Source: Neisseria bacilliformis | GTDB taxonomy: Bacteria; Pseudomonadota; Gammaproteobacteria; Burkholderiales; Neisseriaceae | Length of the DNA: 64,000 nt | NCBI RefSeq assembly: GCF_014055025.1 | Contig: NZ_CP059571.1 | Span: forward strand, 1,116,001 to 1,180,000 | Reading direction: 5' to 3' | Translations under genes and position numbers: made by a program | Shown here: positions 1 through 64,000 of the stretch, one piece after another | How positions within the stretch are numbered: position 1 is the first letter of the stretch | Layout: each line of letters starts with the position of its first letter | The notes under the pieces: model-generated | Database searches by the model: none | What the model saw: only the letters and a program-made list of their open reading frames with translations | What the model was told of the DNA's origin: nothing

Positions 1-966
1 ACCGCCGTCGCCACCTGGACCAAACAGCCCCCCGTCGGCGGCGCGCGCCTCGGCCTTTTGGTCGGCTGCTGGCTGGCCGCCCGCCTGTTTGCCTTCGTCC
101 CCCACGCCGCACTGCTCTGCGGCCTCGCGGGCGTCGCCTTCTACTGGCTGGCCGCCTATTACATGGGGCAGGCCGTCTTCGCCGCCAAAAGCACGCGCAA
201 CTACATCGCCGTCGCCGCACTCGTCCTCATGGGCATCACCCTCGGCGCGTTCCATGCCGCCCTCTCGCTCGGACGGCTGGCCGGCTTGCAGGACAACCTC
301 TTCGCCGGACTCGTCATGGTGGCCGGCTTCATCGGCCTTATCGGCTCGCGCATCATCGCCTTCTTCACCTCGCGCCGCCTCAACACCCCCCAGCCCGCCT
401 CACCGCAATGGGCGCTGCTCGCCCCGCTCGTGCTGCCCATGATTATGGCCGCCCTCATGACCCTCCATCTCGCCCTGCCGCTGGCCGCCCTCTGCGGCAT
501 CGCCTGCGGCGTCCTCGGCCTCGTGCAAACCGTGCGCTGGTGGGCGAAAGGCACGGACAAAGAACCCCTGCTGTGGACACTGCACGCAGGCTACGCCGCC
601 ACCGCCCTCGGCCTCATCATCATGGGCATCGGCCAGTGGCGGCCCGAACTGATGAGCGCGGGCGTGCACAGCGTCGCCGTCGGCGGCATCGGCCTCCTCA
701 CCGTCAGCATGATGACCCGCACCGCCCTCGGCCACACCGGCCGCCCGCTCTACCCCGCGCCCAAACCCATGCCGCTGGCCTTCGTCCTCATGCTCGCCGC
801 CCTCGCCATGCGCCTTCTGGCCGCCGCCATGCTCTACGTCCACCCCACCGCCTACCAGCACAGCCTGCGCTGCTCCGCCGCCCTCTTCGCCGCCTCACTG
901 CTGATCTACGCCTGGCGTTACACCCCCTGGCTGCTGAGCCCCCGCCTCGACGGCAAACCGGGCTGA
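1..966 (+). CDS. NnrS family membrane protein (5' end outside window)
   Basis: The reading frame is open from base 1, so the N-terminus lies outside the window; about 321 residues are visible. The protein is almost entirely hydrophobic, with around eight to nine predicted membrane segments. The stretch VGGIGLLTVSMMTRTALGHT is typical of the NnrS family of heme- and copper-containing inner-membrane proteins linked to nitric oxide and nitrosative stress. The family is inferred from that motif and the membrane pattern. The gene ends in TGA and is followed by a paired-DUS hairpin that probably terminates transcription. Confidence 0.8.
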   Translation, partial: TAVATWTKQPPVGGARLGLLVGCWLAARLFAFVPHAALLCGLAGVAFYWLAAYYMGQAVFAAKSTRNYIAVAALVLMGITLGAFHAALSLGRLAGLQDNLFAGLVMVAGFIGLIGSRIIAFFTSRRLNTPQPASPQWALLAPLVLPMIMAALMTLHLALPLAALCGIACGVLGLVQTVRWWAKGTDKEPLLWTLHAGYAATALGLIIMGIGQWRPELMSAGVHSVAVGGIGLLTVSMMTRTALGHTGRPLYPAPKPMPLAFVLMLAALAMRLLAAAMLYVHPTAYQHSLRCSAALFAASLLIYAWRYTPWLLSPRLDGKPG

Positions 967-992
967 ACCGCCGCGCGGTTTTCCTCATGACA

Positions 993-1035
993 GAGGCCGT
1001 CTGAAAAACATGTTTACCGTTTTTCAGACGGCCTC
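993..1035. terminator. Paired-DUS hairpin after nnrS
   Basis: Two inverted AGGCCGTCTGAA uptake sequences form a stem of about 17 bp (GAGGCCGTCTGAAAAAC and its complement) around a 9-nt loop. Such inverted DUS pairs commonly act as intrinsic terminators in Neisseriaceae. Confidence 0.7.
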
Positions 1036-1040
1036 TGCCG

Positions 1041-1081
1041 TTAGGGTAAGGTGTGTGGCGCAAGCCACGCACGCGGTTTGG
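1041..1081 (+). repeat. Half-copy of the GTAGGGTGTGT composite repeat
   Basis: A single A-type half element (GTGTGGCGCAAGCCACGCAC followed by GCGGTTTG), itself an imperfect palindrome. Other single halves or degenerate versions lie near 2287, 6019, 31021, 33265, 35140, 35244, 46600, 52598, 53146, 53519 and 58764. The full two-half element is annotated at 12671, 12858, 14723, 49379 and 58917. Confidence 0.7.
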
Positions 1082-1111
1082 GGTTTGAGGGCGGGTGTTG
1101 TCGAACGGTAA

Positions 1112-1154
1112 AACAAGAGGCCGTCTGAAAGGTTTTTCAGACGGCCTCTTGTTT
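1112..1154. terminator. Paired-DUS hairpin at the leuB 3' end
   Basis: AACAAGAGGCCGTCTGAAA pairs with its complement across a four-base loop, giving a stem of about 19 bp that abuts the leuB stop codon. It is symmetrical and could stop transcription from either side. Confidence 0.7.
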
Positions 1155-2225
1155 TTACAGCGCGGCCAGTACCGCGTCGCCCATTTGCGAGCAGGAAACC
1201 TGCGTGCAGCCTGCTTCAAAAATATCGGCGGTGCGCAAGCCCTGTTGCAGCACGGTTTGCACGGCGTTTTCGATTTGCGCGGCGCGCTTTTCGTCGTTCA
1301 GGCTGTAACGCAGCAGCATGGCCAGCGACAAAATTGTAGCCAGCGGGTTGGCTTTGTTTTGGCCTGTGATGTCGGGCGCGGAGCCGTGCGAGGGTTCGTA
1401 TAAGCCTTTGCCGTTTTCGTCGAGCGAGGCGGAGGGCAGCATGCCGATGGAGCCGGTGAGCATAGATGCTTGGTCGCTCAAAATGTCGCCGAAGATGTTG
1501 CCGGTGGCAATCACGTCAAACTGTTTGGGCGCGCGCACGAGCTGCATGGCGGCGTTGTCCACATACATATGGCTGAGTTCCACATCGGGGTATTGCGTGG
1601 CGACTTCGTCAAAGATTTCGCGCCACAGCTCGGTGGTTTCCAACACATTGGCTTTGCCGACGCTGCATACTTTTTTGCTGCGCTTTTGGGCAGCGGCAAA
1701 TGCGACGTGGGCGATGCGGCGGATTTCGCTTTCGCTGTACCGCATGGTGTTGAAGCCTTCGCGCTCGCCGTTTTCCAGCGTGCGGATGCCGCGCGGTTCG
1801 CCGAAGTAGATGTCGCCCGTAAGCTCGCGCACGATGAGGATGTCCAGCCCTGCGACGACTTCGGGTTTGAGGGTGGAGGCGTTGGCGAGTTCTTTGTATA
1901 GGATGGCGGGGCGCAGATTGGCGAACAGGTTGAGGTCTTTGCGGATGGCGAGCAAACCGCGCTCGGGGCGCAAGGGGCGGTCTAGGCTGTCGTATTGGGG
2001 CGAGCCGACTGCGCCGAGCAGCACGGCATCGGCGGCGCGGCAGAGGTTTTGCGTGAACTCGGGGTAGGGCGCGCCGTATTGGTCGTAGGCTTCGCCGCCG
2101 AGGGGGGCGTATTGGTATTGCGCGTCCAGCCCTTGTTCTATCAGTTTGTCTAACACGCGCACGGCTTGGGCGGTGATTTCGGGGCCGATGCCGTCGCCGC
2201 GTAGGATGGCGATTTGGTGGGTCAT
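1155..2225 (-). CDS. leuB: 3-isopropylmalate dehydrogenase
   Basis: LeuB oxidatively decarboxylates 3-isopropylmalate to 2-oxoisocaproate using NAD+, the third step of leucine biosynthesis, in the cytoplasm. The start at 2225 ([19 protein letters not shown]) gives 356 residues, the usual family length. An upstream in-frame extension reads through repeat DNA and is unlikely to be used. The N-terminal GDGIGPE motif, the substrate-binding [10 protein letters not shown] region and the metal/NAD signature [20 protein letters not shown] are all intact. The gene stands alone; leuA, leuC and leuD are not in the window. Two DUS copies lie just upstream. Confidence 0.95.
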
Positions 2226-2341
2226 TTTGGGTCTCCTTGCGGATGGTGGAAAAACGGGGGTTTCAGACGGCCGTCTGAAAAACAGGAAACGCGTGTGTGG
2301 CTGCGCCGCACACCCTGCATCAGGCCGTCTGAAAAACGGGT

Positions 2342-2893
2342 TTACTGTTTGGCGGCGTATTTGGCGGCGATGTCGCCCATCAGGCGGGTTTCGGTCTGCC
2401 ATTTGGCGGGGTCGATGGGGCGTTCGGGCGGGGGGTTGCCGGGGTCGTTGACGGCGATGCCGCCTTGGTCGTCGAAGAGGATGTGCTGGCTGCGGGTTTT
2501 GGCGGGGTCGGGGCTGCCGTCGGGGCGGTAGTAGCGGGTTTCGGCGCGGGCGGAGGAGGGGCGTCCGTCGCGGTAGAGGTATTGGTAGTGGTGGACGCGG
2601 TAGTTGCTGCCGTAGCCGTATTCGAGTTTTTCGGGGCGGCCTTGGGGGTCGTAAACCAGGGTGAGGCTGTTGCGGCTTGCGCCGTCTATCATCAGTTCGG
2701 GGATGTCGGTTTTTTCGATTGTGCCGCTGCCGTGCGGGAGTGTTGCGGCGGGGGCGGGGGTTTGGGCGGGTTTGGCTGCGGCTTGGACGGGCGCGGCCTG
2801 CGCGGGGGCGGAGGCGGGCGGGGTGTCGGCCGTTTGTCGGGAGCAGGCGGCCAAGAGGAGGAGGGCGGGGAGGAGGCGTAATGTGTTGTTCAT
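2342..2893 (-). CDS. Putative outer-membrane or periplasmic lipoprotein, unknown function
   Basis: The 183-residue product begins [18 protein letters not shown]: a short signal peptide with a clear lipobox (LLAAC), so the mature protein should be lipid-anchored at Cys17. An Ala/Pro/Gln-rich linker of about 35 residues follows, then a folded domain rich in Tyr and Asp ([20 protein letters not shown]) that resembles RHS/YD-like beta-strand repeats without being a clear match. I do not recognise the family. It is the last gene of a ratA-rnfH-pth group on this strand, 70 bp after pth with a DUS in the gap. The start is set by the signal peptide. Confidence 0.75.
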
Positions 2894-2963
2894 GGTTTTC
2901 CTTTTTGGGGTTTGTTTGGCAGCCGTTTGAAAACCATCAAACGGGTTTTCAGACGGCCTCTGT

Positions 2964-3536
2964 TTATTTGCTGTGCAGGAAGCGGGGGATGGCTTCGCGG
3001 TCTTCGGCCATGATGAGGGGCATGGCGGCGAGGGCTTTTCCGATGCTGCGGTCGATGAGTTCGCGCTCGGCGGCGGAGGGTTTGTTGAGGACGTGGCCGA
3101 TGACGAGGGTGCGCTCGCCGGGGTGGCCGATGCCCAGGCGCAGGCGGTAGAAGTCGGGCGTGCCGAGTTTGGCCTGTATGTCTTTGAGGCCGTTGTGGCC
3201 GCCGTTGCCGCCGCCGAGTTTGAAGCGGACGCTGCCGCAGGGGAGATCGAGTTCGTCGTGGACGGTGAGGATTTCGGCGGGGCGGATTTTGTAAAACTGC
3301 GCCAGCGCGGCAACGGCTTTGCCGGAGAGGTTCATGTAGGTGTCGGGTTTGAGCAGCCATACCTCGCCTTCTGGGCGGGAGACGCGGGCGACGTGGCCGG
3401 CGTATTTTTTTTCGTGTTTCCACGCGGCCTTCCATTGGCGGGCGAGTTCGTCGACAAACCAGAATCCGGCGTTGTGGCGGGTGTGTTCGTATTCTGTGCC
3501 GGGGTTGCCGAGTCCGGCGATGAGTTTGATGGTCAT
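2964..3536 (-). CDS. pth: Peptidyl-tRNA hydrolase
   Basis: Pth releases peptides from prematurely dropped peptidyl-tRNA so that the tRNA can be recycled. The 190-residue protein has the expected length and motifs: LIAGLGNPG at the N-terminus, TRHNAG with the catalytic His near residue 21, [10 protein letters not shown] with the substrate-binding Asn, HDELDLP, and [11 protein letters not shown]. Its ATG overlaps the stop codon of the upstream rnfH-like gene (ATGA), which suggests translational coupling. Confidence 0.96.
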
Positions 3537-3829
3537 GCTGTGCCTTTTTGGGTGTTTTGCGCGGCGCGGCGGCGGCGGGCTTCTTTGGGGTCGATGAGGA
3601 GGGGGCGGTAGAGTTCGACGCGTTCGCCGCCGAGCAGGGGGGTGTCGTCGGCGACGCGTTTGCCGAAGATGCCCAGCGGGGCGGCAAGGTCGGCTTCGGG
3701 GAAGGCGGCGGCGAGGCCGCTCTGCAATACGGCGCGGCGGGCGGTGGTGCCTTCGGGGACGCGCAGGCTTTGCAGAAACTGTTTTTCGGCGGTGCCGTAG
3801 ACGATTTCGATATTGACGGTTTCAGCCAT
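3533..3829 (-). CDS. RnfH family protein (ubiquitin-like fold)
   Basis: A 98-residue acidic protein starting [17 protein letters not shown]. The pattern ([15 protein letters not shown], then [25 protein letters not shown]) is characteristic of the RnfH/RatB family, a beta-grasp protein of poorly defined role. Its usual genomic partner is ratA, as here. The start at 3829 overlaps the end of ratA by 8 bp, and its stop overlaps the pth start. The C-terminal tail is rich in Arg, Lys and Gln. Confidence 0.88.
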
Positions 3830-4253
3830 GGCGTTTTCCGGCTTCGGCCACGAAGGCTTCGACGAGTTTGCCGGCCAGGTGGCCGAACACGGGGCTGATG
3901 AGGGCGGCGAGCACGGGGTTGGCAAAGTCGTATTCGAGTTTGAAGGCGACTTTGCAGCAGTCGCCGCCGAGGTCTTCAAACTGCCACGCGCCGCGCAGGG
4001 TTTTGAAGGGGCCGTCGAGCAGGTCCATACGGATTTCGCGGCCGGGGATGTTGCGGTTGCGGGTGGCGAAAGACTGCTTCACGCCTTTGTAGTCCATGTG
4101 CAGGCGGGCTTGCAGCTCGTTCGGGGTGCGGGAGAGGATTTCGGTTTTGCCGTACCAGGGCAGGAATGTCGGGTAGTCTTCCACTTTGTCCACCAGTTCG
4201 TACATCTGCGCTGCGCTGTGGGGGACGAGGACGTTTTTTTCTACGGTTTTCAT
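3822..4253 (-). CDS. ratA: RatA-like START-domain protein (ribosome association toxin or CoQ-binding family)
   Basis: The 143-residue protein has the single START/polyketide-cyclase fold of the RatA/Coq10 family. Typical motifs are [21 protein letters not shown] near the N-terminus and a closing helix ([17 protein letters not shown]). In E. coli RatA can block 70S ribosome formation; mitochondrial relatives bind coenzyme Q. Which role applies here is open. It is first in a ratA-rnfH-pth-lipoprotein group. A -10-like TATAAT reads toward it at 4284-4289. The much longer open frame upstream is repeat DNA without stops. Confidence 0.87.
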
Positions 4254-4609
4254 GTGGGCGGGCGGGGTGGGGCAAAGGCGGCGATTATAGCATTTGAGGC
4301 CGTCTGAAAAACGGAAAACGGGTTTTAGCTGCGCTTTCGGAAACGTCATCTCCGCGTTTATGCTCCGCAGGAATACAGGCGGGGCGGCCTCTGCCGTTGT
4401 GGCGGTGTCCGGCACGGCTGTGTAGGCGGTTTGGGTTTGGGGAAAGGCGCGGATTTGTTGTGCGGCAGGGAACGCGTGCGTCGCCTTGGGGCGACACACC
4501 CTACAACAGGTTCGGCATGGGCGTGAGTGGAAAGAGGCCGTCTGAAAAGGCGGATTTGCTTTTTGGCTGCGCCGAAACTGCGTTTTCAGACGGCCTTTGG
4601 CGTGGCGGT
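4254..4609. other. Repeat-rich intergenic region
   Basis: No gene is seen. From left to right it holds a TATAAT for ratA (4284-4289), a DUS, a variant of the GAAACGTCATCCCCGCG repeat (about 4338-4392), a degenerate composite element ending ACACACCCTAC at 4504, and a widely spaced DUS pair (4541-4597). The loop of that pair carries the recurring TTTTGGCTGCGCCGAA motif. Confidence 0.7.
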
Positions 4610-5656
4610 TCAGGTGTTTTTGTCGAAGCGGATGCGGGGGTCGGCGGCGGCGTAGCAGAGGTCGGTGAGCAGGCGGGCGAGGAGGCCGGCGAGGGTGAAG
4701 ATGTAGAGGGTGCCCATGACTACGGGGTAGTCGCGTTTGATGACGGCTTCGTAGGAGAGCAGGCCGAGGCCGTCGAGGGAGAAGAGGGTTTCGATGAGCA
4801 GGCTGCCGGTGAAAAACGCGCCGATGAAGGCGGCGGGGAAGCCGGTGATGAGGGGGATGGCGGCGTTGCGGAAGATGTGGCGGTACAGGATGCGTTTTTC
4901 GTCCAGGCCTTTGGCGCGGGCGGTATAGACGTATTGGCGGCGGATTTCTTCGAGGAAGATGTTTTTGGTGAGCATGGTGGTTACGGCGAGGCTGCCGGCG
5001 GCGGAGGCGGTTACGGGCAGGGCGATGTGCCAGAGATAGTCGGCGGTTTTGCCCCAGAAGCCGAGGGTTTCCCAGTTGTCGCCGGTGAGGCCGCCTTGGG
5101 GAAACCAGGCGAGGAAGCTGCCGCCGCCGAAGAAGACGAGTAGCAGCAGGCCGAGGACGAAGGGGGGGATAGTGTAGCCGACGAGGATGGCGAAGCCGGT
5201 GGCGAGGTCGAAGCGGCTGCCGTCGCGCACGGCTTTGGCGATGCCCAGGGGGATGCAGATGAGGTAGGTGAGGAAGAAGTTCCACAGGCCGAGGCTGGCG
5301 GAGACGGGGAGTTTCTGGGCGATGAGTTCGGCGACGCTTTCTTGGTGGAAGAAACTTTGGCCGAGGTCGAAGCGGGCGAAGCGGACGGACATTTCCCAGA
5401 AGCGTTGCAGCGGGGGTTTGTCGAAGCCGTAGAGGGCGTTGAGGGCGGCGAGGTCGTCGGCGGTAAGGCGGTTTTGCCCGAGGGTTTTCGCGCCACCGCT
5501 TGCGGCTTCGCCGGCCGCGCCGCTGCCGGAAAGTTGGGCGGCGAGTTGTTCGACGGGGCCGCCGGGGACGAATTGGATGACGGCGAAGGTGAGGGCGAGG
5601 ATGCCGATGAGGGTGGGGATGACCAGCAGCAGGCGTTTGAGGAGGTATCGGGTCAT
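4610..5656 (-). CDS. yejB: YejB-type ABC transporter permease (microcin C/oligopeptide family)
   Basis: The 348-residue inner-membrane protein has about six membrane segments and the binding-protein-dependent permease signature (EEIRRQYVYTARAKGLDEKR, the EAA loop). The N-terminus MTRYLLKRLLLVIPTLIGIL and the long insert after residue 40 are typical of YejB, the permease of the YejABEF peptide importer that also takes up microcin C. No binding protein, second permease or ATPase gene adjoins it in this window, so partners must be encoded elsewhere. A small DUF2788 gene lies 40 bp upstream and may be co-transcribed. Confidence 0.9.
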   Translation of the reverse strand: MTRYLLKRLLLVIPTLIGILALTFAVIQFVPGGPVEQLAAQLSGSGAAGEAASGGAKTLGQNRLTADDLAALNALYGFDKPPLQRFWEMSVRFARFDLGQSFFHQESVAELIAQKLPVSASLGLWNFFLTYLICIPLGIAKAVRDGSRFDLATGFAILVGYTIPPFVLGLLLLVFFGGGSFLAWFPQGGLTGDNWETLGFWGKTADYLWHIALPVTASAAGSLAVTTMLTKNIFLEEIRRQYVYTARAKGLDEKRILYRHIFRNAAIPLITGFPAAFIGAFFTGSLLIETLFSLDGLGLLSYEAVIKRDYPVVMGTLYIFTLAGLLARLLTDLCYAAADPRIRFDKNT

Positions 5657-5696
5657 GTCTGCTCCGTGCGGCGGGAGGCCGTCTGAAAGCTCGGGC

Positions 5697-5900
5697 TTAT
5701 TTTTTGATGAGGAAGCCGATCAGCAGTTCTTTGAACAGGAAGCCGAACACGCCGAGGCCGAGGACGAAGAAGAGGATGAACATGCCGAATTTGCCGGCGT
5801 TGGATTTTTTGCCGAGGTCGTAAACGATAAAGCCGAGGAAGATGACGAGGACGGTGAGGCAGACGCGCATGGTCCAGGCTGTGAATTCCGCTTCGCTCAT
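5697..5900 (-). CDS. DUF2788 small membrane protein
   Basis: A 67-residue protein, MSEAEFTAWTMRVCLTVLVI onward, with two membrane helices (about residues 11-27 and 40-62) joined by a short basic loop (DLGKKSNAGKFG). This matches the DUF2788 family found across Betaproteobacteria; no function is established. The start at 5900 is preceded by GAAAGGAAACCCGAA, a good ribosome-binding region. The longer upstream frame is DUS and composite-repeat DNA. Confidence 0.85.
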   Translation of the reverse strand: MSEAEFTAWTMRVCLTVLVIFLGFIVYDLGKKSNAGKFGMFILFFVLGLGVFGFLFKELLIGFLIKK

Positions 5901-5939
5901 TTCGGGTTTCCTTTCGGGGTTGTGCGGGGGTGGTTTTGG

Positions 5940-5992
5940 TTTTTCAGACGGCCTCTTTCTCTTTACTTCGGGTTTGAGGCCGTCTGAAAAAC
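5940..5992. terminator. Paired DUS hairpin
   Basis: TTTTTCAGACGGCCTC and GAGGCCGTCTGAAAAA are separated by about 21 bp upstream of the DUF2788 gene, and could end transcription arriving from metZ. A half-copy of the composite repeat (GCGTGCGTGGC to ACACCCTAC) and another DUS follow before metZ. Confidence 0.55.
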
Positions 5993-6089
5993 AGCTTTTG
6001 TTTGCGTCGGGGTAAACCGCGTGCGTGGCCGTGCCACACACCCTACCTTAGGGGAGGAGGCCGTCTGAAAAAGCGGACGGACGGGCGGT

Positions 6090-7259
6090 TTATTTCATGG
6101 CCTGTGCGAGGTCGGCGATGAGGTCGTCGGGGTGTTCGAGGCCGATGGCGATGCGCAGCAGTCCTTCGCGGATGCCGGCTTCGTGTTTGGCTTCGGGGGA
6201 CATGCGGCCGTGGGTGGTGGTCCAGGGGTGGGTGATGGTGGAGCGCACGTCGCCGAGGTTGGCGGTTTTGGAGAAGATTTTGACCGCGTCGAGCAGTTTC
6301 CACGCGGCTTGCTGCCCGCCTTCCACTTCAAAGGCGATGACGATGCCGCCGGCGGCCTGCTGTTTTTGCACCAAATCCGCCTGCGGGTGGTCGGCAAAAC
6401 CGGCGTGGCAGACGTGTTTGACTTGCGGCTGGTCGCGCAGCCAGGCGGCGATTTTGTCGGTGTTGGCGCATTGTTTTTCGATGCGCAGCGGCAGGGTTTC
6501 CACGCCGCTGAGCAGCACCCAGGCATGGAAGGGCGACATGGAGAGGCCGCAGGCGTTCATGTACATCTGCACCTGCTGCATGAGTTCTTTGCGGCCGACG
6601 ATGACGCCGCCCTGCACGCGGCCGTGGCCGTCGATGGCTTTGGTGGCGGAGTGGACGGACAGATCCGCGCCGAATTTGAGGGGCTGCTGCAAGGCGGGGG
6701 TGAGGAAGCTGTTGTCCACTACCAAAAGCGCGCCGGCGGCGTGGGCGATGGCGGCGAGTTTTTCGAGGTCGGCCACTTCGTTGAGGGGGTTGGACGGGGT
6801 TTCCAAAAAGAACATTTTGGTGTTGGGGCGGACGGCGGCCTGCCATTGGGCGGGGTCGGTTTGGGAGACGAAGCTGATGTCGATGCCGAAGCGGGCGATG
6901 TGGTTGTTGAGCAGGCCGACGGTGGTGCCGAACAGGCTGCGGCTGCATACGAGGTGGTCGCCCGCGCTTAAAAAGGTGAGGATGGCGGCGTTGATGGCGG
7001 CCATGCCGGTGGCGGTGGCAACGGCGGCTTCCGCGCCTTCGAGGATGGCGATGCGGCGGGCGAATGCGGCGGTGGTGGGGTTGGCGGTACGGCTGTATGT
7101 GTAGCCTTGTTTTTCGCCTTTGAAGAGGGCTGCGCCGTCGGCCGCGCTGTCGAACATGAAGCTGCTGGTAAGGAAGAGGGCCTGGTTGTGTTCGTTGAAC
7201 TGGGTTTGTTCTTTCGCGCCGCGTATGGCGAGGGTTTGCGGGTGGAGGGTGTCGCTCAT
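6090..7259 (-). CDS. metZ: O-succinylhomoserine sulfhydrylase
   Basis: A 389-residue PLP-dependent enzyme of the Cys/Met metabolism family. It makes homocysteine directly from O-succinylhomoserine and sulfide in methionine synthesis. GYTYSRTANPTT near residue 52, ATGMAAINAA (PLP phosphate binding), ETPSNPLNEVAD, and SVHSATKAIDGHGR with the PLP-binding Lys are all intact. The start MSDTLHPQTLAIRGAKEQTQ and the length fit MetZ better than cystathionine gamma-synthase, although these enzymes are hard to separate by motif alone. It is a single gene flanked by repeats. Confidence 0.9.
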   Translation of the reverse strand: MSDTLHPQTLAIRGAKEQTQFNEHNQALFLTSSFMFDSAADGAALFKGEKQGYTYSRTANPTTAAFARRIAILEGAEAAVATATGMAAINAAILTFLSAGDHLVCSRSLFGTTVGLLNNHIARFGIDISFVSQTDPAQWQAAVRPNTKMFFLETPSNPLNEVADLEKLAAIAHAAGALLVVDNSFLTPALQQPLKFGADLSVHSATKAIDGHGRVQGGVIVGRKELMQQVQMYMNACGLSMSPFHAWVLLSGVETLPLRIEKQCANTDKIAAWLRDQPQVKHVCHAGFADHPQADLVQKQQAAGGIVIAFEVEGGQQAAWKLLDAVKIFSKTANLGDVRSTITHPWTTTHGRMSPEAKHEAGIREGLLRIAIGLEHPDDLIADLAQAMK

Positions 7260-7352
7260 GGGGAAATCCGTTTGTGAAATCGGGTAAAGGCGGCATTCTG
7301 CGCCTGTTTGCGGGCGGTTTCAAGGCGGGGCGGTTGGAGGCCGTCTGAAAAG

Positions 7353-7391
7353 CGGGGTTTCAATGAGGTTAAAAACGGCTTTCAGACGGCC
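7353..7391. terminator. Paired DUS between metZ and lolD
   Basis: Inverted DUS copies close the metZ/lolD gap on the metZ side. A further DUS (7490-7502) overlaps the 3' end of lolD. Confidence 0.45.
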
Positions 7392-7403
7392 TTACCATTC
7401 GAG

Positions 7404-7478
7404 GCAGGCCGGGCATTTATGCCCGGCATTTTTTCAATCGGCCGGTGTTTGTCCGTCGGGCATAAATGCCCGACCTAC
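7404..7478. repeat. GGTCGGGCAT..ATGCCCGACC repeat, copy 1
   Basis: Two hairpins, GCCGGGCATTTATGCCCGGC and GTCGGGCATAAATGCCCGAC, are separated by a conserved spacer containing TTTTTC and GCCGGTGT. A 70-bp second copy with the same order and spacer lies at 46471-46540. Confidence 0.75.
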
Positions 7479-7500
7479 CTGTCTGCGTTTTCAGACGGCC

Positions 7501-8202
7501 TTATCCTTCCAGCTGGCCGTCGGTCATGGTGAGCACGCGGTCGAAGCGGGCGGCGAGTTGGTCGTCGTGGGTTACCACGACGAGGGCGGTGCCCATTTCG
7601 GCTTTCAAGTCGAGCATCATGTCGAACACTTTTTGCGCGTTTTGGCGGTCGAGGTTGCCGGTGGGCTCGTCGGCCAGCAGGCAGGCGGGTTCGGTTACGA
7701 GGGCGCGGGCGATGGCGGCGCGCTGGCGTTCGCCGCCGGAGAGTTCGCCCGGGCGGTGGCGCACGCGCTCTTTGAGGCCGGCTTTTTCCAGCATGGCCAG
7801 TGCGCGTTCGCGGGCTTGGGCTTTGGGGGTTTTGCCGATTAAGAGCGGCATCATCACGTTTTCCAGCGCGGAAAATTCGGGCAGCAGGTGGTGGAACTGG
7901 TAAACGAAGCCGAGGTGGCGGTTGCGCAGCGCGCTGAGGGCTTTCTGGCTCATCTGCGCGAGGTCGCTGCCGAGCAGGGAAACGCGGCCGGAGGTGGGTT
8001 TGTCGAGGCCGCCGAGGATGTGCAGCAGGGTGGATTTGCCGCTGCCGGACGCGCCGACGATGCCGACGCTTTCGCCGGCGGCGACGCGCAAATCGAGGCG
8101 GTCGAGCACGCGCACATCGAGTACGCCGTCGTTGTAGCTTTTGCAGACGGCCTCGCAGTGCAGCACGGTTTGGCCGGGGGCGGCGGGGTTGGGTTTATTC
8201 AT
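7501..8202 (-). CDS. lolD: Lipoprotein-releasing ABC transporter ATPase LolD
   Basis: LolD powers release of outer-membrane lipoproteins from the inner membrane to the LolA carrier. The 233-residue ATPase has Walker [10 protein letters not shown] (about residue 49), the ABC signature [15 protein letters not shown], Walker [11 protein letters not shown] and an H-loop VVTHDDQ. The LolD/MacB pattern [13 protein letters not shown] is present. The gene overlaps the end of the permease gene by 8 bp, so the two are co-translated. Its C-terminus reaches into a DUS. Confidence 0.95.
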
Positions 8203-9442
8203 AGCGCAGTGCCTCCGCAGGTTCGGTTTTGGCGGCGCGCCAGCTCGGGTAGAGGGTTACCAGGAGCGAGAGGCCGATGGAGATGGCGGCGATGGCGGCC
8301 ACGTCGCTCCATACGACGTGGGAGGGGAGGTAGTCGAGGAAATACACTTTCGATTCAATCAGTTTGCGCCCCATTAAGCCTTCAAACCATTTGAGTATCG
8401 CGCCGATGTTGTAGGCCAGCACGAGGCCGAGCAGGGTGCCGGCGAGGGTGCCGATGAGGCCGAGCAGCGCGCCCTGCACGAAAAAGATTTTCATGATGCC
8501 TGCGGGCGGCAGGCCCTGGGTGCGCAGGATGGCGATGGCTGACTGCTTTTCGGTTACGGTCATGATGAGGGTGGAGATGAGGTTGATGGAGGCGACGAGG
8601 CTGATGAAAAACATGATGACGAACAGCATTTTTTTCTCCAATTCCACGGCGTTGAAGTAGGACTGGTTGCTGAACGTCCAGTCGCGCGCCCACACTTTGT
8701 CGCTTGCGGCGGCGGGCAGCAGGCGGGCGACGATTGTGGGGGCGTTTTGCGGGTCGGCCAGTTTCAGGCGCAGGCCGCCGAAGCCGGTTTCGGTGCGGTA
8801 GAGGGTTTGCGCGTCGCGGATGTGGGTCATGGCCAGCGAGTTGTCCAGTTCGTAGATGCCGGTTTTCACCGTGCCGACGAGGTTGAACTGTTTCAGGCGC
8901 GGCACCATGCCGGCGGGGGTTACGTTGCCTTCGGGGGTGATGACGGTTACTTTGCCGCCTTTTTCCACGCCCAGCGCGTCGGCCAAATCCTGGCCGAGAA
9001 TGATGTCGAACTCGCCCGCTTTGAGGTCTTCAAAGCGGCCGTAGGGCATTTTCTGCCAGTAGTCGGCCACCTGTTTTTCCTCGGCCGGCTCGATGCCGCG
9101 CAGCTGCACGCCGCGCACTTCGCCGTTGTTGGCCAAAAGTGCCTGATCGGCGATGTAGGGCGCGGAGCCGACGACGTTTTTGTTGCCCGATACCAGTTTG
9201 CGCAACTCCTGCCATGTGCCGCCTGCGGGGTCGTAGTAGCCGATTTCGGCGTGCGGCGCGACGCTGAAAAGCTGGCTGCGCACGTCTTTCTGAAAGCCGT
9301 TCACCACCGAGAGCACCACGATCAGGGCGGTTACGCCGATGGCGATGCCGATGATCGAAATCGCGCCGATAAACGACATGAAGCCGCTGCGTTTTTTCGC
9401 CCGCAGATAGCGCAGGCCGATCCATGTTTCCAGTGAAAGCAT
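8195..9442 (-). CDS. lolC: Lipoprotein-releasing system permease (LolC/LolE family)
   Basis: A 415-residue inner-membrane protein with one N-terminal helix (around 25-47), a large periplasmic MacB-type domain, and three C-terminal FtsX-type helices. The start [20 protein letters not shown] with [15 protein letters not shown] is the LolC/E signature. Only one permease gene accompanies lolD here; in such genomes a single LolF-type subunit is thought to form a homodimer instead of a LolC-LolE pair. The start at 9442 was chosen by family alignment; the longer upstream frame crosses the ttcA promoter region. It is transcribed divergently from ttcA. Confidence 0.92.
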
Positions 9443-9473
9443 TGTGGGTTTACCGCTGTGTTGCCAAACAAAG

Positions 9474-9550
9474 GGCGGCATTGTACCCGAAAGGCCGTCT
9501 GAAAATCCCGTTTCAAAGTTTTCAGACGGCCTTTCGGGTACAATGCCGCC
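9474..9550. promoter_or_regulatory. Long perfect palindrome holding mirrored lolC and ttcA -10 elements
   Basis: A 32-bp perfect inverted repeat with a 13-bp spacer lies between lolC and ttcA. The inner half of each arm is a DUS; the outer 16 bp (GGCGGCATTGTACCCG) is not. Each arm carries TACAATGCCGCC reading outward, at 9480-9485 (minus) and 9539-9544 (plus), well placed as -10 elements for the two genes. No good -35 was found; the DUS occupies that position. Confidence 0.6.
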
Positions 9551-9571
9551 TTTTTTGCGCGGAACGCTGCC

Positions 9572-10513
9572 ATGTCCCACAAACCGAAAACCGAACACGA
9601 AAACAACAAGCTGCACAAACGCCTGCGCCATGCCGTGGGCGACGCGATCAACGATTTCAACATGATCGAGCCGGGCGACAAAATTATGGTCTGCCTCTCC
9701 GGCGGCAAAGACAGCTACGCCCTTTTGGACATTCTGCGCCAGCTCCAATCGAGCGCGCCGGTTGATTTTGAACTCGTCGCCGTCAACCTCGACCAAAAAC
9801 AGCCCCGCTTCCCCGAAGAAGTGCTGCCGACCTATCTCGAAAGCATCGGCGTGCCGTATAAAATCGTGGAAGAAGACACCTATTCCACCGTGAAACGCGT
9901 GCTCGACGAAGGCAAAACCACCTGTTCGCTGTGCAGCCGCCTGCGCCGGGGCATCCTCTACCGCACGGCAAAAGAGCTGGGCTGCACCAAAATCGCCCTC
10001 GGCCACCACCGCGACGACATCCTCGCCACCTTGTTTTTAAACATGTTTTACGGCGGAAAACTCAAAGCCATGCCCCCGAAACTCGTTTCCGACAACGGCG
10101 AGCATATCGTGATCCGCCCGCTGGCCTATGTGAAAGAAAAAGACCTGATCCGCTACGCCGAAATCAAGCAGTTCCCCATTATTCCGTGCAACCTCTGCGG
10201 CTCGCAGCCGAATCTGCAACGCCAGGTGATCGGCGACATGCTCAAAGACTGGGACAAACGCTTCCCCGGCCGCATCGAATCGATGTTCTCCGCCCTGCGC
10301 AACGTCGTTCCCTCGCATCTGGCCGACACCGAGCTTTTCGACTTCGCCGGCTTGGAACGCGGCCAAACGCTGAAACACGGCGGCGACTTGGCCTTTGACA
10401 GCGAAAGCGTGCCGGAGCGTTTTTCAGACGGCCTCGATGAAGACGAAGGCGAAGTCAAAATCGCTAAACCGCGCAAAGTATTCAATATTCTCGACAACCG
10501 GGCCAAAGGCTGA
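9572..10513 (+). CDS. ttcA: tRNA 2-thiocytidine(32) synthetase TtcA
   Basis: TtcA is an Fe-S dependent ATP pyrophosphatase that thiolates cytidine 32 in several tRNAs. The 313-residue protein has the PP-loop motif [12 protein letters not shown] (about residue 41), the paired cysteine motifs [12 protein letters not shown] and [10 protein letters not shown] that hold the cluster, and [11 protein letters not shown]. The C-terminal 40 residues are poorly conserved and include RFSDGL, which is an in-frame DUS. A paired-DUS terminator follows directly. Confidence 0.95.
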
Positions 10514-10524
10514 ATGGCGCAAGC

Positions 10525-10575
10525 GTAAAGGCCGTCTGAAAAACACGTCAAACACGTTTTTCAGACGGCCTTTAC
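10525..10575. terminator. Paired-DUS terminator of ttcA
   Basis: GTAAAGGCCGTCTGAAAAAC is repeated in inverted order around a short ACACG-rich loop, giving a stem of about 20 bp with a T-rich 3' side, 12 bp after the ttcA stop. Confidence 0.75.
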
Positions 10576-10722
10576 TTATTCTCACCCTTCATCCGCATAT
10601 GTAAATTATCCGCAACATACTCTTCCCTGCGGTGCAGGCCGTTTAGAATGTCCCGCGAAATGCGGCGAAAACGCGCGATTTTGCCGCATCTTTGCCGATT
10701 CAACCGACAAACGGAGAGCAAT

Positions 10723-12459
10723 ATGCAAGAGCAAAACCAAAACCTGCCGCCTGAGGAAGCCGCACGGCCAAACGGTACACCGCAGCCGCAGAGGCCGTCT
10801 GAAAACACGGAAAACAAGGAAAACACGGCGGCGGATGCTGCTCCGGTGCAGGAGAAAAAAGCCAAACGCCGCAAAAAAAACAGGAGAGGCCGCCGTGCCG
10901 ATAACGCGCTGGGCACCAGCAAGGGCGTGGAAACCATGTTCCGCAACGCCGTGCGCTCCGAAATGGAGCTGTTGGCGCTGGCGGCCACCAAAGCCAATAT
11001 TATGATTTCGCTGAACGGTTTTATCGTGTCGGCACTGATGATTTCGGGGGCGTTTGTTTTCTCGTCTTCGCCCGAATTTCTGATTCCCGCCAGCACTTTT
11101 ATGGTAACGGCGGCTGCGTCTATCGTGTTTGCGCTGCTGTCCGCCTCGCCCGAGCGCATCGGCAAAATGCGCGCCCTGCGCGAATGGCTCAAAGACTGGG
11201 TATTCCGCAGGGCGAAGCTCTCCGATTTCAAAAGCCGCGTGCTGGCCAAAGACAACCGCTTTTTCGGCGGCGAACCCAATGTGCTGATTTACGAAGACTG
11301 CGTCAAAATCCCGCGCGAGGAGCATTGGCAGAAAATGCAGGACGTGATGGCTGACCGCACGCAGGTCTATGAAAAGATGAGCGACCATCTCTACTGGCTC
11401 GGCCTCTTGGCCGACAAGCAGTTCAAATACATCAACCTTTCCTATGCCGTGTTCCGCTGGGGGCTGCTGGCCTCGCTGGCGGCCTTTGTCGGCGTGAAAA
11501 CCATTCCCTCGCTTACCGCGCCGCAGCAGGGCAATCTGGCTGAGTTGCGCACGATGGGCATCAATGTGTTCAAAGGCGTGTACGAACCTTCGGCCGTGCA
11601 GCAGCTTCCCGACGGGCGCATTATGGTGGCCGAAGACGAGCCGAACCATGCGTTCAGTATTTTAAGTATCGATAAAAACGGTAATTTCGTTGAAGACGAA
11701 GCACTTGATACCCGCATCATCACCGGCTTCAAACGCAAGCTCAACGACCTCGAAGCCATGACGCGCGACGACGAGGGCTTTATGTATGCCATGACTTCGC
11801 ATTCGCGCAACCGCAAAGGCCAGCGTTCGCCCGACCGCGAGCACCTGATGCGCTTTAAAATCCAAAACGGCGAAGTGATCGGGCTGACCAGCTACGACGG
11901 CCTGACCGATGTTTTGGAAAAAGACCCAGCCCTGCATGATCTGATCCGCGAAAAAACCAGCGCCGAAGTGGTATTCGACGAAATCAACATCGAAGGGCTG
12001 GCCTTCGACCCCGTGAAAAAACGGCTGGCGTTGGGTTTCCGCGATCCCGAGTTCAATAATATGGCGCTGATCGCCTTTATCGCCAACCCCAAAGAGATGA
12101 TGGAGAAAAACGCCAAGCCGGTGTTTGACGAGGTGGCGATACTCGATATCGACGGCGGCGGCATCCGCTCGCTCAACTACGACCCCGTGCTCAAAGCCTA
12201 CATCATTGCCAACGAAGTCAAAGGCGATACCGGCGAGAAATCCTCAACCCTGTGGAAATGGAGCGGCAACCCCAAAGACGAGCCGCAGAAGCTCAACCTG
12301 CCCAACCTGCACCACATGACCAATGTCGAAGCCGTTGATTCAGTAAATATCAACGGCAGGCAGATGCTGCTCTTGATGGGCGACGAGGGCAGCGCGGAAA
12401 AAGGCATGACCGCCAAATACATGCTGGTGGACTACAACCGGCTCGGGCACAACGAATAA
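10723..12459 (+). CDS. Pycsar-effector-like membrane domain fused to a DUF3616-like domain
   Basis: The ATG at 10723 follows ACGGAGAG and gives 578 residues; an earlier in-frame start lacks a ribosome-binding site. Residues 1-65 are a low-complexity basic tail that includes an in-frame DUS (QRPSEN). Residues about 68-260 look like the PycTM (Pycsar effector) family: MFRNAVRSEMELLALAATKA and NIMISLNGF, two helices (about 95-142), a cytosolic stretch with FFGGEP and IYEDCVKIPREEHW, then a third helix. Residues about 275-575 resemble DUF3616, a predicted beta-propeller: LNDLEAMTRDDEGFMYAMTS then HSRNRKGQRS. No nucleotide cyclase or other defence gene adjoins it. The function is unknown, and both assignments come from pattern recognition. 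Confidence 0.75.
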   Translation: MQEQNQNLPPEEAARPNGTPQPQRPSENTENKENTAADAAPVQEKKAKRRKKNRRGRRADNALGTSKGVETMFRNAVRSEMELLALAATKANIMISLNGFIVSALMISGAFVFSSSPEFLIPASTFMVTAAASIVFALLSASPERIGKMRALREWLKDWVFRRAKLSDFKSRVLAKDNRFFGGEPNVLIYEDCVKIPREEHWQKMQDVMADRTQVYEKMSDHLYWLGLLADKQFKYINLSYAVFRWGLLASLAAFVGVKTIPSLTAPQQGNLAELRTMGINVFKGVYEPSAVQQLPDGRIMVAEDEPNHAFSILSIDKNGNFVEDEALDTRIITGFKRKLNDLEAMTRDDEGFMYAMTSHSRNRKGQRSPDREHLMRFKIQNGEVIGLTSYDGLTDVLEKDPALHDLIREKTSAEVVFDEINIEGLAFDPVKKRLALGFRDPEFNNMALIAFIANPKEMMEKNAKPVFDEVAILDIDGGGIRSLNYDPVLKAYIIANEVKGDTGEKSSTLWKWSGNPKDEPQKLNLPNLHHMTNVEAVDSVNINGRQMLLLMGDEGSAEKGMTAKYMLVDYNRLGHNE

Positions 12460-12670
12460 GATTGGCGGACAAAAGGCCGTCCCCGCCTACGCGGGCTGAC
12501 GTTTCTGAAAAACCGTTTTATAGGTTTTGGCTGCGCCGAAGCGATGTTTTCAGACGGCCTTTCCCATGGTCTGGCACGCCTGCTTAAAACATCCGATACG
12601 GCAAAGAGGCCGTCTGAAAAGTGTTTTTGGCTGCGCCGAAGCCGCGCTTTCAGACGGCCTCTGCCGTTTT

Positions 12671-12777
12671 GTAGGGTGTGTGGCGCAGCCACGCACGCGG
12701 TTTGGAATTTGCGGGGAAGATGAAGATTCGCTGCACGACACAGACCGCGTGCATCACCTCGGGGCGACACACCCTAC
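12671..12777. repeat. Composite GTAGGGTGTGT element, copy 1 (107 bp)
   Basis: It begins GTAGGGTGTGTGGCGCAGCC, continues with ACGCACGCGGTTTGG and a spacer containing TTGCGGGGAAGATGAAG, and ends CGGGGCGACACACCCTAC. The outer 11 bases are inverted repeats of each other. The left (A) half is built on GGCGC(A)AGCC and the right (B) half on CGCC(T)CGGGGCG, each a small hairpin. Confidence 0.8.
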
Positions 12778-12857
12778 GTTTGGTTGGGCACGCCGGATAT
12801 GGTAAAGAGGCCGTCTGAAACTTGGCAGTATGCTTTTCAGACGGCCTCTGCCGCTGT

Positions 12858-12965
12858 GTAGGGTGTGTGGCGCAAGCCACGCACGCGGTTTGGGATTTGC
12901 GGGGAAGACGAAGATTCGCTGCACGACACAGACCGCGTGCGTCGCCTCGGGGCGACACACCCTAC
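12858..12965. repeat. Composite GTAGGGTGTGT element, copy 2 (108 bp)
   Basis: Same layout and near-identical sequence to the copy at 12671, about 80 bp away in the same orientation. The A half reads GTGTGGCGCAAGCCACGCAC and the B half GCGTCGCCTCGGGGCGACAC. Confidence 0.8.
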
Positions 12966-13044
12966 GTTTGGTTCGACATGGGGTGGTTTTTCAGAAACGT
13001 CATCCCCCTGCGTAAGCGGGGACGGCTTCCGAATCTTCTCATGG

Positions 13045-14571
13045 CTAACGGATCACGTTGCGCCAGTCGTTTTCAAAATAGTTCACCAGAATCTGTGTGT
13101 TCAAATGATTCGGCTCAACCTTGCGCCGTGCCATGTCGGGCGGGAAGCGGAACATTTCGGCAGCGGTTTGGGCGTTGAGGTAGCGGGCAGGCACGTCGAA
13201 TTTTTGCGGCACGGCAAAATCTGTGTCGAAACCGGCCAGCACAAAGCCCCATTCGCCGAACGAGGGCACATAAACGTGATAGGGCGCGGTGTGCAAGTCC
13301 GCCGCTTCGAGGGTGGCGACCACCGACCAGTAGGCGTTGGGGGCGAAATAGGGCGAGGTGGACTGCACGACGATTTTCCCTTGCGGCGCAAGGTGTTGCG
13401 AGACAAGGCGGTACATTGGCACGGAATAGAGTTTGCCCAGCGAGAAATTCGAGGGGTCGGGCAGGTCGATGATGATCACGTCGAATTTTTCCCGCGCGGT
13501 TTCCAGCCATTTGGCGGCGTCGGCGTTGACAACGTGCATTTTCGGGTGCGACAGCGAGCCGTGGTTTAACGCGCTCAGGGCGGCGGAGGTTTTGAACACG
13601 GCGGTCATGGCGGGGTCGAGATCGACCAGCGTGATTTTTTTAACCTGCGGATATTTCAGCACTTCCCGTGCCGCCAGCCCGTCGCCGCCGCCGAGGATTA
13701 AGATGTGTTCGGCGTGTGCGGCGGTCTGCATGGCGGGCAGCACGAGGGCTTCGTGGTAGCGGGCTTCGTCGCGCGAGGAAAATTGCAGGTTGCCGTTGAT
13801 GTAAAGGCGGGTGTCGTCTTTCCAGCGCGTTACCACCAGCCGCTGATAGGGCGAGTGGCTTTCGTACACAATCGGGTCGCCGAAATAGCTCTGCTCGGCT
13901 TTGAGCGTGATGCGGTCGGCGTAGGCAAAGGCGGCGGCGAGCACGGCCAAGACGAGAAAAGCACGCAGGCGCACGGTGCGGTAGTTTGGCAGATCGGCTT
14001 TGAACACGCGGGCGGTGAGGTAGGCGACGGCGGCATTGAGGATGCCGAACAGCAAGGCCGAACGCGCCATGCCCAAACGCGGCGCAAGCACCAGCGGAAA
14101 CAGCAGCGACACCGCCAATGCGCCGAGATAGTCGAAGGTTAACACGCGCGAGACCAGTTCTTTAAAGTCGGCCTCTTGGCGGTTTAACACGCGCATTACC
14201 AAGGGAATTTCCATGCCCACCACTGTGCCGACAATCAGCACAAAGGCGTAAAGCAGGGTGCGGAACGGCGCGGCAGACAGCCCGAAGGCGACAAACAAAG
14301 CCAGCGCGGACAGGCCGCCCACCACGCCCACCAGCAGTTCGATTTCGACAAACCGCGCCAGCGTGTCTTCGTCTTTGATGTATTTGGTGAGGTGCGCGCC
14401 GATACCCATCGAAAAGAGATACAGGCCGATCACCGATGAAAACTGCAAAATGCTGTCGCCCAGAAGATAGCTGGCCAGCGCGGCGATGACCAGCTCGTAG
14501 GCCAGCCCGCAGCTGGCGACGACGAAGACGGAAATAATCAGAGTGCGGTGCGAATGCGGACGGAGATTCAT
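13045..14571 (-). CDS. Membrane-fused spermidine-synthase-like protein
   Basis: A 508-residue protein. The first 215 or so residues form about seven membrane helices; the remainder is a spermidine/spermine synthase fold with the SAM-type nucleotide site HILILGGGDGLAAREVLKYP, VDLDP and IIIDLPDPSNFSLGKLYS. The family is annotated as polyamine aminopropyltransferase, although for membrane-fused members the natural substrate is usually not proven. A TATAAT followed by CCGCCGC at 14602-14607 reads toward the gene. It is flanked on both sides by repeat clusters. Confidence 0.85.
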   Translation of the reverse strand: MNLRPHSHRTLIISVFVVASCGLAYELVIAALASYLLGDSILQFSSVIGLYLFSMGIGAHLTKYIKDEDTLARFVEIELLVGVVGGLSALALFVAFGLSAAPFRTLLYAFVLIVGTVVGMEIPLVMRVLNRQEADFKELVSRVLTFDYLGALAVSLLFPLVLAPRLGMARSALLFGILNAAVAYLTARVFKADLPNYRTVRLRAFLVLAVLAAAFAYADRITLKAEQSYFGDPIVYESHSPYQRLVVTRWKDDTRLYINGNLQFSSRDEARYHEALVLPAMQTAAHAEHILILGGGDGLAAREVLKYPQVKKITLVDLDPAMTAVFKTSAALSALNHGSLSHPKMHVVNADAAKWLETAREKFDVIIIDLPDPSNFSLGKLYSVPMYRLVSQHLAPQGKIVVQSTSPYFAPNAYWSVVATLEAADLHTAPYHVYVPSFGEWGFVLAGFDTDFAVPQKFDVPARYLNAQTAAEMFRFPPDMARRKVEPNHLNTQILVNYFENDWRNVIR

Positions 14572-14965
14572 GTTTTCAGACGGCCTGTTGCGAAGCGGCG
14601 GATTATACGGCAGACGGGGCGGGAGGCCGTCTGAAAGCGCAGTTTCGGCGCAGCCAAAACGCGTTTTATCGGTTTTTCAGAAACGTCATCCCCGCGTAGG
14701 CGGGGACGGCCTCTGCCGCTTTGTAGGGTGTGTGGCGTAAGCCACGCACGCGGTTTCGGATTTGCGGGGAGGACGAAGATGCGTTGTGCGGCAGGGAGCG
14801 CATGCGTCGCCTTGGGGTGGCATCCTACGTTTGGTTCGGCATGGGACGGCCTGCACCCATTACCGGCGCGGCAGTTAATCCTTTTTAACTATTCCGTTGT
14901 ACCGATAAAGCCAGTTTTACTTTGTTTCTATAATTCTTCGCTTAAATTTACACAGGGAACACTCA
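14572..14965. other. Divergent intergenic region with repeats and promoters
   Basis: From left: a DUS, the TATAAT of the spermidine-synthase-like gene, a DUS joined to a GCGCAGTTTCGGCGCAGCCAAAA module (14624-14660), a GAAACGTCATCCCCGCG module (14674-14710), a full composite element (14723-14828), then unique DNA from about 14860. That unique DNA carries TATAAT at 14929-14934, a probable -10 for the receptor gene. No clear -35 or Fur box was found. Confidence 0.65.
14723..14828. repeat. Composite GTAGGGTGTGT element, copy 3 (106 bp)
   Basis: A-half GTAGGGTGTGTGGCGTAAGC, spacer with TTGCGGGGAGGACGAAG, and a more diverged B-half ending in GGCATCCTAC. Followed by GTTTGGTTCGGCATGG, which also follows copies 1 and 2. 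Confidence 0.75.
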
Positions 14966-17278
14966 ATGAAAACCGGAATACTCGTCGGCCTCGCCGCCCC
15001 GCTGCTGGCCGCTGCACCCGCATTGGCGGCCGAGCCGCAGGACGAGGGCGCGCCCGCCGCCCAACTCGAAGCCGTGCATGTGCAGGGCAAAAGCCGCTCC
15101 ACCCGCACCGAACACCGCGACTCCTTCACCACCTCCGCCATGCGCACCACCACCGGCCTCGCACTCTCACCCAAAGAGACCCCGCAGTCGGTCAGCGTCA
15201 TCACCAAAACCCAGCTCGAAGGACGCGGCATCAGCAGCCTTGAAGACGCGCTGCGCACCACCACCGGCGTAACCGTATTGCGCGATTCCGACCGCGCCCG
15301 CTTCCAGTCGCGCGGCTTTTACATCGACCAGATCGAAGAAGACGGCATCTCCTCCTCCATTTCCAGCTTCGTCGGCGACACCATCCACAACGCCGAAAGC
15401 CTCACCGACCTCGCACTCTACGACCACATCGAAGTCGTGCGAGGCGCAACCGGCCTCACCCAGGCCGACGGCGAACCCGGCGGCACCGTCAACGCCGTGC
15501 GCAAACGCCCCACTGCCGAGCGCAAACTCAGCGGCAGCCTCGGCTTCGGCCGCTACGACGCCTACCGCGCCGAACTGGACGCCTCAGGCCGTCTGAACGC
15601 CTCCGGCAGCATACGCGGCCGCTTCGTCGCCGCCGGCGAAAAATCCGGCTCCTTCACCCAGCGCGTCAACAGCCGACAACGCCTGCTCTACGGCGTGATG
15701 GATTTCGACCTCGCCGACAGCACCACCCTCACCGCCGGCGCGATGCACCAGCACCGCGACGCCGTGCCCGACGTTTTCGGCCTGCCGCGCGGCAGCGTGG
15801 AACACCCGCTGGATCTGCCGCGCGACAGCTACTCCGGCGCGTATTGGAACGACAGCCGTTTCAGCAAACTCAACTTTTTCACCGAGCTGCGCCACCAGTT
15901 TGACGACAACTGGCGGCTCACCAGCACCCTCGACTACCGCCGCGACCACGCTTTGCGCGAATATTCCGCGCTCAACAGCACCCAGTTCTGGCAGAACAGC
16001 AACGGCTCCATCTTCGCCAGCGGCAGCCGCCGCGCCGACAACGACGCCAAACAAATCGCCTTCCAAAACATCCTCACCGGCCGCTTCCAAGCCCTCGGCC
16101 GCAGCCACGACGTATTCGCCACCTACGGCTACAACCGCCGCCGCACCGAATCCGAAACCATGCAGCACTGGGATTTGTGGGTCGATCCCAATGACCCGAA
16201 CAACCAGTTCTGCGCCGGCATGGGCTGGCCGCGCTGGTGTGATCCCACGCTCAGCCGCTATTTCCCGCTCAATCCCTTTAACGGCGGCCTGATCCCCCGC
16301 CCACAGTGGGACAAACTCGCCGATCTCGATTACCAATACAACCCCATCCACCGCCGCCAGGAAGAAAAAACCGTCTCGCACGCCGTCAGCGCGGGCATCC
16401 GCTTCAACCCCACAGACAACCTGCACATCCTCGCCGGCGGCCGCTACACCCGCTGGAAATACCGGCTGGATGCCTACGACATCCTCCATCCCACCCCCCG
16501 CTACCTCGAAGACCTCGCCCAAAACAGCAAACGCAGCCGCTTCGTTCCCTATTTGGGCATCACCTGGGACTTCACCCCGCAGCAAAGCCTGTACGCCAGC
16601 TACACCGCTATCTTCAAGCCCCAGCTCGACAAGCGCGGCGAAAACGGCAGCTACCTGCCGCCCGTAACCGGCACCAACTACGAAATCGGCTGGAAAACCG
16701 CCCTGCGGCAAAACCGGCTGAACACCGCCGTCGCCCTGTTTTGGATCGACCAGAAAAACCGCGCCGTGTATTCCCACGACGACGACGACGGCATCGCCGT
16801 GTACAACAACAGCGGCCGCGTCGTCAGCCGGGGCATGGACGCCGAAATCTCCGGCCACCTCACCGACAACTGGCAGCTGTTTGCCGGCTACACCCTCAAC
16901 GCCAGCAAACACCGCAACACCGGCGACGAAGGCGAAGCCGGCGCGAATTACAGCCGCCACACCCCGCGCCACATCTTCCGCCTCTACACCCGCTACCGCC
17001 TGCCCGGCGCGGCGGCCAAATGGAGCATAGGCGGCGGCCTCAGCAGCCAGAGCCGCACCTCCGACTACTACGACCAGCCCCACCTGCGCCAGGGCGGCTA
17101 CACCCTGTGGAACGCCGACATCCAATACCAGCCCACCCCCAACATCCGCCTCAGCCTCATCGGCAACAACCTGTTCGACAAGCGTTACTTTGAAAACAAC
17201 GCCAACCGCAGCAACGGCGGCTACAACTTCTACGGCACCCCGCGCACCCTGACCTTCAAAGTAAATTGGCAGTTTTAA
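14966..17278 (+). CDS. TonB-dependent siderophore receptor
   Basis: A 770-residue outer-membrane receptor. The signal peptide (MKTGILVGLAAPLLAAAPAL, cleaved after ALA) is followed by a plug domain with TPQSVSVITKTQLEGRGISS, SRGFYIDQIEEDGI and IEVVRGATGLTQADGEPGGT. The latter two are the siderophore-receptor (FhuA/FpvA/FoxA-like) plug motifs. A 22-strand barrel ends in FKVNWQF with the terminal Phe needed for outer-membrane insertion. A Cys pair in an extracellular loop (NQFCAGMGWPRWCDP) may be disulfide-bonded. The ligand cannot be told from sequence. The gene stands alone with its own probable promoter. Confidence 0.92.
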   Translation: MKTGILVGLAAPLLAAAPALAAEPQDEGAPAAQLEAVHVQGKSRSTRTEHRDSFTTSAMRTTTGLALSPKETPQSVSVITKTQLEGRGISSLEDALRTTTGVTVLRDSDRARFQSRGFYIDQIEEDGISSSISSFVGDTIHNAESLTDLALYDHIEVVRGATGLTQADGEPGGTVNAVRKRPTAERKLSGSLGFGRYDAYRAELDASGRLNASGSIRGRFVAAGEKSGSFTQRVNSRQRLLYGVMDFDLADSTTLTAGAMHQHRDAVPDVFGLPRGSVEHPLDLPRDSYSGAYWNDSRFSKLNFFTELRHQFDDNWRLTSTLDYRRDHALREYSALNSTQFWQNSNGSIFASGSRRADNDAKQIAFQNILTGRFQALGRSHDVFATYGYNRRRTESETMQHWDLWVDPNDPNNQFCAGMGWPRWCDPTLSRYFPLNPFNGGLIPRPQWDKLADLDYQYNPIHRRQEEKTVSHAVSAGIRFNPTDNLHILAGGRYTRWKYRLDAYDILHPTPRYLEDLAQNSKRSRFVPYLGITWDFTPQQSLYASYTAIFKPQLDKRGENGSYLPPVTGTNYEIGWKTALRQNRLNTAVALFWIDQKNRAVYSHDDDDGIAVYNNSGRVVSRGMDAEISGHLTDNWQLFAGYTLNASKHRNTGDEGEAGANYSRHTPRHIFRLYTRYRLPGAAAKWSIGGGLSSQSRTSDYYDQPHLRQGGYTLWNADIQYQPTPNIRLSLIGNNLFDKRYFENNANRSNGGYNFYGTPRTLTFKVNWQF

Positions 17279-17294
17279 GCCGCCCGCAATCGGC

Positions 17295-17326
17295 AAGGCA
17301 GCCTGAAAGCCTTTTCAGGCTGCCTT
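17295..17326. terminator. Hairpin of the minor DUS dialect after the receptor gene
   Basis: AAGGCAGCCTGAAA pairs with TTTCAGGCTGCCTT around a 4-nt loop, 16 bp after the stop codon. It uses the AGGCAGCCTGAA dialect instead of the dominant AGGCCGTCTGAA. Confidence 0.75.
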
Positions 17327-17589
17327 TTGCAAACAAACGGACGGTTTCAGACCGCATTCTCCATACTGATCCGCAGGCCGTCTGAAAAACCTTTCAGACG
17401 GCCTTTCGGCAATGGGTGGACACTTTCAGACGGTCTGCCCGAACCATCATCAATGCCGTCTGAAAGCCCGTTTTTTGCTTTCAGACGGCCTCTTTTCTGA
17501 ATTATTCCAACGGTGGTGCGGAAAGCAAAAGGCCGTCTGGAATCCTTAAAACGGTTTCAGACGGCCTCTGGCAAACTAAGCAACGGCGT
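17327..17589. other. Cluster of DUS copies
   Basis: No gene. DUS inverted pairs lie at about 17374-17405 and 17528-17568. A canonical-dialect ATGCCGTCTGAA near 17454 pairs with a copy at about 17478. The last pair probably terminates the SLC13 permease gene. Confidence 0.6.
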
Positions 17590-19002
17590 TTACATCAAAA
17601 AGAAATACGCCCACGCCGCTACCAGCGCGATGCTGAGGATATTGAGCACCATACCCACTTTGAGCATATCGCGCTGGGTGACGATGCCGGTACCGAACAC
17701 AATCGCATTCGGCGGTGTAGCCACCGGCAGCATAAAGGCGCAGGAGGCGCCGATGCCGATGATGAGCACCATCACTTCCTTGGGCATGCCCATCTGTTCG
17801 GCCACGCTGGCAAACACCGGCACGAGCAGGGCGGCGGAGGCGGTGTTGCTGGTGAACTCGGTGAGGAAGATGATGAAGGCGGACACGGCGAGGATCACGA
17901 TAAAGGGATGCGCCAGCACGAAGGTGCTCGCCATTTCCTGACCCAGCGCGGCGGAAGCGCCCGATTTTTGCAGCAGCGTGCTCAGGGTGATGCCGCCGCC
18001 AAAGAGCAGCAGCACGCCCCAGTCGGTATTGCGCGCCACTTCGCGCCAGCGTACCACGCCGAAAATCACCACGGCCACGGCGGCGGTGAGGGCGACGAAA
18101 GAGTCGGGGCTGGAAATGCCCAGCTCTTTTTTCAGCGTGTCGCCGAAGATCCACGCCACGGCGGCAGCCAGGAAAATCAGCATGGCAATCACACGGTGCA
18201 GCGTCCACGGGATGTCTTCGTGTTCCACCTGTACTTTGGCCGACAGATTGGGCTTGAGCACCACAAACAGCGAAAACAGCATCAGCGGCAAGAGCGCCAG
18301 CATCATCGGCAGGCCGAACTTCATCCAGCCGGCAAAATCCAAGCCCAGCGCCTTGGCGGCAATCGCGTTCGGCGGCGAGCCGACCACCGTACCCAGCCCG
18401 CCGATGCTGGCGCAGTAGGCGATGCCCAAGAGCACGAAGACAAAGGTGTTGCGGTCTTTTTCCTTGTCCAGATGGCTCATCAGCCCCATTGCCAGCGGCA
18501 GCATCATCGCCGCCGTGGCCGTGTTGCTGATCCACATCGACAAAAATGCGGTAACGGCAAACAGCAGGTGCACGGCGACAAAAGTATTGCCGCGCGAGAG
18601 CGAAATCAGCCACACGGCAATTTTGCGGTCGAGCTTCTGCATATGCAGCGCCGTCGCCAGCGCAAAGCCGCCGAAAAACACATAGATAATCGGATCGGCA
18701 AAGCCCGCCAGCGCGGCCTTGGTGTCCATATCGGGGATTTTGAACAGAATGGCAAACAGCGGTACGATCAGCGCGGTCACGGTAATGTGTACCGCTTCGG
18801 TGAACCACATAATCGCCACGAAGGCCAGAATGGTCAGCCCCTTATTGACATCGCTGTCGTAGGGCAGGATTTGGTAGAGCACCGCACTGATAAGCGCGGC
18901 AACGATGGCGATCACCAGCCCGCGAAAATCGGTTATCGGCGCCTGCGCGCTCAATAACTCGACGTTTTCCGGCTGCTGTTCGCTTTTCGGTTTGTCGGTC
19001 AT
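17590..19002 (-). CDS. SLC13/DASS family dicarboxylate (or other anion) permease
   Basis: A 470-residue inner-membrane transporter with about 12 helices. It carries both SNT-type sodium and substrate motifs of the divalent anion:Na+ symporters: WISNTATAAMMLPLA in the first half and TSNTASAALLVPVFA in the second, each followed by a GxPPN/TPPN loop. Likely substrates are C4-dicarboxylates, but sulfate-type members exist. The start at 19002 follows CGGGAGAG, and the earlier open frame continues into fabB antisense DNA. No regulator gene is adjacent. Confidence 0.88.
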   Translation of the reverse strand: MTDKPKSEQQPENVELLSAQAPITDFRGLVIAIVAALISAVLYQILPYDSDVNKGLTILAFVAIMWFTEAVHITVTALIVPLFAILFKIPDMDTKAALAGFADPIIYVFFGGFALATALHMQKLDRKIAVWLISLSRGNTFVAVHLLFAVTAFLSMWISNTATAAMMLPLAMGLMSHLDKEKDRNTFVFVLLGIAYCASIGGLGTVVGSPPNAIAAKALGLDFAGWMKFGLPMMLALLPLMLFSLFVVLKPNLSAKVQVEHEDIPWTLHRVIAMLIFLAAAVAWIFGDTLKKELGISSPDSFVALTAAVAVVIFGVVRWREVARNTDWGVLLLFGGGITLSTLLQKSGASAALGQEMASTFVLAHPFIVILAVSAFIIFLTEFTSNTASAALLVPVFASVAEQMGMPKEVMVLIIGIGASCAFMLPVATPPNAIVFGTGIVTQRDMLKVGMVLNILSIALVAAWAYFFLM

Positions 19003-19216
19003 GGAAATCTCTCCCGGGTTGGATTCTTCTTGCGGCGGTTTACCCGCCTGCCGCATAAGATAACATGAGTTTACACGGCGGCGCAAAAGGATTGCGCGAA
19101 CGGCGGGAGGCCGTCTGAAAAAGGCAGAGGAACGGCTTTGCGGGCGGCGCAAGGGCAGGGCGGCAGACACAAGGCCGTCTGAAAAGCGGGGGCTGCGTGT
19201 TTGGCGGTGGCAAGGC

Positions 19217-19255
19217 AAAAGGCCGTCTGAAAACTGTGTTTTCAGACGGCCTCTC
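19217..19255. terminator. Paired-DUS terminator of fabB
   Basis: AAAAGGCCGTCTGAAAAC and GTTTTCAGACGGCCT enclose a short loop, 22 bp beyond the fabB stop codon. Confidence 0.7.
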
Positions 19256-19277
19256 TTGTGCGGCGGGGTACGGTTTG

Positions 19278-20492
19278 CTATTTGACCCGGCTGAATATCA
19301 GCGTGGCATTGGTTCCGCCGAAGCCGAAGCTGTTGGACATGACGGCGTTGAGTTTGGCGGGGCGGTTTTCGCGGACGATGGGCAGACCGGTGGCGTGTTC
19401 GTCGAGCGTTTCGATGTTGGCGCTGGCGCAGGCAAAATCGTTCTGCATCATCAGAATCGAGTAAATCGCTTCGTTCGAACCTGCCGCGCCTTGTGCGTGG
19501 CCGGAAAGCGACTTGGTGGAACTGATAAACGGGATTTCCTGTCCGGCGAACACTTCGCGGATGGCGCCCAATTCTTTGGTATCGCCGACCGGCGTAGATG
19601 TGCCGTGGGCGTTGATGTAATCGACTTTGCCGCCGTGCTGCGCCAATGCCATCTGCATACAGCGCACTGCGCCTTCGCCGGAAGGCTGCACCATGTCGTA
19701 GCCGTCGGAAGTCGCGCCGTAGCCGGTCAGTTCGCACAGGATGTTCGCACCGCGCGCTTTGGCGTGTTCGTACTCTTCCATGACGAGGATGCTGCCGCCG
19801 CCTGAAATCACGAAGCCGTCGCGGTTGGCATCGTAGGCGCGGCTGGCTTTTTCGGGGGTGTCGTTGTATTTGCTGGACAGTGCGCCCATGGCGTCGAACA
19901 GGCTGCTCATCGCCCAGTGGACTTCTTCGCCGCCGCCGGCGAAAACGATGTCTTGTTTGCCCAGTTGGATGAGTTCGGCGGCATGGCCAATACAGTGTGC
20001 GGAAGTGGAGCAGGCGGAGCTGATGGAATAGTTCACGCCTTTGATTTTAAACGGGGTGGCCAAACAGGCGGATACGGTGGAAGCCATACATTTGGTTACG
20101 CCGTAGGGGCCGATGCGCTTCACGCCGCTGGCGCGCAGGGTGTCGGCTGCTTCCACCTGAGAAGACGAAGACGCGCCGCCGCTGCCGGTTACGATGCCGG
20201 TGCGGATGTTGGAAACCTGCTCTTCGGTCAGGCCGGCATGGGCGATGGCTTCCTGCATGGCGATGTAGGCATAGGCCGCCGCGTTGCCCATAAAGCGCAG
20301 GATTTTGCGGTCGATGTGGTCTTTGGGGTCGATTTTGATGTTGCCGGCCACGTGGGAGCGCATGCCCATTTCGCGGTAGCTTTCGTCAAACGAAATGCCG
20401 GATTTCAGGTTTTGCAGGGAAGAGAGGACTTCGCGGCAGTTGTTGCCGAGACTGGATACGATGCCGATGCCGGTTACGACGACTCGTTTCAT
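19278..20492 (-). CDS. fabB: Beta-ketoacyl-ACP synthase I
   Basis: FabB condenses malonyl-ACP with acyl-ACP and is needed to elongate the unsaturated intermediates made by FabA. The 404-residue sequence has the catalytic Cys in [16 protein letters not shown] and the two active-site His in [13 protein letters not shown] and [17 protein letters not shown], plus [13 protein letters not shown] near the C-terminus. Length and the [18 protein letters not shown] start favour FabB over FabF. The gene lies just downstream of fabA, as in other Proteobacteria that make unsaturated fatty acids anaerobically. Confidence 0.93.
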
Positions 20493-20605
20493 GGTTCAAA
20501 CTCCGGTGTGGTGGGCAGCCTGAAAGGGTTTTCAGACGGCCTTTTTATATGGATGAGGCCGTCTGAAAAGCGGGTGGGTGCGTTTCAGGCAGCCTGAAAA
20601 AGGGC

Positions 20606-21130
20606 TTAGAAATCGTCGGTGCTGGTGAAGAGGCCGACGCGCAGGCCGTTGCCTTCGTAGATTTTTTTGCCGTCCACGCTCATTTCGGCGTCGGCGATGC
20701 CCAGCACCAGCTTGCTGTTCATCACGCGTTTGATGTGGATGTGGTAGGTGATTTTTTTGTGTTTGGGCAGCACTTGTCCGCTGAATTTGACTTCGGCGCA
20801 GCCCAGCGCGCGGCCGCGCCCGGGTGCGCCGGTCCAGCCGAGATAGAAGCCGACAAGCTGCCACATGGCGTCCAGGCCGAGGCAGCCGGGCATGACGGGG
20901 TCGCCGATAAAGTGGCAGCCGAAAAACCACAAATCGGGGTTGATGTCGAGTTCGGCGACAATTTCGCCTTTGCCGTATTTGCCGCCGGTGCTGTTGATTT
21001 CGGTGATGCGGTCGATCATCAGCATGTCGGGCAGAGGGAGCTGGGCGTTGCCCGCGCCGAACAGTTCGCCGCGCCCGCAGGCGAGGAGTTCTTCTTTGGT
21101 GTAGCTCGATTGGGGAGTGAAGGTGGTCAT
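20606..21130 (-). CDS. fabA: 3-hydroxydecanoyl-ACP dehydratase/isomerase
   Basis: FabA dehydrates 3-hydroxydecanoyl-ACP and isomerises the product to cis-3-decenoyl-ACP, the entry to unsaturated fatty acids. The 174-residue protein has the hot-dog helix with catalytic His ([20 protein letters not shown]) and Asp in [12 protein letters not shown]. It precedes fabB, with a gap of about 110 bp holding DUS copies. A 7-6-7 palindrome sits between its probable -10 and its start. Confidence 0.95.
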
Positions 21131-21154
21131 GGGGTTCCTTAGACTGGTTTTGAG

Positions 21155-21174
21155 TTTAGAGACTATGCTCTAAA
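21155..21174 (-). promoter_or_regulatory. Palindromic operator candidate at the fabA promoter
   Basis: TTTAGAG-ACTATG-CTCTAAA is a perfect 7-bp inverted repeat with a 6-bp centre. On the minus strand TAGAAT at 21182-21187 fits a -10, which would put the palindrome over the transcription start and first bases of the message, a typical repressor position. The cognate regulator is not identified. Confidence 0.5.
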
Positions 21175-21250
21175 AGGGCGCATTCTATATGCACGCGGGG
21201 CGGTGCCGCAACTTTGTTTGTATGCCGCGCCGCAGATTGCGGGCGGGTGT

Positions 21251-21976
21251 TCACAGCGCGCCCCGTTGCAGTCCGGCGAGAAAGCCGCGCAGGGCGAAGG
21301 AGCGCAGGTTTTCGGGCGCGAGCAGGGTGAGGCAGACCAGCTCGTCGCCCTCGGCGTGGCGCGGGTTGCGGCTGCGGAAGTAGGCGGCTTCGGGGTTGGC
21401 GGCGGTTTTTTCGTTGAGCCATTCGCTTTTGAGGTGGCCTTGCGATTCGGGGTAGCGGATGAGGCCGCTGTCGGGGCGGTAGTGTGCGCCGAAGCGGGCG
21501 GCGGCGAGGCGGTCGATAAGCCGCTGTATGTCGGGCGGGGTGGGGCGGCGGCGGTTGGGGTAGTAGTTTTTGCTGAACGCGTTGAGGTAGCGGTAGGTGC
21601 GGTCGCCTTTGACGATTAACAGCCAGTAGAGCGGGGTGTCGGGCTGCTGCGCTTTCAGACGGCCTGCCAGTTCGCACCAGGCCAGCGGCAGGGTTTGTTC
21701 GCCCCAGTAGCGGTGGTCGATGATGGTGTCGCCGGAGAAGAGGGCGCGGCCGGTTTGGCCTTCGTGGGAAAACGGCAGGATTTTCAGGGTGGTGAAGCCG
21801 CGCGTTCGGCCGTGTTCGTCTTCCAGCAGCAGGATGTGGTCTTTTTCGGCGAGGTCGCGGGAGAACAGTTCGGGTGAAGTGCCGCCGTAGTAGCGCGCAT
21901 AGAGGGCGTAGAGCTCGGCGGTGCGGGCGGCGGAGAGGTTTTGCGGGGTATCGGTGCGGGTGGCGAGTTTGTTCAT
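21251..21976 (-). CDS. Unknown protein, possibly GNAT-like, in the GH3/Rieske locus
   Basis: A 241-residue soluble protein, MNKLATRTDTPQNLSAARTA onward, that I cannot place in a named family. ILLLEDEHGRTRGFTTLKI followed by a strand-rich core and YWLLIVKGDRTYRYLNAFSK suggests an acyltransferase (GNAT-like) fold, but the acetyl-CoA loop is not obvious. Its ATG overlaps the stop of the upstream membrane protein (ATGA), so it belongs to the Rieske operon. It is the last gene of the group before fabA. Confidence 0.7.
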   Translation of the reverse strand: MNKLATRTDTPQNLSAARTAELYALYARYYGGTSPELFSRDLAEKDHILLLEDEHGRTRGFTTLKILPFSHEGQTGRALFSGDTIIDHRYWGEQTLPLAWCELAGRLKAQQPDTPLYWLLIVKGDRTYRYLNAFSKNYYPNRRRPTPPDIQRLIDRLAAARFGAHYRPDSGLIRYPESQGHLKSEWLNEKTAANPEAAYFRSRNPRHAEGDELVCLTLLAPENLRSFALRGFLAGLQRGAL

Positions 21977-22551
21977 GGCAGCTTGCGGGTGAGGTGGACG
22001 AGCCAGAGGGCGAGGGCGGAAACGATGGCGGCGGTGGCGGCCTGGTTGGCCAGATGGGGGCTTTCCCAGCCGACAAACCACACTTTTGCGTGCGGGTGGT
22101 GGCGGTGGAAGGCGGCGATGTAGGCGGCGAAATACGCTTCGGCGGCGAACATGGCGGCCATAACGGCGAGGTTGGCGGCCAAAAGGCGCGGTGTTTCGCG
22201 GCGGCACAGCCATGCGGCACTCAGCAGGACGGCGATGCTGGCGAGGTCGTGGGCGATGCCGTAGGCGTACTGCCAGCAGCCGCAGCCGTACATTAAAAAC
22301 ACTTCGGCGAGGGCGCGGGCGAGCATGGGCAGCCAGAAAACGAGATAGGCAGTTTTCAGACGACCTGAAACGCGTTCGGCGCAAAACACCACGGGCGGCA
22401 GCAGCAGCCAGAACAACACGGTCGCCCCCAGCCACAGGGCTTTGGGCAGAGCGATTTGCCCGCCCGCTGCGGCGAAATGGTTTTGCCAAACATAAAACAG
22501 CAGCGCGGCGGCCAGCGTCAGCCAAGAGGCCGTCTGAAAAGCGCGTTTCAC
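21973..22551 (-). CDS. Integral membrane protein of the Rieske operon, unknown function
   Basis: A 192-residue protein with about six hydrophobic helices. It starts with GTG at 22551, inside the stop of the Rieske gene (GTGA), and its own stop overlaps the next gene's ATG. The coupling on both sides argues that the three products act together. MYGCGCWQYAYGIAHDLASI includes paired Cys and a His that could bind a metal or heme, but no family was recognised. A diverged uptake sequence is translated within it (RLKTAYLVF region). Confidence 0.72.
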   Translation of the reverse strand: MKRAFQTASWLTLAAALLFYVWQNHFAAAGGQIALPKALWLGATVLFWLLLPPVVFCAERVSGRLKTAYLVFWLPMLARALAEVFLMYGCGCWQYAYGIAHDLASIAVLLSAAWLCRRETPRLLAANLAVMAAMFAAEAYFAAYIAAFHRHHPHAKVWFVGWESPHLANQAATAAIVSALALWLVHLTRKLP

Positions 22552-23588
22552 AAATGCAGCTCCTGTTCGCGCACCACGCCCGCCGCTTCCGGCGTGCCGC
22601 CTTCGGCGAGGGTTTTGCGCCAGGCCGTGATTTCCGGCATCAGCAGGTCGGCCGCGCTGTTGCAGAAGCGGGCGCGGCCGCCGAAACGGTCGATGTTGTC
22701 GCGCTGCTGCTTCATCATGGCGACGTCCTGACGGATGATAAGCTGCGAGAGCGGCTGGAACACCAGGCGGATAAGCGGGTTCAGCCGGCCGAATTTGTAG
22801 CTGACGACGGTGTGCACTTCGGTGGTGTCCTTATCCAGCGGCGTGCAGGAGGAAGTAACGATGTAGTGTTTGCCGTCGGAGAAGCGGTAGTCGACGCGCG
22901 AGGTGGCGGGGGCGATGAAGCGGTCGGTGTGCGACATTTCGGTATCGCTGTTTTGCAGCAGCTTCCACACCAGGCTTTTTTCGCGCGGCTCGTTTGCGTA
23001 TTCGATTTGCGCGCCGTCGGCATTGCGCCGCAGCAGGGCGCGCACGGGTTTGCCGGTGGGGGTGCGGAACCAGGAGTTGTGCACATACACCGCGTGCGGG
23101 CAGTCGAGGAAGTTTTCCAAGCACCAGTCGACGGGCGCGGCAAAGCGGGTTTTCATGCGGAAGGTGGTGTAGCCCGCCTCGTCCAGGCAGGCGAAAGGCA
23201 GCGGCGCGGGCGTGGCGGGCGTGCCGATACACAGCCAGACATAGCCGTCCTGCGCCGTGCAGTGTACGGCGGGCACGCGCACGTCGGGCGTGCCGCCGCA
23301 GCCGCACAGGGCGGGAATCTCCGCCAGCCTGCCGTCGCCGTCGAACGACCAGCCGTGGTAGGCGCATTTGAGGCAGCCGTTTTCCACTTTGCCGATCGAC
23401 AGCGGCACGTTGCGGTGCGGGCAGCAGTCGACAAGCGCGGCATAGCGGCCGCCGCCCTGATGGAAAACGGCGTAGTGCCGCCCGAAAAGCCGCACGGCCT
23501 GCGGCTTTTTGCGCACGTCTTTTTCGCGTGCGGTGATGTACCAATAGTTATGCAGGCCGTCGGCGGCGGGCTGTTCGGGGGTGGTCAT
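22548..23588 (-). CDS. Rieske non-heme iron oxygenase
   Basis: A 346-residue oxygenase. The Rieske [2Fe-2S] ligands are visible as C56-P-H58 (CCPHRNVPLSIG) and C75-A-Y-H78 (CAYHGW). The catalytic mononuclear iron site follows as D161, H164 and H169 in NFLDCPHAVYVHNSW. The layout matches alpha subunits of the single-component type (pheophorbide a oxygenase/vanillate demethylase-like). No ferredoxin or reductase gene adjoins it, so electrons must come from elsewhere, perhaps the Fpr encoded near 28 kb (speculative). It heads a coupled three-gene set. The substrate is unknown. Confidence 0.88.
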   Translation of the reverse strand: MTTPEQPAADGLHNYWYITAREKDVRKKPQAVRLFGRHYAVFHQGGGRYAALVDCCPHRNVPLSIGKVENGCLKCAYHGWSFDGDGRLAEIPALCGCGGTPDVRVPAVHCTAQDGYVWLCIGTPATPAPLPFACLDEAGYTTFRMKTRFAAPVDWCLENFLDCPHAVYVHNSWFRTPTGKPVRALLRRNADGAQIEYANEPREKSLVWKLLQNSDTEMSHTDRFIAPATSRVDYRFSDGKHYIVTSSCTPLDKDTTEVHTVVSYKFGRLNPLIRLVFQPLSQLIIRQDVAMMKQQRDNIDRFGGRARFCNSAADLLMPEITAWRKTLAEGGTPEAAGVVREQELHL

Positions 23589-23959
23589 GGCGTGTTCCTT
23601 GTTTGCTGTTTTGGTTTGGTTTTATGGTGTTGGCTGCGCCGAAGCTGCGCTTTCAGACGGCCTCTGCGGGTGTTTGAGGCCGTCTGAAAAACGGTTTGGC
23701 GCACGGGCGCGGCTGTTTGGTTTTCAGACGGCCTCTGCGCGCGCGGCATGTAGGGTGGGTCTTGGCCCACCGTTTCAGCCGCATCGTTAATGGTGGGTCG
23801 AGACCCACCCTACTGTGGCGCAAACTGCGCAGGGTTTCAGCCTTTTTTATCGCGCGATATGGTTTCAGACGGCCTCTGTACTCGTTGAGGCCGTCTGAAA
23901 GCGCAGCTTCGGCGCAGACAAAACACGGCTTTGCTGCGGCAAACGGGCAAAACGCTTTT
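23589..23959. other. Intergenic repeats between GH3 and Rieske genes
   Basis: No gene. It contains a GGCTGCGCCGAAGCTGCGC-DUS module (23630-23662), a DUS pair (23674-23735), a 64-bp GTAGGGTGGGTC inverted repeat (23750-23813), a further DUS and the GCGCAGCTTCGGCGCAG module (23885-23920). Confidence 0.65.
23750..23813. repeat. GTAGGGTGGGTC inverted-repeat element (64 bp)
   Basis: GTAGGGTGGGTCTTGGCCCACC faces GGTGGGTCGAGACCCACCCTAC, so the ends are complementary and each half is also a small hairpin. It shares the GTAGGG end with the composite element but has a different core. This is the only copy seen in the window. Confidence 0.7.
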
Positions 23960-25516
23960 TCAGACGGCCTCACCGTCTTCCGCAACCGGCGGCAGCAGCA
24001 GCGGGATTTTGCGCACGGCAAAACGCTGTTCCGCGCGGAAAAAGCCCGCCGCGTAAGCCTGCGGGTCGGCGCAAAAGTGCAATCGCAGGGCGGCGAGCTG
24101 GCCGGTGCGGCGGGCGTAGGCGTATTGCGGGTTGCCGCCGAGCGCGTCGTCCAGCCGCGCCGCCCAAGCGGGGTTTTGCGCCCAAGCGCGGCCGGCGCAC
24201 AGCAGGCGGTAGTAGGGCGGGTCGGCCTGTACGCCCTGCAACAGCGCGGCCTCGGGCAAATCGGGCGACACCTTTTCCATCGCGGCACGGACAAACGCCT
24301 CATTGAGTTTTTCGCCGCACAAATCGCTGCTCAGGCCGCCGCGTCCGACAAATTCGATTTGCGGCACGCCGCCGCGCAGGGCGTGCACGCGCACATGGTC
24401 GCCCGTGTCGTAGCGGTACAGCCCGCCCTGGGTGGTAACAATCAGGCGGTAGTCTTCACCCGCGCGGGTCTGCCAAACGGGCACAATGCCGTTCGCGCCG
24501 TGAAACTCGTAAAAATGGCTGTTCACGGCCAACAGCGGCAGGAGGCCGTCTGAAAACCGCCCGCCGCCGTTTTCAGACGGCCTCTCGGGCGGAGAAAACG
24601 GAATGCTGCCCGCAAATTCCGTCGCCAGCAGCCCTTTGCCTTCGACAAACACATGCGGCAGCCGCTTTTGCAGCGCGGCGGCGGGCGCGGCGGCGGTGTG
24701 GCTCGTCCAGCAGCTTACCGTGTCCAGCTGCGGCCAGATGGCGCGGGTGTCGGGAATGTCGCGCGACAGGGCACGGGCAAGCGCGGCTCGGCGGCGCGGG
24801 TCGGCGATGTGTGGCAGAAGCTCGTCCTGCCGCGTCTGCATGGTGTGCAGAAACAGCAGCAGCATGGTCGGGCTCCACAGCGACACGAAACTCAAATCCG
24901 GTGCCCCCAGCAGCAATTTCGCGCAGGCAAACTGCCATTCTTGCGCCGTTTGCGCCGACAAAAGCTCCGGCAGAAACAGCGTGCGCGGCGCAAGCGCGGC
25001 GGCGGTTTCTGTGCCGAAATAGTCCAAATCGCTGCCGCTGCCCAAAGGAATCCCGCCCTCGGTGTGCGTGCGTTCGCGTGCGGCGGGGCTGACGATGAAA
25101 AACAGTCTGCCCACAAACGCCTGCGGCCGCCGCCGCCGCAAATCCGCCAGCCACGGCAGCACGGCGCGGCGGAAGGCGACATACAGGCTCTCGGTGTAGG
25201 GCACGGGCTTCGCGCCGCCGGTGCTGCCGCCCGTTTCCTCAAAACAGACAACGGCTTCGGCGGTAAGCAGCCCGCGCCCGCCCGCCGCCGTGCGTTCTAT
25301 CAGCGGGCGCAGGTCTTCGTAAGCGGCCACGGGCACGGCGCGGGCGAAGTCTTCATAACAGCTGATGCGCGCGAAACCGTGCCGCCGCCCGTAGAGCGTG
25401 CCGCAGTTGGCGGCGAGGATGTCGGCCAGTATGCGCCGCTGCGCGCGCTGCGGGTCGGCCAAGGCCGTCTGAAAAGCGGCAAGGGCGGCGGCAAGGGCGG
25501 GAAGGGGCGGCATCAT
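23960..25516 (-). CDS. GH3-family acyl-adenylating/amido-synthetase-like enzyme
   Basis: About 518 residues of the GH3 superfamily, whose members adenylate a carboxylic acid and often couple it to an amine. Visible motifs are FEETGGSTGGAKPVPYTES (phosphate-binding loop), LLAVNSHFYEFHG and YRYDTGDHVRV (hinge), with GLSSDLCGEKLNEAFV in the C-terminal domain. A head-to-head DUS pair is translated mid-protein (RPSENGGGRFSDGL), probably a surface loop. The stop codon is supplied by a DUS (EDGEAV then TGA). The start is uncertain: ATG 25516 is used here, 25552 is possible, and neither has a strong ribosome-binding site. It lies upstream of the Rieske operon, 371 bp away. Confidence 0.82.
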   Translation of the reverse strand: MMPPLPALAAALAAFQTALADPQRAQRRILADILAANCGTLYGRRHGFARISCYEDFARAVPVAAYEDLRPLIERTAAGGRGLLTAEAVVCFEETGGSTGGAKPVPYTESLYVAFRRAVLPWLADLRRRRPQAFVGRLFFIVSPAARERTHTEGGIPLGSGSDLDYFGTETAAALAPRTLFLPELLSAQTAQEWQFACAKLLLGAPDLSFVSLWSPTMLLLFLHTMQTRQDELLPHIADPRRRAALARALSRDIPDTRAIWPQLDTVSCWTSHTAAAPAAALQKRLPHVFVEGKGLLATEFAGSIPFSPPERPSENGGGRFSDGLLPLLAVNSHFYEFHGANGIVPVWQTRAGEDYRLIVTTQGGLYRYDTGDHVRVHALRGGVPQIEFVGRGGLSSDLCGEKLNEAFVRAAMEKVSPDLPEAALLQGVQADPPYYRLLCAGRAWAQNPAWAARLDDALGGNPQYAYARRTGQLAALRLHFCADPQAYAAGFFRAEQRFAVRKIPLLLPPVAEDGEAV

Positions 25517-25577
25517 GGCGGCGGTTGCAAAAAGCGGCAAGATTACCCGCATCCGCGCGGTGTGGAAAGACGGCGCG

Positions 25578-25615
25578 GCGTTTTCAGAGTGCGAAGCCTC
25601 CCGCCTCGGGACGGC
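25578..25615. repeat. GAGGCGGGAGGCTTCGCACTCTGAAAA repeat
   Basis: In reverse orientation here; further copies lie at about 26733-26768 and 30476-30511. Each joins a degraded uptake core (GGCCGTCC or GGCAGTCC) to CGAGGCGGGAGGCTTCGCAC and ends CTCTGAAAA. Confidence 0.65.
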
Positions 25616-25694
25616 CTTATCACGCGGCAAAAGGCCGTCTGAAAATAAAAGATACGTTTATTCAATATATTGCGCCTTTATGTAAAGAGACTGC

Positions 25695-25723
25695 TTGCGC
25701 GGCGGGGGATAATTTGGTTTAAT
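25695..25723 (+). promoter_or_regulatory. Promoter of the tRNA-Val/Asp array
   Basis: TTGCGC and TTTAAT are spaced by 17 bp, and the following CCGCGC gives the GC-rich start region common at stable-RNA promoters. It begins about 50 bp upstream of the first tRNA. Confidence 0.5.
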
Positions 25724-25745
25724 CCGCGCTTCGCTGAAAAGCAGC

Positions 25746-25821
25746 GGGTGATTAGCTCAGTTGGTAGAGCGTCTGCCTTACAAGCAGAATGTCGGCGGTT
25801 CGACTCCGTCATCACCCACCA
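25746..25821 (+). tRNA. tRNA-Val (TAC), copy 1
   Basis: A 76-nt cloverleaf starting GGGTGATTAGCTCAG with anticodon loop CTTACAA and encoded CCA. First tRNA of three identical 228-bp Val-Asp units. Confidence 0.97.
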
Positions 25822-25855
25822 GTTTCTCCTTTCGTTGTCGGTTGGACAATGATGC

Positions 25856-25932
25856 GCGGTGGTAGCTCAGTTGGTTAGAGTACCGGCCTGTCACGCCGGG
25901 GGTCGCGGGTTCGAGCCCCGTCCGCCGCGCCA
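25856..25932 (+). tRNA. tRNA-Asp (GTC), copy 1
   Basis: A 77-nt cloverleaf GCGGTGGTAGCTCAG with anticodon loop CTGTCAC and encoded CCA. The acceptor stem contains one G-U pair. Confidence 0.97.
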
Positions 25933-25973
25933 AAGTTTCCCGAAATACCGAGGCAGTCAGTATTTTGTTTTAC

Positions 25974-26049
25974 GGGTGATTAGCTCAGTTGGTAGAGCGT
26001 CTGCCTTACAAGCAGAATGTCGGCGGTTCGACTCCGTCATCACCCACCA
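25974..26049 (+). tRNA. tRNA-Val (TAC), copy 2
   Basis: Identical to the copy at 25746, exactly 228 bp downstream. Confidence 0.97.
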
Positions 26050-26083
26050 GTTTCTCCTTTCGTTGTCGGTTGGACAATGATGC

Positions 26084-26160
26084 GCGGTGGTAGCTCAGTT
26101 GGTTAGAGTACCGGCCTGTCACGCCGGGGGTCGCGGGTTCGAGCCCCGTCCGCCGCGCCA
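26084..26160 (+). tRNA. tRNA-Asp (GTC), copy 2
   Basis: Identical to the copy at 25856, 228 bp downstream. Confidence 0.97.
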
Positions 26161-26201
26161 AAGTTTCCCGAAATACCGAGGCAGTCGGTATTTTGTTTTA
26201 C

Positions 26202-26277
26202 GGGTGATTAGCTCAGTTGGTAGAGCGTCTGCCTTACAAGCAGAATGTCGGCGGTTCGACTCCGTCATCACCCACCA
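26202..26277 (+). tRNA. tRNA-Val (TAC), copy 3
   Basis: Third identical copy, again at a 228-bp interval. Confidence 0.97.
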
Positions 26278-26311
26278 GTTTCTCCTTTCGTTGTCGGTTG
26301 GACAATGATGC

Positions 26312-26388
26312 GCGGTGGTAGCTCAGTTGGTTAGAGTACCGGCCTGTCACGCCGGGGGTCGCGGGTTCGAGCCCCGTCCGCCGCGCCA
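26312..26388 (+). tRNA. tRNA-Asp (GTC), copy 3
   Basis: Third identical copy; the transcript then runs into a hairpin terminator. Confidence 0.97.
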
Positions 26389-26410
26389 ATTAATTGATAC
26401 AACAGTAAAC

Positions 26411-26434
26411 ATCCGGCTTTAAGCCGGATTTTTT
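26411..26434 (+). terminator. Intrinsic terminator of the tRNA array
   Basis: ATCCGGCTTTAAGCCGGAT followed by six T residues, 22 bp after the last tRNA. One of the few terminators here not built from uptake sequences. Confidence 0.88.
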
Positions 26435-26862
26435 GTTGCCTGAAATTTTTGCACAACCCAAACGGCAGTTTGGAAATCAAAAAATACCGTCATTCCCGCG
26501 CAGGCGGGAATCTTGGTCGGATGCAAACAATTTTTGAAGAAACAGAACGTTGCTAAAATTTCGACAAAACTCCCGCGTGCGCGGGAATGACGCTGTGCGG
26601 AGGTGTCCGAGCTTATGCAACGGCTTCCGCTTGTGTTTTAGGGTTTGTGCCGTTGAAAGGCCGTCTGAAAAGCCGGATTGCTTTGCTGCGATTTGGTTTT
26701 CAGACGGCCTTTGGCGTTTCCAAAGGTTTGGAGGCAGTCCTGAGGCGGGAGGCTTCGCACTCTGAAAAACGCCGCGCAAACGTTTTTTTATTCCGTATTG
26801 CGGCTTTGCGGCGAGGGTGGGATTTTCTCTTGCAGGAAAACCAGAAAATCCGTGCAAAGCCC
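26435..26862. other. Intergenic region with a dRS3 pair and repeats
   Basis: No gene is supported. It holds a dRS3-bounded module (26488-26592), a widely spaced DUS pair (about 26659-26711), a GAGGCGGGAGGCTTCGCACTC repeat (26733-26768) and about 95 bp of unremarkable DNA. Confidence 0.6.
26488..26592. repeat. dRS3-bounded module, copy 1
   Basis: ATTCCCGCGCAGGCGGGAAT (26492-26511) fits the neisserial dRS3 pattern ATTCCC-N8-GGGAAT. A second, slightly degenerate copy in inverted context ends at 26588, and the outer flanks CGTC and GACG are complementary. The same layout recurs at 44408-44514. Confidence 0.75.
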
Positions 26863-27440
26863 TTATTTTATTTCAAACATTTGTTCCAGCAGCATTAGGA
26901 AGTCTTCATAGATCGCGCCCGGCAGGGGATTGCCTTCCAGTGTTCTTGGGAACAGGAAATGTACTGTGATACGCCGGATGTTTTTCTCTGTGCCTTCCGA
27001 GTTTTCGTAATTTTTCCACGCGTATGTTGCACGGGTGCGCAGTTCGTGATGGGTGATTTTCCCGGCCGGGAAATTTTTTGTGTAGGCCAGATCGCTTGCC
27101 GGGTCTTCCTGCGTGCTGAAAGGCAGGACGCATGTTTCGATGAAGTCCAGCCAGATGTCGGGCAGGTCGCGGTAAGGTCTGTTGACATTCAACTTGCGAA
27201 GCGGATTTTGCGGCAGAAAATGGCAGATGCAAGGCGAAAACACGAGCCTATGCCGTCCATAGGCGAGTGTTTTCAACGCGGCAGATGCCGTTTTATGACG
27301 TAAAAGCCGCCGCAACCGTTGATTGTCAACAGACCCTGGGGATATGGTCGAACAAATCCCGTTCGCTCGCGCCGTAATAGGCTTGCAGGATTTCGTTGTT
27401 GCGGATTTTTTTTCTCTCTGGCACGGTCTTTTTTGCCCAT
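26863..27440 (-). pseudogene. Unknown gene interrupted by a 160-bp element
   Basis: The 3' part encodes YRDLPDIWLDFIETCVLPF down to LMLLEQMFEIK at 26863. The 5' part (27424 or 27440 to 27336) encodes IRNNEILQAYYGASERDLFD followed by HIP. Between them lies a 160-bp inverted-repeat element. Removing exactly that element joins the halves in frame (HIP-S-YRDLP), which is strong evidence of insertion into one gene of about 130 residues. The start is either GTG 27424 or ATG 27440; the ATG needs a one-base change in an 8-A tract. No family was recognised. Confidence 0.75.
27176..27335. mobile_element. 160-bp MITE-like element with GGTCTGTTGACA ends
   Basis: The terminal inverted repeats are about 18 bp: GGTCTGTTGACATTCAAC on the left and the complement of GGTCTGTTGACAATCAAC on the right. 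Inside, AAAACACGAGCCTATG and CATAGGCGAGTGTTTT form a 16-bp imperfect hairpin. It has no coding capacity. A truncated, diverged relative lies at 61923-61990. No clear target-site duplication was seen. Confidence 0.75.
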
Positions 27441-27556
27441 ATTCAGCTTTCGGATATTCACAAGATAAGAGAACACCTGCCGCAGAGCGGACGGGTGTCC
27501 GGCCTGCGGCAGGCGGTTTTCGGCGGGTTTGTCTGTTGCGGGCAAACGGCGGCGCG

Positions 27557-28333
27557 TTATTGGTCGACGAACGCCCGTTCAATCAGGAAGTCGCCGCGCA
27601 CGCCGACTTTGGGGGATTCGACGAGGCCGAAATCGTTGAGCACTTGGCGGGTGTCTTTGAGCATGGCGGGGCTGCCGCAGAGCATGGCGCGGTCGTCCTG
27701 CGGGTTGATTTTCGGCAGGCCGATGTCGTCAAACAGTTTGCCCGAGCGCATCAGGTCGGTGAGGCGGCCGTGGTGGAGGTAGTCTTCGCGGGAAACGATG
27801 GGGTAGTAGATCAGTTTGTCGCGCACGATCTCGCCGAGGTATTCGTCGTTGGGCAGTTCGCGGGTGAAGCGGTCGTAGTAGGCGAGGTCTTTCTGGTAGC
27901 GCACGCCGTGCACGAGGATGACTTTCTCAAACATGTCGTAGATGTCGGGGTCTTTGGTTACGGCCAGGAAGGGGGCGATGCCGGTGCCGGTGGACAAGAG
28001 ATAGAGGTGTTTGCCGGGGTTGAGGTCGCCCGCGACGAGGGTGCCGGTGGGCTTTTTGCTGATGAGCACGTCGTCGCCGACTTTGAGGTGTTGCAGGTGG
28101 CTGGTGAGCGGGCCGTCTTGGACTTTGATGCTGAAAAATTCGAGATGTTCTTCGTAGTTTGCGCTGGCGACGCTGTATGCGCGCATGAGGGGTTTGCCGT
28201 CCACCATCAGGCCGACCATGACGAACTGGCCGTTTTCAAAGCGCAACGATTCGTCGCGGGTGCAGGTGAAGGTGAAGTAGGCGTCGGTCCAGTGGTGGAC
28301 GCTGAGGACTTTTTCGGTGTTGAATGCTGCCAT
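27557..28333 (-). CDS. fpr: Ferredoxin/flavodoxin-NADP+ reductase
   Basis: A 258-residue FAD enzyme that moves electrons between NADPH and ferredoxin or flavodoxin. The FAD motif RAYSVAS (about residue 52) and the NADP-binding motif LLSTGTGIAPFLAV (about 111) are intact, and the C-terminus ends in VGVRGDFLIERAFVDQ. The length and C-terminal extension fit bacterial subclass I enzymes of the A. vinelandii type. It is separated from pcnB by a DUS pair (28361-28409). Confidence 0.93.
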   Translation of the reverse strand: MAAFNTEKVLSVHHWTDAYFTFTCTRDESLRFENGQFVMVGLMVDGKPLMRAYSVASANYEEHLEFFSIKVQDGPLTSHLQHLKVGDDVLISKKPTGTLVAGDLNPGKHLYLLSTGTGIAPFLAVTKDPDIYDMFEKVILVHGVRYQKDLAYYDRFTRELPNDEYLGEIVRDKLIYYPIVSREDYLHHGRLTDLMRSGKLFDDIGLPKINPQDDRAMLCGSPAMLKDTRQVLNDFGLVESPKVGVRGDFLIERAFVDQ

Positions 28334-28408
28334 TTGGGTTTCCTGTGTGAAATGGGGGAAAGGCCGTCTGAAAAAGGGGGAGACGGCCGGATGGTTTTCA
28401 GACGGCCT

Positions 28409-29758
28409 TTATCCGTTGGCGGCAGCCGCTGCGGGTTTGCGTTTGCGCGATCTGCGGCGTTTTTTGCGGTTTGCCGAGGGCAGTTCGTTGGCGGCGGCGG
28501 TCATGGCGGCGGACATTTGCTCGCGCTCTTCGGGTTCGGCGTGCTGGAATGTTGTCCACCAGTCGGCCAGCTCCTGCGGCGCGCTGCCGGTTTTGGCGCG
28601 CAAAACGAGGAAATCGTAGGCGGCGCGGAAACGCAGCTGGGCGAGCAGGCGGTGCGGACGCATGCCGCGCCGGTTGTCGAACTGGGGTTGGAGTATCCAG
28701 ATTTCGCGCATGGTGGCGGAGAATTTCTGCGGCACGCCCCAGCCCCTTTCCACGGTGTCGTCCAAGTCGGCGATGGCGCGGCTGAGGGCGGGAGCGGGTT
28801 TGAGGCCGTTTGCCTGGTTTTGCTGCCAGAGGGCGTTGAGTTTGTCCCACATCAGGGCGGCGAGGACAAAACCTGCGGAGACGGATTTGTCGGCGCGCAC
28901 GCGCTCGTCGGTGTTGCGCAGCGATTCGCCGATGATGCCGCCGCTGCCGTCGGCGGCGGCCTGCTGCAAGGCGTCGAGCAGGGGGTGGATGCGCGCGGCG
29001 ATGCCGAGGGCGCGGATTTGGCCGAGGCAGCGGCCGGCGTGGCCGGAGAAGAGGAGTTTGGTGATTTCGTCGAACAGGCGGGCGGGGGGCTCTTCTTTCA
29101 GACGGCCTGCATAATCGGCGGCGGGCGCGGCGGTGCGCTCTTCGATGGTGAAGCCGAGTTTGCCCGCGAGGCGGATGGCGCGCAGGATGCGGACGGGGTC
29201 TTCCTGATAGCGTTCGGCGGGGTTGCCGATCATGACGATGCGGCGTTGTCTGACGTCTTGTACGCCGTGGTGGAAGTCGTGGATTTCGCGTTTGACGGGG
29301 TCGAAGTAGAGGGCGTTGCAGGTGAAGTCGCGCCGGCCGGCGTCTTCGGCGAGCGTGCCGTAGGTGTTGTCCTTCATGATGCGTCCCTGCTCGTTCTGCA
29401 CCGCGCCGCCGTTGCCACGGAAGGTGGTTACTTCGATGGTTTCGGGGCCGACTTGGACGTGGACGATGCGGAAACGGCGGCCGATGATGCGGCTGCGGCG
29501 GAAGAGGGCGCGGACTTCTTCGGGGGTGGCGTCGGTGGCGACGTCGAAGTCTTTGGGCTGCGCGCCGATGAGCAGGTCGCGCACCGCGCCGCCGACAACG
29601 TAGGCTTCGTAGCCGGCCTGTTGCAGGCGGGAGACGGTTTTTTCGGCGGCGAAGCTGATGTCGTCGGCGGTGAGGCCGTGTTCGGCGTAGGGGATGGTGT
29701 GTTTGACGCTTGCGGCGTCGGCTTTGCCGGCCATTTTGCGCCAGAGTTTTTTCAGCAT
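28409..29758 (-). CDS. pcnB: Poly(A) polymerase I
   Basis: PcnB adds 3' poly(A) tails that promote RNA decay. The 449-residue protein has the nucleotidyltransferase class II core: YVVGGAVRDLLIG (about residue 53) and DFDVATDATPEEV with the metal-binding Asp pair, then GRRFRIVHV and GRRDFTCNALYFDP. A basic C-terminal tail (RKKRRRSRKRKP) may bind RNA. The start MLKKLWRKMAG at 29758 was preferred. A TATAAT followed by GCGCCCC lies at 29811-29816, 53 bp upstream, inside the longer open frame. Confidence 0.93.
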   Translation of the reverse strand: MLKKLWRKMAGKADAASVKHTIPYAEHGLTADDISFAAEKTVSRLQQAGYEAYVVGGAVRDLLIGAQPKDFDVATDATPEEVRALFRRSRIIGRRFRIVHVQVGPETIEVTTFRGNGGAVQNEQGRIMKDNTYGTLAEDAGRRDFTCNALYFDPVKREIHDFHHGVQDVRQRRIVMIGNPAERYQEDPVRILRAIRLAGKLGFTIEERTAAPAADYAGRLKEEPPARLFDEITKLLFSGHAGRCLGQIRALGIAARIHPLLDALQQAAADGSGGIIGESLRNTDERVRADKSVSAGFVLAALMWDKLNALWQQNQANGLKPAPALSRAIADLDDTVERGWGVPQKFSATMREIWILQPQFDNRRGMRPHRLLAQLRFRAAYDFLVLRAKTGSAPQELADWWTTFQHAEPEEREQMSAAMTAAANELPSANRKKRRRSRKRKPAAAAANG

Positions 29759-29931
29759 GTGTTTCTCGAAAAACGGGGATTTGCGCCCCGCCGACATAAA
29801 AATGGGGCGCATTATACCCGTGGCGGGCGGGAAATAAAACAAAGGGCTTTTCAGACGGCCTCTGCGCGGATTTGTTCGGCGGCCGTCTGAAAGCGTAAAA
29901 TCGGGTTTTCAAACCGAAAAGGAGGACGATT

Positions 29932-30444
29932 GTGAACGCGAAACACCTTGCCGCCGCCGTTTTGGCCGCTACGCTGGCGGCTTCGGCATCCGCTGCGGAT
30001 TTGCGCGCCGAGCTGGCTGAGGCGCGCACCGCCGCGAAACTGGCGGCAGAAAACACCAAAAGCTATCAGGATACATACAGCGACATCTATTTCGATTTGG
30101 GCAGCCTCACCGTGGCCGAATTCGAGCGGCGCGCGGCTTCGGGCGAAACGGTGTACGCCTACATCGGCCGCCCCAGCTGCGGCGACTGCAACGCCTTCGA
30201 GCCGCTGTTCAAACGCTACATCGCCGCGCACAGGCTGGACGGCAAAATCTGGTTTGTCAACGTCCACCGCCTGCACCAAAACCCCGAAGCGTGGGCAGCG
30301 TTCAAACAGCGTTACGGCCTCTCAGGCACGCCGGTGCTGGCCAAATACGCAAACGGGCGGCAGCAGAACAAGCTGGATTTCGAGGAAAACGGCGGCATCG
30401 GCGGCGCGGATTTGGAACGCTGGCTGCAACTGAACGGTTTGTAA
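29932..30444 (+). CDS. Periplasmic thioredoxin-like protein (CGDC motif)
   Basis: The GTG start at 29932 follows a strong GGAGG at 29921-29925. The 170-residue product has a signal peptide (cleaved near ASA-AD), a short helical region, then a thioredoxin fold with YIGRPSCGDCNAFEPLF, an atypical CGDC redox pair. The cis-Pro region is LSGTPVLAKYANG. The pattern resembles the PedC/BrcD group of disulfide proteins. It probably works as a periplasmic thiol-disulfide enzyme; substrates are unknown. Confidence 0.85.
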   Translation: MNAKHLAAAVLAATLAASASAADLRAELAEARTAAKLAAENTKSYQDTYSDIYFDLGSLTVAEFERRAASGETVYAYIGRPSCGDCNAFEPLFKRYIAAHRLDGKIWFVNVHRLHQNPEAWAAFKQRYGLSGTPVLAKYANGRQQNKLDFEENGGIGGADLERWLQLNGL

Positions 30445-30523
30445 ACAGGATTTCAGACGGCCTCTGCGCCGTGCAGGCCGTCCCGAGGCGGGAGGCTTCG
30501 CACTCTGAAAACAGGAGAAAGCA

Positions 30524-30952
30524 ATGGAACACACATGGTTTTACTGGGCTCTGGCCTCGGCCTTTTTCGCCGCGCTCACTGCGATTTTCGCCAAAGCCGG
30601 CTTGCAGGGCATCGATTCGGACTTCGCCACCTTCATCCGCACGCTGGTCATCATCGCCGCGCTGGCGGCCTTCCTCAGCTACGCGGGCAAATGGCAGGGC
30701 GTGGGCTCGTTCACCGCGAAAAACTGGACGTTTCTGGTTTTGTCGGGGCTGGCCACCGGCGCGTCGTGGCTGGCCTATTTCAAGGCCCTGCAAATGGGCG
30801 AAGCGTCGAAAGTCGCGCCGGTGGACAAATTCAGCATCGTGCTGGTGGCTCTGTTCGCCGTTGTTTTTCTGAAAGAACGTCCCTCGTCGCAGGAATGGCT
30901 GGGCATCGCCCTGATTGCCGGCGGCGTGCTAACGCTGGCTTTGAAGCGGTAG
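30524..30952 (+). CDS. EamA family small membrane transporter
   Basis: A 142-residue protein with four to five helices corresponding to one EamA/DMT repeat, about half of the usual two-repeat transporter. FFAALTAIFAKAGLQGIDSD at the N-terminus and the C-terminal LGIALIAGGVLTLA are typical. Single-repeat members probably dimerise. The substrate is unknown. The upstream 79 bp contain a DUS and one GAGGCGGGAGGCTTCGCACTC repeat, and the start has an AGGAGAA ribosome-binding site. Confidence 0.87.
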   Translation: MEHTWFYWALASAFFAALTAIFAKAGLQGIDSDFATFIRTLVIIAALAAFLSYAGKWQGVGSFTAKNWTFLVLSGLATGASWLAYFKALQMGEASKVAPVDKFSIVLVALFAVVFLKERPSSQEWLGIALIAGGVLTLALKR

Positions 30953-30966
30953 GTTGGGAACAGGAA

Positions 30967-31110
30967 AAGGCCGCCTGAAAACCCGAAAATCCGGTTTTCA
31001 GACGGCCTTTTGTACGGCACAAACCGCGTGCGTGGCAGAGCCACACACCCTACCTGTTTGCACAGAGGCCGTCTGAAAACCCGTTTTACAGGTTTTCAGA
31101 CGGCCTTTTT
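30967..31110. terminator. Two paired-DUS hairpins around a half repeat
   Basis: Inverted pairs at 30967-31007 and 31066-31110 flank one half-copy of the composite repeat (GCGTGCGTGGCAGAGCCACA). They separate the convergent EamA and lysC genes and could stop both. Confidence 0.65.
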
Positions 31111-31140
31111 ATCCGTTTGCCGCGTTATTGCGCGTCTGCG

Positions 31141-32364
31141 TCAGGCGTGTTCCAAACCGAAGGTTTTGTGCAGCACGCGGGTGGCCAGTTCCATGTATTT
31201 TTCGTCGATCAGCACGGAGACTTTGATTTCCGAGGTGGAGATCATCTGGATGTTGATGCCTTCTTCGGCCAGGGCGCGGAACATCTGCGCGGCCACGCCG
31301 GCGTGCGAGCGCATGCCCACGCCCACGATGGAGACTTTGCACACGGTGTCGTCGCCGTTCACTTCGGCCGCGCCCAGATCGGCTTTGAGGCCGTTCATCA
31401 AATCGAGGGTGGGCTTGTAGTCGCCGCGCGGCACGGTGAAGGAGAAGTCGGTGGTGCCCTGCGCGCCGACGTTTTGGATGATCATGTCCACTTCGATGTT
31501 GGCCTCGGCGATGCTGCCGAGAATCTGGTAGGCGATGCCGGGTTTGTCGGATACGCCGCGCACGTTGATGCGGGCTTGGTTTTTGTCGAATGCGATGCCT
31601 TTTACAACCGCTTTTTCCATGTTTTCGTCCTCTTCAAAGGTAATCAGGGTGCCTTCGCCTTCGTCGGTCAGGCTGCTCAATACGCGCAGGCGAACTTTGT
31701 ATTTGCCGGCAAATTCCACCGAGCGGATTTGCAGCACTTTGGAGCCGAGGCTGGCTAGTTCGAGCATTTCTTCAAACGAGATGGTGCTCATGCGCCGCGC
31801 TTCGGGTACGACGCGCGGGTCGGTGGTGTACACGCCGTCTACGTCGGTGTAAATCTGGCATTCGTCGGCTTTAAGCGCGGCGGCCAGGGCAACGGCGGAG
31901 GTGTCCGAGCCGCCGCGCCCGAGCGTGGCGATGTCGCCGCCGGCGGTAACGCCCTGGAAACCGGCCACAATGACGACGCGGCCTTCGCCCAGGTCGGCGC
32001 GCATTTTGTCGGCGTCGATGTGGTCGATGCGGGCTTTGGTGTGCGCGTCGTCGGTGCGCACCGCCACCTGCCAGCCGGTGTAGCTTTTGGCCGGTACGCC
32101 GATGTCTTTCAGAGCCATGGCCAAAAGGCCGATGGTTACCTGCTCGCCCGTGGCGAGGACGACGTCCAGCTCGCGCGGGTCGGGAAACTCCTGCATTTCG
32201 TGCGCCAGAGCCACCAGCCGGTTGGTTTCGCCGCTCATCGCGGACACCACCACCACCACGTCATGACCTTCGGCGCGGGCGCGGGCGACACGTTTGGCGA
32301 CGTTTTTGATGCGTTCGGGCGAACCCACCGAAGTGCCGCCGTATTTCTGTACGATTAGTGCCAT
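31141..32364 (-). CDS. lysC: Aspartate kinase
   Basis: LysC phosphorylates aspartate, the first committed step to lysine, threonine and methionine. The 407-residue protein starts MALIVQKYGGTSVGS, carries the kinase motif LGRGGSDTSAVALAAA, and ends with two ACT domains (GIAYQILGSIAEANIEVDMI and VGMRSHAGVAAQMF) for feedback control. The start is set by the KYGGTSVGS family N-terminus. An AATAAT followed by GCCGCCC at 32402-32407 is a probable -10. Confidence 0.95.
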   Translation of the reverse strand: MALIVQKYGGTSVGSPERIKNVAKRVARARAEGHDVVVVVSAMSGETNRLVALAHEMQEFPDPRELDVVLATGEQVTIGLLAMALKDIGVPAKSYTGWQVAVRTDDAHTKARIDHIDADKMRADLGEGRVVIVAGFQGVTAGGDIATLGRGGSDTSAVALAAALKADECQIYTDVDGVYTTDPRVVPEARRMSTISFEEMLELASLGSKVLQIRSVEFAGKYKVRLRVLSSLTDEGEGTLITFEEDENMEKAVVKGIAFDKNQARINVRGVSDKPGIAYQILGSIAEANIEVDMIIQNVGAQGTTDFSFTVPRGDYKPTLDLMNGLKADLGAAEVNGDDTVCKVSIVGVGMRSHAGVAAQMFRALAEEGINIQMISTSEIKVSVLIDEKYMELATRVLHKTFGLEHA

Positions 32365-32500
32365 TTTCGTGCTTTCTGTTTGAACAATGCGAAAGGGCGG
32401 CATTATTGCCATTTTTCGTCGCGCCGACAAGGAATTTGGCGGGCGCGCGCTTTGTTGCATAAAATTGCGTTTTCCGCCAACAAGCACATGGAGCAACAAC

Positions 32501-33181
32501 ATGAAAAAAATCCTCGCCGCCGCCCTGCTGGCCTTCTCCGCCGCCGCCTTTGCCGCGCCCTATCCGCAGCAGAACATGCAGAGCGTGATCACGCCCGAGC
32601 GTTTCAGCGGCGCGGCGGCCGACAAAATCTACAACGATTTGGCCGCGCACGCGGGCGAGTATCCCGTGCGCTTCGACAACGCCGCCGACCAAAAACGCGC
32701 CGCACGCGACGCGGCCGAGCTGTTGCGCATATCCCGCTCCCTTATCGAAACGGACATCATCAAACCAGGCGACGAGGCCTACATCCCCATGCTGCACCGC
32801 ACCGCGCAAACGGCCTGGATCGCCCACAACTTGGACGTGGAAGGCGCGGCACAGATTGCCGACGGCTACTACCGCAAGCTGCTCTCGGCGCAGCCCAAGG
32901 CGCAGCGGGCGCAGACCCTGGGCGAATATGGCGGCTTCCTCGCCGCCTCCGCACAAACCGACGCGGCTTTGCGCGTGCTGCGGCAGGCGGTGGACGGCGG
33001 CAACGGCGCAGCCCGCAAACCGCTGGCCATCGTGCTGCTGACCAAAGGACAGAAGGAGCAGGCACTGCGCGAAATCCGCGCCTATGTGAAACAGTATCCG
33101 CGAGACGAGCAGGCAAAACATATGCTCGAAGCGGCGCAGGCCGGGCGCGTCGAAGTGAAAGGCGCGCCGATGGCGCGTTAG
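32501..33181 (+). CDS. Secreted helical-repeat (TPR-like) protein, unknown function
   Basis: The start at 32501 follows ATGGAGCAACAAC and a signal peptide, MKKILAAALLAFSAAAFA, cleaved before APYPQQ. The 226-residue product is alpha-helical, with regular Ala/Leu/Tyr spacing (EGAAQIADGYYRKLLSAQPK, TDAALRVLRQAVDGGNGAAR) suggestive of TPR or Sel1-like repeats. It is likely periplasmic. I recognise no specific family. It is divergent from lysC. Confidence 0.78.
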   Translation: MKKILAAALLAFSAAAFAAPYPQQNMQSVITPERFSGAAADKIYNDLAAHAGEYPVRFDNAADQKRAARDAAELLRISRSLIETDIIKPGDEAYIPMLHRTAQTAWIAHNLDVEGAAQIADGYYRKLLSAQPKAQRAQTLGEYGGFLAASAQTDAALRVLRQAVDGGNGAARKPLAIVLLTKGQKEQALREIRAYVKQYPRDEQAKHMLEAAQAGRVEVKGAPMAR

Positions 33182-33201
33182 CTCGCTTCGGTTTGGCAAC
33201 A

Positions 33202-33248
33202 GAGAGGCCGTCTGAAAAGCCGTTTTATCGGTTTTTCAGACGGCCTTT
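33202..33248. terminator. Paired DUS between convergent genes
   Basis: AGAGGCCGTCTGAAAA and TTTTTCAGACGGCCT enclose a short loop, 20 bp after the helical-repeat gene. A half composite repeat and one more DUS precede the recN 3' end. Confidence 0.65.
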
Positions 33249-33325
33249 TTCATGGCGGAAAACCGCGTGCGTGTCTGCGCCACACACCCTACATTGGCCG
33301 CAAGAGGCCGTCTGAAAAACGGGGT

Positions 33326-34990
33326 TTATGCCTTTTGCGCGTTTTCCAGCATTTCGGCGGCGTGGCGGCGGGTGGTGTCGGTGATGGTTTCGCCGCCGAG
33401 CATGCGGGCGATTTCGCCGGTGCGGCCCTCGCCGTCGAGGACGCGGATGCGGCTGAGGGTTTGGCTGCCGTCGCTGTTTTTGCTGACCTGCCAGTGGTTT
33501 TGCCCGCAGGCGGCCACTTGGGGCAGGTGGGTTACGGCGAGCACTTGGCGGTGTTGTCCGAGTTTGGCGAGGGCGCGGCCGACGGTTTCGGCCACGCCGC
33601 CGCCGATGCCGGTGTCCACTTCGTCGAAGATGAGGGTGGGGATGGCGGTGTGGCGGCTGGCGGCCACTTGCAGGGAGAGGCTGATGCGGGCGAGTTCGCC
33701 GCCGGAGGCGACTTTGTCCAGCGGCCGCAGCGGGCTGCCTTTGTTGGCGGACACTTGGTACTGCACTTGTTCGAGGCCGTGGGCGGAGGGGGGGCAGGGG
33801 GGCAGGGTAACGGCAAACTGCGCGCCTTTCATGGCGAGGGTCTGCATGTAGGCGGTGGTTTCCGCGCCGAGGCGTTCGGCGGCGGCGTTTCGTTGTTCGG
33901 ACAGGTTTTGCGCGGCCTGCATGTAGGCTTGTTCGCATTTTTGCACGGCCTTTTGCAGGGCTTCGGTGTCGGCGGCGGCTTCGAGGCGGCCGAGGGCTTC
34001 GGCGGTTTCGGCCAGTTTGGCGGGCAGCTCTTGCGGTTCGATGCGGTATTTGCGGGCGGCGGACATGAGTTCGCCCATGCGTTCTTCTTGGGCGGCCAGC
34101 TCGGCGGGGTCGAGTTCGGTGCGGTTTGCGACGCTGCGGGCGGCGGCGGCGGCTTCTTCGAGTTCGGCTTCGACGCTTTCGAGCAGGGCGACGCTTTCGG
34201 CAAAGCGCGGTTCGAGGTGGCTGAGGCTTTCGAGGGTGCGGCGGCAGCGGTAAACGTGGTATTGCAGGCCGTGTTCGCCGTTGATGGTTTCTTCGGTTTC
34301 TTGGGCGGCGGCGATGAGTTCGGCGGCGTGGGCGAGGCTGTCGTGGCTTTGGCTGAGGCTTTCCCATTCGCCGGGGAGGGGGGCGAGGCGTTCGAGTTCG
34401 CCGGCCTGCCATTCGAGGCGTTCGCGTTCGATTTGCAGCTGTTCGCCTTCTTCGCGGGCGGCGCGCAGGGCTTCGAGGGCGGCCTGGCGGCTGCGGTAGG
34501 CGGTTTTGACTTCGGCGGCCAGTGCGGCGCAGCCGGCGTAGGCGTCGAGCAGTTCGCGTTGGACGGCTTCGCGGTTGAGCGACTGGTGGGCGTTTTGGCC
34601 GTGGATGTCGATGAGGCGGCTGCCGATGTTTTTGAGGTGGGCGAGGGTGGCGGCCTGGCCGTTGATGTAGCTGCGACTTTTGCCTTTGGCGTCGATGACG
34701 CGGCGGATGGTGAGCTCGGTTGCGCCTTCTTCGATCAGCCCCTGCGCGGCCAGCTCGGTTTGCATTTCGGGCAGGGCGGCGAGGTCGAACAGGGCGGAAA
34801 GGCGGGCTTCTTTCGCGCCGGCGCGCACTTGGGCGTAGTCGGCCTTGTCGCCCAACAGCAGGCCGATGGCGTCGAGGGTGATGGATTTGCCCGCGCCGGT
34901 TTCGCCGGTGAGCACGGTGAAGCCGGGTTGGAAATCGAGTTCGAGGTGGTCGACGATGACGAAGTCGTCCAGTGTGAGTGCCAGCAGCAT
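33326..34990 (-). CDS. recN: DNA repair ATPase RecN
   Basis: RecN is an SMC-like ATPase in double-strand break repair. The 554-residue protein has Walker A VLTGETGAGKS (about residue 28), long coiled-coil stretches rich in Glu, Ala and Arg between about 150 and 390, then the signature VASGGELARISLSLQ and Walker B TLIFDEVDTGIGG. The start at 34990 follows CGGAGGACAACC. TATAAT with CCGCCC downstream is at 35028-35033. The longer frame upstream runs through the tandem repeat region. Confidence 0.95.
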   Translation of the reverse strand: MLLALTLDDFVIVDHLELDFQPGFTVLTGETGAGKSITLDAIGLLLGDKADYAQVRAGAKEARLSALFDLAALPEMQTELAAQGLIEEGATELTIRRVIDAKGKSRSYINGQAATLAHLKNIGSRLIDIHGQNAHQSLNREAVQRELLDAYAGCAALAAEVKTAYRSRQAALEALRAAREEGEQLQIERERLEWQAGELERLAPLPGEWESLSQSHDSLAHAAELIAAAQETEETINGEHGLQYHVYRCRRTLESLSHLEPRFAESVALLESVEAELEEAAAAARSVANRTELDPAELAAQEERMGELMSAARKYRIEPQELPAKLAETAEALGRLEAAADTEALQKAVQKCEQAYMQAAQNLSEQRNAAAERLGAETTAYMQTLAMKGAQFAVTLPPCPPSAHGLEQVQYQVSANKGSPLRPLDKVASGGELARISLSLQVAASRHTAIPTLIFDEVDTGIGGGVAETVGRALAKLGQHRQVLAVTHLPQVAACGQNHWQVSKNSDGSQTLSRIRVLDGEGRTGEIARMLGGETITDTTRRHAAEMLENAQKA

Positions 34991-35394
34991 GGTTGTCCTC
35001 CGGATAAGGCCGTCTGAAAAAGGGCGGATTATATAGCTGTGGCGGGGGAAGCGGCAGGGGCGGGGTGCGGCGGGGGATGCGGACAGGCCGTCTGAAAACA
35101 TGGAATGTGTGCTTTCAGACGGCCTTTTGTTGTGCGGCAATGAACCGCGTGCGTGGCTTGCGCCACACACCCTACGTAAGGGGCAGGAGGCCGTCTGAAA
35201 ACATGGAATGTGTGCTTTCAGACGGTCTTTTGTTGTGCGGCAATGAACCGCGTGCGTGGCTTGCGCCACACACCCTACGTAAAGGGCAGAAGGCCGTCTG
35301 AAAACATGGAAACTGCGTTTTCAGAAACGTCATCCCCGCGTTTATGCTCTGAAAGAGTACTGGCGGGGACGGTCTCTTGCTTTGCTGTTTGGCT
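34991..35394. other. Intergenic region with a 103-bp tandem duplication
   Basis: It holds the recN promoter, a DUS, then two tandem 103-bp units and the start of a third (from 35085), and a GAAACGTCATCCCCGCG module that includes GTTTATGCTCTGAAAGAGTA (35320-35375). No gene was found. Confidence 0.75.
35085..35290. repeat. Tandem duplication, two 103-bp units
   Basis: Units 35085-35187 and 35188-35290 each contain a DUS, CATGGAATGTGTGC, an inverted DUS, TTTTGTTGTGCGGCAATGAA, a half composite repeat and a TACGTAA-GGGCAG tail. They differ at about three positions, one of which spoils a DUS core in unit 2 (GACGGTC). A third, truncated unit starts at 35291. Confidence 0.85.
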
Positions 35395-37470
35395 TTAACC
35401 GACTTTATCCCCCGGCTGCGCGCCTGCATCGACATCCAAGAGTTTCAGTTTGCCCTCGGCGGTGGCGGCCGACAGAATCATGCCTTCGGATACGCCGAAT
35501 TTGGCCATTTTGCGCGGGGCGAAGTTGGCGACGGCGATGACCATGCGGCCGTTGAGTTCGCTGGGATTCGGGTAGCTGGCGGCGATGCCGGAGAAGATGA
35601 TGCGCTGCTCAAAACCGAAATCAAGGTTGAATTTCAACAGCTTGGTGCTGCCTTCGACGGCTTCGCAGTTGATGACTTTGGCCACGCGCATATCGATTTT
35701 GACAAAGTCGTCGAAACTTGCCTGCTCGGCGACTTTTTCGTATTTGCTGTCGGTTTGCTCGGGCGCGGCGGCCGTCTGAATGCTCTGTTTGTTGGCTTCG
35801 ATTAAGTTGTCCACTTGGGTTTGCTCCACTCGTTGCATTAAATGTTCGTATTTGTTGATGGCGTGGCCTGCGGGCAGGGTTTGCGCGGCTATATCCCACG
35901 AAAGCGCGGGGATGTTCAGGAAGGCGGCGGCCTGTTCGGCAACACGTGGTAACACGGGCGCGAGATACACGCTCAATACGGCAAAGGCGTTAATCAGCTC
36001 GCTGCACACTTCGTGCAGGCGCACTTCTTGGCCTGCCTGCTTGGCGAGTTCCCACGGTTTGTTGGCGTCGGTGTATTCGTTTACCGCGTCAGCCAGCGCC
36101 ATGATGTCGCGCAGGGCGCGGGCGTATTCGCGCTCTTCGTAGGCGGCGGCGATGGTTTCGCTCTCGGCGGCGAGTTTTTTCAGCAGGGCGCTGCCGGATA
36201 CGTCTTTCAGGCTGCCTTCAAAGCGTTTGGCGATGAAACCGGATGCACGGGCAGCGATGTTCACATATTTGCCGACCAAATCGCTGTTGACGCGCGAGAT
36301 GAAGTCTTGCAGGTTTAAGTCGATGTCTTCGATTTTGCTGTTGAGTTTGGCGGCGATGTAGTAGCGCATCCATTCGGGATTCAGTTTTTGTTCCAAATAG
36401 GATTTGGCGGTGATAAACGTGCCGCGCGATTTGGACATTTTTTGGCCGTCCACGGTTAAAAAGCCGTGGGCGAACACGCCGGTGGGGGCGCGGTGGCCGG
36501 AGAAATGCAGCATCGCCGGCCAGAACAGCGCGTGGAAATACAAGATGTCTTTGCCGATAAAGTGGTACATCTCGGTGTCGGAATCGGTGCGGAAGTAGTC
36601 GTCAAACTCAATGCCGGCGCGCGCGCACAGGTTTTTGAACGAGGCCATATAGCCGACGGGCGCATCCAGCCACACATAAAAATATTTGCCCGGTGCGCCG
36701 GGGATTTCAAAGCCGAAATAGGGCGCGTCGCGCGAGATGTCCCAGTCGGAAAGGGTGGTTTCGCCGTCTTTGCCGAGCCATTCGTTCATTTTGTTTAAGG
36801 CTTCGGGCTGCAAATGCGGCTGTTCGCGGCCGTCGGGGAGGGTGGTGCTGCCCGCCGTCCATTGTTTCAGATAGTCCGCGCACTTGCCGAGTTTGAAGAA
36901 AAAGTGTTCGGATTCTTTGAGCACGGGCGTTGCGCCCGACACGGCGGAATAGGGCTTGATGAGTTCGGTGGGGGAATAGGTGGTGCCGCACACTTCGCAG
37001 TTGTCGCCGTATTGGTCGGCGGCGTGGCATTTGGGGCATTCGCCTTTGACAAAGCGGTCGGGCAGGAACATGTGTTTTTCGGGGTCGAAAAGCTGCTCGA
37101 TGGTGCGGCTTTCGATTTTGCCGTTGGCTTTCAGGGCGAGGTAGATTTTTTCGGAAAGCTCTTTGTTTTCAGGCGAGTGGGTGGAGTAGTAGTTGTCGTA
37201 GCCGATGAGAAAGCCGGTAAAGTCGGCCAGATGCTCTTCGCGCACGCGGGCGATCATGTCTTCGGGCTGCACGTCTTGTTTTTGCGCCGCCAGCATCACG
37301 GGCGTGCCGTGGGTGTCGTCGGCGCAGCAGTAGCGGCAGTCGTGGCCGCGCAGTTTTTGAAAGCGCACCCAGATGTCGGTTTGGATGTGCTCGACCATGT
37401 GGCCGAGGTGGATGCTGCCGTTGGCATAGGGCAGGGCGGAGGTTACGAGGATTTTGCGTTTTTGGGTCAT
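35395..37470 (-). CDS. metG: Methionyl-tRNA synthetase
   Basis: The 691-residue class I synthetase carries the HIGH-type motif [10 protein letters not shown] near residue 20, a zinc-binding CPKC...CEVC knuckle, KMSKS ([11 protein letters not shown]) and an anticodon-binding domain. The C-terminal 110 residues form a Trbp111-type tRNA-binding domain ([20 protein letters not shown]) that mediates dimerisation. CATAAT followed by GCCGCC at 37509-37514 is a probable -10. Confidence 0.96.
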
Positions 37471-37523
37471 GATTGTCGGACGGTTGGGGTTTGTCGGGAA
37501 AAGGCGGCATTATGCCACAAAGG

Positions 37524-37563
37524 CAGAGGCCGTCTGAAAAGCTGTTTTTCAGACGGCCTCTGT
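37524..37563. terminator. Paired-DUS hairpin between the M50-like gene and metG
   Basis: CAGAGGCCGTCTGAAAAGC pairs with GTTTTTCAGACGGCCTCTG across a very short loop, directly beyond the 3' end of the M50-like gene. Confidence 0.7.
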
Positions 37564-37577
37564 GAACCGTGTGCCAT

Positions 37578-38240
37578 CTAACGCAGAAACAGGGCGGCGA
37601 TGAGGGTGGCGGGGAGGTAGGCGGTGTAGGAGAGGGCGGCGGCCAGGGGCAGGATGAGGTAGCCGAGGATGCCGGTGAGCAGCAGGATGAGGACGACCCA
37701 GGTGCCGTAGCGGGCGGTTTTTTGAAACTGCACGGAGTATTTGGCGGGCAGGAAGGTGTCGATGATGCGGCCGCCGTCGAAGGGGAGGACGGGCAGGGCG
37801 TTGAGGACGAACAGCACGGCGTTGAAGGTGATGCCGTAGCCGGCCATGCCGGAGAAGGGTTCGCGGAAGGCGGCGGGGATGATGGGCAGCAGGGCGAGCA
37901 GCAGCCCCCAGGCGTACATCATCAGCAGGTTGGCCAAGAGGCCGGCGGCGGCGATGCTGCGGATGCCCAGGCGCACGTCGCGCAGGTTGCGGCTGTTGAC
38001 GGGCACGGGTTTGGCCCAGCCGAAGAGGAAGGGCGCGCCGGTGAAGGCCAGCAGCAGGGGGACGGCAACTGTGCCGAACAGGTCGATGTGGACGAAGGGG
38101 TTGAGGCTGAGGCGGCCGAACTTTTCGGCGGTATTGTCGCCCCAGTAGCGGGCGGCGTAGGCGCGGGCGGCTTCGGACATGGTGATGGCCAGCAGCACGG
38201 GGGGAATCATCAGCAGGATTTGGGCGGGATCGAATTTCAT
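37578..38240 (-). CDS. Site-2-protease-family membrane protein without the HExxH motif
   Basis: A 220-residue protein with about six helices, matching the M50B family: GDNTAEKFGRLSLNPFVHID, FGWAKPVPVNSRNLRD and the second-half FNALP-like motif LFVLNALPVLPFDGGRIID. The usual zinc motif HExxH in the first helix is replaced by SEAAR (ITMSEAARAYAARYWG), so both zinc-binding His and the helical base context are lost while the downstream Asp is kept. It may be a non-catalytic member. The DUS pair at 37524-37563 lies after its stop. Confidence 0.82.
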   Translation of the reverse strand: MKFDPAQILLMIPPVLLAITMSEAARAYAARYWGDNTAEKFGRLSLNPFVHIDLFGTVAVPLLLAFTGAPFLFGWAKPVPVNSRNLRDVRLGIRSIAAAGLLANLLMMYAWGLLLALLPIIPAAFREPFSGMAGYGITFNAVLFVLNALPVLPFDGGRIIDTFLPAKYSVQFQKTARYGTWVVLILLLTGILGYLILPLAAALSYTAYLPATLIAALFLR

Positions 38241-38277
38241 GTTTCGCTTTCGTTTTTACGTTAAACGGCGGTAAGGC

Positions 38278-38345
38278 CGTCCCCGCCTACGCGGGGATGA
38301 CGTTTCTGAAAAACCGTTTGAGCCCGGCGGCACGGTTTTCAGACG
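38278..38345. repeat. GTCCCCGCCTACGCGGGGATGACGTTTCTGAAAA module
   Basis: A dRS3-like inverted repeat joined to GACGTTTCTGAAAAACCG and closing on a DUS that overlaps the stop codon of the next gene. Related copies lie at 12480, 12989, 14674, 35320 and 39082, and a variant at about 4338. Confidence 0.65.
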
Positions 38346-39043
38346 GCCTGATAATAGATAAGGGCGAGGGCGACGGCGTTGTTGGCCATGTGCACGGCGA
38401 TGGGGTAGCGGATGTCGCGGAAATGCAGGTAGGCGGCGGCAAGCACCAGCCCCATCAGGCCGTAAACGGCAAGCGGCGCGGCGCCGAGGCCGTGCATAAT
38501 GGCAAACAGCAGGGCGGACACGGCGGCGGCCAGCACCTTGCCGGCGGGGTGTTCGAGCGCGCGGCCGAACATGCCCAGCAGCACGCCGCGAAACAGCCAT
38601 TCTTCCATCAGCGGCGCAACCAGCACCACGTCGGCGGCGAATACGGCGGCAGGCAGGTTGTCTTTCCAGTGCAGCAGCAGGCGTTGGTTTTCCGTGTCCA
38701 AAGGCGTGCCGAACAGCGCGTGCATCATGGGCAGGACGAACTCGCCCGCCAGCAGCATCAGCGCGGTGTAGAACAGCAGCCAGCCGGCCTTGCGCGCCGC
38801 AGGCATTTGGCGCGCTTCGAGAAAATAGGCATGGGCAAAGCGCACCGAGCGGTAGAGGTGGTAGAACATGGAAAGCACGATGCAGACGGCAAGAGCGAAG
38901 ATTACGCTCTGATACAGCGCGGCCGTATCGCTGATGGTTCCGGCTTCCTGGTTGATGCGCACAAACATGAACACCAGAATCGGAATGGCGTTCAGCAGCA
39001 CCAGCCCGCAGAAGAATTTCAGGATTTCGACGAATTTTTGCAT
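38339..39043 (-). CDS. CPBP family intramembrane glutamic protease
   Basis: A 234-residue protein with about seven helices. The three CPBP (Rce1/Abi-type) motifs are present: APLMEEWLFRGVLLG (EExxxR), SALLFAIMHG (FxxxH) and PIAVHMANNAVA. Family members process prenylated proteins in eukaryotes or act in bacteriocin self-immunity and protein maturation in bacteria. The stop codon is part of a DUS (YYQAV then TGA). Confidence 0.88.
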   Translation of the reverse strand: MQKFVEILKFFCGLVLLNAIPILVFMFVRINQEAGTISDTAALYQSVIFALAVCIVLSMFYHLYRSVRFAHAYFLEARQMPAARKAGWLLFYTALMLLAGEFVLPMMHALFGTPLDTENQRLLLHWKDNLPAAVFAADVVLVAPLMEEWLFRGVLLGMFGRALEHPAGKVLAAAVSALLFAIMHGLGAAPLAVYGLMGLVLAAAYLHFRDIRYPIAVHMANNAVALALIYYQAV

Positions 39044-39180
39044 AAGCGTGGTAAAGGCAGGCAGCGCGGACGCTGTTTTGTGTTTTTCAGAAACGTCATC
39101 CCCGCGTTTATGCTCTGAAAGAGTACTGGCGGGGACGGCCTTAATGTCTTTTCAGACGGCCTCAAAAGGCGGCAGACGGG

Positions 39181-39801
39181 TCAGAGCCCGAACACGGCCT
39201 TGTCGCCGCGCCCCTCGCGCACCAGGGTAACGCCGTCGGTCATGTCCACCACCGTGGTCGGCTCGGTGCCGCACCAGCCGCCGTCGATTACCAAATCCAC
39301 CGCGTGTTCCAGGCGGTCGCGGATTTCGTAGGGGTCGGACAAAGGCTCGCTGTCTTCCGGCAGCATCAGCGTACACGAAAGCAGCGGCTCGCCCAGCTCG
39401 CGCAGCAGGGCGAGGGCGACGGCGTTGTCGGGCACGCGCAGGCCGATGGTTTTGCGCTTCGGATGCAGCGTGCGGTTGGGCACTTCCTTGGTGGCCTGCA
39501 AAATAAACGTATAGCTGCCCGGCGTGGCCGCTTTGAGCATGCGGAACTGCGCGTTGTCCACCTTCGCATACGTGCCCAGCTCCGCCAAATCGGCGCACAT
39601 CAGCGTGAGATGGTGCTTCAAATCGATTTTGCGGATGCGCAAAATCCGCTCCATCGCCTCCTTGTCGCCCAAGCGGCAGCCCAGCGCGTAGCACGAATCG
39701 GTGGGATAGGCCGCCACCCCGCCGCCGCGCACGATTTGCGCCACCTGCCGGATAAGGCGTTCCTGCGGATTGTCGGGATGGATGGCGAAAAACTGGGCCA
39801 T
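39181..39801 (-). CDS. Sua5/YciO/YrdC family protein (YciO type)
   Basis: A 206-residue protein of the threonylcarbamoyl-AMP synthase fold. GGGVAAYPTDSCYALGCRLG and KKIDLKHHLTLMCADL-like regions (here RKIDLKHHLTLMC), then PGSYTFILQATKEVPNRTLH, fit YciO better than TsaC. YciO is a paralogue whose role in tRNA t6A formation is weak or unproven. A DUS and a GAAACGTCATCCCC repeat lie between it and the CPBP gene. Confidence 0.85.
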   Translation of the reverse strand: MAQFFAIHPDNPQERLIRQVAQIVRGGGVAAYPTDSCYALGCRLGDKEAMERILRIRKIDLKHHLTLMCADLAELGTYAKVDNAQFRMLKAATPGSYTFILQATKEVPNRTLHPKRKTIGLRVPDNAVALALLRELGEPLLSCTLMLPEDSEPLSDPYEIRDRLEHAVDLVIDGGWCGTEPTTVVDMTDGVTLVREGRGDKAVFGL

Positions 39802-39906
39802 AACGAAAACTCCTTAATTTGCAGCACAGGCCGTCTGAAAAACAGATTGGCCGAAAAAAGCCACAAATGATACCCTAGCTGCCCCCACAGCAAAAGGAAA
39901 ACCGCC

Positions 39907-40485
39907 ATGCGCCGCCTCACTGCCGCCCTCCTTATCGCCCTCGCCCCCCTGGCCGACGCGCAAAACGAAGTTGCCGAACCCGTCTACCACTGGGCCGAAC
40001 CCGTCAAAGAAGACGCCAACCTCTACCGCATCGACGACAAACTCTACCGCAGCGAGCAGCTCACCCGCGCCGACGCGCCCCACATCAAAGCCCTCGGCAT
40101 CAAAAGCGTCGTCAACCTGCGCTACTTCGACCGCAACGACAACCACACCGCGCTGGCGCAAAGCGGCGCGGAACTCTTCAACCAACCCCTGCTCACCTGG
40201 CGCATCACCCCCAAACAAATCGCCCAAACCCTCCACCTCATCGAACAACGCCGCCGACACGGCCCTGTCCTCATCCACTGCTACCACGGCGCGGACCGCA
40301 CCGGCCTCATCGCCGCCATGTACCGCATCGTCTACCAAAACTGGCCGATAGAAGAAGCCCGCCGCGAAATGCAGCAGGGCCCCTACGGCTACCACAGCAT
40401 CTGGCGCAACCTCGGCAAACTCTTCACCGCAGACAAAGTGCGCCAAGTGAAAGAAGAACTCGCCGCCCTCCAAACGCAGCAGTAG
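39907..40485 (+). CDS. Periplasmic tyrosine/dual-specificity phosphatase
   Basis: A 192-residue protein with a short signal peptide (cleaved near ADA-QN) and a phosphatase P-loop VLIHCYHGADRTG fitting CX5R, with catalytic Cys near residue 122. Upstream GIKSVVNLRYFDRND holds the general-acid region. Secreted members of this DSP-like family occur in Neisseria; substrates are unknown. It is divergent from the yciO-like gene. Confidence 0.86.
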   Translation: MRRLTAALLIALAPLADAQNEVAEPVYHWAEPVKEDANLYRIDDKLYRSEQLTRADAPHIKALGIKSVVNLRYFDRNDNHTALAQSGAELFNQPLLTWRITPKQIAQTLHLIEQRRRHGPVLIHCYHGADRTGLIAAMYRIVYQNWPIEEARREMQQGPYGYHSIWRNLGKLFTADKVRQVKEELAALQTQQ

Positions 40486-40488
40486 CAA

Positions 40489-40531
40489 CAGGCCGTCTGA
40501 AAATACACATTCCATGTTTTCAGACGGCCTC
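40489..40531. terminator. Paired DUS between phosphatase and glycosyltransferase
   Basis: CAGGCCGTCTGAAAATAC and ATGTTTTCAGACGGCCT enclose a short loop 4 bp after the phosphatase stop, possibly making a partial terminator before the glycosyltransferase. Confidence 0.55.
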
Positions 40532-40555
40532 ACCCCACAAAAAAGCCCCGCCATC

Positions 40556-41359
40556 ATGCCCACACTCGACATCATCATCCCCTGCTACAACGCCGCCGCC
40601 ACCCTCGCCGAAGCCGCCGAAAGCGCGCTCGCCCAAAGCGTCGCCCAAACCGTCTGGCTGGTGGACGACGCCTCGCAGGACGACACACCCCGCGTCATCG
40701 CCGCCCTCGCCGCCCGCCACCCCAAAATCCGCAGCCTGCGCCTGCCGCAAAACAGCGGCGCGGCCGCCGCCCGCAACTGGGGCGCACTGCACAGCACAGC
40801 CGACTACACCGCCTTCCTCGACGCCGACGACGCCTACGAAGCCGAAGCCCTCGCCGCCGCCGCCTTCGCCCTGCAACACCTCCCCTACCTCTCCCTCGTC
40901 CGCCTCAAACTGCGCCCCGCCGGCTTCCCCGAACACTACACCGCCCACCCCGCCTTCCCCCAAGCCTGGCAGCGGCTGGCAATGACCGTCGGCGGCAACA
41001 CCGTCTTCCGCCGCAGCGTCCTCCTCGCCTGCGGCGGCTTCCCGCAGGACGCCCTGTTCCGCCGCTTCGGCGGCGAAGACGCCGCCCTCGGCATCGCCCT
41101 CACCCGCAGCGCGGTGGTCGGCACACTTTTCGGCGAAAACGACGCCGCCGTCGTCCACCGCCACCGCCCCGGCATCCACGCCGAAAAACTGCTCGACGCC
41201 GCCCTCTACGGCACCGCCCCCGCAGGCCTCACCGCACAGCACCAGGCCGAAGCCGAAGCCGTTACCCGCCGCATCTGCGCCGCCCTCGACAGCCTCAAAA
41301 CCACACTCGCCCACCCGCAAACCGGCATCACCGCCCTCCGCGCCGACTACGCGCCGTAA
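40556..41359 (+). CDS. Family 2 glycosyltransferase
   Basis: The ATG at 40556 (MPTLDIIIPCYNAAATLAEA) gives 267 residues and starts at the family N-terminus; the longer frame begins inside a DUS. GT-A features are the IIIPCYNAAATL nucleotide-sugar strand, VDDASQDDT, the DxD-like FLDADDAYE metal motif, and GGNTVFRRSVLLACGGF. GGEDAALGIAL supplies the catalytic ED. The acceptor is unknown; no other envelope glycan genes adjoin it. Confidence 0.87.
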   Translation: MPTLDIIIPCYNAAATLAEAAESALAQSVAQTVWLVDDASQDDTPRVIAALAARHPKIRSLRLPQNSGAAAARNWGALHSTADYTAFLDADDAYEAEALAAAAFALQHLPYLSLVRLKLRPAGFPEHYTAHPAFPQAWQRLAMTVGGNTVFRRSVLLACGGFPQDALFRRFGGEDAALGIALTRSAVVGTLFGENDAAVVHRHRPGIHAEKLLDAALYGTAPAGLTAQHQAEAEAVTRRICAALDSLKTTLAHPQTGITALRADYAP

Positions 41360-41437
41360 ACCCCGCCTGTTTTTCGTTTTTCAGACGGCCTCCTGCCCCC
41401 GTTTTACCGCCAGACAAACAGAAAACCCGAAAACCGC

Positions 41438-41466
41438 TTGACGCCGCCCGCCGCCGCCATTATCAT
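41438..41466 (+). promoter_or_regulatory. tRNA-Lys promoter
   Basis: TTGACG and TATCAT at exactly 17-bp spacing, 18 bp before the tRNA, with a GC-rich CCGCGC start region. Confidence 0.75.
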
Positions 41467-41484
41467 CCGCGCTTCTTTTTTCCC

Positions 41485-41560
41485 GGGTCGTTAGCTCAGC
41501 CGGTAGAGCAGCGGACTTTTAATCCGTTGGTCGAGCGTTCGAATCGCTCACGACCCACCA
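41485..41560 (+). tRNA. tRNA-Lys (TTT)
   Basis: A 76-nt cloverleaf GGGTCGTTAGCTCAG with anticodon loop CTTTTAA and encoded CCA. Confidence 0.97.
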
Positions 41561-41564
41561 AATC

Positions 41565-41597
41565 AAAAAAGCCAAGTCGATGACTTGGCTTTTTTGA
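41565..41597. terminator. Intrinsic terminator after tRNA-Lys
   Basis: AAAAAAGCCAAGTC-GAT-GACTTGGCTTTTTT, a symmetrical hairpin with T tracts both ways. It can end both the tRNA and the oncoming res transcript. Confidence 0.88.
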
Positions 41598-41623
41598 TTT
41601 GGACGGCTTTTCAATAGCCGCTT

Positions 41624-44344
41624 TCACACCCTCCCCAGCATCTTCAAAGCCTCCGCCAAACTCAACGCCCCATCCAATTTCTGCTGCTCAAACACCATCA
41701 TATATACATAATTGCGCCCGTCGCCCAAGCTGCGGCAGGCGTTTTCCCATGCTTTGCCGAGGCGGATTTTGGCGGCGCTGTCGCTGCCGTCGAGCTGGCC
41801 GCCTTTGGTTTCCAACAGAACCAGCGTGCCGCGTGCGGTCATCAGCACAAAATCGGGATAGTGGTTGATAAAGCCGTTGATGCAGAAGCCTTTGCGGCCG
41901 TCGTTTCTGTGCCACCATTTCAGCGACACTTCTTCATCGGCGAGTATGCGGCGCAGCATTTCGGCTTCAAAGCTGTTCATCTCGCCTTCCCGTTTATACA
42001 GGCTGTTGGAAATATCCAATGGATACAGCCTGTTGGGGTTGATGCTTGGCGGCAGCGGGTAATGCGGGCGGATAACGATGTCGCGGGTTTGCAGCCCTTT
42101 GTCAAACTCGGTTTCGGCATGGGCGGCGGCGAGGCTGTCTATTTTGCGCTTAATTTCGGTGAAATACTGCGGCGTATGCGCATGGTTGAAACAGTGCTCG
42201 CGCCGTTCGGCATCCATGTCTTCCACAATGCGGCTGAGGTATTTGCGGATTTCGCCGTCTTCTATGGGGTAAAACGCTTTTCTGCCAGCCAGTTCAAACA
42301 GCTTTTGCACCAGTTGTACCTGCTGGGTGGGCGCAGACTGCTTGGCAAACATGTTCATAAAATGCTGTTTGTCGCTGCCTTTCATCGGCTGGAAGCTGAT
42401 ACGGTCGTTTTGGTCGGTATCGCCCAGCCAAACGGAGCTGTCCATGCTGCCGAAAGGGATGTTGGAATCGCATTTGCCCAGCGCAAAGCCTTGCAGCAGG
42501 TTGGCTTTATCCAGCAGCAGGGCTTCGCCACCGCCGAACAGCACTTGCGAATACTGGGTAAATACAAACTGCGGCAGCCTGAAATCCGCCAGCTCTTCCG
42601 CGAACTCGGGGCGCATGGCTTGGGTGTTCATTTTGTCTTTAATCTCCTCGGGCGACTGTTGCTGCGCTTCGTTTTGCGCCGCCCGTTCGGCAAACGCCTG
42701 CCCTGCGGCGGCAGCCTGCTGTTGCAGGCGGGCAATGTGTTCTGCAACGGGATTTTGGTTTTCAGGCTGCCTTTCGGCTGCCTCCTGCACGCCGTTATCC
42801 GTATCCGCGCTTGTTTCAGGCAGCCTGAAATCTGCGGGGATGTTCAGGCGGAAACCGTCGTCATCCTGCGCGGCCTCACCAGTCAAATCAAACTCAGGCT
42901 GCGCCGTTGCGTTTTCAGGCTGTCTGTTGTTTTCAGACGACCTTTCATCCTGCTGTGCCGCTTCCGCCACGCGGTAATCGTGTTCGCTGAAACCCGCCTT
43001 GTTCAAGCCCTCTGCCACTTTGCCGAGCGTGTGGTCAAACTGTTCGGACGAGGTAAACACATAGCTGATATTCAAATCCGCCAAAGCATGGTTGCGGGCA
43101 TAAGGCTGGCGCAGAATCCGCCCGACAATCTGCGTAACATCGGTTTCAGACGAGCGGTTCGCCAAGCTGGCGAGAATGTAGGCAAACGGGCAGTCCCAGC
43201 CTTCTTTGAGCGCGTTTACCGTAATCACAAAGCGTATCGGGCATTCGGGAAAAAGCAGGTTTTGGTTTTTCAACTCGTTAATCTCGGCGGTTTTGACGGC
43301 GATTTGTTCGGGTGGAATACCGATGTCGGTAAGCGCGGTTTTCACTTTTTCAAACGTGGCCTTGTCGTCTTTGCTGCGCGGCTCGGCCTGAAACAGCACA
43401 ATCGGGCGGATATACGCGCCACCCTGTTTTTGCGCCTCTGTCGCCGCGCGTTCCAAATTCGCCCTCAGCGTTACCGCCGCCATCAACACTTCGTTTTGCG
43501 TGCGCTGGCGGCTCACAATTACAGGCAGCTTCACCATCTGCTCGTTTTTCAAGGCACTCGCGCCCACATAGCTGATGATGTTGCTGGACTCGCGCGGCGT
43601 GGCGGTAAGTTCCAGCACAAAACACGGATTCAGGCTGCCTATCATATCCAGCGACAAAGGCGTGGCGGCGTTGTGGCTTTCATCGACCACAATCATCGGA
43701 TTCAAACCGCGCAACACATTAATCAACGCCGTTTCATCGTATTCGGGCAACAGGTTTTCAGGCTGCCTTTCAGACGACCCCATGCCCGCAAACGAAGCCA
43801 GATTGCCGTTTTCACGAAATGCCCGCAGCGCGTCTTTGCTGCGCCCTTTCAGGCTGTCAAACGTCATCACCAACACCGACACGCCGCTTTGCACCGTATC
43901 CGCGTCAAAACCGTTGCCGTGCAACACGTCTTCCTTGTCAAACACCTGCACGCGCCCGCCAAAATCCGTGTTCAGCCGCTGGCGGTAAGGATGCTGCACA
44001 TCGTGCAGATTTTTCAGCGTTTGCGACAAAATCGCTTCCGAAGGCACCAGCCACACCACCATTTGCGGCGGCTGTCGCCCGTAGTGCGCGCGCGCGTCAA
44101 ACACGGGCTTTAAGGCATTGACCGCCAAAAACGTTTTGCCGCCAGCCGTCGGCACTTTCAGGCACACATTCGGCACACTGCCCAGCTTGTCGCAATAGAG
44201 CGCGATTTTGTCCGCCGCCATGCCCTTGCTTTGCCAATATTCGGCAAACACGTTTTTCAGGCTGCCTGAATCGGGGCGCAGCAGTAAATCCAAATAATCC
44301 TGCAAATCCGCCATTACGCGCTGTTGGTATTGTTTCAATTCCAT
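41624..44344 (-). CDS. Type III restriction enzyme, Res (helicase-nuclease) subunit
   Basis: A 906-residue superfamily 2 helicase-nuclease. Motifs in order are Walker A VPTAGGKTFLAVNAL (about residue 64), MIVVDESHN (DEAH-like), LELTATPRESS (motif III), VNALKEGWDCPFA, and QIVGRILRQPYARN (motif VI). The C-terminal endonuclease is visible as HYPDFVLM...LVLLETKG, the PD-ExK pattern. The stretch around residues 460-570 is Gln/Glu-rich with several translated uptake-like sequences (RQPEN, RSSENN), probably a linker. It is downstream of mod on the same strand, with a dRS3 module between them. Confidence 0.92.
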   Translation of the reverse strand: MELKQYQQRVMADLQDYLDLLLRPDSGSLKNVFAEYWQSKGMAADKIALYCDKLGSVPNVCLKVPTAGGKTFLAVNALKPVFDARAHYGRQPPQMVVWLVPSEAILSQTLKNLHDVQHPYRQRLNTDFGGRVQVFDKEDVLHGNGFDADTVQSGVSVLVMTFDSLKGRSKDALRAFRENGNLASFAGMGSSERQPENLLPEYDETALINVLRGLNPMIVVDESHNAATPLSLDMIGSLNPCFVLELTATPRESSNIISYVGASALKNEQMVKLPVIVSRQRTQNEVLMAAVTLRANLERAATEAQKQGGAYIRPIVLFQAEPRSKDDKATFEKVKTALTDIGIPPEQIAVKTAEINELKNQNLLFPECPIRFVITVNALKEGWDCPFAYILASLANRSSETDVTQIVGRILRQPYARNHALADLNISYVFTSSEQFDHTLGKVAEGLNKAGFSEHDYRVAEAAQQDERSSENNRQPENATAQPEFDLTGEAAQDDDGFRLNIPADFRLPETSADTDNGVQEAAERQPENQNPVAEHIARLQQQAAAAGQAFAERAAQNEAQQQSPEEIKDKMNTQAMRPEFAEELADFRLPQFVFTQYSQVLFGGGEALLLDKANLLQGFALGKCDSNIPFGSMDSSVWLGDTDQNDRISFQPMKGSDKQHFMNMFAKQSAPTQQVQLVQKLFELAGRKAFYPIEDGEIRKYLSRIVEDMDAERREHCFNHAHTPQYFTEIKRKIDSLAAAHAETEFDKGLQTRDIVIRPHYPLPPSINPNRLYPLDISNSLYKREGEMNSFEAEMLRRILADEEVSLKWWHRNDGRKGFCINGFINHYPDFVLMTARGTLVLLETKGGQLDGSDSAAKIRLGKAWENACRSLGDGRNYVYMMVFEQQKLDGALSLAEALKMLGRV

Positions 44345-44525
44345 AACTTGAACCCTGATAGATTGATTGTTTCTTCAAAGCAGAAATTTTCCGTTGCCGC
44401 CACCTGCCGTCATTCCCGCGCAGGCGGGAATCTTGTTTGGTCTGATTAGTTATTTGATTTTTCAGCAAAATATGCGGTATTCAGCAAAGATTCCCGCCTG
44501 CGCGGGAATGACGGCAGCGGTGTGT
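44345..44525. repeat. mod-res spacer with dRS3-bounded module, copy 2
   Basis: ATTCCCGCGCAGGCGGGAAT (44412-44431) and ATTCCCGCCTGCGCGGGAAT (44490-44509) face each other around 58 bp, with complementary CCGTC and GACGG flanks. It is the same arrangement as at 26488. It sits between mod and res, so it may alter their shared transcript. Confidence 0.8.
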
Positions 44526-46184
44526 TTACAGCTTGGAAATATCGCGCGGAATGCGCTTGAATCGGATATTCAACCGCTGCATCTGCTCGTCTGAAAGCAG
44601 CGTGCGGTCGGCATAGATAACCCAGCGTTCGGGCGGTTCGGGCAGCATTTCGGCGCGTATCGTCTGCAAAAACGCCAAACTCAAATCCGTGGCGCGGTCG
44701 GGTTCGTAATGGAAAACGTATGCCGTGCCGTCTTTTGCGCCGAGAAAATACGGCGAAACGGGGTTTTCAGGCTGCCTATTGCTGTTTTCAGACGGCATTA
44801 CTCCGTTTTCAGGCTGCCTTGCGGACACGGGCAAACCTTCGGTATAGGCGATATAGCGGCGCACCGATGCCACAGGCGCGGCAGAGTTGAGGTTGTGTTC
44901 CGCGTCAAACAGCGCGTCGCCCACGCGGTAAAACGCAAAACCGCCGCCCGTGCCGCCTTGCGTTTCGGCTTTTGTGCCGTAGCCGTTGATGACGCGGCGG
45001 ATGCGTTCGGCGGTAACGTTTTCGGCGTAGTCCATCATTTCAATGCCGATAAAACGACGGTTGCCGCCATCTTTGCGGTTGAGGTTTAAAACAGCATGGG
45101 CGGTGGTGCCGCTGCCGATAAAGCTGTCTAGGATGATGGCGTTGGGGGAGGCGGCGATGGTTAAGATTTTTTCCAATAAAGCTACGGGCTTTGGAGTTTC
45201 AAAAACCTTGCTAGCAAAAATTTCTTTTAACTCAATGGATGCTTTTTTATTGCCGTCTAAATCCGTCCACAAATCAGATGGGCGTTTAGTCCTGTTTTCA
45301 AAATAATATTTGTAATAGACTTTCCATTCTCCATCGTTATCTTTTTTGAAGTACAGCTTGTTTTCTGCTTCCATTTCTTTAACAGTTTCGATTCCAACTC
45401 GCCATCTGCTTTCATACCCTGTCGGTCCGATTGGAAAAACTTCTGTTCCATCTGGTGCAAGAATTGGAAAATACATTGAGGGTCTATCCTCTCTTCTGTC
45501 TTCTCCACCTGTCCGCCTTAATTGCAAAATGGAAAATTTGCCTTTTTTATCTTCTAAGTTATAGCGTTTTTCATCGCTTTCCGATAAAGGGATACCACCA
45601 ATCAAATAATTAGAACTTTTGGAAAAAACGAGAATATTGTCGTAAGCCTTTCCTAAGCCGTGGGTATCTTGTGCAGTAGTTCCTGTTGCTCTAACAATAT
45701 TGCCGATGAAATTCGCACTTCCGAAAATCTCATCGCAAACTAGCTTCAATGCCGCCTGCTCATTATCATCAATAGAGATAAAAATCACCCCATCATCCGC
45801 CAAAAGCTGCTTCAACAGTTTCAAACGCGGATACATCATGCACAGCCATTTGTCGTGGCGGCTCAAATCCTCGCCCTCGCGCCCGACCACTTCGCCCAGC
45901 CATTTCTGTATGCGCGGGTCGTTCACATTGTCGTTGTACACCCAGCCCTCGTTGCCCGTGTTATACGGCGGGTCAATGTAAATGCAGTTGATGCGCCCGC
46001 CAAACTCGGGCAGCAGGCTTTTGAGCGCAAGCAGATTGTCGCCGTGAATCAAAAGATTGTCGCGACGGTTGGCTGGCTTGCCCTCGGCAGCCTGAAAATC
46101 GTAGAGCTTGTCTAAAAGATGAAAGGGAACGTGGTGATGATGGTTCTTGACTTTGTCTTTCCCCATCCAAGTCAATTGCGGCAT
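44526..46184 (-). CDS. Type III DNA methyltransferase, Mod subunit
   Basis: A 552-residue beta-class adenine-N6 methyltransferase that gives the system its recognition sequence and pairs with Res. The catalytic DPPYNTGN motif (about residue 72) precedes the SAM motif DSFIGSGTT (about 360), the order expected of type III Mod. The target-recognition part between them (about 45130-45760) is clearly richer in A and T than the ends, a sign of recombination. The start MPQLTWMGKDKVKNHHHHVP follows AAGGGGGAATC; an in-frame stop lies just upstream. A (GGTGC)10 tract begins 77 bp upstream. Confidence 0.93.
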   Translation of the reverse strand: MPQLTWMGKDKVKNHHHHVPFHLLDKLYDFQAAEGKPANRRDNLLIHGDNLLALKSLLPEFGGRINCIYIDPPYNTGNEGWVYNDNVNDPRIQKWLGEVVGREGEDLSRHDKWLCMMYPRLKLLKQLLADDGVIFISIDDNEQAALKLVCDEIFGSANFIGNIVRATGTTAQDTHGLGKAYDNILVFSKSSNYLIGGIPLSESDEKRYNLEDKKGKFSILQLRRTGGEDRREDRPSMYFPILAPDGTEVFPIGPTGYESRWRVGIETVKEMEAENKLYFKKDNDGEWKVYYKYYFENRTKRPSDLWTDLDGNKKASIELKEIFASKVFETPKPVALLEKILTIAASPNAIILDSFIGSGTTAHAVLNLNRKDGGNRRFIGIEMMDYAENVTAERIRRVINGYGTKAETQGGTGGGFAFYRVGDALFDAEHNLNSAAPVASVRRYIAYTEGLPVSARQPENGVMPSENSNRQPENPVSPYFLGAKDGTAYVFHYEPDRATDLSLAFLQTIRAEMLPEPPERWVIYADRTLLSDEQMQRLNIRFKRIPRDISKL

Positions 46185-46260
46185 GATTCCCCCTTTGCTT
46201 TTTCAAGGTGGGAAACAGCGCAATTTGTTGAATTATTTAGATAAAATAGAGTATAATTGC

Positions 46261-46310
46261 GGTGCGGTGCGGTGCGGTGCGGTGCGGTGCGGTGCGGTGC
46301 GGTGCGGTGC
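46261..46310. repeat. Pentanucleotide tract (GGTGC)10
   Basis: Ten perfect GGTGC units (GCACC on the mod strand). It lies outside the mod reading frame because a TGA occurs in frame between it and the start codon, so any effect would be on transcription. A -10-like TATACT is 6 bp toward mod from the tract, which would put a -35 inside it. Confidence 0.9.
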
Positions 46311-46470
46311 CATAGCTGCGTCCTGTGAACGGGAAAGAAAAAATGCGCGGATTTTACCCGAACCGCAAACGGTTTGTACCATCCGCGCTGTGAGGCCGTC
46401 TGAAAATTTGTTTTTCAGACGGCCTTTCGCTTTCAGGCTGCCTTTGTCATCGGGGTAGTCTGAAACCCAA

Positions 46471-46540
46471 GTAGGTCGGGCATTGATGCCCGACGTTTTT
46501 CCGATGCCGGTGTCTTGTCGGGCATAAATGCCCGACCTAC
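46471..46540. repeat. GGTCGGGCAT..ATGCCCGACC repeat, copy 2
   Basis: GTAGGTCGGGCATTGATGCC begins and GCATAAATGCCCGACCTAC ends this 70-bp element, with the same spacer features (TTTTTCCGATGCCGGTGT) as the copy at 7404. Confidence 0.75.
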
Positions 46541-46661
46541 TCCGCTGCCGTTTTAGCTTCGCAACTTTGCTGGTTCCGCAGGCTGCCTGATTCCGCCAAC
46601 CGCGTGCGTGCCTGCGGCACACAGCCTGCGTCTGTTTTCGGGCTGCTTTTGTTTCCGCCGC

Positions 46662-49209
46662 CTAAAACTTCACATTCACGCCAAACACGAAGTTGCGTCC
46701 CATCTGCGGTACGTAGGGCAGGTAGGAGTTGTGGATGTAGATTTTTTGGTTGAGCAGGTTGTTGCCGTGCAGCGATACGGTGTATTCGCCCTCGCGCCCC
46801 CATTTGCCTCGGTAGCTGATGCCGGCGTTGACGAGGTGGTAGCCGCGTGTGGAATCTTCGGGCACGGGTACGGCGTAGAGGCGGCCGGAGCGTGCTTTTT
46901 CTTCGTCGCTGATGTCTTCGTCGTCCTGATCCACTTTTTCGTAGGTTTTGGTGAACATACCCTGCGAGGTGCGGCGTTGGGCGAAGACGCGGGTGTATTC
47001 GTGGGGGGCGAGCCAGTGGCGGCCGATTTCGCTGGTGAGTCTGAATCCGAGTCGGGCGGGGGGGGGGGGGGGCGGGCGGCATTGCGGTTGGGCGGGCTGA
47101 TTGTGTCCGTGCCGAGTACGCAGTAGGTGGGTTCTCCGTCTTCGTCTTCGCAGTCTTCTTCGCGGCTGTAGATTTTTTCGCCGGTAATCGCGGGCAGGTT
47201 TTTCAGACGGCCTTTGACAAAATCGCCGAACAGGGTGATGTCGTGTTTGGGAGTGATGCGCCAGCCGATTTCGCCTTCCGCGCCGGTGAAGCGGGCGGGG
47301 GTCTGGTTGTAGCGGCGGATGAAGAGGTTGCCGCTGCGGTGCAGGTTTTCGTTGTGGATGTAGTTGGCGAAGCGGTTGTGGTATACGCTGATTTTGTAGT
47401 GCAGGCGGCCGCTGTCGTGGGCGAGGCCGATTTCAAAGTTGTCGGAACGCTCTTTTTTCAGCTCTTTGTTGCCGTGCTCGAAGGATTGGATGGCAAGGTG
47501 TTTGCCGTGGTAATACAGCTCCATCGGGGCGGGCAGGCGTTCGTTGTGCGAGGCGGTGAGGGAGAGGCGGTTGGCGGGGGTGAAATCCCACAGGAGTGTG
47601 CCGGAATAGGAAAACGCGCTTTCGCGGCGGTCGGCCAGATTGGGCTTCGCGCTGCGGCGGAAGGGGGTGGTGTGGCGGCGGATAAATTCGTCGAGCGCGG
47701 CACGGTCGTAATGCACGGGTATGCGCTGCCGCTCCCAGCGTGCGCCGGCTTCGAGGGTGAGGCTGCCGAGTTTGAGCTGTTCGAGGGCAAAGATTGAGGC
47801 GCGTTTGTCGGTGTTGGGCACGAGGGCGAAGCGGTTTTTTTCGACGTCGCGGTCTTCCATCAGGCGCACCGCGCTGCTTTTTTGGGTTTGGTATTGCGCG
47901 CCGATTAAGCCTTTCAGGCTACCTATGGGGCTGTGGTAGGCTTCGATGCGGGCGTTGAAGCCTTTGTTGGCGAACACGGTTTCTGGTTTGCCTTTGCGCG
48001 CGGCGGCGGTGTCGGCGCGGCGTTTCTGCTCGGCTTCGGGGTAGAGCGGGTCGGTGTAGAACTTGCCGTCGTGCAACTCGTCGTGGAGGTAGTCGGCGTG
48101 TGCCGCGCTGATTTTGAGTTTGTCGAGGCCGGCAAAGGGCTGCCGCCATTCGCCGCGCACATCGAAACGGCGCGAAAACAGGGCGATTTGCGGGCCGGGG
48201 CTGCTGTGGTCGTGGTGGTGGCCGTAGATGTTGTCGTGGCTGTGCGGCTTGTTTTCTTCGTGCGGCGTGCCGCAGTGGAAATGCAGCTCGCGTATGAGGT
48301 CGCTGCCATCCATCAGGTGCGGATACATCAGCAGATAATCGCGGTTTTCAAAGGTGGTGCGGTTTTCGGGGTTGAAAATGTGCGCGCTGCACGGGTCGTA
48401 CATATGATTGTGGCCGACCACGCCGTAATCGTCGTTGCGGCAGCTGTATGCCGCGCCCAGATAGCCTTTTTCGCCCGCATACGACAGCCCCAGCGTGCCG
48501 ACGTGGGATTTGTTGTTGGAATCGGGCAGGCGGTAAACCGTTTCTTCCAGCTTCACGCCCGGCACTTTGTACAAATCGGATTTGCGGCTCAAACCCTCCA
48601 AACGCAGCGCGACGCGGCTGCCCAAGCCGAGGGTAAGGCCCGCTGTGGCGGCGCGTTCTTTGCTGGCCGAATCGGCGCGGACAAATACTTCGCCCTCATA
48701 GCCTTTTTCCGGCACTTTTTCGGGAATGCGCGAATCGGTGATGTTGACCACGCCGGCGGGCGAGGCGGAGGAATACAGCAGCGTGGGCGTGCCGCGCACG
48801 ATTTCCACCTGCTTGGCCAGCAGCGTGTCGGCGGCCACGACGTGATCGGGCGAAATCGCCGACATATCCACCACATCCGAGCCGTTTTGCAGCATTTTCA
48901 CGCGCACGCCTTCCTGCCCGCGTATCACCGGCGCACTCGCGCCGCCGCCGAAAGGATTGGTGCACGCCGTTTTCGCCCGCAAGCGCGTTGCCCAAAGTGG
49001 CCGAGCGCGATTGGAATTTTCTGCCGTCGATGACGACATCGCTTGCTTTGCGGCTGCTGCCGAAGGGGAGGGGACTCGGCGGCTTGGCGTTTGCCGCTGA
49101 CGCGCACCGTTTCCAATGCGCCGCTTTCGGCGGCTTCCTCATGCTGCGCGGCGGCAGCGAGGGCGGAACAGGAGAGCAGGGATAGGGCGATGATTTTCTT
49201 CTGGTTCAT
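46662..49209 (-). pseudogene. znuD: ZnuD-like TonB-dependent zinc/heme receptor, frame-disrupted
   Basis: The product would have about 840 residues: signal peptide (MNQKKIIALSLLSCSALAAA), plug with GGGASAPVIRGQEGVRVKML and VEIVRGTPTLLYSSASPAGV, His-rich loop (HSHDNIYGHHHDHSSPG), and a barrel ending PQMGRNFVFGVNVKF. These features match ZnuD. The frame breaks three times: an apparent extra C in TCCCCTCCCCTTC near 49065, another near 48960 (before NPFGGGASAP), and a 15-C tract (47058-47072) that needs 13 or 16 C to reach ARLGFRL. The last resembles phase variation; the first two suggest decay or sequence error. A Zur-like box lies upstream. Confidence 0.82.
47058..47072. repeat. Homopolymer of 15 G (15 C on the coding strand)
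   Basis: It lies inside the barrel region of the ZnuD-like gene. At 15 C the frame leaves the conserved C-terminus; 13 or 16 would restore it. Long homopolymers slip both in vivo and in sequencing. Confidence 0.85.
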
Positions 49210-49233
49210 GTTTGCAGACCGTTATTTTGATTG

Positions 49234-49248
49234 TGTTATACCGTAACT
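49234..49248. promoter_or_regulatory. Zur-box candidate upstream of the ZnuD-like gene
   Basis: TGTTATACCGTAACT matches 13 of 15 positions of the neisserial Zur consensus as I recall it (TGTTATDNHATAACA). It is 25 bp before the start codon, a repressing position. In Neisseria znuD is Zur-controlled, so the site supports the gene assignment. Confidence 0.5.
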
Positions 49249-49378
49249 ATTTTAGTTAATTTCGGTTAAACGGTTAATGCTTAGTGTAAATTAATGATTG
49301 CAAAGCGTTTGCGCAGTGCGGGGAAAGGCATGTAAAAGGCCGTCTGAAAACGGGTTTTCAGACGGCCTCTGCCGTTCG

Positions 49379-49484
49379 GTAGGGTGTGTGGCGCAGCCAC
49401 GCACGCGGTTTGGTTTTTCGGGTAAAACGCGGATTTGTTATGCGGCGGGAAACGCGTGCGTCGCCTCGGGGCGACACACCCTAC
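49379..49484. repeat. Composite GTAGGGTGTGT element, copy 4 (106 bp)
   Basis: A-half GTAGGGTGTGTGGCGCAGCC, a spacer that differs from copies 1 and 2 (GGTAAAACGCGGATTTG), and a B-half CGTCGCCTCGGGGCGACACA ending CCCTAC. Confidence 0.8.
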
Positions 49485-49644
49485 CTTACACGCCGTATGT
49501 GCGTTGTCGGTGAATACCTGTGTTTGTGGTGTTTTACTATCAAAGAGGCCGTCTGAAAGCGCAGCTTCGGCGCAGCCAAAACCGTTTTACAGGTTTTTCA
49601 GAAGGCCTCTTTGATGCCGCTTGTACACGTGCAGGGCAGGGCGG

Positions 49645-50052
49645 TCAGTATTGCACCGAGTCGCCGCCGCTGTTTTTCTGGATAAACTCGATTTTGTAGC
49701 CGTCGGGGTCTTCGGCGAAGGCGATGACGGTGCTGCCGTGCTTCATCGGCCCGGCCTCGCGCACGACTTTGCCGCCTTTGGCCTTCACCCGCTCGCAGGC
49801 GGCGTAGGCGTCGTCCACTTCGATGGCGATGTGGCCGTAGGCGTTGCCCAAATCGTAGGCGGCGGTGTCCCAGTTGTGGGTCAGCTCGATCACGGTGTGG
49901 CCGGACTCTTCGCCGTAGCCGACGAAGGCGAGGGTGAAGCGGCCTTTGGGGTAGTCTTTCTTGCGCAGCAGGGTCATGCCCAGCACGTTTTGATAGAAAT
50001 CCAGCGATTTTTCCAGGTTGCCGACGCGCAGCATGGTGTGCAGCAGGCGCAT
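49645..50052 (-). CDS. gloA: Lactoylglutathione lyase (glyoxalase I)
   Basis: GloA isomerises the methylglyoxal-glutathione hemithioacetal to S-lactoylglutathione. The 135-residue protein has the four metal ligands in place: His in [14 protein letters not shown], Glu in [10 protein letters not shown], His in [11 protein letters not shown] and Glu in [11 protein letters not shown]. The length fits the Ni2+-type bacterial enzyme. The start [10 protein letters not shown] at 50052 is the family start; the longer frame upstream is antisense to pntA. Confidence 0.95.
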
Positions 50053-50247
50053 GGTGTGTTCCTTTCGGTTTGTGTTTTCGGGAGGCGCGATTGTAAGGCG
50101 GCGCACCCGGCAGGGCAAAGTTTGGCCGCCGCAGAGGGAAAACAGTTGCCCGTGTAAAGCGTTTCGGTTATAAGGCGGACAAATTTTAACGGCGTTGTCT
50201 AACCGTTTTCCCGTATTCAAAACGTCCCCCGTAAAGGAGCATTCAAG

Positions 50248-51792
50248 ATGATGATCGGCATTCCGAAAGAAACCCTCTCCGGCGAAACCCGCGTGGCCTG
50301 CACGCCCGCCACTGTTTCCCAGCTTAAAAAGCTCGGCTTTGAAGTCTGCGTCGAACACGGCGCGGGCGCGGCGGCGAGTTTGGACGACGCGGCCTACGAA
50401 GCGGCGGGCGCGCAAACCGGCACTGCCGCCGAGGTGTGGAAATGCCCGCTGGTGTACAAGGTAAACGCGCCCAACGGCAACGAAATGCGCCGCCTGAAAG
50501 AGGGGCAGACGCTGGTCAGCTTTATCTGGCCGGCGCAAAACCCCGAGCTGGTGCAGAAGCTGGCCGACAAAAAAGTCAACGTGCTGGCGATGGACATGGT
50601 GCCGCGCATCTCCCGCGCCCAGTCGCTCGACGCACTCTCGTCGATGGCCAATATTTCCGGCTACCGCGCCGTGATTGAGGCGGCCAACGCCTTCGGCCGT
50701 TTCTTCACCGGCCAGATTACCGCCGCAGGCAAAGTGCCGCCCGCGCAGGTTTTGGTGATCGGCGCGGGCGTGGCGGGCTTGGCGGCCATCGGCACGGCCA
50801 ACTCGTTGGGCGCAGTAGTTCGCGCGTTTGACACGCGCCTCGAAGTGGCAGAACAGATCGAATCGATGGGCGGCAAATTCCTGAAACTGGATTTCCCGCA
50901 GGAAAGCGGCGGCTCGGGCGACGGCTACGCCAAAGTGATGAGCGACGAATTTATCGCCGCCGAAATGAAGCTGTTTGCCGAGCAGGCCAAAGAGGTGGAC
51001 ATCATCATCACCACCGCCGCCATCCCCGGCAAACCCGCGCCCAAGCTGATTACCGCCGAAATGGTGCGGAGCATGAAGCCCGGTTCGGTGATTGTGGACT
51101 TGGCGGCGGCCACCGGCGGCAATTGCGAGCTGACCAAACCCGGCGAACTGTTTGTTACCGACAACGGCGTGAAAATCATCGGCTACACCGATATGGCCAA
51201 CCGCCTCGCGGGGCAGTCGTCCCAGCTTTACGCCACCAACCTCGTCAACCTCACCAAGCTGCTTTCGCCCAACAAAGACGGCGAAATCGCGCTGGATTTC
51301 GAGGACGTCATCATCCGCAACATGACCGTAACCCGCGACGGCGAAACCACCTTCCCGCCCCCCGCGATACAGGTTTCCGCCGCGCCGCAGCAGGCGCAGA
51401 GGCCGTCTGAAAAAGCTGCGGCGGCCAAACCCGAGCCCAAACCCGTACCCGCGTGGAAAAAACTCGCCCCCGCCGTCATCGCCGCCGTCCTCGTGCTGTG
51501 GATGGGCGCGGTTGCCCCCGCCGCCTTCCTCAACCACTTCATCGTGTTCGTGCTGGCCTGCGTCATCGGCTACTACGTCGTGTGGAATGTCAGCCACTCG
51601 CTGCACACCCCGCTGATGTCGGTAACCAACGCCGTCTCCGGCATCATCGTGGTCGGCGCGCTGCTGCAAATCGGCCAGGGCAACGGCTGGGTGTCGCTGT
51701 TTTCCTTCGCCGCCATCCTGCTGGTGAGCATCAACATCTTCGGCGGCTTCTTCGTAACCCGCAGAATGCTCAATATGTTCCGCAAAGGCTGA
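50248..51792 (+). CDS. pntA: NAD(P) transhydrogenase alpha subunit
   Basis: PntA and PntB form the proton-pumping transhydrogenase that reduces NADP+ with NADH. The 514-residue alpha subunit has the N-terminal [20 protein letters not shown] region, the NAD-binding [34 protein letters not shown], and four C-terminal helices. The linker at about 385-400 includes an in-frame DUS ([11 protein letters not shown]). The start has AAAGGAGC upstream. A paired-DUS hairpin (51807-51850) follows, and pntB lies 2 kb further on. Confidence 0.95.
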
Positions 51793-51804
51793 TGCCGCGC
51801 ACAG

Positions 51805-51850
51805 AAGCCGTCTGAAAAACAGAAAAACGGTTTTTCAGACGGCCTCTTTT
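51805..51850. terminator. Paired DUS after pntA
   Basis: AAGCCGTCTGAAAAAC and GTTTTTCAGACGGCCTC flank a short loop and lead into TTTTACAAAAAAAAAA, 12 bp after the pntA stop. The left copy has AAGCCG instead of AGGCCG. Confidence 0.65.
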
Positions 51851-51885
51851 ACAAAAAAAAAACCGCAAAACGCAAAGGCGCAACC

Positions 51886-52515
51886 ATGAAATACATCCAT
51901 ACCACCGATGACACCCTCGAACACCTGAAAAAACAGGCCAAAAAGCAGCAGGCCAAACACGGCGGCCAAATGAACGCGCTTTTGGGGGCAGCGGCCAAAG
52001 AAGCCGGCTACCAAAACTGGTCGCACGCCCAAGCCTGCCATGCCGCAGGCGAACGCTACGGCCGCACCCCGCTCACCGAAGAATGCCTCACCTTGGAAGA
52101 ACACGTCCGGCGCGGCGAAGACTACGTTACCGCCACCGGCTTCGAGACCGCCGAGCCCTCCGCCTTCCTGCTGTTCACCACCGACCACGGCGACGGCTGG
52201 CTGTACGACGTGTTCACCCGCCAAGCCCTCTGCCTCGTGCGGCGCGAACGCGAATGCCCGATTGCCCCCATCCGCTACGAAAACCGCCGCTTCATCATCG
52301 AATGGGACGGCGAAATCGACCAGTCCACCCCCATCCCCAGCCTGATGCCCGCCACCGAAGCCGCCCGCGCCAAACTCGGCGCGGCCGCCATCTTCCCCGA
52401 ATACGTCGGCCTGATGCTCGACGACTTGGGCAAACAGGCCCAGCGGCAGGCGCGTGAGTTTCACAGCCAAACCGCAAACGAAAACGGCGCGGCGGAAAAC
52501 GAACAGGCCGTCTGA
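51886..52515 (+). CDS. Hypothetical protein between pntA and pntB (1)
   Basis: A 209-residue soluble protein. The N-terminal 45 residues are basic and helical (LEHLKKQAKKQQAKHGGQMN, then AAKEAGYQNWSHAQACH), a pattern seen at the head of several small uncharacterised proteins. A central beta-rich part has FLLFTTDHGDGWLYDVF and FIIEWDGEID. The stop codon belongs to a DUS (NEQAV then TGA). No function is assigned. Confidence 0.72.
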   Translation: MKYIHTTDDTLEHLKKQAKKQQAKHGGQMNALLGAAAKEAGYQNWSHAQACHAAGERYGRTPLTEECLTLEEHVRRGEDYVTATGFETAEPSAFLLFTTDHGDGWLYDVFTRQALCLVRRERECPIAPIRYENRRFIIEWDGEIDQSTPIPSLMPATEAARAKLGAAAIFPEYVGLMLDDLGKQAQRQAREFHSQTANENGAAENEQAV

Positions 52516-52671
52516 AAGCGCAGTTTCGGCGAAATCAAAAACCGCATTAGAGATTTCAGACGGCCTCCGAAGCAAGCGCAGCGCGGGGCATCCGCAGGGT
52601 GTGCGGCTTGCCACACACGCAGCCTCCGAACGCCAAAGGCAGCCTGAAAAACACAATCAGGAAAAAACACC

Positions 52672-53109
52672 ATGCTCACCCCCCAACTCATCAAAACCCT
52701 CGCCAAAATCTACCGTTGGGAAAACCAAAACGACGAAGACGACGGCAACCCCGAAGAAACCGCCGTTTTCCACCGCCTGCTGGACACCGTCCGCAGCGCT
52801 GATGCCAACGAAACCGCCCATGCCCTCATCAAACGCCTAGGCAGCGAAAAAATCCTGCCCGGCAGCAACGAAACCGACCGCACATGGCTGGTGCGCATCC
52901 TGGCCGAACCGGGCGTGCTCCCCAACCGCCTCGCCCCCGATTACAGCATCCTGCATGCCTTTTACCCCTACGACCAAATCCGCCGTTACGAAGACGAACT
53001 GCACAGCCGCCTCCCCGCCCGCGCCGACCCCGTCTTCCCCGCCTCAGCCTGGCACGGCGCACCGGGCATCAACGAAGGTATCGTGCGCGAACTGACCGAC
53101 GGCTTATAA
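52672..53109 (+). CDS. Hypothetical protein between pntA and pntB (2)
   Basis: A 145-residue acidic protein starting MLTPQLIKTLAKIYRWENQN, mostly helical, with WLVRILAEPGVLPNRLAPDY and YPYDQIRRYEDELHSRLP. I do not recognise it. It follows a gap of 156 bp with a DUS pair and a degenerate half repeat. Confidence 0.65.
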   Translation: MLTPQLIKTLAKIYRWENQNDEDDGNPEETAVFHRLLDTVRSADANETAHALIKRLGSEKILPGSNETDRTWLVRILAEPGVLPNRLAPDYSILHAFYPYDQIRRYEDELHSRLPARADPVFPASAWHGAPGINEGIVRELTDGL

Positions 53110-53311
53110 ACAATGCCGAACAAGCAAGCGCAGCGCGGTTCATCCGCAGGGTGTGTGGCGCAGCCGCGCACACGGTTGCCGAACCGCAGAGGCCGTCTGA
53201 AAAACGGCATTGAAGATTTCAGACGGCCTGTCAATGGCTAAAAACGCGGGCGTTGCTTGGGCGACATACCCTACACCATGCGGACTGCACTTGCTGAAAC
53301 AGAGCAACCAC

Positions 53312-53497
53312 ATGAAAATAATCAGCAAATTTAAAGATTTCTACGACTTCAAAGTCGCTAAATACGGCACAGACCCCATTCCGGTGTTTGACCGCCGCGC
53401 CCGCGCCGATTTGCCCGCGCCGTTGCCCGACAGCATTAAAATCACCGGCAAAGGCTTTGATGCCAAGCATTCGTTCCGCCCGAAGATGAAAAAATAA
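53312..53497 (+). CDS. Small hypothetical protein, possibly a truncated N-terminus
   Basis: A 61-residue protein, MKIISKFKDFYDFKVAKYGT onward, ending in FRPKMKK. The opening resembles the first residues of a larger family of uncharacterised proteins that begin MKIISKFKDYYD, so this may be a remnant or a short variant. The start was set on that motif, because the longer frame runs through a DUS and a repeat. Low confidence that it is functional. Confidence 0.5.
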   Translation: MKIISKFKDFYDFKVAKYGTDPIPVFDRRARADLPAPLPDSIKITGKGFDAKHSFRPKMKK

Positions 53498-53821
53498 GCA
53501 AGCGCAGGCCGGATTATCCGCAGGGTGTGCCGCCCCGAGGCGATGCACGCGGTTTCCGCCCCAAAGGCCGTCTGAAAGCCGGGCAAACCGCCCGACGCCG
53601 AAAAAAAACAGCCCGTTTTCCCCAATCATGCCCAAAGTCGGATAAGATGCCCGCCTTTGCAGGCAGGACGGCATGCAGGCCGTCTGAAAACACGGCTGCG
53701 GCGCGGCTCAATCCCGTTTTTCTGTTTTCAGACGGCCTCAAAGCCAGCCTGAACGCGCAGCTTTAACGAAGCTGAAACCACCGGTTTCTTTACCAATCCG
53801 ACCCGTTAAGGAGAACACGCA
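53498..53821. other. Intergenic region before pntB
   Basis: It contains a B-type half repeat (GTGCCGCCCCGAGGCGATGC at about 53527), three DUS copies (about 53563, 53677 and an inverted one at 53727) and pntB leader DNA with TTAAGGAGAAC as ribosome-binding region. No gene. Confidence 0.65.
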
Positions 53822-55207
53822 ATGTCCCAAGGCTTTGTAACGGCGGCATATATCGTTGCCGCCATCCTCTTCATCTTCTCGCTGGCAGGGCTTTCCAAGC
53901 AGGAAACCGCCAAGCAGGGCTGCTATGCCGGCATCGCCGGTATGGCTGTCGCCCTGTTTGTAACCGTGTTTGCCGAGCAGACGCAGGCCGTCGGCTGGAT
54001 CATCATCGCCATGCTGGCGGGCGGCGCAATCGGCATTTACAAGGCCAAAAAGGTGGAAATGACCGAAATGCCCGAGCTGATCGCCCTCTTGCACAGCTTC
54101 GTCGGCCTGGCCGCCGTGCTGGTGGGCTACAACAGCTACATCGAGCCGGGCAGCGTGCCGCACGATATGGAAACCATCCACCTGGTCGAAGTGTTCCTCG
54201 GCATCTTTATCGGCGCGGTTACCTTCACCGGCTCGCTGGTGGCCTTCGGCAAACTCAACGGCAAAATCAGCAGCGCGCCGCTGCAATTGCCGCACAAACA
54301 CAAATGGAACCTGGCCGCACTCTTGGTGTCGTTCGTCCTGCTGCTGGTGTTCGTGTCCGCAGGCGGCAGCGGCTTCGCCCTGCTGCTGATGACGGCAATC
54401 GCCTTCGCCTTCGGCTGGCATCTGGTCGCCTCCATCGGCGGCGCGGACATGCCGGTGGTTGTCTCCATGCTCAATTCCTACTCCGGCTGGGCGGCGGCGG
54501 CGGCGGGCTTTATGCTTTCCAATGATTTGCTGATCGTAACCGGCGCGCTGGTCGGCAGCAGCGGCGCGATTCTGTCCTACATCATGTGCAAGGCGATGAA
54601 CCGCTCCTTTGTTTCCGTGATTGCCGGCGGCTTCGGCACCGACGGCGCGGCCGCCGCTGCGGGCAGTGAGGAAGTGGGCGAATACCGCGAAGCCACGCCC
54701 GCGCAGGTGGCCGAAATGCTCAAAGAGGCCAAAAGCGTCATCATCACCCCGGGCTACGGCATGGCCGTGGCGCAGGCGCAGTATCCCGTGGCCGAAATCA
54801 CCGAGCTTCTGCGTAAAAACGGCACCGAAGTGCGCTTCGGCATCCACCCCGTCGCCGGCCGCCTGCCCGGCCACATGAACGTGCTCTTGGCCGAGGCGAA
54901 AGTGCCCTACGACATCGTGCTGGAAATGGACGAAATCAACGGCGATTTCCCCGAAACCGATGTGGTGCTGGTCATCGGCGCAAATGACACCGTCAACCCC
55001 GCCGCGCAAACCGACCCCAACAGTCCGATTGCCGGCATGCCCGTGCTGGAAGTGTGGAAAGCCAAAGAAGTCGTCATCTTCAAACGCTCGATGAACACCG
55101 GCTACGCAGGCGTGCAGAACCCGCTGTTTTTCAATGAAAACAGCGTAATGTGCTTCGGCGACGCGAAGAAAACGGTGGACGAGATTCTGGCCGACCTCAA
55201 AAAATAA
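53822..55207 (+). CDS. pntB: NAD(P) transhydrogenase beta subunit
   Basis: A 461-residue protein. The first 270 or so residues form about nine helices; the C-terminal NADP-binding domain starts at [20 protein letters not shown] and continues with [35 protein letters not shown] and [20 protein letters not shown], the hallmark loops of PntB. It should assemble with PntA from 50.2 kb although the genes are 2 kb apart, so it likely has its own promoter. Confidence 0.95.
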
Positions 55208-55284
55208 GGCCGTCTGAAAACAGGCGGGACGCATTGCGCCGTCCCGTCTTTTCCCGTTTTGCCGCAATCCGTTTCCAAACCGCC

Positions 55285-56007
55285 ATGCCCACCCTCCTCA
55301 TCGTCCGCCCGCCCGAACAGGCCGCCGCCGACCTGCGCATCTGTGCCGAAGCCGGCTGGCGCGGCGTGGCCGCCGCCCCGTTTGCCGTCGAGGCCGACCC
55401 CGCCGCGCTGGCCGCGCTGCCGCCGCGTTTTCAGACGGCCGACGCCGTGTTTTGGGTCAGCCCCTCCGCCGTGGCCGTGGCCGCGCCGCATCTGGATTTT
55501 TCAGACGGCCGCAAAGCGCAGATTACCGTGGGGCAGGGCAGCCGGCAGGCTTTGCAGACATATTGCCCGCACCCCGTTTTGTCGCCCGACACCGGCAGCG
55601 ACAGCGAAGCCGTGCTGCGCATGGCGGTGTGGGACAGCCTGCCGCGCGGGGCAAACGTCCTGATCGTGCGCGGGAAAGGCGGGCGCGGCTTTCTGGCCGA
55701 CAACCTGCGCCGGCGCGGCTTTGCCGTCGGGTTTGCCGAAGTGTATTTCAGACGGCCGCAAAGCATAAACTGGCAGGCCGTGGCCGAAGCCGAACCCGAC
55801 GCGGCATGGGTGGCCTCCGCCGAAGCGGTGCGCGGCCTCTTTACACAGGCCGGGCCGGCGTTTACGCAAATCCTGCAATCCTTGCTATACTTCACCAACC
55901 ATCAGCGCGTGGCCGATGCCTTATATGCGGCGGGCGCGAAACGGGCGGCCGTGGTCGGAAGACTGGCCGCCGACACTTTAAAACGTTACACGGAGCAAAG
56001 CCGATGA
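55285..56007 (+). CDS. hemD: Uroporphyrinogen-III synthase
   Basis: HemD closes hydroxymethylbilane to uroporphyrinogen III in heme synthesis. The 240-residue protein is poorly conserved, as usual, but has TADAVFWVSPSAVAVAAPHL, ITVGQGSRQAL, VLIVRGKGGRGFLADNLRRR and a C-terminal VVGRLAADTLKRY. Its place directly before hemX and hemY with ATGA overlap supports the call. Several uptake cores are translated in it (FQTADA, FSDGRK, FRRPQS). The start at 55285 excludes the overlap with pntB. Confidence 0.9.
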   Translation: MPTLLIVRPPEQAAADLRICAEAGWRGVAAAPFAVEADPAALAALPPRFQTADAVFWVSPSAVAVAAPHLDFSDGRKAQITVGQGSRQALQTYCPHPVLSPDTGSDSEAVLRMAVWDSLPRGANVLIVRGKGGRGFLADNLRRRGFAVGFAEVYFRRPQSINWQAVAEAEPDAAWVASAEAVRGLFTQAGPAFTQILQSLLYFTNHQRVADALYAAGAKRAAVVGRLAADTLKRYTEQSR

Positions 56008-57494
56008 GCGGACAAGAAACCGACAAAGCCGTAGAAAACGGCAACGAAGCCAGCGAAAACCCAACCCCCACCGTTTCAGACGGCCGAAACGCAAACAGGC
56101 CATCTGAAAACGCGTCCGCACCGCAGCAGGAAAACACGAAACCCGCCGCGCAGGAAGAACGCGAAACCGCCCAAACCCAAGCACCCGCACCCGTCATCAT
56201 CCAGCAGTCCGGCGGCAAAGGCTTGGCCGCCGGCGCGCTGGTGCTCGCGCTCCTCGCTTTGGGTACGGGCGGATTCCTGTTCGTGCAGGGGCAGAACGTG
56301 TTGAAAACGCAGGAAATGGCCTTCAACCAGAAAATCGATCAGGCCGCCGTGGGCGAGAGCGAAAACGCCAAAATCCTGCAAGAAACCGGCCGCCGCCAAA
56401 ACGAGCTGGCCGCCGCCCTGATGCAGCTTTCCGAAGGCCAGCGGGCGAATAAGGAACAAATCGACAACGCCGCCGCCGCCTACCGCGAACTGCTGCGCAG
56501 CCGCGCCGACTGGCTGGTGGACGAAACCGAAGCCACGCTCAACATGGCCTCGCAGCAGCTCCTGCTGTCGGGCAACGTCCCCGTGGCCGTTACCGTATTG
56601 GAAAACATCGAAGGCCGTCTGAACCGCTTCGAGCAGGCAGACCTGCTGCCCATCAAACAGGCGGTGAGCAGCGATTTGGCCGCCCTGAAAAACCGCCCCT
56701 ATCTCGACGTTACCGGCACCGCCCTGCGGCTGGACCGGCTGGAAACCGCCGTCTCCGGCATGCCGCTGGTGCTGGAAAGCACCTTGCAGCCGGGCGCGGA
56801 AGAAGCCGCCCCGCAGGACGACCCGAACGCCTCGTGGTGGCAGCGCACATGGAGCAAAACCCTGCACGGGCTGGGCGCGCTGGTGGAGGTGCGCAAACTC
56901 GATAACAGCGACGCCATGCTGCTTGCCCCCGAGCAGGCGTATTTCGTACGCGAAAACCTGCGCCTGCGCCTGATCGACGCCCGCACCGCCCTGATGCAGC
57001 ACAACGGCGAAGTGTACCTGAGCGACCTCAACGCCGCCGAAACCGCCGTGCGCCGCTATTTCGACACCAACTCGCCCGCCACGCAGGCATGGCTCAAAGA
57101 GTTGGCCGAACTCAAATCGCTGGACATGCGCCTGGTTTCCAACGACGCGCTCAAAGCCAGCCTCGCCGCCGTGCGCCAGTATCAGGACACCGTGCGCGGT
57201 ACGCAGGCCGTGCCGTTGCCCGAGGCCAAGCCCGCCGCCCCGGCCGAAAACGCGGCTTCCGCCTCCGCGCCCGCACCAGCCTCCGCGCCCGCAGTAAGGC
57301 CGTCTGAAAACGAAGCCTCCGCCCCCGCCGCGCAAACCGCGCCCGCCGCTGGGCAGGCCGCCTCCGCCCCCGCCAAAACACCCGAGCCGGAAAAAGCCAA
57401 AGCGGATGAAGCCAAAGCCAAACCCGCCGAAAACGCCAAACCCGCCGAACACAAAGCCTCCGAACCGGCCAAAGCGAAAGGCGGTGCGGCATGA
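56004..57494 (+). CDS. hemX: HemX-like membrane protein of the heme locus
   Basis: A 496-residue protein: a cytosolic N-terminal tail with translated uptake-like sequences (VSDGRNANRPSENA), one membrane helix (about 76-97, AAGALVLALLALGTGGFLFV), a periplasmic helical domain with NMASQQLLLSGNVPVAVTVL and WWQRTWSKTLHGLG, and an Ala/Pro/Lys-rich C-terminal tail of about 95 residues. HemX is often annotated as uroporphyrinogen-III methyltransferase, but it lacks methyltransferase motifs and a structural role is more likely. It overlaps both neighbours by 4 bp. Confidence 0.9.
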   Translation: MSGQETDKAVENGNEASENPTPTVSDGRNANRPSENASAPQQENTKPAAQEERETAQTQAPAPVIIQQSGGKGLAAGALVLALLALGTGGFLFVQGQNVLKTQEMAFNQKIDQAAVGESENAKILQETGRRQNELAAALMQLSEGQRANKEQIDNAAAAYRELLRSRADWLVDETEATLNMASQQLLLSGNVPVAVTVLENIEGRLNRFEQADLLPIKQAVSSDLAALKNRPYLDVTGTALRLDRLETAVSGMPLVLESTLQPGAEEAAPQDDPNASWWQRTWSKTLHGLGALVEVRKLDNSDAMLLAPEQAYFVRENLRLRLIDARTALMQHNGEVYLSDLNAAETAVRRYFDTNSPATQAWLKELAELKSLDMRLVSNDALKASLAAVRQYQDTVRGTQAVPLPEAKPAAPAENAASASAPAPASAPAVRPSENEASAPAAQTAPAAGQAASAPAKTPEPEKAKADEAKAKPAENAKPAEHKASEPAKAKGGAA

Positions 57495-58693
57495 AAGCAC
57501 TGCTTTGGATACTCATCCTGTTCGCCGCCGCCGTCGGCCTGTCCGTCGCCTCCACCATGTTCAGCGGCAACGTCTATTTCCAAATCGGCGCGACACTGGC
57601 GCGCGTGGATCTGAAACTGTTCGTGCCCGCGCTGATTCTGGCCGTCGTTCTGTTCTACATACTGGTGCAGTTTCTCGGCGGCCTCGCCGGCATCCCCGCC
57701 CGCCTGCAACGCTTCGGCACATCCCGCAGAGAGCGCAAAGCAGGCATCGGCCTCAACGCCGCCGGTCTGGCCTATTTTGAAGGCCGCTACCAAAAAGCCG
57801 AGCAGGAAGCGGCGAAAGTGTTGAAAAACAAAGAAGCGGGCGAAATCCGCGCCCTCGCCCTGATGATCGCCGCCCACGCCGCCGACCGCATGAACGATGC
57901 CGAACTGCGCGGCCGCTATCTCGAAGAAATCGCCGAACTGCCCGCCGACCGCCAGCTCTCACGCTACCTGATGCTGGCCGAAGACGCGCTCAACCGCTGC
58001 GACTACCCCGCCGCCGAAAGCAACCTTGCCGCCGCCGCCAAAATCAGCCCCCGTCTGACCCGCCTGCTGCGCCTGCAACTGCGTTACGCCTTCGACCACG
58101 GCGACGCCGAAGCCGTGCTCGCCCAAACCGCCGAACTGGAAAAACAGCACGCCGCCAACACCGGCGAAGCCGCGCAATACCGCGACTGGGCCTATCGTCG
58201 CCTGCTGGCCGGCGCAAGCGACGCCGACGGTCTCAAACGCGTGCTCAAACGCATCCCCGACCCCCTGAAATCCGGCAGCCTGTGCGCCGCCGTGGCCGAA
58301 AAATACGAAAACCTCGGCCTCTACCAGTCCGCCGCCGCCTGGGTGGAAAAATACTACCCGCAAAACGGCCAGCCCGCCCTGCTGCCGCCCTTCGTGCAAA
58401 GCGTGGCCTACCTTGCCGACAAAGAACAGCGTAAAGCCGTAGACGCCGCCGAAGGCTGGCTGCAAACCCGCCCCAAAGACGCCGACCTGCTGGTCAGCCT
58501 CGGCCTGCTGGCCTACGGCAAACAGCTTTGGGGCAAAGCGCAGGGCTACCTCGAAGCCGGCATCGCCGAACGCGACACCCCGCAGGCACGCCTCGCCCTG
58601 GCCAAAGTCTTCGACCAAACCGGCGACACCACCGGCGCGGAAAACCAGCGTTTGCAGGCTCTGGCTCTGGCGCAAAACGAAACAGACAGATAA
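57491..58693 (+). CDS. hemY: HemY-like TPR membrane protein
   Basis: A 400-residue protein with two N-terminal helices (about 3-24 and 41-65) followed by a helical TPR-type domain (AAGLAYFEGRYQKAEQEAAK, LGLLAYGKQLWGKAQGYLEA). This is the HemY family of gamma- and betaproteobacterial hemDXY operons, not the protoporphyrinogen oxidase also called HemY. Its exact role in heme synthesis is unknown. A DUS-pair terminator (58711-58755) follows. Confidence 0.92.
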   Translation: MKALLWILILFAAAVGLSVASTMFSGNVYFQIGATLARVDLKLFVPALILAVVLFYILVQFLGGLAGIPARLQRFGTSRRERKAGIGLNAAGLAYFEGRYQKAEQEAAKVLKNKEAGEIRALALMIAAHAADRMNDAELRGRYLEEIAELPADRQLSRYLMLAEDALNRCDYPAAESNLAAAAKISPRLTRLLRLQLRYAFDHGDAEAVLAQTAELEKQHAANTGEAAQYRDWAYRRLLAGASDADGLKRVLKRIPDPLKSGSLCAAVAEKYENLGLYQSAAAWVEKYYPQNGQPALLPPFVQSVAYLADKEQRKAVDAAEGWLQTRPKDADLLVSLGLLAYGKQLWGKAQGYLEAGIAERDTPQARLALAKVFDQTGDTTGAENQRLQALALAQNETDR

Positions 58694-58916
58694 ATAAAGC
58701 GGCAGCACGCAAAAGGCCGTCTGAAAAACCGCAAACGGTTTTTCAGACGGCCTCTGCCGTTACGTAGGGCGTGTCGCCCCGAGGCGACGCACGCGGTTTT
58801 TGGTGTGTGGCGGAAATATCGATGAGGCCGTCTGAAAACGCAGTTTTAGCGAAGCCCAAAAACCGAATCCGCTTTTCAGACGGCCTGTTTCCCATCCAAC
58901 CCATGCCGAATCCAAG

Positions 58917-59023
58917 GTAGGGTGTGTCGCCCCGAGGCGACGCACGCGCTCCCTACCGCTTCAACAAATGCGCGCTTTTCCAAAAAGCCCAAACCGCGTG
59001 CGTGGCTGCGCCACACCCCCTAC
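58917..59023. repeat. Composite GTAGGGTGTGT element, copy 5 (107 bp, opposite orientation)
   Basis: Here the B half (GTGTCGCCCCGAGGCGACGC) comes first and the A half (GCGTGCGTGGCTGCGCCACA) last, so it is inverted relative to copies 1-4. Confidence 0.75.
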
Positions 59024-59251
59024 CTTAGCGGCATAGGCCGAAAAGCCTAGTTTCCAGATTTTCAGACGGCCTTTGAATGGCAGGAAACGCGTGTGCTGCC
59101 TTTGGGTGGAAAGCCGTCTGCGCGGATGCGTTTCCCGTGTGTCTGCCATAAACCGTCAATAGGGGCATAAAAGACCGTCTGAAAACCCAAACACGGTTTT
59201 TTCAGACGGCCTTTTCCTTTGGCGGGGCAGTTTGTGCCGCCTTATCCTTTT

Positions 59252-59280
59252 TTGACAAAGCCTGACGCTTGCCCTAATAT
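59252..59280 (+). promoter_or_regulatory. gltS promoter
   Basis: A consensus TTGACA and TAATAT at exactly 17-bp spacing, 48 bp upstream of the start codon. One of the clearest sigma-70-type promoters in the window. Confidence 0.8.
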
Positions 59281-59327
59281 CGCGCCTTAACATTTTTTTT
59301 GCTTTGCACAAAGATTGGAGCTGTTTC

Positions 59328-60659
59328 ATGCAAAACACCGAATGGGTGTTCAATGGTTACTACACCCTGATTGCCGCCACCATCGTTCTGCTCATCGGCA
59401 GGCTGATGGTGAAAAAAATCAAATTCCTGCGCGATTTCAACATTCCCGAGCCTGTGTCCAGCGGCCTGCTGGCCGCGCTGGTGCTGACCGTTCTGCATGC
59501 TTTGTTCCAAGTGAGCTTCCAGTTCGACAAATCGCTGCAAACCGCCTTTATGCTGGTCTTTTTCACTTCCATCGGCCTGAGTGCCGATTTTTCCCGCCTC
59601 AAAGCGGGCGGCCTGCCGCTGATTGTGTTCACCATGGTTGTGGGCGCGTTTATCCTGGTGCAGAACTTTGTCGGCGTCGGTTTGGCGACGATGATGGGCA
59701 AAGACCCGCTGATCGGGCTGATTGCCGGTTCGATCACGCTCACCGGCGGCCACGGCACGGCCGGGGCGTGGGGCAGCATTTTTGAGAAAAACTACGGCTT
59801 TGTCGGTGCAACCGGCCTGGGCATGGCGGCGGCCACCTTCGGGCTGGTATTCGGCGGCCTGATCGGCGGCCCGGTCGCCCGCCGCCTCATCAATAAAATG
59901 GGGCGCAAGCCGCTGACCGAGGAGGAACAGGAAAAAATCAGCCTCAACATTGCCGACGACGATCCCGACAAAAGCACCGACGATATGTTCGAGCGTGCCG
60001 AGCAAACCCGCCTGATTACCGCCAATTCCGCCATCGAAACGCTGGCCATGTTCGCCGCCTGCCTGGCCGTGTCGGCCATTATGTACGACGTGTTCCGCCC
60101 GTATATGGTCGGCATCCTCACGCCGCTGGCCGAGGGTGCGGACGGCATGGCTGCCCGCGTCGCCACCCGCGTCGCGCTGGCGATTGTCGGCATGCCGCAG
60201 TTTGTGTGGGCACTGTTTGCCGGCGTGATTCTGCGCAACGTGCTGACGCTGGGCTTCAAAATGAATATGTTCGACCGCGCCGTGGACGTGTTCGGCAACG
60301 CCTCGCTGTCGCTGTTCCTCGCCATCGCCCTGTTGGACTTGAAACTGTGGCAGCTGGCCGACCTTGCCGGCCCGATGGCCGTCATCCTCGCCGTGCAAAC
60401 CGTGGTCATGATTCTCTATGCCACCTACGTTACCTATGTATTGATGGGGCGCGACTACGACGCCTCCGTGCTGGCGGCCGGACACTGCGGCTTCGGTCTC
60501 GGCGCGACGCCCACGGCAGTGGCCAACATGCAGTCCATCACCCAAAACTTCGGTCCCTCGCACAAAGCCTTCCTGATTGTGCCGATGGTGGGCGCGTTTT
60601 TCGTGGACATCATCAACGCCCTGATTCTCTCCGGCTTCGTCGATTTCCTGAAACAATAA
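59328..60659 (+). CDS. gltS: Sodium/glutamate symporter
   Basis: GltS imports glutamate with Na+. The 443-residue protein has about ten helices and the two re-entrant loop motifs, ITLTGGHGTAGAWG in the first half and GHCGFGLGATPTAVANMQ in the second. The ATG at 59328 has ATTGGAGC upstream and is preferred over an earlier in-frame TTG. A well-formed promoter and a terminator bound the gene, so it is monocistronic. Confidence 0.95.
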   Translation: MQNTEWVFNGYYTLIAATIVLLIGRLMVKKIKFLRDFNIPEPVSSGLLAALVLTVLHALFQVSFQFDKSLQTAFMLVFFTSIGLSADFSRLKAGGLPLIVFTMVVGAFILVQNFVGVGLATMMGKDPLIGLIAGSITLTGGHGTAGAWGSIFEKNYGFVGATGLGMAAATFGLVFGGLIGGPVARRLINKMGRKPLTEEEQEKISLNIADDDPDKSTDDMFERAEQTRLITANSAIETLAMFAACLAVSAIMYDVFRPYMVGILTPLAEGADGMAARVATRVALAIVGMPQFVWALFAGVILRNVLTLGFKMNMFDRAVDVFGNASLSLFLAIALLDLKLWQLADLAGPMAVILAVQTVVMILYATYVTYVLMGRDYDASVLAAGHCGFGLGATPTAVANMQSITQNFGPSHKAFLIVPMVGAFFVDIINALILSGFVDFLKQ

Positions 60660-60675
60660 ACAAACTGTAAACAGT

Positions 60676-60721
60676 GAGCAAAAGCACCTGCTGCGGCTTA
60701 ACCTGCACGGGTGCTTTTGCT
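60676..60721 (+). terminator. gltS terminator
   Basis: AGCAAAAGCACC pairs with GGTGCTTTTGCT around a 20-nt loop with inner pairing (CTGC/GCAG-like), 17 bp after the stop. Confidence 0.7.
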
Positions 60722-60804
60722 ATGATGGCGCGACTTTTCAGACGGCCTTCCTTGTTTGAGGCCGTCTGAAAAACCAACCCCGACACAGCCTGCAAAGGAT
60801 ACCC

Positions 60805-61845
60805 ATGACCGCCAACCGCCTTTCCGTCCTCACCGCCGCCGCCCTCGTCTGCCTGCTGGCCGCCTGCGGCAAAAAGGAAGACCCCAAACCGGCCGATCTG
60901 GCCTGCGCCGACCCCGCCGTTTTGCAAAACATCCGTGACAACCTGCAACAGGCCATAAAAGGGCAGGCCAGAACCTTTGCCGACAACGACATCCGCCATT
61001 TCGTCGATGCCGACAAAGTCATCGCCGCCGCCTCCGAACTCACCGTCTCCCTCAACAACCCGCAGCAGGACAACAGCGGCACACGCTCCTTCTGCCAGGC
61101 CGAACTGGCCGTCGCCGTACCGGCGGCCATCCTCCAAACCGCCCACACCAACGCCCCCCTCATCTACGGCGACAAAGCCCTCGACAAAGTCATCGCCGAA
61201 CGCATCCTCGGCAGCGGCCTCGCCTACAACAACGGCACTTTCGCCCAAACCCTGAAATACACCCCTGAAAAACAGGAAAACGGCAGTTTCGGCATCCAAT
61301 ACGCCGAAAACGGCCTCGACACCGCCGCCAACGCCCTGTCCGGCACCCTGCTGCCCTACGGCGTCAAAAGCCTGCTGCTCATCGACGGCAAAGCCGTTTC
61401 CATCGAAGACGCGCTGAAACAGGCGAAAAATGGCGGCAAAATCGAAATCATCGAAGAACCCGCCTCCGCGCCGGCCGAAAACGCCGCCTCGACTCCGGCG
61501 CAGAACACCCCGCCCGCACCCGACGCACCCGACATCCTGCCGCCGCCGCGCGAATCAGAACCGCCCAAACCCGCCGTGTCCGAAGCCGAACTCGACTCCG
61601 CCCGCAGCGACCAGCAAGCCTCCGAGCGCGAAATCAACGCCGTCTGGCGCGGCCTCAACCCCACCGTCCAACAAAGCCTGCAAGACGAACAGCGCGAATG
61701 GATAGGCCGCAAAAACACCGCCTGCCGCCGCGCCGCCGCCAAAGCGGACGACCCCGCCCGCGCCGAATACCTGCGCCTGCAATGCGACGCGCAGCAAACC
61801 CGCGAGCGCACCGGCTATCTGCGCGGATTCGGCGAGGCCGAGTAG
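60805..61845 (+). CDS. Lipoprotein with C-terminal LprI-type lysozyme-inhibitor domain
   Basis: The signal peptide MTANRLSVLTAAALVCLLAA leads to a lipobox (LLAAC) and a lipidated Cys near residue 21. Residues to about 215 are an uncharacterised domain with one Cys pair; a Pro/Ala-rich linker follows. Residues about 255-346 match the LprI/DUF1311 domain (INAVWRGLNPTVQQSLQDEQ, then EWIGRKNTACRRAA and RLQCDAQQTRERTGYLRGF) with two Cys likely bridged. Some members inhibit lysozyme. It is probably an outer-membrane lipoprotein. Confidence 0.86.
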   Translation: MTANRLSVLTAAALVCLLAACGKKEDPKPADLACADPAVLQNIRDNLQQAIKGQARTFADNDIRHFVDADKVIAAASELTVSLNNPQQDNSGTRSFCQAELAVAVPAAILQTAHTNAPLIYGDKALDKVIAERILGSGLAYNNGTFAQTLKYTPEKQENGSFGIQYAENGLDTAANALSGTLLPYGVKSLLLIDGKAVSIEDALKQAKNGGKIEIIEEPASAPAENAASTPAQNTPPAPDAPDILPPPRESEPPKPAVSEAELDSARSDQQASEREINAVWRGLNPTVQQSLQDEQREWIGRKNTACRRAAAKADDPARAEYLRLQCDAQQTRERTGYLRGFGEAE

Positions 61846-61865
61846 GCAGTTCGGTTGCAGCAGAC

Positions 61866-62052
61866 AACAAAAAACCGCTAATCCTTTGTCAGATTGGCGG
61901 TTTTTGTCATTCGGCATGTACAGGTCTGTTGGCATCCAACGTTTTGGCGGTTTTTACGTCCTAAAACGACATCTGCCGCGTTGAAAATACCCTCCGCCAC
62001 ACGGCAGGCAACAAAAACCGCTAAATCTTTGTCGGATTAGCGGTTTTTGTCA
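61866..62052. repeat. Direct repeat of an ACCGCTAATC hairpin
   Basis: AAAAACCGCTAATCCTTTGT then AGATTGGCGGTTTTTGTCATTC (61866-61912) recurs as AAAAACCGCTAAATCTTTGT then GGATTAGCGGTTTTTGTCATTC (about 62010-62056). Each is a terminator-like hairpin. The repeats lie about 143 bp apart around the truncated MITE-like element. Confidence 0.75.
61923..61990. mobile_element. Truncated relative of the 160-bp GGTCTGTTGACA element
   Basis: GGTCTGTTGGCATCCAACG, then GGCGGTTTTTACGTC and AAAACGACATCTGCCGCGTT. These parallel the right end of the element at 27176-27335 read in reverse, with scattered changes; the other half is missing. Confidence 0.65.
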
Positions 62053-62325
62053 TTCCTGCATACGCCGGAATAGTGGGTTTGGTGGAGGCGGGGTACTTCG
62101 TACTTTTTAATTAAATAATTGATTTAAATAATTTTAATTTTTATAAATCTGCAAATGTTACCCCAAAAGTTACCCTATAATCGCTTGGTAGGGGGTGTTT
62201 GCCGCTTCTGTGTGTGGCCGTCTGAAAATACGGTTTCAGGATGATGAAGCGGTTGGATGGGCAAAGGTGTTATTGTTAATTTAATGTTAAGATTGCAGGG
62301 TGTGAAATATATAAATTGCGCAAAA

Positions 62326-62374
62326 ATGGTTGTTATGGTTGTTATGGTTGTTATGGTTGTTATGGTTGTTATGG
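62326..62374. repeat. Five tandem 9-bp repeats (ATGGTTGTT)
   Basis: Five perfect units run from 62326 to 62370 with a partial sixth (ATGG). Related words TGGTTGTTATAGTTGTTATA follow at about 62418. They resemble iterons or repressor sites and sit next to a replication-type gene. Confidence 0.85.
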
Positions 62375-62574
62375 CTTTGTTTTTAATGTATAAATTTATA
62401 ACATCCTGAAAAAGCCTGGTTGTTATAGTTGTTATAATTTTGACTTTTTTGCTGGTATTTTTGAGATAAAAGTCTCATCTATGCTTTTGGTATTTATCAT
62501 TATGATATTACTAAATTAGGCTGTTTTCTTAACGTTAGTTTAACAAATGGTCTTTTGCGGGTTTGGCAAAAAAA

Positions 62575-62600
62575 AAACCGCCCTTTTCGGGGGCGGTTTA
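62575..62600 (-). terminator. Intrinsic terminator of the DUF927 gene
   Basis: On the minus strand AAACCGCCCCCGAAAAGGGC then GGTTT forms a hairpin followed by a run of T. It lies 48 bp beyond the stop codon. A DUS pair (62617-62660) lies in between and supplies the stop. Confidence 0.8.
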
Positions 62601-62647
62601 CGATAGTTGTGTTCTTTGAGGCCGTCTGAAACCTTGCAACGGGATTT

Positions 62648-64000
62648 TCAGACGGCCTTTTTCATTCCTCGGGCGGTTTCTGCGCCTGCCAGTACATAAA
62701 AGCGGCCTTTGCCGTATTTCTTGCATTTCCAGCGGCCATCCGCCGCTTTCATCATCCAGCCGATGCCGTGCAAGACGGCGCAGGCTTTGTTTTTGTCTCT
62801 GCCCTTCATGATTTCGTCCTCGAAAATGACGGGGATTATCCAGTATTCGGCCTTTTCGCCCTGCCCGTTGTCTTTGCGGTAGCCTGCATGGTCGCGGTTG
62901 GTGTATTCGTCGCGCCAGTCGGCAAAGCGCAGGCCGTGGGCGTGTTGCTGCATGAAGGCGGCCATGTTGCGGATGATTTGGTGGTCTTCATGTTTGCCGC
63001 TGCCGTTGTCGGCGTGCCATTCGTCAAAGCATTGCTTGATACCGGCCATGCCGACACCGGCAGGCAGGGCGGTTATGTCGGCGGCCAGTTCCAGCGCGGC
63101 GGCGGCAAGGGCGAAGCGGCGGGCGACGCGGGCGGCTTGGCCGTCCATCTCGGGCAGGGCGGCAAGGAATGCTTCAAAGGCGGCGCGGATGGTGTCGGCG
63201 GGCAGGGTTTGCAGTTTGGCTATCCATGCGCGGATGGCCGTGCCGTGGTATTGCCGGGCGGCCTGTTGCAGGTGGTCGGCAAGGGCTGCGCCGTTGGGGT
63301 GGCCGTGCAGGGTGTCGAAGATGCCGTAGCGGGCGGCGGCGCGGATGCTGGGAAGGCGCACGGCCTGCCCTGCTTCCCATGTTTCGCCCGCCCGTTCCAT
63401 GTAGGCTTGCAGGGCGTATTCGCCGGTTGAGAACAGCAGGATGCGCCATTCTTGGGCGGGGCGGTTGCCGCCCTCTTTCGCGCCCTGAATCTTGGATTTG
63501 CCGTTGATGACGGAATAGGCGGTTTTGCTTACGGTTTTGGGGTGGGCTTCGCCGATTTCGTCGAGAACAAGCAAACCGTCGTTGCGGGCAAGGGCGGCAT
63601 TGGAAAAGCCTAAATCCGTGCCGCGCCATGCGAGTTTGAGGGCGGCGGGCGTGCCGTAGACGGACAGGCCGACAAGGGCGGCGGTGGTTTTGCCGTCGGA
63701 TGAGTCGCCGTAGATGTGGAAGCCGCCGTTTGCTTCGCCGAACAGGTGCAGCAGCGGGGCGGCCAGTGCCGTGCCGATTGCCAGCAGCAAGCGGGAATTA
63801 CCGGCGGCGCGGGCGGCTATTTCGCGCTGCCAGTCGGCAAGGCTGCCGCTTTGGGTGTAGGCGGGGGCGGGGTCGCCGTTGTAGATGATGTGTTCTTTGT
63901 CTGAAACGATGGTTTCGCCGTTGGGCAGGATGTAGCCGCCGCCGTGCCAGCCTGCTTTATCGGTTACGGTGTATGGGGTGGTTTGGCCGTCTGTTTGCAG
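62648..64000 (-). CDS. DUF927 primase/helicase-like protein (5' end outside window)
   Basis: The frame is open to the window edge, giving about 450 residues without the N-terminus. GWHGGGYILPNGETIVSDKE at the visible start and the P-loop GGFHIYGDSSDGKTTAALVG with Walker B DGLLVLDEIGEA are typical of DUF927 proteins, ATPases linked to primases in prophages, plasmids and integrative elements. The last 90 residues form a separate small domain (WKCKKYGKGRFYVLAG). The stop codon is part of a DUS (MKKAV then TGA). It implies that a mobile element lies to the right. Confidence 0.85.
   Translation of the reverse strand: MQTDGQTTPYTVTDKAGWHGGGYILPNGETIVSDKEHIIYNGDPAPAYTQSGSLADWQREIAARAAGNSRLLLAIGTALAAPLLHLFGEANGGFHIYGDSSDGKTTAALVGLSVYGTPAALKLAWRGTDLGFSNAALARNDGLLVLDEIGEAHPKTVSKTAYSVINGKSKIQGAKEGGNRPAQEWRILLFSTGEYALQAYMERAGETWEAGQAVRLPSIRAAARYGIFDTLHGHPNGAALADHLQQAARQYHGTAIRAWIAKLQTLPADTIRAAFEAFLAALPEMDGQAARVARRFALAAAALELAADITALPAGVGMAGIKQCFDEWHADNGSGKHEDHQIIRNMAAFMQQHAHGLRFADWRDEYTNRDHAGYRKDNGQGEKAEYWIIPVIFEDEIMKGRDKNKACAVLHGIGWMMKAADGRWKCKKYGKGRFYVLAGAETARGMKKAV

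What the first reader, a model, noticed from the sequence alone, without database searches (positions are those of the whole stretch)
10723..12459. PycTM-like effector domain fused to a DUF3616-like beta-propeller, with no cyclase nearby
Residues about 68-260 have the PycTM layout: a helical AATKANIMISLNGF start, two helices, a cytosolic segment with FFGGEP and a Y-x3-M helix, and a third membrane helix. In Pycsar defence this domain is the membrane-disrupting output. Here it is joined to a 300-residue DUF3616-like part instead of sitting beside a uridylate or cytidylate cyclase. One reading is a single-protein system in which the propeller senses a ligand. Another is that PycTM is a general membrane module and this protein has a housekeeping role. 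The gene lies among core genes, which slightly favours the latter.
Basis: partly seen in the sequence, partly recalled or inferred. Interest (0 to 1): 0.75.

Follow-up and report, generated by a model that had tools for sequence, protein, structure and literature searches.

The report
Pycsar-type membrane protein near polyphosphate genes
A Neisseria gene fuses a membrane domain known from phage defence to a propeller-type domain; in distant relatives the two are neighbouring genes, some of them beside phosphate transporters and a second polyphosphate-making enzyme, so a role in phosphate handling is more likely than defence.

Summary
In detail: window 10723-12459 (+) encodes 578 aa with a PycTM domain (PF18967, E 1.6e-11, above cut-off) followed by a DUF3616/phytase-like domain. 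No class III cyclase was found in the whole genome. The fusion is in 28 of 46 genomes of the genus and 0 of 37 from 11 other genera of the family, and in other Proteobacteria. New here: in 23 of 80 fetched relatives PycTM is a separate gene, and in 18 of these a DUF3616-like gene follows within 60 bp. Of the 23 split loci, 8 hold a phosphate transporter, 9 a Porin_O_P porin and 5 polyphosphate kinase 1, once fused to PycTM; exactly those five of 22 genomes hold two PPK1 genes. Best reading: an envelope protein of phosphate/polyphosphate handling, not a Pycsar effector. Against: 0 of 57 fused loci, and not the window, have PPK1 or these transporters nearby; ten further loci show none; no Pho-box signal; six Neisseria genomes rich in the gonococcal-type uptake sequence lack the gene.

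The parts
10723..12459 (+). CDS, 578 aa: PycTM domain fused to DUF3616/phytase-like domain
   Evidence: closest homologues
10713..10718 (+). Shine-Dalgarno-like GGAGAG
   Evidence: read from the sequence
10852..10911 (+). basic N-terminal tail (residues 44-63), K/R-rich, probably cytosolic
   Evidence: residues 44-91 hold 15 K+R and 5 D+E; not basic in all relatives, Paracoccus tails have more D+E than K+R
10912..11508 (+). PycTM domain, residues 64-262
   Evidence: PF18967 residues 116-247, PADLOC 87-252; residues 85-106 invariant in all 21 rows of A1
11005..11061 (+). predicted helix TM1, residues 95-113
   Evidence: hydropathy only
11080..11136 (+). predicted helix TM2, residues 120-138
   Evidence: hydropathy only
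11440..11496 (+). predicted helix TM3, residues 240-258, leading into the C-terminal domain
   Evidence: hydropathy only
11551..12456 (+). DUF3616/phytase-like domain, residues 277-578, probably periplasmic
   Evidence: homology to stand-alone DUF3616 proteins; 24 of 24 A3 invariant columns kept
10531..10569 (.). inverted pair of DNA uptake sequences after the upstream gene (ttcA-like), a likely terminator
   Evidence: terminator role is recalled for such pairs; the terminator scan does not list it

Best explanation
The gene encodes an inner-membrane protein of the phosphate/polyphosphate economy rather than a Pycsar defence effector. Shown by sequence: a PycTM membrane domain joined to a DUF3616/phytase-like domain; in distant relatives the two are separate neighbouring genes; part of those operons also carry a phosphate transporter, a second polyphosphate kinase 1 or a Porin_O_P-family porin. 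Inferred: the N-tail and the loop between helices 2 and 3 face the cytosol and the propeller faces the periplasm. The propeller binds or hydrolyses a phosphorylated ligand there (polyphosphate, pyrophosphate or a phosphate ester), and its state passes through helix 3 to the cytosolic PycTM part, which controls or docks polyphosphate synthesis or phosphate uptake. In Neisseria the partners would be PPK1 and transporters encoded elsewhere.
For: Pairing: 23 of 80 loci have PycTM as a separate gene; in 18 of 23 a DUF3616-like gene starts within 60 bp downstream on the same strand, in 3 more it lies further off. Sidedness: 28 of 30 stand-alone DUF3616 proteins have a hydrophobic N-terminal stretch, 6 of 30 a lipobox-like motif. 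Phosphate link: by tblastn PPK1 in 5, PHO4 in 5, Na/Pi in 3 of the 23 split loci, union 9; with Porin_O_P 14 of 23, families confirmed on chosen members by Pfam and by an open scan of 143 neighbour proteins in which Porin_O_P (9), PHO4 (4), PP_kinase (4) and Na_Pi_cotrans (3) are among the commonest of 157 families. PPK1::PycTM fusion in L104. Second PPK1: the five genomes with a linked PPK1 are the only ones of 22 with two PPK1 genes, and the linked copies keep five aligned histidines. Control: 20 loci of other PycTM proteins have PPK1 0, Na/Pi 0, Porin_O_P 0, PHO4 1.
Against: 0 of 57 fused loci have PPK1, PHO4 or Na/Pi (3 have Porin_O_P), and tblastn with the same queries finds none in the 64-kb window, so the link is by homology to split relatives. 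Ten further high-scoring loci (L145-L151, L183-L185) have none of PPK1, PHO4, Na/Pi, Porin_O_P. PPK1-linked loci fall in one sub-clade and are not fully independent. Four of 22 split genomes have no PPK1 match (several are MAGs). No Pho-box signal, 6 of 79 at p 0.05 or less. Response regulators (7) and histidine kinases (5) are also common neighbours. PPK1 is in 45 of 46 genomes of the genus whether or not they have the fusion, so no co-occurrence signal. Porin_O_P membership does not prove phosphate specificity.
Confidence: 0.5

Rival explanations
1. PycTM is only an anchor: the protein is a periplasmic phytase-like hydrolase held at the inner membrane that frees phosphate for uptake, and the linked phosphate genes are downstream users.
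For: Phytase-like PF13449 matches in 15 of 20 A3 members, best 5.5e-9; transporters and Porin_O_P porins in part of the split loci; signal-like N-termini.
Against: The PycTM part is extremely conserved for a mere anchor: residues 85-106 are invariant in all 21 rows of A1. Split pairs keep PycTM as a separate protein that cannot anchor the propeller covalently. No Pho-box signal. Hydrolase activity is a family name, not tested.
Confidence: 0.2
2. PycTM is a polyphosphate channel: chains made by PPK1 in the cytosol pass through the PycTM helices to the periplasm, where the propeller binds or trims them, much as the eukaryotic VTC complex couples synthesis to translocation.
For: PPK1 fused to PycTM in L104 and adjacent in L114, L118, L119; a second PPK1 in just those genomes and L124; VTC uses three helices per subunit (PMC12526157, passages); Pycsar PycTM is described as forming a membrane-spanning pore (PMC11224242, passages).
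Against: One fusion only, from a MAG. Most clade members have no linked PPK1 (75 of 80 loci). Six Neisseria genomes of the gonococcal uptake-sequence type lack the gene although gonococci carry surface polyphosphate, so it is not a general Neisseria exporter. No structure.
Confidence: 0.12
3. It is a defence effector: a one-protein or PPK1-triggered relative of Pycsar in which PycTM disrupts the membrane when a ligand binds.
For: PycTM homology; patchy presence in the genus; PPK1 and an HD domain occur fused to PycTM, so enzyme-plus-PycTM pairs exist beyond cyclases.
Against: No class III cyclase in the own genome, none near the 80 loci by tblastn with two cyclase queries, none anywhere in 15 of 49 genomes searched; one of ten further loci (L147) does have a cyclase 0.9 kb away. 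Porins and phosphate transporters fit metabolism. PADLOC on 143 neighbours at 1e-10 gives 12 models (RtcR-type, subtilase, ZorB/MotB, Csa3, mad2, SspA, DndA), each on one or two proteins, and no recurrent system.
Confidence: 0.1

Closest known systems
Pycsar effector PycTM (PF18967)
   Same: Homologous membrane domain, E 1.6e-11, above the curated cut-off; split relatives score higher, to 4.2e-23 among four scanned.
   Different: No cyclase; C-terminal DUF3616 domain or partner; phosphate-gene neighbourhood in part of the relatives. The sub-clade is separate from 24 other PycTM rows in a quick tree (SH-aLRT 99 for those rows, 82 for the 57-row fused and split clade).
DUF3616 (PF12275) and Phytase-like (PF13449)
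   Same: 16 and 15 of 20 A3 members match at 0.01; stand-alone forms have signal-like N-termini.
   Different: The window protein is below detection by PF12275 itself and is tied to the membrane by PycTM. Enzyme activity untested.
Polyphosphate kinase 1 operons
   Same: A second PPK1 that keeps the aligned histidines lies in five split loci.
   Different: I know of no described PPK1 operon with PycTM or DUF3616 (recall; 'Pycsar' with 'polyphosphate kinase' gave 0 papers). In Neisseria PPK1 lies elsewhere.
Eukaryotic VTC polyphosphate polymerase
   Same: By analogy only: polyphosphate-making enzyme coupled to a three-helix membrane domain (PMC12526157, passages).
   Different: Unrelated catalytic domain (TTM, not PPK1); relation of the membrane domains not tested; translocation unproven here.

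Membership tests
Pycsar system | PycTM (or PycTIR) effector domain | tested here: met
   PF18967 1.6e-11 above cut-off; PADLOC 3.5e-6
Pycsar system | pyrimidine cyclase encoded with the effector | tested here: not met
   no PF00211 match in the whole genome, controls ring in 5 of 14; cyclase 0 of 80 relatives by tblastn, its two source loci ring; one of ten further loci has one nearby
Pycsar system | cUMP/cCMP-triggered membrane disruption and phage protection | not testable with these tools
   needs experiment
DUF3616 (PF12275) | match to the curated model | tested here: inconclusive
   no match for the window protein; 16 of 20 members of its family alignment match at 0.01, and 24 of 24 invariant columns are kept
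phytase-like phosphohydrolase | phosphoester hydrolysis | not testable with these tools
   PF13449 matches in 15 of 20 A3 members at 0.01, not in the window protein
polyphosphate/phosphate gene module | gene linkage to phosphate enzymes or transporters | tested here: inconclusive
   split relatives 9 of 23 (14 of 23 with porins); fused 0 of 57 (3 with porins); window none; further loci 0 of 10
VTC-like coupled polyphosphate translocase | synthesis coupled to passage of the chain through the membrane | not testable with these tools
   only the PPK1::PycTM fusion of L104 and four linked loci suggest it

The most novel reading that the evidence does not exclude
PycTM with its periplasmic propeller is a bacterial polyphosphate translocation or gating machine: a dedicated PPK1, adjacent or fused, feeds the chain to the three-helix PycTM domain, a bacterial counterpart by analogy of the eukaryotic VTC complex, and Pycsar effectors are a defence offshoot of this membrane module. 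The Neisseria protein would be its fused form, served by the chromosomal PPK1.
Probability: 0.12. Interest if true: 0.92.

Novelty: new variant of a known kind. Interest (0 to 1): 0.66.

Why it matters
Databases name PycTM a Pycsar effector, so proteins like this one are read as defence genes. This sub-clade has a concrete other context, phosphate and polyphosphate, and a two-gene module that can be tested. How polyphosphate gets outside bacterial cells is open: the gonococcal study says other gene products may be involved in its translocation across the outer membrane (PMC10237660, passages). A membrane domain found fused to a polyphosphate kinase is a direct candidate to test in relatives, although the gene is absent from the Neisseria genomes that look like the gonococcal group. 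If only the broader reading is true, it still shows that PycTM is older or wider than defence and that an annotation by this domain alone is unsafe.

Tried and rejected
Considered and rejected: (1) Pycsar system, for want of a cyclase. (2) Defence island: the window neighbours are LolC/D-like lipoprotein transport, a ttcA-like gene, a spermidine-synthase-like gene and other metabolic genes (names partly from recall). (3) Universal core gene: 28 of 46 genomes of the genus, 0 of 37 in the rest of the family. (4) PhoB regulation: 6 of 79 upstream regions at p 0.05 or less, about chance. (5) Co-occurrence of fusion and PPK1 in the genus: uninformative, PPK1 in 45 of 46. (6) Solved structures: no relative for the whole protein or either half. 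(7) Plasmid carriage: no plasmid record covers 80% of the protein.

Led nowhere: the genome-contig scan with the single protein; the alphaproteobacterial sample, whose only high-scoring hit was already known; three paper searches with 0 results. The simple ORF caller used in scripts includes spurious ORFs. Alignment A4 is only a carrier for the family scan; its members are not homologous, and 12 of 155 neighbours were left out to meet the size limit. The tree used 87 of 118 rows: 31 of 64 fused rows were left out.

Full report
Observation. The ORF at 10723-12459 (+) encodes 578 aa. A Shine-Dalgarno-like GGAGAG four bases before the ATG supports this start. Pfam gives PycTM (PF18967) at 1.6e-11, 45 bits against a cut-off of 27.2; PADLOC gives PycTM at 3.5e-6; NCBIfam gives nothing. 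Pfam DUF3616 does not match this protein or its genome (where no control rang). Its C-terminal half is homologous to proteins annotated DUF3616 and to stand-alone relatives that pass the PF12275 cut-off; 16 of 20 members of alignment A3 match PF12275 and 15 of 20 match PF13449 Phytase-like at E 0.01. All 24 invariant columns of A3 are kept here. The whole genome has no match to class III cyclases (PF00211), while 5 of 14 control genomes ring.

Distribution. Full-length homologues are in 28 of 46 genomes of the genus; a 29th genome has only a fragment with a stop; none is in 37 genomes of 11 other genera of the family. The order sample of 399 genomes adds three fusions in one other family. The genome-contig scan found 136 relatives, of which the best 80 were kept: Neisseria, Paracoccus, Psychrobacter, MAGs labelled Lautropia, Chromatiaceae, Thiotrichaceae, Methylococcaceae, several alphaproteobacteria, and single MAGs with labels such as Acidobacteria and Propionibacteriaceae (the titles are the records' own and MAG labels can be wrong). 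That the window is a Neisseria is inferred from these titles and from the uptake sequence. Flanking genes differ between groups of Neisseria.

Split relatives. Of the 80 loci, 57 carry the fusion (one cut by a contig end, L096) and 23 carry PycTM as a separate gene. In 18 of the 23 a DUF3616-like gene begins within 60 bp downstream on the same strand, some overlapping; in 3 more it lies further off (L111, L114, L124, the last divergent); in L115 and L120 none was seen, and L120 lies in the same genome as L110. This is the strongest evidence that the two halves form one functional unit. Of 30 stand-alone DUF3616 proteins (21 beside split PycTM, 9 second copies beside fusions), 28 have a hydrophobic N-terminal stretch, the other two fall just under the threshold, and 6 have a lipobox-like motif. 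With the basic N-tail (15 K+R, 5 D+E in residues 44-91) and three hydrophobic segments, the natural topology is N-terminus in, propeller out. This is inference from hydropathy and charge only.

Neighbourhood. Pfam confirms PPK1 (all four domains), PHO4, PhoU_div, Na_Pi_cotrans and Porin_O_P in chosen neighbours. In L104 a 973-aa protein is PPK1 followed by PycTM, after a PHO4-type transporter and before DUF3616 and a porin; in L114 and L119 the order is PHO4, PPK1, PycTM, DUF3616, with an alginate-export-type gene inserted in L114. By tblastn at 1e-4 over the 80 loci: PPK1 in 5, PHO4 in 5, Na/Pi in 3, PhoU_div in 1, Porin_O_P in 12, cyclase in 0; L032 and L033, whose cyclases were the queries, ring. 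PPK1, PHO4 and Na/Pi are all in split loci: union 9 of 23, transporters in 8, against 0 of 57 fused; with Porin_O_P it is 14 of 23 against 3 of 57; the window itself has none. A scan of 143 neighbour proteins of the 23 split loci (12 of 155 left out for the size limit) ranks Porin_O_P (9), Response_reg (7), HATPase_c (5), PHO4 (4), the PP_kinase domains (4 each) and Na_Pi_cotrans (3) near the top of 157 families; two-component regulators are therefore also common. PADLOC on the same set at 1e-10 gives 12 models on one or two proteins each (RtcR-type, subtilase, ZorB/MotB, Csa3, mad2, SspA, DndA) and no recurrent system.

A second PPK1. In the 22 genomes of split loci PF02503 is found twice in five, once in thirteen and not in four; the five with two are exactly those with the linked PPK1. 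The linked copies are 36-39% identical to a Neisseria PPK1 and keep five aligned histidines, including those of the KxHxK and YxHxGTGNYH stretches (that two of them are catalytic is recalled). The module therefore seems to have its own polyphosphate kinase in one sub-clade.

Controls and contrary results. Twenty loci of other PycTM proteins from the class and phylum samples (L152-L162, L186-L194; 4 to 19 kb long) show PPK1 0, Na/Pi 0, Porin_O_P 0, DUF3616 0, PHO4 1 and cyclase 3 at E 1e-3. Ten further high-scoring loci from the same samples (L145-L151, L183-L185; profile E 1e-40 or better) also show no PPK1, PHO4, Na/Pi or Porin_O_P: L145 has an alginate-export-type porin and L151 has no DUF3616 hit but a calcineurin-like phosphoesterase next door, and L147 has a cyclase 0.9 kb away. 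In a quick tree of 87 rows the PPK1-linked loci fall in one split sub-clade of 14 rows (SH-aLRT 96), the other PycTM rows group together (24 rows, 99), and the clade of 57 fused and split rows has only 82; L151, L184, L185 and L200 lie outside it. Class III cyclases are absent from 15 of 49 genomes of relatives searched and present somewhere in 34. A Pho-box scan is negative, 6 of 79 at p 0.05 or less. Basic N-tails are not universal: Paracoccus tails have more acidic than basic residues.

Neisseria. PPK1 is in 45 of 46 genomes of the genus, in the window's genome about 0.9 Mb from this gene. Six genomes hold more than 1,400 copies of the AT-type uptake sequence (G012, G016, G022, G027, G030, G047; next highest 673), and all six lack the fusion. 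PMC3630211 (passages) reports that dialect in N. meningitidis, N. gonorrhoeae, N. lactamica, N. cinerea and N. polysaccharea. So the gonococcal group probably lacks the gene, and gonococcal surface polyphosphate (PMC10237660, passages) then cannot depend on it.

Mechanism. Shown by sequence: homologies, pairing, one PPK1 fusion, linkage in part of the family, a second PPK1. Inferred: topology, a phosphorylated ligand for the propeller, signalling through helix 3, control or docking of polyphosphate synthesis. The anchor, channel and defence readings remain open at lower odds.

Known or new. Searches of the held library: 'PycTM' matched 26 papers, most unrelated by title, of which I saw passages of one, PMC11224242; 'DUF3616' 3 papers, listing only; 'DUF5706', recalled as an older name, 0; 'Pycsar' with 'polyphosphate kinase' 0; 'Pycsar' with 'Neisseria' 4, listing only; polyphosphate kinase, operon, phosphate-selective porin and periplasm together 2, listing only; phytase-like terms 26, 12 listed. 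Most subscription papers and all bioRxiv preprints are outside that library, so absence from print is not shown. I rate it a new variant of a known kind: known domains in a combination and context that I did not find described.

Noticed in passing
L186, L187, L188, L191, L193, L194 (L186:10501-11700): In 6 of 9 loci of other PycTM proteins from the phylum sample, a closely related PLP-dependent aminotransferase-family gene (82-86% identical between loci, serine-palmitoyltransferase-like by recall) lies within about 2 kb of PycTM: another stable non-cyclase context.
   Followed up: partly
L200:7338-8528 (Persicobacter plasmid): An HD-domain protein fused to a PycTM domain through a lysine-rich linker like that before PycTM in L104.
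   Followed up: partly
L050, L051, L052, L057, L071, L074, L078, L081, L084: A second, stand-alone DUF3616-like gene lies directly downstream of the fusion in nine loci (Neisseria, Psychrobacter and one MAG labelled Brachymonas).
   Followed up: partly
L147:11922-12521 (-): A class III cyclase domain lies 0.9 kb from a divergent PycTM-DUF3616 fusion, the only cyclase seen near a fusion.
   Followed up: no
L154, L162, L190: Only 3 of 20 other PycTM loci showed a cyclase by tblastn, so many PycTM proteins may lie outside Pycsar; two cyclase queries limit the sensitivity.
   Followed up: no
window, 118 sites on both strands: The 10-base Neisseria DNA uptake sequence occurs 118 times against 0.17 expected, many as close inverted pairs.
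   Followed up: no
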